DNA of 38,819 bases from Pseudobutyrivibrio sp. (lineage in GTDB: Bacteria > Bacillota > Clostridia > Lachnospirales > Lachnospiraceae): positions 1-38,819 of the forward strand of contig JAILAV010000065.1 of the NCBI GenBank assembly GCA_024681435.1, given 5' to 3'. Positions 1 to 38,819 of the stretch are shown piece after piece; the first letter of the stretch is position 1; each line of letters opens with the position of its first letter. The translations under genes were made by a program, and so were the position numbers. The notes under the pieces were generated by a model. That model saw nothing but the letters and a program-made list of their open reading frames with translations. It ran no database searches and was not told where the DNA came from.

Positions 1-465
1 CTTCAGCTTCAGGAGAAGCAGAAGGCTAAGTTCATCTATGGCGTACTTGAGAAGCCTTTCCGTAATTATTATGAGAAGGCTGACCGTCAGAAGGGTATGA
101 CAGGTGAAAACCTTATGACAATGCTTGAGAGCCGTCTTGATAACGTAGTATTCCGTATGGGATTTGCTCGTACAAGAAGAGAAGCTCGTCAGGTAGTTGA
201 TCACAAGATGTTTCTTGTAAATGGTAAGCCAGTAAACGTTCCTTCATACCTTGTAAAGGCAGGAGACGTTATCGAGGTTCGTGAGAAGTCAAAGAGCCTT
301 CAGAGATTTAAGGATATTACAGAGGTTACTGCTGGTAGAACAACTCCTGAGTGGGTAGATGTTGATGCAGAGAACCTTAAGGGTACAGTTAAAGAGCTTC
401 CTAACAGAGAGCAGATCGATGTTCCTGTAGACGAGATGCTTATCGTCGAGTTATATTCAAAATAA
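1..465 (+). CDS. rpsD: 30S ribosomal protein S4 (5' truncated by window start)
   Basis: Frame is open from base 1 ([68 protein letters not shown]...), the S4 S4-domain signature; followed by rpoA and rplQ. Confidence 0.97.
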
Positions 466-491
466 TAAAATTTAGTAAATGTTTACAAAAT

Positions 492-521
492 GCACTTATA
501 CAAGCTTGCTTGTATAAGTGC
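492..521 (+). repeat. Perfect 14-bp inverted repeat (hairpin) between rpsD and rpoA
   Basis: GCACTTATACAAGC-TT-GCTTGTATAAGTGC; no strong U-tract follows. Confidence 0.85.
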
Positions 522-594
522 GATTTGTTACAATTTTGCTATGCGGCAATGAGCGTTAGACTTAAAGTCTATTACATTATAAGGAGGCAATGTA

Positions 595-1554
595 GTGTTA
601 AATTTTGAAAACCCAAATATTGAAATCGTAGAGATTTCTGAGGACAAAAAATACGGCAGATTCGTTGTTGAGCCTCTTGAGAGAGGTTATGGTATAACAC
701 TTGGCAATTCTCTCCGTAGAATTATGCTTTCATCTCTGCCAGGAGCTGCAGTTAGCCAGATTAAGATTGAGGGCGTACTTCACGAGTTTAGTGCTATTCC
801 AGGCGTTAAAGAAGACGTTACAGAAATCGTTATGAATATCAAGGAGCTTGCTATTAGAAATAATAGTAGTTCTGATGAGCCAAAGACAGCATATATCGAG
901 TTTGAAGGAGAAGGCGTTGTTACAGCTGCCGATATCCAGGTAGACTCTGATATTGAAATTATTAATCCAGATCTTGTTATTGCTCACCTTAATGGTGGTA
1001 ATGATTGCAAGCTTTACATGGAGCTTACAATTACAAAGAACCGTGGTTATATTTCAGCTGATAAGAACAAGACACCAGATACTCCAATCGGCAAGATTGC
1101 AGTTGACTCAATTTACACACCAGTAGAGCGTGTAAATATGACAGTAGAAGACACTCGTGTAGGTCAGGTCACAGATTATGACAAGCTTACACTTGATGTA
1201 TATACAAATGGTACTATGGGACCAGATGAGGCAGTTTCTATGGCTGCTAAGGTTCTCAGCGAGCACCTTAATTTATTTGTAAATCTTTCAGAGGCTGCAC
1301 AGGATCTTTCAGTTATTGCTGATAAGCCTGATGATACAACAGGAAAGACTCTTGAGATGAGCATTGATGAACTTGAGCTTTCAGTTCGTTCATACAACTG
1401 CTTAAAGAGAGCTGGTATCAACACTGTAGCAGAGCTTTGCGACAAGTCACCTGATGACATGATGAAGGTACGTAACCTTGGTCGCAAGTCAATGGAAGAA
1501 GTAGAGCAGAAGCTTAGCGAACTTGGTCTTTCACTTAGATTAATTGAGGACTAA
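595..1554 (+). CDS. rpoA: DNA-directed RNA polymerase alpha subunit
   Basis: GTG start after AAGGAGG; N-terminal [26 protein letters not shown] and C-terminal alpha-[24 protein letters not shown]. Confidence 0.98.
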
Positions 1555-1586
1555 TTCGCATAGTTATAAGTAACAGGAAATTATTA

Positions 1587-1671
1587 CGTGAAATATAAGA
1601 CCGATGAGCATTTTCGCGCATGCCTTTCCATTAATCAAAGTTACGGGGTAAGACCGATGAGCACCTGTAAC
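1587..1671 (+). ncRNA. Tandem hairpins with identical 15-nt loop (TAAGACCGATGAGCA); putative cis-regulatory RNA upstream of rplQ
   Basis: CGTGAAA(1587-1593)/TTTCGCG(1612-1618) and GTTACGGG(1640-1647)/CCTGTAAC(1664-1671) each enclose TAAGACCGATGAGCA (1596-1610, 1649-1663). Confidence 0.6.
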
Positions 1672-1693
1672 GCCAGAAACAAGGAGAAAAGAA

Positions 1694-2218
1694 ATGGCAA
1701 AGTACAGAAAGTTAAGCAGAACATCTTCACAGAGAAAAGCACTTTTAAGAAATCAGGTAACTGAGCTTCTTTATCACGGAAAAATCGTTACAACTGAGGC
1801 TAAGGCTAAGGAAGTAAAGAAGATTGTTGAGCACATCATTACACTTGGCGTAAAGGAAAAGGATAACTTCGAAGAGGTTACTGTTCAGGCTAAGGTTGCT
1901 CGCAAGGACAAAGATGGTAAGAGAGTAAAGGAAGTTGTTGATGGCAAGAAGGTAACTGTATACGATACAGTTGACAAGAAGATTAAGAAGGATTCTCCAT
2001 CAAGACTTCACGCTCGTCGTCAGATGATGCAGGTTCTTTACACACCTACAGCTAAGGGTGCTAAGAAGAGCGAAACACACAAGGTTGATATGGCTAACTT
2101 TGTATTTGATGAGATTGCTCCAAAGTATGTTGACCGCAAGGGTGGTTACACACGTATCGTAAAGATCGGACCACGTAAGGGCGATGCTGCTATGGAAGTA
2201 GTTCTTGAGTTAGTATAA
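1694..2218 (+). CDS. rplQ: 50S ribosomal protein L17
   Basis: MAKYRKLSRTSSQRKALLRNQVTELLYHGKIVTTEAKAKEVKKIVEHIITL...; downstream of rpoA. Confidence 0.97.
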   Translation: MAKYRKLSRTSSQRKALLRNQVTELLYHGKIVTTEAKAKEVKKIVEHIITLGVKEKDNFEEVTVQAKVARKDKDGKRVKEVVDGKKVTVYDTVDKKIKKDSPSRLHARRQMMQVLYTPTAKGAKKSETHKVDMANFVFDEIAPKYVDRKGGYTRIVKIGPRKGDAAMEVVLELV

Positions 2219-2235
2219 TTTATAGACTTTCATTT

Positions 2236-2267
2236 AATCCCAGAACATTAGGTTCTGGGATTTTTTT
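2236..2267 (+). terminator. Intrinsic terminator after rplQ
   Basis: ATCCCAGAAC-ATTAG-GTTCTGGGAT followed by TTTTTTT. Confidence 0.9.
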
Positions 2268-2364
2268 GCATAAAAATATATCCGTAATTAAATTTATGAT
2301 GTATTATGAAACAAAAGAGTAAACAATAACGAACTAGTAAAATATACATACATGAGGTCAAATA

Positions 2365-3729
2365 ATGGCATCTGATTCAACGAAGAAGTTAACAGAAGGA
2401 AATCCTTTATTACTAATACTAGGATTTTCCATTCCTATGCTTGCAGGCTTGGTTTTCCAGCAAATGTATAATTTGGTGGATACAATTATAGTAGGTCAAA
2501 CATTAGGGGATAGTGCGCTTGCAGCTGTAGGTTCTACAGGCTCAATCAATTTCCTTATTAATGGTTTTTGTATTGGAGTATGCTCAGGATTTGCTATTCC
2601 AGTAGCCCAAAGATTTGGTGCTGAATCTTACGATTCTATGAGAAAATTTGTGGGTAATTCTGTAATCTTATCTGTGATATTCTCAGTGGCACTTACGACT
2701 ATAGTTAGTGTATTCTGTTATCAAATACTAGCTATAATGAGAACACCGACTGATATTATTGATTTAGCTTATTCTTATATATCAATAATTTTCTTTGGCA
2801 TACCTGTAACATTTTTATATAACCTTACAGCAGGTATAATGCGTTCACTTGGAGATAGTAAAACTCCTACTTACTTTTTAATAATGGCTGCAGGAATAAA
2901 TATAATTCTTGATATAGTCTTTATTATGGTTTTAAAGATGAATGTAGATGGACCGGCATTGGCTACCGTTATATCCCAGCTTATTGCAGGAGTCAGCTGC
3001 TTAATCTATATGAAAAAGAAATTCCCAATTCTAAAGATGTCAAAAAATGATTTAACATTAGGTCCACATCATACTAAAGTATTGATATCAATGGGCATAC
3101 CATTTGGTTTACAATACTCAATTACAGCAATTGGTTCAGTTATACTTCAAACTGCTGTAAATGGATTAGGCACAATAGCTGTTGCATCTATGACGGCAGG
3201 AGCAAAAGTATCAATGTTTGTTGTATGTCCTTTTGATGCTCTAGGTGCCACAATGGCAACATATGCTGGACAAAATGTAGGTGCGAAAGATATTCCAAGA
3301 GTAAAGAATGGAGTTTGGACAGCGCAGCTTCTAGGCACTATTTATGCAGTTATAATATTAATCATTCTATTCTTCGCAGGTAGATATCTACTTCGAATGT
3401 TTACCTCTACAGATATTGTAATTGAGCAAGCTATGATGTTCTTGTTAGCCAATGCAGTGACATATACATTCCTTGCTGCGGTAAATATTTTCAGATTTGC
3501 TATACAGGGGATGGGATTCTCTACATTTGCGATTTACTCAGGAGTGATGGAAATGATTGCAAGAATTCTTGTAGCATTCACATTCGTTCCAATGATTGGA
3601 TATGCAGGAGCAATATGGGCCAGCCCAGTAGCGTGGGTGTTTGCTGTAGTATTTTTGATTCCAGGATTTTATTATTGCTGTCGAAAACTTGATATAAAAT
3701 ATAAAGGAGTAGATACTTATCACCTATAA
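2365..3729 (+). CDS. MATE family efflux transporter
   Basis: 454-aa polytopic protein with GNPLLLILGFSIPMLAGLVFQQMYNLVDTIIVGQ, typical MATE N-terminus. Confidence 0.92.
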   Translation: MASDSTKKLTEGNPLLLILGFSIPMLAGLVFQQMYNLVDTIIVGQTLGDSALAAVGSTGSINFLINGFCIGVCSGFAIPVAQRFGAESYDSMRKFVGNSVILSVIFSVALTTIVSVFCYQILAIMRTPTDIIDLAYSYISIIFFGIPVTFLYNLTAGIMRSLGDSKTPTYFLIMAAGINIILDIVFIMVLKMNVDGPALATVISQLIAGVSCLIYMKKKFPILKMSKNDLTLGPHHTKVLISMGIPFGLQYSITAIGSVILQTAVNGLGTIAVASMTAGAKVSMFVVCPFDALGATMATYAGQNVGAKDIPRVKNGVWTAQLLGTIYAVIILIILFFAGRYLLRMFTSTDIVIEQAMMFLLANAVTYTFLAAVNIFRFAIQGMGFSTFAIYSGVMEMIARILVAFTFVPMIGYAGAIWASPVAWVFAVVFLIPGFYYCCRKLDIKYKGVDTYHL

Positions 3730-3762
3730 AACTATCAGCTATGCTAATAGAATATAACCCAA

Positions 3763-3790
3763 AGCCTCACAGGAATGTGAGGCATTTTTT
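3763..3790 (+). terminator. Intrinsic terminator after MATE gene
   Basis: GCCTCAC-AGGAAT-GTGAGGC followed by a T-run. Confidence 0.85.
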
Positions 3791-3832
3791 ATATCAAAAT
3801 ATAAGAAATGCCGCAAAATGTGGAATACAAGA

Positions 3833-3862
3833 TTGACTTTAGCGATTAAAAGTGCTAAAGTC
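3833..3862 (+). promoter_or_regulatory. Candidate sigma-A promoter overlapped by a 9-bp inverted repeat
   Basis: TTGACT-17 nt-TAAAGT; GACTTTAGC(3835-3843)/GCTAAAGTC(3854-3862). Confidence 0.6.
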
Positions 3863-3891
3863 TAGCAATGAAGATAAAAGAGAAGGAGAAG

Positions 3892-4932
3892 ATGGCTATG
3901 AAGAAAATAATAAGTACGATTCTTGTATCTGCTATGGCTTTTAGCTTGGTGGGCTGTGGAACAAATGCCGCTGCAGAAAAAGAAGCAAATTCAGCTTCAG
4001 AGACAACAAATGATGTTGAGGCAACTTCTGACGACGGTGAAACATATAATGTAGGCGTTATTCAGTTAGTTCAGCATCCAGCACTTGATGCCGCTACAGA
4101 GGGTTTTACTGATGCGTTAAAGGAAAAGCTTGGTGACAAGGTTACTGTAACAGTTGAGAACGCATCTGGCGATAATGCAACATGTGCTACAATCGCAAAT
4201 ACATTTGTATCTGATAATGTAGATTTAATTATGGCGAATGCAACACCTGCTATGCAGGCATGCTCAACAGCTACAAGTACAATACCAATCGTTGCAACAT
4301 CTATTACAGATTATGCAACAGCTTTAGGTATTCCAGTAAATGAGTGGGATGATGCAACAGGGGTTAATGTAACAGGTACTTCAGATTTAGCACCTCTTGA
4401 TGGACAGGCAGAAATGCTTAATGAGCTTTTCCCTGATGCTAAGGAAGTTGGAATTATTTATTGCTCAGGTGAGGACAACTCATTATTCCAGGCTAATAAA
4501 ATCACAGAGTATTTAGAGGATTACGGATATAATGTAACAGATTATACATTCTCTGATTCAGCTGATGTTGCAACTGTAGTTCAGACAGCATGTGGTTCAA
4601 GTGATGTGCTTTATGTTCCTACAGATAACGTAGCAGCTAGCTGCGCAGAGACAATCAATAATGTTGCTGTTACAGCAGGTGTACCAATCATCGCAGGCGA
4701 AGAAGGTATCTGCAAAGGATGCGGTATAGCAACACTTTCAATTTCATATTATGACATTGGTTATAATGCAGGACTTATGGCTTATGATATTCTTGCAAAT
4801 GGAAAGGACGTAGCTACATATAAGATTCAGTATGCTACAGATTTTACTAAGGAATACAACCCAGTAATTGCTGAAACTCTTGGTATTGAACTTCCAGACG
4901 ATTATGTTGCAATCAAAATGGATGAAGAATAA
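3892..4932 (+). CDS. ABC transporter substrate-binding lipoprotein (DUF534/TrpX-like)
   Basis: MAMKKIISTILVSAMAFSLVGCG lipobox; YNVGVIQLVQHPALDAATEGFTDAL typical of the family; ORF track start is 3868 but GGAG before the 3892 ATG fits better. Confidence 0.9.
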   Translation: MAMKKIISTILVSAMAFSLVGCGTNAAAEKEANSASETTNDVEATSDDGETYNVGVIQLVQHPALDAATEGFTDALKEKLGDKVTVTVENASGDNATCATIANTFVSDNVDLIMANATPAMQACSTATSTIPIVATSITDYATALGIPVNEWDDATGVNVTGTSDLAPLDGQAEMLNELFPDAKEVGIIYCSGEDNSLFQANKITEYLEDYGYNVTDYTFSDSADVATVVQTACGSSDVLYVPTDNVAASCAETINNVAVTAGVPIIAGEEGICKGCGIATLSISYYDIGYNAGLMAYDILANGKDVATYKIQYATDFTKEYNPVIAETLGIELPDDYVAIKMDEE

Positions 4933-4961
4933 TTCATAAGAAAAATAATAAAAAATGTAGG

Positions 4962-4986
4962 GCAAGGTCAGAATTATTGACCTTGC
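4962..4986 (+). repeat. Intercistronic 9-bp hairpin between substrate-binding protein and permease genes
   Basis: GCAAGGTCA-GAATTAT-TGACCTTGC. Confidence 0.7.
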
Positions 4987-5001
4987 TCTTTGGAGTTAAA
5001 A

Positions 5002-5931
5002 ATGGGAATAGAGACTTTAATAGCAGGAATGCCTGGTACCGTGGCACAAGGAATTATATATGGAATCATGGCACTAGGTATATTTATTACATTTAAATTA
5101 TTGAATTTTGCAGATTTGTCAGTAGATGGCTCTTTTGCAACCGGTGGAGCAGTGGCTGCCATGGTAATCATATCTGGAAAGTCATGGGTGCTTGCCCTTG
5201 TGTTGGCTTTATTGGCAGGTGCCATTGCTGGTGGAATCACAGGAATATTACACACAGTTTTTGGTATTCCAGATATTTTGGCAGGTATTTTAACACAGCT
5301 TGCTTTATATTCAATAAACCTTAGAATCGCAAATAATCAGCCAAATACACCTATCTCTGTAGATAAATATAATCTGGCGGTATCACTTAGATATAAGACA
5401 GATGCACTCATTACAGTTCTTGTAATCGCTGTAATTATAATTGCAATTATGTATTGGTTCTTTGGAACAGAAATGGGTTCTGCACTTCGTGCCACAGGAA
5501 CTAATCCTGCAATGGCAAAGGCTCAGGGAATTAACGTAAATTTAATGAAGGCATTTGGATTAACAATATCAAATGCGCTAGTTGCATTTGCAGGCGCCTT
5601 ATTTGCACAATTCAACGGTAATGCTGATGTAAATATGGGCCGTGGAGCTATTGTAATCGGTCTTGCATCAATTATTATTGGTGAAGTATTATGTACAGCT
5701 CTATTTAGGAAAAAGAGCAGCTTTGCTTTGAGTCTTTCATTTGTAATTGTCGGTGGAATCTTATACTACTTATTTATCGCTATTGTATTGTGGTTAAAGA
5801 TGCCAGCAAATGACATGAAGTTATTTACAGCTATAATCGTTGCAATCTTCCTTGCAGTACCATATTTAAAAAACAAAGCAAACAACTCATTCAAAAAAGC
5901 TGCTAAGAGAGGAGGCCAGAACAATGCTTAA
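5002..5931 (+). CDS. ABC transporter permease (TrpY-like, branched-chain permease fold)
   Basis: MGIETLIAGMPGTVAQGIIYGIMALGIFITFKLLNFADLSVDGSFATGGAV; ATG at 5002 preceded by GGAG (ORF track starts at the upstream TTG, 4990). Confidence 0.88.
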   Translation: MGIETLIAGMPGTVAQGIIYGIMALGIFITFKLLNFADLSVDGSFATGGAVAAMVIISGKSWVLALVLALLAGAIAGGITGILHTVFGIPDILAGILTQLALYSINLRIANNQPNTPISVDKYNLAVSLRYKTDALITVLVIAVIIIAIMYWFFGTEMGSALRATGTNPAMAKAQGINVNLMKAFGLTISNALVAFAGALFAQFNGNADVNMGRGAIVIGLASIIIGEVLCTALFRKKSSFALSLSFVIVGGILYYLFIAIVLWLKMPANDMKLFTAIIVAIFLAVPYLKNKANNSFKKAAKRGGQNNA

Positions 5932-6721
5932 TGCTTTTAACTTACAAAAGACCTTCAATCCAGGCACAATTAATGAAAAAGTGGCACTTTCAGGGGCAAC
6001 ACTAAATCTTGCAGAAGGAGAGTTCTGCACTGTAATCGGTGGAAATGGTGCGGGTAAATCCACATTCCTTAATGCTGTTGCAGGAGTTTGGCCAGTTGAC
6101 GGTGGTAAAATCGAAATCGACGGAATAGATGTAACAGGACTTCCGGAGCACAAGAGAGCTAAATATTTAGGACGTGTTTTCCAGGATCCTATGACAGGAA
6201 CAGCAGCTAATATGCAGATTGATGAAAATATGGCATTGGCTGCTCGTAGAGGTCGAGTAAGAGGCCTTGGATGGGGTGTTACAAAGGCAGAGCGTGAGCG
6301 TTATCACGAGATGCTTAAAGAGCTTGATTTAGGCCTAGAGGATAGACTTACTGCAAAGGTAGGGCTTTTGTCAGGTGGTCAAAGACAGGCGTTGACACTT
6401 CTAATGGCAACAATCCAAAAGCCAAAGCTTTTACTCCTTGATGAACACACAGCGGCCCTTGATCCAAAGACTGCATCAAAAGTTCTTGAAATTACAGACA
6501 TGCTTATTAAAGAGCATGGACTTACAGCAATGATGGTAACTCACAACATGCGTGATGCTATCAATTATGGAAATCGACTTATAATGATGAACGAAGGTCA
6601 TGTAATCCTTAATATCAGCGGCGAAGAAAAGAAGAACCTTACAATCGAAGACCTACTCCACAAATTCGAAGAGGTTTCAGGTACAGAATTCACTAACGAT
6701 ACTGAAATCTTATCCAAATAA
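5924..6721 (+). CDS. ABC transporter ATP-binding protein (TrpZ-like)
   Basis: Walker A GGNGAGKST, signature LSGGQRQALTLLMA, Walker B LLLLDEHTAALD; overlaps the permease gene. Confidence 0.93.
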   Translation: MLNAFNLQKTFNPGTINEKVALSGATLNLAEGEFCTVIGGNGAGKSTFLNAVAGVWPVDGGKIEIDGIDVTGLPEHKRAKYLGRVFQDPMTGTAANMQIDENMALAARRGRVRGLGWGVTKAERERYHEMLKELDLGLEDRLTAKVGLLSGGQRQALTLLMATIQKPKLLLLDEHTAALDPKTASKVLEITDMLIKEHGLTAMMVTHNMRDAINYGNRLIMMNEGHVILNISGEEKKNLTIEDLLHKFEEVSGTEFTNDTEILSK

Positions 6722-6819
6722 AAACACCAGTTACGCTTACAAGCCTTGGTATTACTCCGCTCAACGTAGAATGTTTCGCTTGAGTAACACCAAGAGCTTG
6801 AATGCTACTGGTGTTTTTT
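6721..6819. repeat. About 100-nt imperfect-palindrome element, copy A (also terminator-like)
   Basis: AAAACACCAGT(6721-6731)/ACTGGTGTTTT(6807-6817) outer stem; internal sequence shared with copy B and, in reverse complement, copy C. Confidence 0.85.
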
Positions 6820-6948
6820 GTGCATCCTTCCGTTTAATAAAACCCAACGATATTAATATGTATTAAAATTTTATTAAAAACATTACTTTTACGCATATTT
6901 ATGATAAATTAGTATATGAATTTCTAGTATAAATATACGGAGGCAGAT

Positions 6949-8952
6949 GTGAACGAGAATAAGAATAATCCAAATGGTGGAGATAAGAAAAATAATCGTC
7001 AGCCCTTTTATACATTAGGCATTTTGGTGCTAATAGCACTTTTCTTTACAAGTATGATGTATAAAGGAGCAAGTTCAAATAGTAACCAGGAAATCACTTA
7101 TACAGAGTTTCTTGCACTTGTAGAGGAAGATAAGGTAGCTGAAGTTACCTTCAAAGATGATGTGATTAATATCACTCTTGTAAAGGGTGAAACATACGGC
7201 ATGACTGATGCAGAAGCAGACCGTCTTCAGAAGATTTATGAATCTGCTGGTCAGAAGCCAGAAACTAAGCTCTACACAGCATATCTTCGTGACGACGATT
7301 TGTTGGATAAGTTAGATGCGCACGGCGTAAAATACGAAGGAACAATTGCTGATTCTACAGCAGCAATTATCTATAATATCCTCTCATTTATTTTACCTTT
7401 AGTTTTATTGTGGGTTGTCCTTGGCTTCCTTATGAGACGTATGGGTGGCGGTCCAATGGGAGTTGGAAAGTCAAATGCCAAGCTCTACAATATGGAAAAG
7501 GCTACAGGTGTAACATTTAAAGATGTTGCAGGTCAGGATGAAGCAAAGGAATCAGTTCAGGAAATGGTTGACTTTCTTCACAATCCTAAGAAATACACTG
7601 AAATCGGTGCGAAGCTTCCAAAGGGAGCTCTTTTAGTTGGCCCTCCAGGAACAGGTAAGACTCTTCTTGCAAAGGCAGTTGCTGGCGAGGCAGGTGTTCC
7701 ATTCTTCTCACTTGCAGGTTCAGATTTCGTAGAGATGTTCGTTGGTGTTGGTGCTTCACGTGTACGAGACTTGTTTAAAGAGGCTCAAAAGGTTGCGCCA
7801 TGTATCGTATTCATAGATGAGATTGATGCAATCGGAAAGAGCCGTGATGCTCATTACGGTGGCGGAAACGACGAGCGTGAGCAGACACTTAACCAGTTGC
7901 TTTCAGAGATGGATGGTTTTGATTCAAATAAGGGTCTCCTCATTCTTGCAGCTACAAATAGACCTGAGGTACTTGATAAAGCATTACTTCGTCCAGGTCG
8001 TTTCGATAGAAGAATTATTGTTGATAAGCCAGACCAGAAGGGACGTCTTGAAATCCTCAAGGTTCATTCAAAGGATGTAAAGATGGACGAGTCTGTTGAT
8101 TTGGATGCTCTTGCACTTGCTTCAGTTGGACTTGTAGGTTCAGACCTTGCAAATATCATCAATGAAGCAGCAATCCTTGCAGTCAAGGATAAGAGAAAAT
8201 TTGTAAATCAAAAAGACTTATTTGAAGCATTTGAGCTTGTAGCCGTTGGTGGCAAGGAAAAGAAAGACAGAGCCATGAGTGAGAAGGAACGTAAAATTGT
8301 TTCTTATCACGAAGTTGGACATGCTCTTGTATCTGCTCTTCAAAAAGATGCAGAGCCAGTTCAGAAAATTACAATTGTTCCTCGTACAATGGGGGCACTT
8401 GGATATACACTTCAGACTCCTGAGGAGGAGAAGTTCCTTGAAACAAAGGATGAGCTTATTGCTAAAATCGTCACCTACATGGGTGGTAGAGCGGCAGAAG
8501 ACATCAAGTTTGGTACATATACCTCAGGCGCAGCTAATGATATTGAGCAGGCAACAAAGATTGCTAGAGCCATGGTTACACGCTTTGGTATGTCAGATAA
8601 GTTTGGCATGATGGGACTTGCTACAGTTGAGAGCCAGTACCTTGATGGACGTGCTTCATTAATCTGCGGCGAGAATACAGCAGCAGAAATTGATGGAGAG
8701 GTTCTCCAGATGATTACAGATGCATACGCAAAAGCAAAGCAGCTCCTTAATGATAATATGGAAAGCTTAGATAAGATTTCTGATTATCTTTTCGAGCACG
8801 AAACAATTACTGGTAAGGAGTTCATGAAGATTTTCAGAGAAATCAAAGGAATTCCTGAACCAGAAGAGAAATCAGAAACTCCAAAGAAGAGTATTTTTGA
8901 TTCTTTAAATGATCCACAGAATGTAGTAACTGATAGTATTTTTGATGAGTAA
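6949..8952 (+). CDS. ftsH: ATP-dependent zinc metalloprotease FtsH
   Basis: [46 protein letters not shown]; zinc motif HEVGHAL; GTG start. Confidence 0.98.
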
Positions 8953-8957
8953 AATAT

Positions 8958-10829
8958 ATGGTAACTGAACAAGATCTTAGTAAACTCCCGGACCAACCGG
9001 GAGTTTATCTAATGCACGGTGCAAATGATGAAATCATATATGTAGGAAAAGCACTTTCTCTAAGGCATAGAGTGAGACAGTACTTTCAGCCTAGCCATGA
9101 TGAGGGGCTCAAGAAAAAACAGATGGTGGCAAATATAAATTATTTTGAATTTATTGTCACGGACTCTGAACTTGAGGCTCTTATTTTGGAATGTAATCTT
9201 ATTAAAGAATACCGTCCCAAATACAACACAATGCTTCGAGATGATAAGACGTATCCTTATATCGAAGTGACTTTACAGGAAGCATACCCAAGGGTTTTAT
9301 TATCAAGAAGAATGAAGAAAAACGGTAGCAAGTTTTTTGGCCCCTTTACTTCCGCAGGTGCAGTGCATGACACAATAGAATTAGTACAAAAGCTTTTTAA
9401 AATCCGAACTTGCTCCCAAAAGCTTCCTGAGAACTTTGGGAAGAACAGACCTTGCTTAAACTATCATATTGGTCAGTGCCTTGGACCATGCACAGGAAAT
9501 GTGCCACAGGAGGAATATCGTAAAAACGTAGATAAAGTTCTCGAATTCCTCAACGGAGATTATTTTGACACAATAAAAGATTTAAAAGAGAAGATGCTTA
9601 AGGCATCTGAAAAAATGGATTTTGAAAAGGCGGCGCTATATAGAGATTTGATTGAGTCTGTAAAGACATGTGCAGGTCGTCAAAAGGCAACCCAGCTTGA
9701 CGGTGAAGACAGAGATATTATTGCCATGGCAAAGGGCGAAGAAGATGCTGTTGTTCAGGTGTTCTTTATTCGAGGCGGGAAAATGATAGGTCGGGAGCAT
9801 TTCTTTATAAATGTAAGAGTGGATGATACCGATGATGATTTGTTAGAGTATTTCCTTAAGGATTATTACACTGGTACGCCATTTATCCCTAAAGAGATTT
9901 TCTTACAAAGCGAGCTAAAAGAAGTGAGCTTGATTGAGACCTGGCTCACTAATAAAAAGGGCGCTAGAGTATACATTAAGGCTCCAAAGGCCGGCACAAA
10001 GCAAAAGCTTGTGGAGTTGGCAACCAAAAATGCTCAGATGATTTTAGACCAGGATAGAGAGAAGATTAAAAAGGAAGAAGGCCGTACAATAGGAGCTATG
10101 AAGGAAATTGCAGATATTTTGCATATTCCAGGGGCAGTTCGAATGGAGGCCTACGATATTTCAAATATTTCTGGTTTTCAATCAGTTGGTTCAATGGTTG
10201 TATTTGAAAAAGGTAAACCAAAACGTTCGGATTATAGAAAGTTCAAAATAAAAACAGTAGAAGGTCCTAATGATTATGCTTCAATGAAGGAAGTACTTAC
10301 AAGACGATTTTCTCATGGCCTAGAAGAACTCGAGGAAAACGGTGGAGTAATAGAGGATAGCTTCACCAAATTCCCTGACATAATTATGATGGATGGTGGT
10401 AAGGGCCAGGTTCATATTGCTGAGCAAGTGTTGGCTGAACTTGGCCTACATATTCCAATTGCAGGCATGGTTAAGGATGACCATCATAGAACCAGAGGCC
10501 TGTATTACCATGATGAGGAGCTACCTATTGATACCCACTCAGAGGGATTTCAGCTCATAACAAGACTTCAGGATGAGGCTCATAGATTCGCTATTGAGTA
10601 TCACAGAAGTCTAAGGTCAAAGGGCCAGGTACACAGTTTCTTGGATGATATTACAGGTATTGGTCCAAAGAGAAGAAAAGCCCTTATGAAAAAGTACATT
10701 TCAGCGGAAAAAATGGCACAGGCTTCAATCGAAGATTTAATGGATACAGAAGCTATGTCAAAAGAGGCAGCGGAGAATGTATACAATTACTTTCACCCTG
10801 TTAATTCCGCAAAAAATGAGCTACAATAA
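8958..10829 (+). CDS. uvrC: Excinuclease ABC subunit C
   Basis: LPDQPGVYLMHGANDEIIYVGKALSLRHRVRQYF GIY-YIG domain; UVR motif; C-terminal HhH. Confidence 0.97.
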   Translation: MVTEQDLSKLPDQPGVYLMHGANDEIIYVGKALSLRHRVRQYFQPSHDEGLKKKQMVANINYFEFIVTDSELEALILECNLIKEYRPKYNTMLRDDKTYPYIEVTLQEAYPRVLLSRRMKKNGSKFFGPFTSAGAVHDTIELVQKLFKIRTCSQKLPENFGKNRPCLNYHIGQCLGPCTGNVPQEEYRKNVDKVLEFLNGDYFDTIKDLKEKMLKASEKMDFEKAALYRDLIESVKTCAGRQKATQLDGEDRDIIAMAKGEEDAVVQVFFIRGGKMIGREHFFINVRVDDTDDDLLEYFLKDYYTGTPFIPKEIFLQSELKEVSLIETWLTNKKGARVYIKAPKAGTKQKLVELATKNAQMILDQDREKIKKEEGRTIGAMKEIADILHIPGAVRMEAYDISNISGFQSVGSMVVFEKGKPKRSDYRKFKIKTVEGPNDYASMKEVLTRRFSHGLEELEENGGVIEDSFTKFPDIIMMDGGKGQVHIAEQVLAELGLHIPIAGMVKDDHHRTRGLYYHDEELPIDTHSEGFQLITRLQDEAHRFAIEYHRSLRSKGQVHSFLDDITGIGPKRRKALMKKYISAEKMAQASIEDLMDTEAMSKEAAENVYNYFHPVNSAKNELQ

Positions 10830-10861
10830 TCTATGATTCTATTAAGAATGGGAGGTTTTAT

Positions 10862-11791
10862 ATGGCTAATACAAAATTTGTCACAGTGGCAACAATTCAA
10901 GAAAGATTTAATCTTACAAACTTTACACCAGAGCTTAATTTAGAGGAGGCTGAGGTTACAGTTGCAGATGTTAACAGACCAGGTCTTCAATTACACGGCT
11001 TCTATGAGCACTTTGAGCCAAGCCGTATTCAGGTTATTGGGAATGTAGAGTCTGCATATTTAGATAAAAAATCAGATGAGGAAAAGAGAGAGAGCTTTGC
11101 AAAGCTATTTTCTTATGATATTCCTTGTGTAATTTTCTGCAGAGGCGAAGAGCCAAGTAAGGTTTTAATAGATGAGGCAATTAAGGCTAAGACACCACTT
11201 CTCGGCACAGACCGTAGTACATCAGAATTTATGTCAGCTTTGATTTATTCATTAAATAAGGATTTTGCGCCATATACAACAATCCACGGAGTACTTGTAG
11301 ACGTTTATGGTGAAGGTTTGCTTATTACTGGTGAATCAGGAATAGGTAAATCAGAGGCTGCTCTTGAGCTTATTAGACGTGGTCATAGACTTGTATCTGA
11401 TGATGTTGTTGAAATTCGTCGACCAAATAATGAGCGTCTCTATGGCAGAGCTCCATCAATCACACAGTACCTTATTGAGTTACGTGGTATAGGAATTATT
11501 GATGTTAAATCACTCTACGGTGTTGAGGCTGTAAAGGATGAGCAGCGTATAGATTTAGTTATTAAGCTTGAAGATTGGACTAAGGAAAAGGAATATGACA
11601 GATTGGGCATGACAGACGAGTATATGAATATACTTGGCATTGATGTTACATGTCATTCACTTCCAATTAGACCAGGACGAAACCTCGCTATTATTTGTGA
11701 GACTGCCGCAGTAAATCATCGTCAGAAAAAGATGGGCTACAATGCAGCAGAAGAACTTTATAAGCGAGTTCAAAATAATATTAATGGTTAG
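10862..11791 (+). CDS. hprK: HPr kinase/phosphorylase
   Basis: GVLVDVYGEGLLITGESGIGKSEAALELIRRGHRLVSDD P-loop and signature. Confidence 0.97.
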   Translation: MANTKFVTVATIQERFNLTNFTPELNLEEAEVTVADVNRPGLQLHGFYEHFEPSRIQVIGNVESAYLDKKSDEEKRESFAKLFSYDIPCVIFCRGEEPSKVLIDEAIKAKTPLLGTDRSTSEFMSALIYSLNKDFAPYTTIHGVLVDVYGEGLLITGESGIGKSEAALELIRRGHRLVSDDVVEIRRPNNERLYGRAPSITQYLIELRGIGIIDVKSLYGVEAVKDEQRIDLVIKLEDWTKEKEYDRLGMTDEYMNILGIDVTCHSLPIRPGRNLAIICETAAVNHRQKKMGYNAAEELYKRVQNNING

Positions 11792-11812
11792 TAGGAGATA
11801 TTTTTAAGATTT

Positions 11813-13210
11813 ATGGAACGCAAGAACGCTTGGAGTAAATATACTTCAGAAAAAGACAAGAAAAAGGTTATGCAGTTTGCTGAGGATTATAGACAGTTCC
11901 TTTCAGAATGCAAAACAGAAAGAGAGTGTATAGCATTTTTTGTCGCTAAGGCTAAAGAAGCAGGCTATATAGATTTAGAGGATGTTCTTAAAGAGGGCAA
12001 AAAGGTTAAAGCCGGAGATAGAGTCTATGCTGTAAACAAAGGCAAGATGATGGCAATATTTAATATTGGAACAGAGTCAATTGAGTCTGGTTTAAATATT
12101 TTAGGAGCTCACATCGATAGCCCAAGAATGGATTTGAAGCAGAATCCTCTTTATGAAGATTCAGATATGGCAATTCTTGATACACACTACTATGGTGGAA
12201 TCAAGAAATATCAGTGGGTTACAATTCCACTTGCTCTTCACGGTGTTCTTGTAAAGAAAGATGGTGAAGTTGTTAATGTAAATGTTGGAGAAGACCCAGC
12301 TGACCCAGTATTTGGTATTTCAGATTTACTTATCCATCTTGCATCTGACCAGATGGATAAAAAGGGTGCTAAGGTTGTTGAAGGTGAAGACCTTAATGTA
12401 ATAGTGGGAAGCATTCCGGGCTTTGATAAAGAAGGCAAGAAGGAGAAAGACACAGTTAAGTCTAATGTTCTTAAGCTTCTTAAGGAAAAGTATGGCATTG
12501 AGGAAGAAGATTTTATTTCAGCAGAAATCGAAGTTGTTCCAGCAGGTCCTGCTAGAGATTTTGGTTTCGACCGCTCAATGATTTTAGGTTATGGTCATGA
12601 CGACAGAGTATGTGCTTATCCATCATTCATGGCTTTATTAAATACAAAGAAGACTTTGAAAAAGACTGCTTGTGCTCTTTTAGTTGATAAGGAAGAAATA
12701 GGTTCTGTAGGTGCTACAGGTATGGAATCTAAATTCTTTGAAAATACAGTTGCGGAGATTTTCAATCTTGTAGGGGATTACTCTGAGCTTAAGCTTCGTA
12801 GAGCCCTTACAAATTGCAAGGTATTATCATCTGATGTATCAGCTGCCTTTGATCCAAACTATGCATCAGCTTTTGAGAAAAATAATTCAGCATATCTTGG
12901 CCGCGGTGTAGTATTTAACAAATACACTGGCGCAAGAGGAAAGAGCGGTTCTAATGACGCATCTGCTGAATATGTAGCAGAAATCCGCCAGATTATGGAC
13001 AAAGACGAAGTCTTCTGGCAGACAGCAGAGCTTGGTAAGGTTGACCAGGGTGGCGGTGGCACAATCGCTTATATTATGGGCAACTATAATATGCAGGTAA
13101 TCGATTCAGGTGTTGCAGTTCTTTCAATGCATGCTCCATGTGAGATTATCTCTAAGGTTGACTTGTACGAAGCATTATTAGGATACGAGGCGTTTATTAA
13201 GTATGCTTAA
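11813..13210 (+). CDS. M18 family aminopeptidase
   Basis: LNILGAHIDSPRMDLKQNPLYED, FGFDRSMILGYGHDDRVCAYPS, DKEEIGSVGATGMES. Confidence 0.92.
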   Translation: MERKNAWSKYTSEKDKKKVMQFAEDYRQFLSECKTERECIAFFVAKAKEAGYIDLEDVLKEGKKVKAGDRVYAVNKGKMMAIFNIGTESIESGLNILGAHIDSPRMDLKQNPLYEDSDMAILDTHYYGGIKKYQWVTIPLALHGVLVKKDGEVVNVNVGEDPADPVFGISDLLIHLASDQMDKKGAKVVEGEDLNVIVGSIPGFDKEGKKEKDTVKSNVLKLLKEKYGIEEEDFISAEIEVVPAGPARDFGFDRSMILGYGHDDRVCAYPSFMALLNTKKTLKKTACALLVDKEEIGSVGATGMESKFFENTVAEIFNLVGDYSELKLRRALTNCKVLSSDVSAAFDPNYASAFEKNNSAYLGRGVVFNKYTGARGKSGSNDASAEYVAEIRQIMDKDEVFWQTAELGKVDQGGGGTIAYIMGNYNMQVIDSGVAVLSMHAPCEIISKVDLYEALLGYEAFIKYA

Positions 13211-14129
13211 TGAAAAATATATAAAGTTGGCAGAGACCTTAAAATCAAAATTCCCAAATACAACAGTATTAGTGAAAGAGCCAATGCAAAAACACACCAC
13301 ATTCAAAATAGGTGGTCCAGCAGATATTTATGTTGAGCCTGTAACAGCTGATATTGTTCCAATTATTAATTATTTAAGTGAATGTGGATCTAAATATATT
13401 GTCATCGGAAACGGAAGTAATTTACTTGTGTCTGATGATGGTGTTGAAGGAGTGGTTATTTCTCTTGGACGAAAAGCAGGTGAGATAAGCATTTCAGAGA
13501 ATAAAATTATAGCTGGCCCAGGTGCCCTGCTATCACAGGTGGCAAATGCAGCAGCAGATGCTGGCCTGGCAGGGCTTGAATTTGCGTCAGGTATTCCAGG
13601 TTCTATAGGTGGCGCTGTATTTATGAATGCAGGGGCTTATGGTGGAGAAATAAAAGATGTTCTTGAGACAGTAGATGTTTTAACTTCTGACATGCAGGTT
13701 AAAACAGTTACTGCCAAAGAGCTTGATTTATCATATCGTCATTCAAAGCTTATGGATCAGGGCGGCTATGTCCTGTCAGCTACACTAAAGCTTGAGTTTG
13801 GTGACAAAGACGAGATAAAAGCAAAAATAGATGATATCAGAAGCCAAAGAACTGCAAAGCAACCTTTGAATTATCCAAGTGCTGGTTCCACATTCAAAAG
13901 ACCAGAGGGATATTTTGCAGGTAAACTTATTGATGATGCAGGCTTAAGAGGATATACTGTGGGCGGAGCCCAAGTGTCTGAGAAGCATTGTGGTTTTGTA
14001 ATTAACCATAATAATGCTACAGCAGCAGAGGTTTTGCAGCTAATGCATGATGTGGACGATAAGGTTTATAACAAGTTTGGCGTTCATTTGGTGCCAGAGG
14101 TTCGAATCATCGGGAGGAATATGAATTGA
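13203..14129 (+). CDS. murB: UDP-N-acetylenolpyruvoylglucosamine reductase
   Basis: HTTFKIGGPADIYVEP, GLEFASGIPGSIGGAVFMNAGAYGGE, PSAGSTFKRPEGYFAGKLIDDAGLRG. Confidence 0.97.
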   Translation: MLNEKYIKLAETLKSKFPNTTVLVKEPMQKHTTFKIGGPADIYVEPVTADIVPIINYLSECGSKYIVIGNGSNLLVSDDGVEGVVISLGRKAGEISISENKIIAGPGALLSQVANAAADAGLAGLEFASGIPGSIGGAVFMNAGAYGGEIKDVLETVDVLTSDMQVKTVTAKELDLSYRHSKLMDQGGYVLSATLKLEFGDKDEIKAKIDDIRSQRTAKQPLNYPSAGSTFKRPEGYFAGKLIDDAGLRGYTVGGAQVSEKHCGFVINHNNATAAEVLQLMHDVDDKVYNKFGVHLVPEVRIIGRNMN

Positions 14130-14998
14130 AGCTATTAATTCTTACTGGAATGTCAGGAGCAGGAAAAAGTACAGCATTTAAAATGTTGGAAGATATGGGA
14201 TATTATTGCGTGGATAATTTGCCTATCCAGCTTTTAAAAAGTGTTGTAGAGCTAGCAGACAACGGCGCTTTTGACCAAAAGATAGTTGTAGGAATTGATG
14301 TTAGAAATGGTATGGCTATGAAGCTGTTACCAGATATCCTACAGGAGCTAGACAATGATAATAAGCAGTTTTCAATTCTATTCTTAGATGCCGAAGATGA
14401 TGTTCTTATTAAAAGATACAAAGAAACAAGAAGAAACCATCCGCTCTCTGGCCGGGAGAGAATTGCAGCAGGCATCGAAAAGGAAAGAAAGTCCATTGGA
14501 TTTTTACGTGAAGAGGCAGATTATGTTATTGACACAACTCATCTTTTAACTAGAGAGCTTAAGGCAGAGCTTGAAAAGATATTTGTTGATGATGTTGATT
14601 ACAAGAGCCTTTTTGTTACAATTATTTCCTTTGGATTTAAGTATGGCATTCCAGAGGATGCAGATTTGGTATTCGATGTTAGATTCTTACCAAATCCATA
14701 TTACGACACTAATCTTAGACCTTTCACAGGTAATGACCAACCGATTAAGGATTTCGTGCTAAAATACGACGAGGCACAGGTTTTCCTAGAAAAGACCACT
14801 GATTTAATAAAGTTTTTGATACCAAATTACATCAAAGAAGGTAAAAATCAGCTAGTAATTGGTATAGGATGTACAGGAGGCAAGCATAGAAGTGTTTGCC
14901 TTGCCGATGAATTATTTGAAGCACTTAATGGTGACGAGTCTTATGGACTTAAAATAGAGCATAGAGATATTGGCAAGGATGCTCTGAGAGGAAAGTAA
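14126..14998 (+). CDS. rapZ: RNase adapter / nucleotide-binding protein RapZ
   Basis: MSGAGKSTAFKMLEDMGYYCVDNLP; FDVRFLPNPYY; IGIGCTGGKHRSV. Confidence 0.97.
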   Translation: MKLLILTGMSGAGKSTAFKMLEDMGYYCVDNLPIQLLKSVVELADNGAFDQKIVVGIDVRNGMAMKLLPDILQELDNDNKQFSILFLDAEDDVLIKRYKETRRNHPLSGRERIAAGIEKERKSIGFLREEADYVIDTTHLLTRELKAELEKIFVDDVDYKSLFVTIISFGFKYGIPEDADLVFDVRFLPNPYYDTNLRPFTGNDQPIKDFVLKYDEAQVFLEKTTDLIKFLIPNYIKEGKNQLVIGIGCTGGKHRSVCLADELFEALNGDESYGLKIEHRDIGKDALRGK

Positions 14999-15844
14999 TT
15001 GTCATTTTCAAAAGATGTAAAAGAAGAGCTTTTTGATGTTGTACCAAAAAGTCGACATTGCATGGTGGCTGAGTTAGCAGGCATTTTTTTGATGCAAGGT
15101 CCCGACTCTTTTAGACATATATCAGATGGTGCATTAAGCAGAAAAGTCTTTACTTTATTGAATAAAACACTTAATATAGGGAAAGATGTCACGGCATTGT
15201 CTTCTGAAAAATATTCGGAAGCTGTTAAAATGCTTAAGGTATCAGATGATGGTACCAGTGTGGATGAATTGATTTTGCAGCAGCCTTGTTGCAAGAGGGC
15301 ATTCATTAGGGGAGCATTTCTAGTTACAGGTTCTATTTCGGATCCTAATAAGGGATATCATTTTGAAATAGTATGCCAATCTGTTAATCAGGCTGCACAG
15401 CTTGTAAAAGCTATGAAGTTTTTTGATGTTGAGGCCAAATATGTTAATAGAAACGGCAAATATGTAGTATACCTTAAAGAGGGTGCACAGATAGTTGAAA
15501 TCCTCAGAGTCATGGAGGCAGCCCATTCTGTTATGGAATTGGAAAATATCCGTGTGGTAAAGGAAGTCAGAGGCACCATCAATCGAAAGGTTAACTGTGA
15601 GACAGCGAATATTGGTAAAACTGTTAGTACAGCAGTTAGACAAATAGAAGACATCAATCTCATTGAAGAAAAGCTTGGATTAGAGAATCTACCAGCTCAG
15701 CTACAGGAGATTGCGGAGGTAAGACTTGAATATCCCGACACACCACTAGGTTCTTTGGGACAGTACTTAGATCCTCCAATAGGAAAGTCCGGAGTTAATC
15801 ATCGATTAAAGAAACTGGCCAAAATAGCAGAAGAATTGCGCTAG
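14999..15844 (+). CDS. whiA: DNA-binding protein WhiA
   Basis: TTG start; SFSKDVKEELFDV..., LMQGPDSFRH, C-terminal RLEYPDTPLGSLGQYLDPPIGKSGVNHRLKKL. Confidence 0.96.
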   Translation: MSFSKDVKEELFDVVPKSRHCMVAELAGIFLMQGPDSFRHISDGALSRKVFTLLNKTLNIGKDVTALSSEKYSEAVKMLKVSDDGTSVDELILQQPCCKRAFIRGAFLVTGSISDPNKGYHFEIVCQSVNQAAQLVKAMKFFDVEAKYVNRNGKYVVYLKEGAQIVEILRVMEAAHSVMELENIRVVKEVRGTINRKVNCETANIGKTVSTAVRQIEDINLIEEKLGLENLPAQLQEIAEVRLEYPDTPLGSLGQYLDPPIGKSGVNHRLKKLAKIAEELR

Positions 15845-15881
15845 CCAGTATTAAGGTTATTTAGTTATTCAGGAGGACGTC

Positions 15882-16130
15882 ATGCAAAAAGAAGTTACAA
15901 TTCAGATGTCAAATTCAATGGAAGCCACACCTATTGCACACTTAGTGCAGTTGGCGAATCAGTTTGGTAGTTCAATCTACTTCGAGATGGACGAGAAAAA
16001 GGTTAATGCAAAGAGCATTATGGGAATGATGAGCTTAGTTTTGGCTTCTGGTTCTAAAGTTGTTATTGATGCAACTGGAGACGACGAAGAAAAGGCAGTA
16101 GCTGAACTTTCTGATTTCCTTACAAAATAA
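15882..16130 (+). CDS. HPr family phosphocarrier-like protein lacking the catalytic His (Crh-like)
   Basis: KSIMGMMSL Ser46 region conserved; canonical GIHARPA replaced by SMEATPI. Confidence 0.85.
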   Translation: MQKEVTIQMSNSMEATPIAHLVQLANQFGSSIYFEMDEKKVNAKSIMGMMSLVLASGSKVVIDATGDDEEKAVAELSDFLTK

Positions 16131-16148
16131 ATTTTAATAGAGGGATAT

Positions 16149-17042
16149 ATGTCAAAGAGATTATTATTTATAATAAATCCTCGCTCAGGCAAGGGACAAA
16201 TTAAAGAACATCTTGCAGATATCCTAGACATCATGGTTAAAGCAGACTACCTAGTTAGTGTCCATATTACACAATCAGGTGGAGACGCAACCGAACAGAC
16301 AATTAACAGAGCTAAGGATTTTGATAGAATCGTATGCTCCGGTGGGGATGGCACTCTTGATGAGGTTGTCACTGGTATGATGAAGTTAGACCCATCAGAG
16401 AGAAAGCCCATAGGATACATACCTGCAGGTTCAACAAACGATTTTGGAAATTCCCTTGGTATAGATAAGAATATGTTGAATGCAGCGCGTATCAGTGTTT
16501 CTGAGAATCTATTTCCATGTGATATAGGAAGATTCAATACCGATTCATTTGTGTATGTAGCTGCATTTGGTCTTTTTACGGAAGTTTCTTATGCTACACC
16601 ACAGGATATGAAAAATGTTCTAGGACATGCAGCTTACATTATCGAAGGTGCAAAGCAGCTTCGTGATATTCCATCCTTTAGAATGCAGGTGGAGTATGAC
16701 GGAAATGTTGTATATGATGAGTTCATTTATGGAATGATAACCAATTCTAAATCTGTTGGTGGATTCCAGGGAATAATAAGAGGCGATGTAGGACTTAACG
16801 ATGGAGTTTTTGAGGTTACTCTTATTAAAATGCCACGCAATCCTATTGAGTTAAATGAGATTCTTGGATTCATGACAGGACTCATTCCTGACTCGGATAT
16901 GGTTTACTCATTCCAGACAGGAGAAATAAAGCTAACATGTAGCGAAGAGGTACCATGGACACTGGATGGAGAGTTTGGCGGAGACCACCAGTCAGTTACT
17001 ATCAAAGATGAAAGCGGTGCCCTTGAAATAGCTATTGAATAG
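16149..17042 (+). CDS. Diacylglycerol/lipid kinase family protein (YegS/DgkB-like)
   Basis: LLFIINPRSGKGQIKEHL; VCSGGDGTLDEVVTGM; GYIPAGSTNDFGNSLGI. Confidence 0.92.
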   Translation: MSKRLLFIINPRSGKGQIKEHLADILDIMVKADYLVSVHITQSGGDATEQTINRAKDFDRIVCSGGDGTLDEVVTGMMKLDPSERKPIGYIPAGSTNDFGNSLGIDKNMLNAARISVSENLFPCDIGRFNTDSFVYVAAFGLFTEVSYATPQDMKNVLGHAAYIIEGAKQLRDIPSFRMQVEYDGNVVYDEFIYGMITNSKSVGGFQGIIRGDVGLNDGVFEVTLIKMPRNPIELNEILGFMTGLIPDSDMVYSFQTGEIKLTCSEEVPWTLDGEFGGDHQSVTIKDESGALEIAIE

Positions 17043-17118
17043 CAAATACCATTATGTTAAAATTTGCGTTAGGTGGGGTTCTTTGGAATCCTAAAAACGT
17101 ACATATGGAGGAATAATT

Positions 17119-17982
17119 ATGTTAGTTTCTGCAAAAGAAATGCTTGATAAAGCAAAAGCAGGCCACTATGCTGTTGGTCAGTTTAACATTAACAACCTTG
17201 AGTGGACAAAGGCCATTCTTCTTACAGCTCAGGAGCTTAACTCACCTGTAATCCTTGGTGTTTCTGAGGGTGCTGGTAAGTACATGACAGGTTTCAAGAC
17301 TGTTGCTGCTATGGTTAAGGCTATGGACGAGGAGCTCGGAATCACTGTTCCTGTAGCACTTCACCTTGATCATGGTACATACGAAGGATGCTACAAGTGC
17401 ATTAAGGCTGGTTTCACATCAATCATGTTTGATGGTTCACACTATCCATTTGAGGAGAATCTTGCAAAGTCTACAGAGCTTGTTAATGTAGCTCACGGAC
17501 TTGGTCTTTCTATCGAGTGCGAAGTTGGTTCAATCGGTGGTGAGGAAGACGGTGTCGTAGGTATGGGCGAGTGCGCTGATCCTAACGAGTGCAAGACAAT
17601 CGCTGATCTTGGCGTTGATATGCTTGCCGCTGGTATCGGTAACATCCACGGTAAGTACCCAGAGAATTGGCAGGGACTTTCATTTGAGACACTTGATGCT
17701 ATTCAGCAGAAGACAGGTGCTATGCCACTCGTTCTTCACGGTGGTACAGGTATCCCAGCTGATATGATCAAGAAGGCTATCGAGCTTGGCGTTTCAAAGA
17801 TTAACGTTAATACAGAGTGCCAGCTTTCATTCGCTGATGCTACACGTAAGTACATTGAGGCTGGTAAGGATATCGAGGGTAAGGGCTTTGATCCACGTAA
17901 GCTTCTTGCACCTGGTACAGAGGCTATTAAGGCTACAGTAAAAGAGAAGATGGAACTTTTCGGTTCAGTAGGTAAGGCTTAG
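17119..17982 (+). CDS. fba: Class II fructose-bisphosphate aldolase
   Basis: VALHLDHGTYEGCYKCIKAGFTSIMFDGSHYPFEENL; PLVLHGGTGIPADMIKKAIELGVSKINVNTE. Confidence 0.95.
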   Translation: MLVSAKEMLDKAKAGHYAVGQFNINNLEWTKAILLTAQELNSPVILGVSEGAGKYMTGFKTVAAMVKAMDEELGITVPVALHLDHGTYEGCYKCIKAGFTSIMFDGSHYPFEENLAKSTELVNVAHGLGLSIECEVGSIGGEEDGVVGMGECADPNECKTIADLGVDMLAAGIGNIHGKYPENWQGLSFETLDAIQQKTGAMPLVLHGGTGIPADMIKKAIELGVSKINVNTECQLSFADATRKYIEAGKDIEGKGFDPRKLLAPGTEAIKATVKEKMELFGSVGKA

Positions 17983-18120
17983 GATTGTAAATTTTATCAA
18001 AAATTTGCAATCCGTATATGGCAGGATTTTTCGTAGAAGAATCGTGTCCAGCTTTGCTGGATTAGCAAGCTCAATTCATTTATGAGCCTGCTAACCTAAA
18101 AAAGAGGAGTGCGATAAAAT
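17982..18120 (+). promoter_or_regulatory. Structured leader of the type III glutamine synthetase gene (three stem-loops)
   Basis: GGATTGTAAATTTT/AAAATTTGCAATCC (17982-18013), TCCAGC/GCTGGA (18047-18061), TTAGCAAGCTCA/TGAGCCTGCTAA (18062-18093). Confidence 0.6.
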
Positions 18121-18190
18121 GGACAATCGGTATATATTATATGCTGATTGTCTATTTCTATATATTCAGCGAAAGGATACATATAAATAA
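18119..18190 (+). CDS. Putative 23-codon leader ORF whose TAA overlaps the glutamine synthetase ATG (TAATG)
   Basis: [23 protein letters not shown]; preceded by AAGAGGAG. Confidence 0.45.
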
Positions 18191-20310
18191 TGGAACAATT
18201 TTTTAATGTGGCAGATATCTTTGGTGAGAACGTATTTAACGACACCGTAATGCAGGAACGTCTTCCAAAGAAAACATATCAAAAGCTCAAGCAGACTATT
18301 TCAGAGGGAAAAGAGCTTGATCTTGAGACAGCAGATGTTATTGCTCACGAAATGAAGGAGTGGGCAATTGAGAAGGGTGCAACTCACTATACACACTGGT
18401 TCCAACCACTTACAGGAATTACAGCTGAAAAGCACGATTCATTTATTTCAGCGCCACTTCCATCAGGAAAGGTTCTTATGAGCTTTTCTGGAAAAGAGCT
18501 TATCAAAGGTGAACCAGATGCTTCATCATTCCCTTCAGGTGGATTACGTGCCACATTTGAGGCTAGAGGATATACAGCATGGGACCCTACTTCACCTGCT
18601 TTTGTAAGACAGGATGCAGCAGGCGCAACACTTTGCATTCCTACTGCCTTCTGCTCATACACAGGAGAGGCTTTGGATCAGAAGACACCACTTCTTCGTT
18701 CTATGGAAGTTGTATCTGAACAGGCTATTAGATTACTTAGATTATTTGGAAACACAACATCAAAGCGAGTTATTCCATCTGTTGGTGCAGAGCAGGAATA
18801 TTTTCTTATTGACCGAGATATGTATCTTGCCCGCAAGGATTTGATGTACACAGGACGTACATTATTTGGCGCTATGCCTCCAAAGGGACAGGAAATGGAC
18901 GACCATTACTTTGGTACTATTCCAGAGCGTATTGCAGGCTATATGCGCGATGTAAACATTGAGTTGTGGAAGCTTGGCGTTTCATCTAAGACACAGCATA
19001 ATGAGGTTGCTCCAGCTCAGCACGAGCTTGCGCCAATCTATGCACAGTGTAATGTAGCTGTAGATCACAATCAGATTATTATGGAGACACTTAGAAAGGT
19101 GGCAAACCGCCATGGTCTTCAGTGCCTTCTTCATGAAAAGCCATTTGATGGTGTAAATGGTTCTGGTAAGCATGATAACTGGTCGCTTGTTACAGACGAT
19201 GGGATCAATCTTTTTGAGCCAGGTAAATCACCACATGAGAATGTTCAGTTCTTGCTTATCCTTTGCCTTGTATTAAAGGCTGTAGATAGACATGCTGACC
19301 TTCTTCGTGAGTCTGCATCAGATGTTGGTAATGACCACAGATTAGGTGGAAATGAAGCGCCTCCAGCTATCATTTCAGTATATCTTGGTGAGCAGCTTGA
19401 GGATGTACTCACACAGTTGATTTCAACAGGTACAGCTACAAAATCTAAAAAGGGTGAGCGTCTTGCTACAGGTGTTAAGACTCTTCCTGATTTTAGAAAA
19501 GATGCTACAGATAGAAACCGTACATCACCATTTGCATTTACAGGAAATAAATTCGAATTCAGAATGCCAGGTTCACAGGATTCAGTTGGTGAGCCAAATG
19601 TAGTATTAAATACAATCATGGCTGAGGCTCTTTGTGAGGCTTGTGATGAGCTTGAGAAGGCAGCAGATTTTGAAGTTGCTGTACATGACATGATTAAGAA
19701 GCTTGCTACAGAACATCAGCGTATCGTATTCAACGGAAACGGCTATGGAGACGAGTGGATTGGAGAGGCTAAGAAGAGAGGGCTTCCAGCAATTAACTCG
19801 CTTGTAGAGGCTATTCCAGCCCTTACAACAGATGCTACAGTCTCAATGTTCGAAAAGTTTGGAGTATTCTCAAAGGTAGAGCTTGAGTCACGTGCAGAAA
19901 TCGAATATGAGCAGTATATCAAGACTATTAATATCGAAGCTCGTACAATGATAGATATGGCTTCAAAGCAGATTATTCCAGCTGTAATCAGCTATGCTAC
20001 AGAGCTTGGCTTATCAATTGGAACAATTGCTGATGCATGCCCAGAGGCTGACGTTAGCACACAGAAGGACCTTTTGATTAAATTATCAAATCTTCTTCGC
20101 GAGTCTAAGGAAGCTCTTGTGGCTCTTAAGGAAACAAACGAGAAGGCCTACACAATGAAGTCTTCAAGCTGTGAAAAGGCAAACTTTTATCATGATGAAG
20201 TTGTTAAGGCAATGGATAATCTTCGTGCTCCAGTAGATGCACTTGAGATGATTGTTGATAAAGAATCATGGCCAATGCCAAGCTACGGCGATATGATTTT
20301 TGAAGTCTAA
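18190..20310 (+). CDS. glnN: Type III glutamine synthetase (GSIII)
   Basis: 706 aa; [71 protein letters not shown]. Confidence 0.95.
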
Positions 20311-20320
20311 TATGGATATT

Positions 20321-20351
20321 AAAAAAGCACCTCATATTGAGGTGCTTTTTT
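20321..20351. terminator. Bidirectional intrinsic terminator between convergent glnN and PBP genes
   Basis: AAAAAAGCACCTCA-TAT-TGAGGTGCTTTTTT. Confidence 0.92.
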
Positions 20352-20356
20352 GTATG

Positions 20357-22942
20357 TTAAGGAGTACCGCCGGTAACTGATACGGTTCCTTCGTTGCTAT
20401 TAGTGCTTCCTAGAGGAGCAGCACTTCCTCCAACAGTACCAGAGTTAGGCATTGGTGTTCCTCCATGGATTGGACAATACTGTCCGAATGTTGCTGCATT
20501 AACGCCGTATGGCTCGTCTGCTGAACCTGCGCCAGCGCCGATAATAAATACGCCGCCATACTGTGGACACTCAGAATTTGCAAACATATGTGACTGTGTA
20601 CATACATATCCTAAATAGTGATGATCACAGTATTCTGTAGGCTCTGTACCTTCTTCGAAATATTCAGTGTAGACCATTGAACCTCTAGGGTCACAATCGC
20701 AAACTCCTGGGATAGCGAGCTTTCCGGATTTCTTACATACAGAAGCGGTTACAATGCCATCTGGTTTAACGAAATCTTTTTCGGATAAATTCTCGTGAAT
20801 TCGGCTCATTACAGCCTTCCAAATAACCTTAGAATATGTGGTGTAGCTTTGAGGAGTGTTGTCATCATAACCACCCCAAATAACAGCTGTATAGTAAGGC
20901 GTATATCCTGCAAAAAGTGTATCTTTGTTTTTAGTAGTTGTACCGGATTTACCAGCCACTGCCATTCCACTGAAGTTAGCGACTTTACCAGTACCTGATG
21001 TCATAACATCTTTCATGGCGCTAGTAAGCAACCAAGCTGTAGTTTCTTTCAAAACTCTTCTAGAAGTGTTTTCTCTATTGTCTAAAATAATATTTCCCTG
21101 ATGGTCAACAACTGTAGTGTAGAAGATTGGTGTGTTATATTCACCGCCGTTGGCGATTGTTGCATAAGCGGCAGTTAAATCAAGGTTTGTAACACCGTTT
21201 GTGATACCACCTAAAGCTAATGATTGGTTGTTATCACCATCTGTAAGAGTTGTTATACCTAAATCTTTTGCATATTGGAAACCAAGTCCTGTGCCTATAT
21301 CTCCAATAGTTTCTACTGTTACAACGTTAATAGAATTAGTAATAGCAGTTCTAATATTGGTCCAACCTAAGTACTGATTATTGTAGTTCTTAAGTGGTGT
21401 TCCGTCTGCGTATGTAGTAGGTTTATCATTTTGAACTGAAGCAAGTGTTTTACCACCGGCATCAAGGGCTGCTGCATAGCAGGCAATAACCTTAAATGTA
21501 GAACCTGGCTGTCTGGTAATACCAGTTGCACGGTTAAGTGTTTTGGCAGCTGTTTTATCACCGCGACCACCTATCATTGCAACTACATGGCCTGTGGATT
21601 GCTCCATAACAGTCATAGCAGCCTGAGGCTGAAGAGTAAATGTGATAGATTCACCGGCAATCTCATCACCTGGTTCCATAACAGCTTGCTTGTATTCTTC
21701 AACAGCAGCCTCAGCCTCTTCCTGAGAGTCATACTCAAGATTTGTTCTAGAGCTACTTGCTTTAATGTAATTTAACATTGTGATATCAGAATAGTTTGCT
21801 GTAGAACCATCTGATTTGTTCAAAGTTAATCTGTAGGAGAATGAAATCTTTTCATTTCCATTATAGTTTTCTGTGTTATTAATCTCGTCCTGGACGATAT
21901 TTTGGATGGCGGTGTCCTGTGTTGAGTAAATTGATAAACCGCCAGAGTAAAGCATCTTGTATGCTTCAGTTTCGGAATATCCAAGCTTTTCCTGTAAATC
22001 TACAACCACCTCATCTGTAAGTGCATCTACAAAGTAAGATGTAGACTGTGTAGCAAAATCAGTGTTTAATACCTGAATCTGGTCGTATACATCATCAGCC
22101 ATAGCCTCTTCATAGGCAGCATCGGTAATGTACCCCTGTTCTAACATATTATTAAGAACTTTTTTTCTACGCTTAGCATTTTCCTCAGGATGAGAAATTG
22201 GATTATATTTTGTAGGATTCTGGGTGATACCAGCAATAACAGCACTTTCTGAAAGAGTTAAGTCTGAAACTGGCTTATTAAAATATCTTTCAGCGGCAGC
22301 CTCAACACCAAGTGTGTTTTGGCCTAGGTTGATACTGTTAAGGTAATTCTCCAAAATAACTGGCTTTTTAACTATCTCTTCAAGCTGAACAGCCAAGTAT
22401 TGTTCTTGAATCTTACGATTCAAACTGTCTGCAAAAGTATGCTCGGAAGTCCAAGTTGTGAAGTAGTTGTTTTTAAGAAGCTGCTGGGTGATTGTACTGG
22501 CACCCTGAGAAAAATCGAAGCCATTAATTACACCTGTGGCAGCAGCTCTGACAATACCTTGTAAATCAATTCCGTTATGCTCATAAAAACGAGCATCCTC
22601 GATTGCAACAAATGCATGTTGTAAATCCTCTGGAATATCATTGAGAGTCACATAAGTTCTATTAGCACCCGTTGAAGCTAATGTTTCAATTTCGTTTCCA
22701 TCTGAGTCGTATACAGTACTCATATAACCTGTTGGTGAAATATCTATAGTAGATACATCTGGAAGCTGATCAATCAAATTTTTAGCATAAAGATAAGCAA
22801 TAATACCACTGGCAACTATTACAGCAATAATACATATTAAGGAAAGACGTATTATAGCAAGACCGGCACTACGACGCTTTCTGCGACCGCGTCCCTGTAG
22901 CTGAGCGGATTGCTTAGCAGCATTTTCTTTTCCGTAATTCAT
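20357..22942 (-). CDS. Class A penicillin-binding protein (transglycosylase/transpeptidase, PBP1A-like)
   Basis: EDARFYEHNGIDLQGIVRAA, GASTITQQLLKNNYF, transpeptidase RQPGSTFKV and KSGTT; start placed at ATG 22942 after GGAGG. Confidence 0.95.
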   Translation of the reverse strand: MNYGKENAAKQSAQLQGRGRRKRRSAGLAIIRLSLICIIAVIVASGIIAYLYAKNLIDQLPDVSTIDISPTGYMSTVYDSDGNEIETLASTGANRTYVTLNDIPEDLQHAFVAIEDARFYEHNGIDLQGIVRAAATGVINGFDFSQGASTITQQLLKNNYFTTWTSEHTFADSLNRKIQEQYLAVQLEEIVKKPVILENYLNSINLGQNTLGVEAAAERYFNKPVSDLTLSESAVIAGITQNPTKYNPISHPEENAKRRKKVLNNMLEQGYITDAAYEEAMADDVYDQIQVLNTDFATQSTSYFVDALTDEVVVDLQEKLGYSETEAYKMLYSGGLSIYSTQDTAIQNIVQDEINNTENYNGNEKISFSYRLTLNKSDGSTANYSDITMLNYIKASSSRTNLEYDSQEEAEAAVEEYKQAVMEPGDEIAGESITFTLQPQAAMTVMEQSTGHVVAMIGGRGDKTAAKTLNRATGITRQPGSTFKVIACYAAALDAGGKTLASVQNDKPTTYADGTPLKNYNNQYLGWTNIRTAITNSINVVTVETIGDIGTGLGFQYAKDLGITTLTDGDNNQSLALGGITNGVTNLDLTAAYATIANGGEYNTPIFYTTVVDHQGNIILDNRENTSRRVLKETTAWLLTSAMKDVMTSGTGKVANFSGMAVAGKSGTTTKNKDTLFAGYTPYYTAVIWGGYDDNTPQSYTTYSKVIWKAVMSRIHENLSEKDFVKPDGIVTASVCKKSGKLAIPGVCDCDPRGSMVYTEYFEEGTEPTEYCDHHYLGYVCTQSHMFANSECPQYGGVFIIGAGAGSADEPYGVNAATFGQYCPIHGGTPMPNSGTVGGSAAPLGSTNSNEGTVSVTGGTP

Positions 22943-22984
22943 ATTAACCTCCAATTAAGACTTCATTATACCAAAATTATCAAT

Positions 22985-22990
22985 TATAAT
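22985..22990 (+). promoter_or_regulatory. Candidate -10 (TATAAT) immediately upstream of yigZ ATG
   Basis: TATAAT ends 6 nt before ATG at 22997; no Shine-Dalgarno visible. Confidence 0.45.
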
Positions 22991-22996
22991 AAACCT

Positions 22997-23650
22997 ATGG
23001 AAAAGAAGAGCTTTAAAATAATATATGAAGGTGGAGTGGGAGAAATCGAAGAGAAAAAATCTCGATTCATAGCACATATTTCACCTGTAACATCAGAAGA
23101 GGAAGCAGTTAGTTTTATTGCATCCAAAAAGAAAGAATATTGGGATGCCAGACATAATTGTTCCGCCTTTGTTATCGGAGCAAACAACGAGATAACAAGA
23201 TGCAATGATGATGGAGAACCAGCTCAGACAGCGGGGCGACCTATGTTAGATGTTCTTCTTAGAGAAAACATTCATAATTGCGTTGTAGTGGTGACAAGAT
23301 ATTTCGGCGGTGTACTTTTAGGTACAGGAGGCCTTGTAAGAGCTTATCAGGGAGCAGTTCAAGAGGGGCTTAAAAGCTGCAAGATTCTTGAACCAAAGAA
23401 TGGTAGGCCATGTTCCATTTCTACAGATTATAATGGCTATGGAAAAATAGAGTATGTTTTAAGAGAAAAATCGTTTCCTATTCTTAACACAGATTTTGGA
23501 GCTGATGTAACAATTTCATCTGTTATTCCATCAGAATCTGTCCAGGATTTCGAAAAAAATATTGCAGACAAAACAGCCGGAAATGCTGTAATTTCGTGGG
23601 ATGACGAGATTAAATATGATATTTTAGATGGCAAGCTGCTAAAATTTTAA
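22997..23650 (+). CDS. YigZ/IMPACT family protein
   Basis: KSRFIAHISPVTSEEEAVSFIASKKKEYWDARHNCSAFVIG; DDGEPAQTAGRPMLDVL; VTRYFGGVLLGTGGLVRAYQGAV. Confidence 0.93.
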   Translation: MEKKSFKIIYEGGVGEIEEKKSRFIAHISPVTSEEEAVSFIASKKKEYWDARHNCSAFVIGANNEITRCNDDGEPAQTAGRPMLDVLLRENIHNCVVVVTRYFGGVLLGTGGLVRAYQGAVQEGLKSCKILEPKNGRPCSISTDYNGYGKIEYVLREKSFPILNTDFGADVTISSVIPSESVQDFEKNIADKTAGNAVISWDDEIKYDILDGKLLKF

Positions 23651-23669
23651 AAAAAGGTTGAAAAAGTGC

Positions 23670-23698
23670 TTGCCATTTTGAAATCTATGCTTTATAAT
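23670..23698 (+). promoter_or_regulatory. Sigma-A promoter of tRNA-Gln
   Basis: TTGCCA-17 nt-TATAAT. Confidence 0.8.
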
Positions 23699-23750
23699 AG
23701 CATTCGTTGACGCGATAAAGTAGTTAAGCTCAAGCGTCGGCGAGCAATAA

Positions 23751-23822
23751 TGGCCCATCGCCAAATGGTAAGGCAACGGACTCTGACTCCGTCATTTCAA
23801 GGTTCGAATCCTTGTGGGCCAG
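23751..23822 (+). tRNA. tRNA-Gln (anticodon CUG)
   Basis: TGGCCCA/TGGGCCA acceptor, ACGGA-CTCTGAC-TCCGT anticodon arm, GGTTCGAATCC T-arm. Confidence 0.95.
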
Positions 23823-23826
23823 TTAC

Positions 23827-23859
23827 GACCTAAGCAGGACATTTGCTTAGGTCTTTTTT
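23827..23859 (+). terminator. Intrinsic terminator after tRNA-Gln
   Basis: GACCTAAGCA-GGACATT-TGCTTAGGTC-TTTTTT. Confidence 0.9.
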
Positions 23860-23893
23860 CTTATATATAGACTTGAATTCTATGAGGTGTGCC

Positions 23894-24598
23894 ATGTACC
23901 AATATACAGACAGAGTTAGCTATAGCGAAGTAGATTCTAATCTTAATCTTACATATTTTGCATTGGTTAATTACATGCAGGATTGTAGTTGTTTCCATTC
24001 AGATGACTTGGGAGTTGGTGTAGGATATTTAGCTCCTATTAATAGAGGATGGTTTGTGGCAAGCTACGAGATACACATTAATCGTTTGCCTAAGTATATG
24101 GAGAGGATTACCATCTCTACTTATCCATATCAGGTTCGCGGTATGATGGCTCGTCGTGTTTATACGATTAATTCTGAATCTGGAGAGCTTTTAGTTTATG
24201 CAGATTCACTTTGGGTTTTAATGGATTTGGTAAATGCCAAACCAGCAAGAATTGATGATAAAATCCTAGCGGCATATCCAGAGGATAAGGATAGACCACC
24301 CTTCGATTTTAGCAGAAAAAAGCTTCACTATAATAATGAAGGTCAGAAGGTTGGCAAGTTTATAGTTAACGAAAATCAAATAGACACAAACGATCATATG
24401 AATAATTCCTTCTATATAGATGTGACCAGACGATTTCTACCAAAAGAAAAAGAGGGATTTTCTGAAATAAATGTAAGCTATAAAAAAGCTGCATTATTGT
24501 TTGATGAACTAGATGTATATTTGGTAGAATTAGAAACAGGTTATCAAGTTGTTCTTAAGAAGGATGACGAAGTTTATACAATTGTGGAGTACAAATAA
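23894..24598 (+). CDS. Acyl-ACP thioesterase family protein
   Basis: MYQYTDRVSYSEVDSNLNLTYFALVNYMQDCSCFHSDDLGVG; second hot-dog half NENQIDTNDHMNNSFYIDV; start set by GAGGTG. Confidence 0.88.
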   Translation: MYQYTDRVSYSEVDSNLNLTYFALVNYMQDCSCFHSDDLGVGVGYLAPINRGWFVASYEIHINRLPKYMERITISTYPYQVRGMMARRVYTINSESGELLVYADSLWVLMDLVNAKPARIDDKILAAYPEDKDRPPFDFSRKKLHYNNEGQKVGKFIVNENQIDTNDHMNNSFYIDVTRRFLPKEKEGFSEINVSYKKAALLFDELDVYLVELETGYQVVLKKDDEVYTIVEYK

Positions 24599-24601
24599 AT
24601 A

Positions 24602-25426
24602 ATGAAGTTAGGCGAAATACAAAAACTTAAAATACAAAAGAAGGTAGAATTTGGAGTTTATCTCACTGATGGTGAGGAAAGAGTTCTTCTTCCTAAGAAG
24701 CAGGTGCCAGAGGATGCATCAATAGGTGATGAAATACCAGTCTTTGTCTACAAGGATTCCAAAGATAGACTTATTGCCACAACAACTACACCTAAGGTTA
24801 CACTTGGGCAGATGGGCGTTTTGACAGTAAGTCAGGTTAATAAAATCGGTGCCTTTTTAGATTGGGGTTTGGAGAAAGACTTATTGCTTCCTTATAAGGA
24901 AATGACAAAGCAACCATCAGAGGGTGATGAAATTCTCGTTAGAGTTTACATCGATAAAAGTAATCGCCTTTGTGCAAGCATGAAAGGCCTATATGAAATG
25001 CTATCTAAGAATCCACCTTATCAGGTTGGAGATGAAGTAGAAGCTAGAATTTATGAGTTCGGTCATGACTTTGGTACATTCGTAGCACTTGAAGATAAAT
25101 ATTCGTCTATGATTCCAAAGCACGAGGATGTTAGCAAGTATCGTATAGGCGATGTTATTATGGTTCGTGTTACAGGAATCAAAGAAGATGGTAAATGCGA
25201 TGTTACAATAAGAGATAAAGCATACATTCAAATGGAAGATGATGCTGAGGCTCTTCTTGATTTGATTGATAGCTATGCTGGAGTACTTCCTTTTTCAGAG
25301 AAGGCTTCTCCAGAAGTTATAAAACGTGAAACTGGTCTTTCAAAAGCAGCTTTTAAGCGCGCAATCGGAAGACTATATAAAGAGCGCAAGATTACCCTTA
25401 CTGATGGTAAGATTCGCCGAGCATAA
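24602..25426 (+). CDS. S1 RNA-binding protein, CvfB-like
   Basis: MKLGEIQKLKIQKKVEFGVYL; VSQVNKIGAFLDWGLEKDLLLPYKEM; C-terminal winged-helix segment. Confidence 0.88.
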   Translation: MKLGEIQKLKIQKKVEFGVYLTDGEERVLLPKKQVPEDASIGDEIPVFVYKDSKDRLIATTTTPKVTLGQMGVLTVSQVNKIGAFLDWGLEKDLLLPYKEMTKQPSEGDEILVRVYIDKSNRLCASMKGLYEMLSKNPPYQVGDEVEARIYEFGHDFGTFVALEDKYSSMIPKHEDVSKYRIGDVIMVRVTGIKEDGKCDVTIRDKAYIQMEDDAEALLDLIDSYAGVLPFSEKASPEVIKRETGLSKAAFKRAIGRLYKERKITLTDGKIRRA

Positions 25427-25449
25427 TTTTATTTTAGGAGGATACTTTT

Positions 25450-25824
25450 ATGAAAAACGTGATTTCAACAACAAATGCACCAGCAGCAATTGGCCCATAT
25501 TCTCAGGCAATTGAAGTAAATGGTATGGTTTACACATCAGGTATTATCCCAGTAGACCCAGCAACAGGAGAAATTCCAAGTGGTGCAGCAGCACAGGCCG
25601 ACAGAGTTTTCAAAAGCATGAGCTCCTTATTAGAAGCTGCAGGTACTTCTATGGCAAATGTTGTTAAGACAACAGTATTCATCAAAAACATGGAAGATTT
25701 TGCAGCAATCAACGAAGTATACGCTAAGTATTTCCCAGAGCCATTCCCAGCACGTTCATGCATCGAGGTAGCTCGTATTCCAAAGGACGTTTTATTAGAG
25801 GCTGAGGCAATCGCAATCAAGTAA
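25450..25824 (+). CDS. ridA: RidA family reactive intermediate/imine deaminase
   Basis: NAPAAIGPYSQAIEVNGMVYTSGIIPVDPATGE; PARSCIEVARIPKDVLLEAEAIA. Confidence 0.95.
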   Translation: MKNVISTTNAPAAIGPYSQAIEVNGMVYTSGIIPVDPATGEIPSGAAAQADRVFKSMSSLLEAAGTSMANVVKTTVFIKNMEDFAAINEVYAKYFPEPFPARSCIEVARIPKDVLLEAEAIAIK

Positions 25825-25843
25825 TTTTCATCGGAGTTCAAAT

Positions 25844-26758
25844 ATGGTTTATGATGTAATAGTAATAGGAGCAGGCCCTGCGGGGCTTGCTGCTGGTATA
25901 TATGGAAAGAGAGCAGGATTTAATATACTTATTCTAGATACCAGCTCTATTAGCGGGGGACAGATATTAAATACATACGAAATTGACAATTACCCTGGCT
26001 TTCCTGGAGCTTCAGGAGAAGCCTTGGCGGAAGCAATGAAAAAACATTGCGAGGGCTTAGGCGTTGAATTTGCCAGAGGTAAGGTTTCTGCTATTGTTGA
26101 TAAAGGTGATATTAAAGAGCTTATCACTAAAAAAGCTACATTCGAAACTAAAACAGTTATAATTGCCACTGGTTCATCTAACAAAAAGCTTGGATGTCCA
26201 GGTGAAGAAGAGTTCTCAGGAATGGGAGTATCATATTGTGCTACTTGCGATGGAGCATTCTTTAAAGAAAAAGATGTTGCAGTAGTTGGTGGTGGAGATG
26301 TTGCATTAGAAGATGCAATCTATCTTTCAAGATTTTGCAATAAAGTATATCTCATTCATAGACGTCAAGAATTCAGAGGTGCCGTTGCTCTACAGAATCA
26401 GCTTAAAAAGGCAGATAATATTCAGATTATCTATGATACAACTGTAGAGGCTATAGAGGGAACTGATTCTGTTGAGAAGCTTCTTATAAAGAATAAGGTG
26501 ACAGAAGAAGTTAGCGAACTAAATGTTTCAGGAGTATTTATTGCTGTTGGAACTGAACCAAATACAAATTGCATCGATGGAATGCCTGAAATGGATGAAC
26601 GTGGGTATATAGTGGCAGGCGAAACTTGCGAGACATCAAAGCCTGGTATATATGTAGCAGGAGACGTTAGAGCCAAGCAGCTTAAGCAGGTTATTACCGC
26701 AACAGCTGATGGTGCTAATGCAATTACTTCCATTGAAAGATTTTTTCAGGGGATTTAA
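25844..26758 (+). CDS. trxB: Thioredoxin reductase
   Basis: FAD motif GAGPAGLAAGIY; redox CATC; NADPH motif GGGDVALEDA; GIYVAGDVRAKQLKQ. Confidence 0.95.
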   Translation: MVYDVIVIGAGPAGLAAGIYGKRAGFNILILDTSSISGGQILNTYEIDNYPGFPGASGEALAEAMKKHCEGLGVEFARGKVSAIVDKGDIKELITKKATFETKTVIIATGSSNKKLGCPGEEEFSGMGVSYCATCDGAFFKEKDVAVVGGGDVALEDAIYLSRFCNKVYLIHRRQEFRGAVALQNQLKKADNIQIIYDTTVEAIEGTDSVEKLLIKNKVTEEVSELNVSGVFIAVGTEPNTNCIDGMPEMDERGYIVAGETCETSKPGIYVAGDVRAKQLKQVITATADGANAITSIERFFQGI

Positions 26759-26834
26759 TAATTTATAACTTTACCAAAATGTTACAAATCTAGTATTTTT
26801 CGGTACATGGCATAAATACAAGGTGAAAACGGGG

Positions 26835-26863
26835 TTGACAGACTCGGGGTTAGATTATATAAT
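26835..26863 (+). promoter_or_regulatory. Near-consensus sigma-A promoter of the NlpC/P60 gene
   Basis: TTGACA-17 nt-TATAAT. Confidence 0.88.
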
Positions 26864-26872
26864 GTCATCAGT

Positions 26873-26889
26873 TGTAATAAGTTTGTAAC
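26873..26889 (+). promoter_or_regulatory. Candidate WalR (YycF)-type box
   Basis: TGTAAT-AAGTT-TGTAAC matches TGTWAH-N5-TGTWAH. Confidence 0.5.
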
Positions 26890-26911
26890 AAATTCGGAGG
26901 TTTATTACATA

Positions 26912-28141
26912 ATGAATTTGAAAATGACAAAAGCTGTAAGTTATACACTTGCTGCATGTGTAGTTGCTACTAGCATCTCACTTTGTGCAGACGCAGCTAA
27001 TGCTACATCTGGCGTTAGTGCATTATCTAGCACAACAGGTGTTTTAGAGACTACTAATTATACTGCATTTGCAGGTGCACAGCTTTCAGTTAATGATATG
27101 CTTGCTAGCGCTACAGCAATTTCTACTGAGACACAGCTAGCAGAAAATGAAACAGAGTGGGTTGCCACAGCAGAGAATCCATATGCTAATATCGCAATCG
27201 CACAGGTAGATAATTATGTATATATTCGTGAGAGCGCTTCAGCTGACAGCGAATATGTAGGTAAGTTATATAACAAGTCTGCTGCTACTGTATCAGAGAC
27301 AGTTGAGGCAGAGGATGGTACATGGCTTTGCATTACATCTGGTGATGTAACAGGTTATGTAAAGAGTGAATACGTAGTACAGGGTAACGAGGAATTAGCT
27401 AAGGAAATGTCTAGACGAGTTGCTACTGTTACAACAACAACTCTTTATGTTAGAGAAGAGCCTACTACAGATTCAGACGTTATTGATTTATTACCACTTG
27501 GTGATGACCTTACTATCATTGATGAGTCTATGTTGGATTCAGGTTGGGTAAAGGTTACATGTAACGCTGGTGATGGTTATATCAGTACAGATTTTGTTGA
27601 TATTTCTACAGAGTTTACTGTTGCTGAATCAAAGGCACACGAGGAAGCTCGTCTTGCTAAGGAAGAGGCAGACAGAAAGGCAGCTAAGGAAGCCGCTGAA
27701 AAGGCAACTGCAGCAGCTAAGAGTGCTAAGGCGCAGGAGTCTTCAGGATCAAGCGAGTCTGGCTCAGCTTCATCTAAGACTTATGCAGCACCTTCAGGTT
27801 CTAGCGGAAGCTCAGTAGTTAATTACGGTTCACAGTTCGTAGGTAACCCATATGTATATGGTGGTACATCTCTTACAAACGGAACAGACTGTTCAGGATT
27901 CGTAATGAGTTGTTACTCAGCATTTGGTGTTAGCTTACCTCATTCATCTAGTGCTCTTCGTAGCGTTGGATATGGTGTATCTTATGATGAGATGCAGCCT
28001 GGTGATATCGTATGCTACTCAGGTCACGTTGGAATTTATGCAGGTAATGGCCAGTTATTGCATGCATCTACATACAGAACTGGTATTACATATTCAAATG
28101 TTAACTATAAGAACATTCTTGCAATCAGAAGAATCTTCTAA
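26912..28141 (+). CDS. Secreted SH3-domain and NlpC/P60 peptidoglycan hydrolase
   Basis: Signal peptide; two SH3b segments (VYIRESASADSEYVGKL, LYVREEPTTDSDVIDLL); C-terminal NPYVYGGTSLTNGTDCSGFVM ... PGDIVCYSGHVGIYAGNGQLLHAS. Confidence 0.95.
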   Translation: MNLKMTKAVSYTLAACVVATSISLCADAANATSGVSALSSTTGVLETTNYTAFAGAQLSVNDMLASATAISTETQLAENETEWVATAENPYANIAIAQVDNYVYIRESASADSEYVGKLYNKSAATVSETVEAEDGTWLCITSGDVTGYVKSEYVVQGNEELAKEMSRRVATVTTTTLYVREEPTTDSDVIDLLPLGDDLTIIDESMLDSGWVKVTCNAGDGYISTDFVDISTEFTVAESKAHEEARLAKEEADRKAAKEAAEKATAAAKSAKAQESSGSSESGSASSKTYAAPSGSSGSSVVNYGSQFVGNPYVYGGTSLTNGTDCSGFVMSCYSAFGVSLPHSSSALRSVGYGVSYDEMQPGDIVCYSGHVGIYAGNGQLLHASTYRTGITYSNVNYKNILAIRRIF

Positions 28142-28155
28142 AATAGCATATAGAG

Positions 28156-28180
28156 GCGCCGCTTGATGCGGCGCTTTTTT
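28156..28180 (+). terminator. Intrinsic terminator after NlpC/P60 gene
   Basis: GCGCCGC-TTGAT-GCGGCGC-TTTTTT. Confidence 0.93.
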
Positions 28181-28423
28181 AATGATTGTCGTACTAGTTA
28201 TAGAAAGCATTTTTCGATTTTGAAATTAAAGATGCGTAATATTATATATATATTAAAAGTAATTGTCAGAAAATAAAACATGAAGCAGAAAAGCAATTTA
28301 GATGAATAATGCACAAAAAACTAATAAGTTTAATTTCAATATAATAATAGACTGACACTAAATGAAATATTTTTTCAACTATAACTGAGAAAAACTGTGC
28401 GTAAAATCGGACTTGTGAACCAT

Positions 28424-28474
28424 TTATCCACTTTATCCACATAAAAAATGATTATTTAGCCAAAGTTATCCACA
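28424..28474 (+). promoter_or_regulatory. DnaA-box cluster (three boxes)
   Basis: TTATCCACT (28424-28432), TTATCCACA (28433-28441), TTATCCACA (28466-28474) in about 600 nt of AT-rich intergenic DNA. Confidence 0.65.
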
Positions 28475-28790
28475 TTTTCTGAAAACGGATGTTTTGTTGC
28501 AAATTTACAAAAGTTGGCAAAATGCTGAAAAGCCTTGACTTTAAAACTTAGTAGTGAATATCTGATAATTCTACAAGAATTCTGATAACTATACTTATTG
28601 ATTTGCGTTTCACAAAAACTACACAAAATAGTCTTTAATGCGTGACTTGTAAATTTGCATAAATAAATGTAATATTCCTATTTCATTTTTTGGTTATTTA
28701 TATTAAAATAGGCATAGATTATGTGAATTTGTATGCAAAAAAGGGTTTTTACATTGTTCATATTGTATAGATAATCAGGAGGTAATCTAT

Positions 28791-29879
28791 ATGATTTCTA
28801 ATCAAATCATGCAAAATACTATAGAAGGTTTGCATCAGCTGACAAAAGTGGATATTGCAGTTACTGATTCTGACGGAGTTGTCTGCGCATCTACATTCAA
28901 TGATACAGCCCAGTTATCAGACGCGGTTGCCGGTTTTGCGTCATCTGAGGCTGATAGTCAGGTTGCATTGGGATATCATTTCTTTAAGGTATTTGATGAC
29001 TCTCAGTTGGAGTTCGTCATTTTAGCTCATGGAGATGACGAAGAAGCATCTACTGTTGGTAAGATTGCTGCTTTTCATATCCAGGAACTTATGATAGCCT
29101 ACAAGGAAAGGTTCGATAAAGACAACTTTATTAAGAATCTTTTATTAGATAATTTATTGCTTGTTGATATTTACAATCGCTCTAAGAAGCTTCATGTGGA
29201 TATCAATGCAAGACGTGTTGTAATGATTGTTGAAGTTGGCCCAGATAAGGATGGGGATGAGCTGGATCGAGTTCGTTCTGTCTTTGGTGGCAAGACTAAA
29301 GATTTCGTTACAGCAGTAGATGAGCATAACATAATTGTTGTAAAAGAGCTTGGCGAGAATGACAGTTACGACGATATTGAAAAGATTGCAGCAGTTATTA
29401 TAGATGCCTTCCATGATAAGGATTCTAAAAATATCCGCGTTTCATACGGAACAGTTGTTGGAGAGATAAAGGAAGTATCACGTTCATATAAAGAAGCTAA
29501 TATGGCTATGGACGTAGGAAAGATTTTCTTTAGTGATAAGCGAATCATTGCTTATTCTGCTCTCGGAATAGGACGTCTTATTTATCAGTTACCTATTCCA
29601 CTTTGCAAGATGTTTATTTCTGAGATTTTTGATAATAAGTCACCAGATGATTTTGATGAGGAGACTCTCACAACAATAGCTAAGTTCTTCGAGAACAGCT
29701 TAAATGTATCTGAGACTTCTAGACAATTATATATTCATAGAAATACTCTTGTTTACAGATTGGATAAATTAGAAAAGAGTACTGGCCTAGACCTAAGAGT
29801 TTTCGAAGATGCCATTACTTTTAAAATTGCTCTCATGGTTGTTAAATACATGAAGTATATGGAGGATGAGAAGTTTTAA
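28791..29879 (+). CDS. PucR/CdaR-type transcriptional regulator (C-terminal HTH)
   Basis: C-terminal LTTIAKFFENSLNVSETSRQLYIHRNTLVYRLDKLEKSTGLDLRVFEDAITFKIAL is characteristic of the PucR-type HTH. Confidence 0.88.
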   Translation: MISNQIMQNTIEGLHQLTKVDIAVTDSDGVVCASTFNDTAQLSDAVAGFASSEADSQVALGYHFFKVFDDSQLEFVILAHGDDEEASTVGKIAAFHIQELMIAYKERFDKDNFIKNLLLDNLLLVDIYNRSKKLHVDINARRVVMIVEVGPDKDGDELDRVRSVFGGKTKDFVTAVDEHNIIVVKELGENDSYDDIEKIAAVIIDAFHDKDSKNIRVSYGTVVGEIKEVSRSYKEANMAMDVGKIFFSDKRIIAYSALGIGRLIYQLPIPLCKMFISEIFDNKSPDDFDEETLTTIAKFFENSLNVSETSRQLYIHRNTLVYRLDKLEKSTGLDLRVFEDAITFKIALMVVKYMKYMEDEKF

Positions 29880-30559
29880 TGATACGATTAGATCACGTTA
29901 GCAAGTCATATGAGGCCGGCAAGCCAGCCTTAGAAGATGTGACTATTCATATTGATCCAGGCGAATTCGTTTTTATAGTAGGTGATAGTGGTTCAGGAAA
30001 GTCTACTCTTATTAGACTATTACTTAAAGAGCTAGAGCCATCAAAGGGCCGTATCTATATCAACGGACAAGATTTAAAGAAAGTTACACACAAAAAGATT
30101 CCTATGTATAGAAGAAACGTAGGAGTTGTTTTCCAGAATTTTAGACTTTTACCAGATCGTAATGTATACGAAAATGTTGCTTTCGCAATGAAGGTAGTTG
30201 AGTCATCTAATAGAGAAATAAAGAAAAAAGTACCAATGATGCTTTCGTTGGTAGGCTTGGCAGCTAAATATAGATCAAGACCAAGCCAGCTTTCAGGTGG
30301 AGAGCAGCAGCGTGTTGCTATAGCAAGAGCTCTTGTTAATGAGCCAAAGATTATTCTTGCTGATGAGCCTACTGGAAATCTTGATAGTGACAACACATGG
30401 GAAATCATGAGACTCTTAGATGAAATTAATCAAAGAGGCACAACAGTCCTTGTTGTTACACATAATATGGAAATAGTTAGAGCTATGAATAAGAGAGTTA
30501 TCACCATCAAAAACGGCGTGGTAGTTAGCGATGTTGGAGGTGATGACTATGAAGATTAG
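29879..30559 (+). CDS. ftsE: Cell division ATP-binding protein FtsE
   Basis: [80 protein letters not shown]. Confidence 0.95.
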
Positions 30560-31457
30560 TACTAATATTTACAACATCGGCCAGGGTTTAAAAAACGTAT
30601 GGCGTAATAAAATGTTCTCATTGGCATCTATTGCTACAATGACAGCATGTATTTTCTTGTTTGGTATTTTTTATTCTTTGGGCACTAACTTCCAGTCAAT
30701 GGTTAAGACAGCCGAAGAAGGTGTTGGTGTCACAGTATTTTTCGACGAAGGGATTTCTCAATCTCGAATCGAAGAGATTGGTACAGAGATTTCTAAGAGA
30801 CCAGAAGTTGCAAGTTATAATTTTGTTTCAGCAGAAGATGCTTGGGCAGAATATCAGGAGGAATACTTTGGAAATAATCCGGCTTTAGCAGCAGGTTTTG
30901 CTGAAGATAATCCACTTGCCAATTCAGCTAACTATGAAATATATCTTAGTGATGTTGCAATGCAGTCCACATTGGTATCATTTTTAGAGGGACTTGATGG
31001 TGTTAGACAGGTTAATAAATCTGAGGTAGCAGCCAAAACCCTCACTGATATAAATAAAGCAATTACTATTGTATCAATGGCTATCGTTATTATTCTTCTT
31101 GCGGTTTCTGTATTCTTGATTAGTAATACAGTTATGGTAGGTATATCAGTTCGTAGAGAAGAAATTGCTATTATGAAGCTTATTGGTGCTAAAGATGCAT
31201 TTGTAAGACAACCTTTCGTTGTAGAGGGTGTATTCATTGGACTTATTGGTTCTGCGATTCCACTTGTTCTTTTGTATTTTATTTACGAAAAGGTAATAAG
31301 CTACGCAGCCGATGAGTTTAACTTCCTCAGCAACATGGTTACATTCATTCCAGTTGAAACAATCTTTAACACATTGGTTCCTATTTCATTAGTTCTTGGT
31401 ATAGGAATCGGTTGGTTTGGTTCAAGAGTGACATTACATAAGCATTTGCGAGTTTAA
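30549..31457 (+). CDS. ftsX: Cell division protein FtsX
   Basis: Polytopic FtsX/permease; NTVMVGISVRREEIAIMKLIGAKDAFVRQPFVVEGVFIGLIGSAIP; start at ATG 30549 after GGAGG, overlapping ftsE. Confidence 0.94.
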   Translation: MKISTNIYNIGQGLKNVWRNKMFSLASIATMTACIFLFGIFYSLGTNFQSMVKTAEEGVGVTVFFDEGISQSRIEEIGTEISKRPEVASYNFVSAEDAWAEYQEEYFGNNPALAAGFAEDNPLANSANYEIYLSDVAMQSTLVSFLEGLDGVRQVNKSEVAAKTLTDINKAITIVSMAIVIILLAVSVFLISNTVMVGISVRREEIAIMKLIGAKDAFVRQPFVVEGVFIGLIGSAIPLVLLYFIYEKVISYAADEFNFLSNMVTFIPVETIFNTLVPISLVLGIGIGWFGSRVTLHKHLRV

Positions 31458-31534
31458 TTAATCTGTTTTTTATGAGTGCCTTAGCGTATGCTTGGGCACT
31501 CTGTCATTATGAGATGATATTAGAGAGGCATGAG

Positions 31535-32839
31535 ATGAGTGATGAATTTCAATTAAATGGTGACGTAGAAGAATCAATACCAGAAGAGACAAAGCCTACA
31601 ACAAAAAAGTGGCCTATAGTTTTAGGTGTAGTTGCTGGAGTATTCTTAGGTTGTGTATTAACAAATGTCGTTTCCTTAGCTGTTACACTTCTTAATAAAC
31701 CAGCCGCTTTAAGCTCTTCAAAGCGTGCAATGTCTACGGTAAATAGCGTAGAACTAGGTGATGATGCAGATCTGCTTAAAGGCGATTCCAGCAGCAAGCT
31801 AGAATTGGTTACATATCTAATCAAACACTACTATTATAATGATGTTGATGATGAGACTTTGATTGACGGACTATACGCAGGATTAGTAGAAAGCTTAGAT
31901 GATCCATATTCTACATATTACACTGCAGAAGAATACGAAAATGCTATGGAGACTTATGCCGGTGAATATGCAGGAATCGGTGCACTTCTTCAAAAGAATA
32001 TGGAAACTGGAGAAGTAACTATCACAAAGGTTTATGAAAATACTCCAGCAGAAAAGGCAGGCCTAAAAGAGGGGGATAGCATCATATCTGCCAATGGCAC
32101 ACTTGCAATAGATGAAGACTTAGAGGCATTTGTTCAACATATCAGAGGTGGCAAAGGCACAGAAGTAGAGTTGGTAGTTAACAGAGATGGTGAAGAGCTA
32201 GCTGTCACATGTAAAAGAGATGACGTAGCTACTCCAACTGTTGAGCATCAAATGTTAAATGACAGCGTTGGATATATCGCTATTTCTCAGTTTACTGAGC
32301 ATACATACAAGGATTTCGTTAAAGCATACGAAGATCTTGAAAAGCAAGGAATGAAATCTATTGTATATGATATGAGAAATAACGGCGGTGGCTTACTTAA
32401 TGCCGTTGTGGACGTCCTTGATTATATTTTGCCAGAGGGCACAGTTGTTTATACAATGGATAAAGATGGCAATAAAGAAGATAAAGTATCAAAGGCTTCT
32501 TCTCATAAAGATATACCTATTGTAGTTTTAGTTAATGGAAATACAGCTTCTGCAGCTGAAATTTTTACTGGTGCCATTAGAGATTTTAAATATGGTACAA
32601 TAATCGGAATAACCACATTTGGAAAAGGTGTTGTTCAGTCTACCATTCCACTTTCTGATGGTTCTGCTATAAAACTTACAACTCATCAGTACTACACTCC
32701 AAGCGGTGAGTGCATTCAGGGAACAGGAATAAATCCTGACATTGAGCTTGATTTTGAATTCCTTGGAAAAGAGGATGAAAAGTATAGTGTAGATTTGGAT
32801 AATCAGATACAAAAAGCAATAGAGGAATTGGCTAAATAA
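31535..32839 (+). CDS. S41 family C-terminal processing peptidase with PDZ domain (CtpA/CtpB-like)
   Basis: TMD; PDZ GIGALLQKNMETGEVTITKVYENTPAEKAGLKEGDSI; catalytic NGNTASAAEIFTGAIRDFKYGTIIGITTFGKGVVQ. Confidence 0.94.
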   Translation: MSDEFQLNGDVEESIPEETKPTTKKWPIVLGVVAGVFLGCVLTNVVSLAVTLLNKPAALSSSKRAMSTVNSVELGDDADLLKGDSSSKLELVTYLIKHYYYNDVDDETLIDGLYAGLVESLDDPYSTYYTAEEYENAMETYAGEYAGIGALLQKNMETGEVTITKVYENTPAEKAGLKEGDSIISANGTLAIDEDLEAFVQHIRGGKGTEVELVVNRDGEELAVTCKRDDVATPTVEHQMLNDSVGYIAISQFTEHTYKDFVKAYEDLEKQGMKSIVYDMRNNGGGLLNAVVDVLDYILPEGTVVYTMDKDGNKEDKVSKASSHKDIPIVVLVNGNTASAAEIFTGAIRDFKYGTIIGITTFGKGVVQSTIPLSDGSAIKLTTHQYYTPSGECIQGTGINPDIELDFEFLGKEDEKYSVDLDNQIQKAIEELAK

Positions 32840-32855
32840 GAAAAGAGGTGATTTC

Positions 32856-33993
32856 GTGATAGAGCTTGATCAGTTCAAACAGCGATTGATATCGCAAAAG
32901 AATTCTATGACGGAAGTGAGGGATTCACTTTGACGTCGCAGGTAAGAAAGCGCGTATAGAAGAATTGGAACGTGAGATGGAAGCTCCTGATTTTTGGACA
33001 GATGCACAGGTGTCATCTGCAAAGATGAAGGAACTAAAATCCATGAAAGATGATGTAGCAGTTATTGATAAGTTAGATGAACTGTACCAGGAAATCGAGG
33101 ATTATATAGAACTTGGCAACGAGGAAGAGGATCAGGAGATAGTTGATACAGTTGGTCTTTTAATAGAAGAGTTTGAAGAGTCTCTTGAAAAGCTTAGAAT
33201 GAAAACTTTGCTTTCGGGAGAGTATGATGCCAACAGTGCAATTATTACCTTACATTCAGGAGCTGGAGGTGTAGAAGCCTGTGATTGGGTTCAGATGCTT
33301 TACAGAATGTACTCAAGATGGGCTTCTGATGAAGGCTTTGCATTGGAGGAGCTTGATTTCTTGGAAGGTGATGAGGCTGGAATTAAATCTGTCACATTCC
33401 AGGTTAATGGTGAAAATGCTTATGGATATCTCAAATCAGAAAAGGGTATCCACAGACTGGTTAGAATTTCACCATTTAATGCGCAGGGCAAAAGACAGAC
33501 CTCCTTTGCATCCTGTGACGTTATGCCTGACATCGAAGAGGATGTTGATGTTGAAATCAAGGATGAAGATATTCGTATAGATACATATCGCTCATCAGGA
33601 GCTGGTGGTCAGCATATTAATAAGACCAGTTCAGCCATTCGTATCACTCACTTCCCAACAGGCATAGTTGTTACTTGCCAAAATGAGCGTAGCCAACATC
33701 AAAATAAAGATAAAGCTATGCAAATGCTTAAGACAAAGCTTATGTTGTTAAAGCAGGAAGAAAATGCAGCAAAAGCAAGCGGCATTCGAGGCGAAGTTTC
33801 AGACATCGGATGGGGAAATCAAATTCGCTCTTATGTACTTCAGCCATACAAGATGGTCAAAGACTTACGTACAGGCGAAGAATCAGGCAACGCCGACGCC
33901 GTGCTAGATGGTAAGCTTACACCATTTATGAATGCATATCTTAAATGGCTATCACTTGGTTGCCCAGACCGTGGCGCCGTAGCCGACGATTAA
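32856..33993 (+). CDS. prfB: Peptide chain release factor 2 with programmed +1 frameshift at CTT TGA C
   Basis: Zero frame GTG 32856 ...EVRDSL-TGA(32931-32933); +1 frame DVAGKKARIEELEREMEAPDFW...; RF2 region RSSGAGGQHINKTSSAIRITHFPTG. Confidence 0.95.
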
Positions 33994-34092
33994 AAACGCC
34001 TCTAGTTACACTTTCAAGCCTTGCTATTACTCCGCTCAACGTAGAATGTTTCGCTTGAGTAAAAGCAAGAGCTTGATAGTTACTAGAGGCTT
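33992..34092. repeat. About 100-nt imperfect-palindrome element, copy B
   Basis: GCCTCTAGT(33998-34006)/ACTAGAGGC(34082-34090) outer stem; internal ~62 nt nearly identical to copy A. Confidence 0.85.
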
Positions 34093-34148
34093 CTCTATGC
34101 CGCTAAAATCACGGCCTTCGGAAAAAACAATTTAATACGATAAAGTAC

Positions 34149-34177
34149 TTGATTTAGGTAGTCTTAAATGTTATTAT
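34149..34177 (+). promoter_or_regulatory. Candidate sigma-A promoter for the ACT-domain gene
   Basis: TTGATT-17 nt-TATTAT. Confidence 0.55.
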
Positions 34178-34227
34178 CTTCTGAGTATGTACAAATGTTT
34201 TTGTACGAAAGACACTATGGAGGGATT

Positions 34228-34671
34228 ATGGCAGAGAAGACTACCTTATTTGTATTGAATGAACGCGCTGTCCCAGAGGTTTTGCTTAAAGTTGTGGAGG
34301 CGAAAAAACTGCTTGAGACGAAGAAATGTGCATCTGTACAAGAGGCTACAGAAAGAGTTGGAATTAGTCGTAGTTCTTTTTATAAGTACAAAGACGATAT
34401 TAAGCCTTTTCACGAAGATACTAAAGGAAAAACTATCAATTTAGTTATTCAACTGAACGATGAACCGGGAATTCTATCTAGAGTTCTTGATGAAATTGCT
34501 CATTTTCGTGTAAATGTACTTACTATTCACCAGAGTTTACCTGTTGGCGGTTTTGCTACATTGACATTATCTGTAGATGTTCTTGAGGAATCTGGAAACT
34601 TTTCAGATTTGGTAAACGCTATCGAGCAGGTGGAAGGTGTTCACTACGTAAAAATATTAGCAAGGGAGTGA
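34228..34671 (+). CDS. ACT domain-containing protein (UPF0735/PheB-like)
   Basis: MAEKTTLFVLNERAVPEVLLKVVEAKKLLE ... SRSSFYKYKDDIKPF then ACT domain INLVIQLNDEPGILSRVLDEIAHFRVNVLTIHQ; GGAGG before ATG 34228. Confidence 0.92.
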   Translation: MAEKTTLFVLNERAVPEVLLKVVEAKKLLETKKCASVQEATERVGISRSSFYKYKDDIKPFHEDTKGKTINLVIQLNDEPGILSRVLDEIAHFRVNVLTIHQSLPVGGFATLTLSVDVLEESGNFSDLVNAIEQVEGVHYVKILARE

Positions 34672-34675
34672 CAGA

Positions 34676-35872
34676 ATGAAAGTAGCAATTATGGGATACG
34701 GAACAATTGGTTCCGGAGTAGCAAAGGTTCTTGACACAAACAAAGACATTATTTCTGAGAGATTAGGTGAAGCTATTGAGATTAAATACATTCTTGACCT
34801 AAGAGACTTCCCAGATGATCCTCATGCGGATTGTTTTGTTAAGGACTACATGGACATTGTAAAAGATGAAGAGATTAAGCTTGTAGTTGAGACCATGGGT
34901 GGCGTAGAGCCAGCTTTTACATTTGTTAAGGCTATGCTTGAGTCAGGCAAGTCTGTCACTACTTCGAATAAAGCTTTGGTAGCAGATAAGGGTGCAGAAC
35001 TTATGAAGGTTGCCAAAGACCACGATGTTAATTTCGTATTTGAAGCAGCAGTAGGTGGCGGTATTCCAATCATCAGAACAATTACAGCTTGTTTAACAGG
35101 TGATGTGATTGAAGAAATCGCTGCAATCTGTAATGGAACAACTAATTATATGCTTACAAATATGGAGCAGTACGGAAGCGACTATGCTGAAATCTTGGCA
35201 GAGGCACAGGCTTTAGGATATGCGGAAAAAGATCCTACAGCTGATGTTGAAGGTTATGATAGCTGCCGAAAGATTGCAATCCTTACATCTTTAGTTACAG
35301 GAAAAAATGTTGATTTCAACGATATTCCAACAGAGGGTATTAGCAAGATTTCTGCTACAGACTTTAAATATGCAAAGTCACTTGGCAGAAGTATTAAGCT
35401 TATTGCTCGTAGCGTAAAGGTTGGTGATACATACGCATGTCGTGTAGCACCTTATATGGTAAAGCCAGATAATATGCTCTACCATGTTTCGGGAGTGATG
35501 AATGCAGTTTCTCTTAAAGGAAATATGCTTGGAGAGTCAATGTACTATGGCGCAGGCGCAGGTGCGCTTCCAACAGCATCTGCCGTTGTTGGCGATTTAG
35601 TATTCCTTGCAAGAAATGTATCAAAGCATGTAAGAATCGGATGGGCAAACGAGAAGATTGAGTTAGCATCACCAGAGGAAGAGAGATTTAGATATTTCGT
35701 TCGTACATCAGCTCTTCAATCAAATATTGAGAATGAGTTTGAAAATGCAGAGTATGCAAGCCTTGATTTGGATGATGAGGTAGGCTTCATCACTCCAGAG
35801 ATGAGCGAATCAGAATTCAACGAGCGCATCGCAGCACTTGGCGGAATTATTTCCGTAATTCGTTTATATTAA
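34676..35872 (+). CDS. hom: Homoserine dehydrogenase
   Basis: MKVAIMGYGTIGSGVAKVL; VFEAAVGGGIPIIRTI; CNGTTNYMLTNM; ALGYAEKDPTADVEGYDS. Confidence 0.96.
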   Translation: MKVAIMGYGTIGSGVAKVLDTNKDIISERLGEAIEIKYILDLRDFPDDPHADCFVKDYMDIVKDEEIKLVVETMGGVEPAFTFVKAMLESGKSVTTSNKALVADKGAELMKVAKDHDVNFVFEAAVGGGIPIIRTITACLTGDVIEEIAAICNGTTNYMLTNMEQYGSDYAEILAEAQALGYAEKDPTADVEGYDSCRKIAILTSLVTGKNVDFNDIPTEGISKISATDFKYAKSLGRSIKLIARSVKVGDTYACRVAPYMVKPDNMLYHVSGVMNAVSLKGNMLGESMYYGAGAGALPTASAVVGDLVFLARNVSKHVRIGWANEKIELASPEEERFRYFVRTSALQSNIENEFENAEYASLDLDDEVGFITPEMSESEFNERIAALGGIISVIRLY

Positions 35873-35933
35873 TCGTAACCGTTAATATTGAAGCTAGTTG
35901 ATATAAGATATATGTGACCTCGGTTAAAAAAAA

Positions 35934-36018
35934 GCCGCTAAGCATCAAGCTCTTTGATTTCCGTAGCGAGACGTGCTGTCGAGCGAGGAAATACTAAGGC
36001 TTGTAGCTGTAACCGGCG
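35934..36018 (+). repeat. Imperfect-palindrome element, copy C (opposite orientation to A and B)
   Basis: Aligns with reverse complement of copy A: TCAAGCTCTT...AGCGARAC...GAGCG...AATACYAAGGCTTGTA. Confidence 0.75.
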
Positions 36019-36084
36019 TAGGGTTGAGAGAAAAGAGGACGCATAATTGTTAACCAGCGGGAGACAGACTTAGGAGAATATGTT

Positions 36085-36687
36085 ATGTATGTTACTTGCT
36101 TAGATTTAGAGGGTGTTTTAGTTCCAGAGATCTGGATTGCATTTGCGGAGGCGACAGGTATTCCTGAGCTTAAGAAAACTACAAGAGATGAGCCGGATTA
36201 TGATAAGCTCATGAATTATAGAATTGCTATATTAAAGGAGCATGGACTGGGCTTAAAAGAAATTCAGCAGACAATTGCAGGAATAGACCCACTTCCAGGA
36301 GCAAAGGAGTTTTTAGACAAGCTTAGAGCTTTTGGACAGGTTATTATTATCAGTGATACATTTTCACAGTTTGCAGGACCTTTAATGGAAAAGCTTGGTA
36401 TGCCAACAATATTCTGTAATGAGTTAATTGTTGGAGATAATGGCGAAATCACAGGATATAAGATGCGTTGCGAAAAGAGTAAGCTTACAACAGTAAGAGC
36501 ACTACAGTCATGCGGATTTGAAACTATTGCAAGTGGAGATAGCTTCAATGATTTAGCTATGATTGAGGCATCGAAGGCAGGATTCTTGTTTAGAACCACA
36601 GATTCAATCAAGAAAGAGTACTCGCAGTACCCAGCTTTCGAAGAATATGATGATTTATATAATGCAATTATAGCAGCACAGAAGTAA
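36085..36687 (+). CDS. thrH: Bifunctional phosphoserine phosphatase/homoserine phosphotransferase ThrH
   Basis: CLDLEGVLVPEIWIAFAEATGIPELKKTTRDEPDYDKLMNYRIAILKEHGL strongly resembles ThrH; HAD motifs; next to hom. Confidence 0.9.
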   Translation: MYVTCLDLEGVLVPEIWIAFAEATGIPELKKTTRDEPDYDKLMNYRIAILKEHGLGLKEIQQTIAGIDPLPGAKEFLDKLRAFGQVIIISDTFSQFAGPLMEKLGMPTIFCNELIVGDNGEITGYKMRCEKSKLTTVRALQSCGFETIASGDSFNDLAMIEASKAGFLFRTTDSIKKEYSQYPAFEEYDDLYNAIIAAQK

Positions 36688-36695
36688 AATTTATG

Positions 36696-36730
36696 AGCAC
36701 GTTTTGTAATTATCAAAACGTGCTTTTTTT
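36696..36730 (+). terminator. Intrinsic terminator after thrH
   Basis: AGCACGTTTTG-TAATTAT-CAAAACGTGCT-TTTTTT. Confidence 0.9.
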
Positions 36731-36892
36731 ATATCAATTTTTGTTATAAAACGACAATACTTGACAATGGTCGACTAAAAGAAAGCCCTAAAAATCATCA
36801 TTTTTGTGGGAAGTAGTATAATGAAAATTGTCTAACAATGGCAAGATTGGGCAATTATGTACAGACAATGAATGAAATGTGAAAATAATATG

Positions 36893-36921
36893 TTGATATT
36901 TACCTATAAGTGATGTAAACT
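36893..36921 (+). promoter_or_regulatory. Candidate sigma-A promoter of glpP-glpK
   Basis: TTGATA-17 nt-TAAACT; would give a roughly 320-nt 5' leader. Confidence 0.5.
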
Positions 36922-36958
36922 GAATTTACAAAAGTTAATAAACGCCCGTGAGAGATGA

Positions 36959-37013
36959 GAATGTGGCTGTGACAAGAGATGAGCTCTTGATTCGTTAGGC
37001 ATGTTCTTTTTTT
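36959..37013 (+). terminator. Candidate leader attenuator upstream of glpP
   Basis: GAATGTGGC(36959-36967)/GCATGTTC(36999-37006) with apical CAAGAG/CTCTTG, then TTTTTTT; competes with TTAGGCA/TGCCTAA. Confidence 0.5.
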
Positions 37014-37025
37014 GTGCCTAAATGC

Positions 37026-37213
37026 TACTATTCACAGTTATAAATTATCTGATGATTATTCCACATCAATTTATTTATGAAGGAATAATTATTGATAATT
37101 TATAAACTGGAATCAGTGACTCCTCCTACATGAATAGTGTTAGGCACAAAGTGCCGGGAAAGAAATCCGAATGATTTCCATTATGAATGTAGGAGGGGTT
37201 GCTGTGAATAGTA
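37026..37213 (+). ncRNA. Multi-helix structured leader RNA upstream of glpP
   Basis: P1 TACTATTCACAG/CTGTGAATAGTA; P2 GTTATAAATTATC...ATTATTCC/GGAATAAT...GATAATTTATAAAC; P3 ACTCCTCCTACAT/ATGTAGGAGGGGT containing GGCAC/GTGCC and GAAATC/GATTTC. Confidence 0.6.
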
Positions 37214-37254
37214 ACATTTATCAAGCAACAAAAAGGGGACCAAATAATGCATAG
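37204..37254 (+). CDS. Putative 16-codon leader ORF overlapping glpP start
   Basis: GTG AAT AGT AAC ATT TAT CAA GCA ACA AAA AGG GGA CCA AAT AAT GCA TAG; AGGAGGGG at 37191-37198. Confidence 0.4.
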   Translation: MNSNIYQATKRGPNNA

Positions 37255-37825
37255 AGAGTTCATAGAGAAGCTGGAGGTAAATCCAGTAATTGCAGCCATA
37301 AAGGATGATAAGGGGCTGAGAAGTGCAATTGATACTGATTGCGAGATTATTTTCATATTATATGGAGATGTGTGTACCATTCCCGATATCGTACACCGAA
37401 TCAAAGCAGTCGGTAAAATAGCAATGGTTCATTTAGATTTGATTACAGGTTTAAATAACACTAAAGAAATCTCAGTCGATTTCATTAAAAATAATACTGA
37501 GGCGGATGGTATTATTACCACTAAAGGAAATCTCATCGGGCGAGCAAAGGAGTTAGGTCTTTATACAGTGCTTAGATACTTTGTAATTGACAGCATGGCT
37601 CTTGTAAATATCGAAAAGCAAGATCGTCATGGGGTATCGCAGCCAGACGTCATTGAAATCTTACCAGGTATTGTTTTACCAAAGATTATCAAGAGAGTTA
37701 ATGAAGTCAGCCGAGTGCCAGTTTTGGCTGGAGGGCTCATTACTGACAGAGATGACGTTATGAATGCACTTAATAATGGGGTGCTAGCTGTATCCACTAC
37801 AAACGAAGAGGTATGGCAGCTTTAA
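37247..37825 (+). CDS. glpP: Glycerol-3-phosphate responsive antiterminator
   Basis: VIAAIKDDKGLRSAIDTDCEIIFILYGDVCTIPDIVHRIKAVGKIAMVHLDLITGL...; followed by glpK. Confidence 0.94.
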   Translation: MHREFIEKLEVNPVIAAIKDDKGLRSAIDTDCEIIFILYGDVCTIPDIVHRIKAVGKIAMVHLDLITGLNNTKEISVDFIKNNTEADGIITTKGNLIGRAKELGLYTVLRYFVIDSMALVNIEKQDRHGVSQPDVIEILPGIVLPKIIKRVNEVSRVPVLAGGLITDRDDVMNALNNGVLAVSTTNEEVWQL

Positions 37826-37847
37826 GTGTATTCACCTACTCCTGTAA

Positions 37848-38819
<972 letters not shown>

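Follow-up and report, generated by a model that had tools for sequence, protein, structure and literature searches.

Twin hairpins with a conserved loop upstream of rplQ in Lachnospiraceae, a probable leader RNA for ribosomal protein L17

Why the junction between rpoA and rplQ in Pseudobutyrivibrio should carry the same 15-nt sequence twice, each time on a different stem, is the question raised by this locus. The window, that is, the whole 38,819-nt stretch of DNA analyzed, contains rpsD (cut), rpoA, and rplQ in this order, followed by a hairpin with a T-run; rplQ is therefore probably the last gene of its transcription unit. The rpoA-rplQ gap has a length of 139 nt, and the twin hairpins within it are intercistronic. 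The features of the locus, all on the plus strand, are as follows.

595-1554 (+): rpoA, RNA polymerase alpha, the upstream neighbor of the twin hairpins
1576-1634 (+): possible outer stem of hairpin 1, GGAAA/TTTCC
1587-1618 (+): hairpin 1 (distal), stem 1587-1593/1612-1618, R1 covariance score 49.7 bits
1640-1671 (+): hairpin 2 (proximal), 8-bp stem 1640-1647/1664-1671, R1 score 51.4 bits
1680-1686 (+): ribosome-binding site region AAGGAGA, predicted from sequence, just 3' of hairpin 2
1694-2218 (+): rplQ, ribosomal protein bL17, the gene 3' of the element in every strong match inspected
about 2238-2267 (+): likely intrinsic terminator after rplQ, predicted as a hairpin followed by a T-run

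A long near-perfect hairpin, GCACTTATACAAG/CTTGTATAAGTGC, is also present between rpsD and rpoA (492-521 of the window) and may serve regulation or processing within the operon.

Sequence and structure of the twin hairpins

The 15-mer TAAGACCGATGAGCA occurs in exact copies at 1596-1610 and 1649-1663 on the plus strand, with starts 53 nt apart, just as a previous sequence-only reading of this DNA had described. No further copies were found in the window with up to 3 mismatches allowed, and the loop 14-mer was absent from the rest of the 2.23-Mb draft genome, which has no dispersed copies. By our own estimate, two identical 15-mers are expected by chance in a 139-nt gap at a rate of about 1e-5, and the pair is not a chance event. 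The two loops cap different stems of 7-8 bp, in agreement with the same reading, namely CGTGAAA/TTTCGCG (1587-1593 with 1612-1618) in hairpin 1 and GTTACGGG/CCTGTAAC (1640-1647 with 1664-1671) in hairpin 2.

The extent of the loop required a correction: the 15-mer stands, but the preceding R (A1595 and G1648) and a base pair inside the loop had been missed. The loop of hairpin 1 is R-UAAGACCGAUGAGCA at 1595-1610 with the inner pair G1599-C1609, and that of hairpin 2 spans 1648-1663 with the inner pair G1652-C1662; the inner pair is recognized because of G-C to A-U changes in relatives. T1594 and T1611 of hairpin 1 stand opposite each other unpaired, at a position that is paired in relatives. 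The GGAAA/TTTCC outer stem is invariant in the genus, and covariation thus speaks neither for nor against it. Hairpin 2 is separated from the rplQ start codon by 22 nt. Compared to shuffled sequences, the rpoA-rplQ gap had no unusual folding energy (z = -0.25), and the evidence for the structure therefore rests on the comparison between genomes.

Covariation of the stems and consensus of the loop

Pairing was assessed against a control with shuffled partners. Among 41 selected hairpins, 94.5% of cells were paired compared to 56.4% after shuffling, and all eight of the eight pairs change on both sides. The larger set of 92 hairpins from about 60 genera, likewise selected, gave 88.2% paired cells versus 55.0% in shuffled and 31-42% in slid alignments. 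In these 92 hairpins, covariation with changes on both sides was seen at each of the ten stem pairs as well as at the inner loop pair, which is 100% paired (86 G-C, 4 A-U, and 2 G-U). The test was repeated on hairpins chosen by the loop pattern alone, with no stem criterion: for the resulting 94 loops, the seven closing positions were 89.4% paired versus 50.8% (maximum 55.6%) when the 3' flanks were redistributed among the hairpins.

The loop consensus from the 92 hairpins is R UAA G N CC R A N G (A) (N) G C R. This loop of 16-17 nt is nearly invariant, whereas stem sequence and length vary freely. The collecting pattern fixed UAA and nearly fixed CC, so the invariance at these positions is partly by construction; their conservation is supported by independent covariance-model matches. 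The nearly invariant loop on free but paired stems in about 60 genera demonstrates, by sequence comparison, that an RNA structure is under selection here and that the repeat is not a simple duplication, as had been proposed from the window alone. Loop and stems are conserved in homologous rpoA-rplQ gaps, the comparison on which that proposal had been made to depend.

Distribution in Lachnospiraceae and beyond

Both loops were found upstream of rplQ in 18 of the 18 Pseudobutyrivibrio genomes with a readable rplQ start, the own genome included. Stems within this genus change on both sides, for example CGTGAAAT/ATTTCGCG, CGTGACGG/CTGTCGCG, CGTGGCTG/CGGCTGCG, and CATGGAAG/CATCCGTG, and only the fifth base of the loop varies (A, T, C), all others being fixed. 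Scanning of 85,462 species genomes for tandem loops returned 34 stretches, 27 of which come from Lachnospiraceae and are followed immediately by rplQ; five of these 27 lie outside Pseudobutyrivibrio and have unrelated but paired stems. The other seven matches were neither at rplQ nor in a stem context and were considered unrelated. The rejected pattern matches belong to Lysobacter, Treponema, Roseburia MAG, Nocardioides, Verrucomicrobia, Myxococcales, and Poseidoniales records.

Owing to variation in the loop, relatives were missed by an exact-pattern search of 299 family genomes, and covariance models were then used. The family search model built on the 41 hairpins detected the element in many more genera; among its best 30 loci, 27 are followed directly by rplQ (identified by pattern), and two are fortuitous matches to coding sequence. 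For an unselected sample, each genus was represented by one Lachnospiraceae genome; rplQ was identified in 120 such genomes, and 420 nt of upstream sequence was obtained for 100 rplQ loci from 99 genomes. The loop was present in 62 of these 100 regions, twice in 32 and once in 30, amounting to 94 loops in 10.3 kb, compared to 17 occurrences of the same pattern in 964 kb of other strand sequence, mostly coding and chiefly in rpmJ. About 38% of the sampled regions are without the loop pattern, most of their gaps being 12-90 nt and many only 12-40 nt long, and the element is therefore dispensable. In most genera, the 3' end of hairpin 2 lies about 20-40 nt upstream of the start codon.

Among 392 genomes of the class, all matches at E<=1e-3 are from Lachnospiraceae and all lie upstream of rplQ; no strong match was obtained outside the family in this set, the weaker ones (E 0.0036-0.047) not being at rplQ. 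The element was not found at unrelated genes in the own-genome, family, and class searches, which gave only weak coding matches elsewhere; the first-look filter scored 16-17 candidates per genome and could have missed weak copies.

Two further observations concern individual rplQ loci. One draft genome (G010) has two such loci (L164 and L200), both with leader-like sequence, which may reflect contamination (4%) or true duplication. Four genera that lack the twin-hairpin loop (L141, L159, L183, and L198) share the sequence AGTAAGCATAGTGAAGA in the rpoA-rplQ gap, preceded in 4 of 4 loci by a CCACTWA-like sequence; it is possibly a different rplQ leader.

Proposed function as an L17 leader and alternative explanations

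The structure and its association with rplQ are observed, and on this basis we propose, with a probability of about 0.74, that the element is a cis-acting rplQ leader that would be bound by L17 and would thereby repress translation of the L17 gene itself. Autoregulation by L17 appears to be the best-supported reading because all strong matches inspected precede rplQ only. By the reasoning applied to other leaders (Eckert and Weinberg 2020, PMC7247131), a single preceded gene makes its product, L17, the probable ligand.

The mechanism could operate as follows. One or two hairpins would present a protein-binding loop, RUAAGNCCRANG(N)(A/R)GCR, on a stem of arbitrary sequence; L17 in excess of free 23S rRNA would bind to the one or two loops between rpoA and rplQ, and the bound protein would lower translation initiation of rplQ. 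The simplest route would be occlusion, by which the 30S subunit is kept from the ribosome-binding site, whose start is about 10 nt downstream of hairpin 2. A second copy of the loop would probably raise affinity or sharpen the response. Since hairpin 2 is close to the start codon and no T-run follows it, control of translation is likelier than attenuation or termination. The predicted accessibility of the ribosome-binding site differs little with the element (0.48) and without it (0.58). No conserved on/off switch was found in the leader regions, and competing complementarity around the ribosome-binding site was not above that of shuffled sequences. Sequestration of the SD was rejected as a general switch, the TTCCA pairing upstream or with the SD being found in some genera only; CCA..TGGAG is commoner in regions with the element (25/62) than in those without it (3/38).

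The leader lies inside an operon, and products of rpoA or the S4 gene could therefore also be involved. The loops might bind S4, RNA polymerase alpha, or a dedicated RNA-binding regulator that controls L17 output from the shared operon. This would suit the position of rpsD (S4) and rpoA directly upstream in the window, as well as the conserved GUAA reported for the rRNA-like portion of the S4 leader in Firmicutes (PMC7247131), which recalls the RUAAG at the beginning of the loop. However, the only gene that the element precedes is rplQ, with rpsD and rpoA both lying 5' of it, so that ordinary control of those two genes is unlikely, and no Rfam S4 leader model matches the region; we regard binding by another protein as unlikely overall.

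Still less probable is an mRNA processing or stability element, in which a nuclease would cut or protect the hairpins and thus set the ratio of rpoA to rplQ message. The intercistronic position and the hairpins adjoining the ribosome-binding site would fit, but nucleases that recognize only stems would not conserve a loop of 16-17 nt while the stems vary, and the element was found at no other operon junction in the searches made. We give even less credence to a small-molecule or ion riboswitch with two aptamers. Tandem aptamers do occur among known riboswitches, and the loop is highly conserved; however, aptamers usually precede several gene classes rather than rplQ only, and a unit consisting of just one short hairpin would make a small aptamer. 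Finally, a non-functional recent tandem duplication or repeat element would explain two identical 15-mers close together but is hardly conceivable given the covarying stems in about 60 genera, the lack of dispersed genome copies, and the fixed place upstream of rplQ.

Resemblance of the loop to 23S rRNA

L17 autoregulation leads to the further question of whether the loop copies a part of the rRNA. The protein bL17 has been reported to mediate stable folding of H47-49 (PMC9935924). The best match of the loop profile in rRNA of the own genus is the 23S segment CUAAGGCCGACGgaagaAGCA, which is adjacent to the H47 region, at about positions 1640-1657 of E. coli. The segment near these positions reads UAAGGCCGRCGGRAGAAGC in nearly all Lachnospiraceae 23S loci examined (L069 about 3143; L229-L258), and either this sequence or its AAGU variant is present in all readable loci of the family (30/31 readable). 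The corresponding sequence is UAAGRC(C/G)RNCGGRAGAAGY in many other Clostridia and CAAGGCGCUUGAGAGAAC in E. coli. The segment resembles the leader loop with an insertion of 4-5 nt.

Statistical controls for this resemblance disagree: permutation of the pattern gave 0.4% for the composite and 3.4% for the first block, whereas the profile scan against Markov sequences gave 29%, with 115 of 400 random sequences as good, which is not significant. Four genomes, including the leader carriers G118 and G028, have G in the rRNA where the leaders keep A. The likeness to 23S near H47 is thus suggestive, a lead and not a result, with one of the two controls against it. We consider it a tentative idea, more doubtful than L17 binding as such, that the L17 leader copies the 23S domain III/IV border (about E. 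coli 1640-1657, beside H47) and would act as a dosage sensor in one or two copies, with a portable loop on interchangeable stems.

Two other 23S segments were rejected as the imitated site: H101 (GUGUAAG...GAGC), which reads CAGCU with a probably paired AG in the own-genus 23S, and E. coli 23S 359-374 (13/16 match), for which no such match was found in the own-genus 23S. The RF02541 search in one closed genome gave nothing, and 23S was then fetched by DNA similarity. A closed single-contig genome of the same genus (G307) has no 23S match by covariance model or DNA similarity, which is probably a masking or assembly matter.

Implications

The twin hairpins define an RNA family that is absent from the current Rfam library and is carried by many Lachnospiraceae of the gut and rumen. 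For L17, which binds early among the ribosomal proteins, the only autoregulatory RNA known to us is a single predicted leader, found in other phyla; if a major gut family has an L17 leader of its own that is unrelated to the first, control of this protein would be convergent. Such a compact RNA, with a loop of 16-17 nt on any stem, would serve the mapping of RNA recognition by L17, and the tight loop with its free stems lends itself to direct mutational tests. If the leader does copy 23S rRNA, its mRNA could reveal which RNA site L17 recognizes.

Comparison with known RNA families

Rfam 15 gave no match over the hairpins in window 1-4000 or in 20 relatives, which accords with the sequence-only reading, where the element had not been recognized as a known family. 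The only matches above the gathering score were to TwoAYGGAY, away from the hairpins, in two loci. These TwoAYGGAY RNAs (RF01731) are located in two other Lachnospiraceae rplQ loci, L079 589-754 (+) and L100 2264-2414 (+). A large set of unnamed microbiome RNA candidates, the main text on which does not mention L17, could contain the twin-hairpin motif (PMC8040213).

An L17 downstream element, L17DE, is named by Eckert and Weinberg (PMC7247131), who name no L17 leader in Firmicutes. L17DE is similarly a structured RNA associated with rplQ within Firmicutes, but it lies downstream of the gene, whereas the twin-hairpin element lies upstream. RF01708, which we take to be the Rfam entry for L17DE, had no match in the window or the 20 relatives. 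The S4 leaders of Firmicutes and Clostridia (PMC7247131) belong to the same rpsM-rpsK-rpsD-rpoA-rplQ operon and contain a GUAA or GAAA that is conserved. Located before rpsD or rpsM, they control the operon at its front end, in contrast to the element described here, which precedes rplQ only.

The closest parallel is the L17-Actino-Proteobacteria leader (RF03132), a predicted cis-regulatory RNA found only upstream of rplQ, whose likely ligand, according to Eckert and Weinberg (2020, PMC7247131), is L17. Both are hairpins with a conserved loop directly before the gene. RF03132 had no match at E<=1 in window 1-4000 or the 20 relatives, while the positive control recovered it in Nocardioides with 41.9 bits. 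As seen in Nocardioides, it has one conserved hairpin with the loop UACCUGAUACG on a conserved GC stem, whereas the Lachnospiraceae element has one or two hairpins with the loop RUAAGNCCRANG(N)RGCR on stems of free sequence and belongs to another phylum. Judged by these features, RF03132 and the twin-hairpin element are different RNAs, each placed before the gene of its likely ligand.
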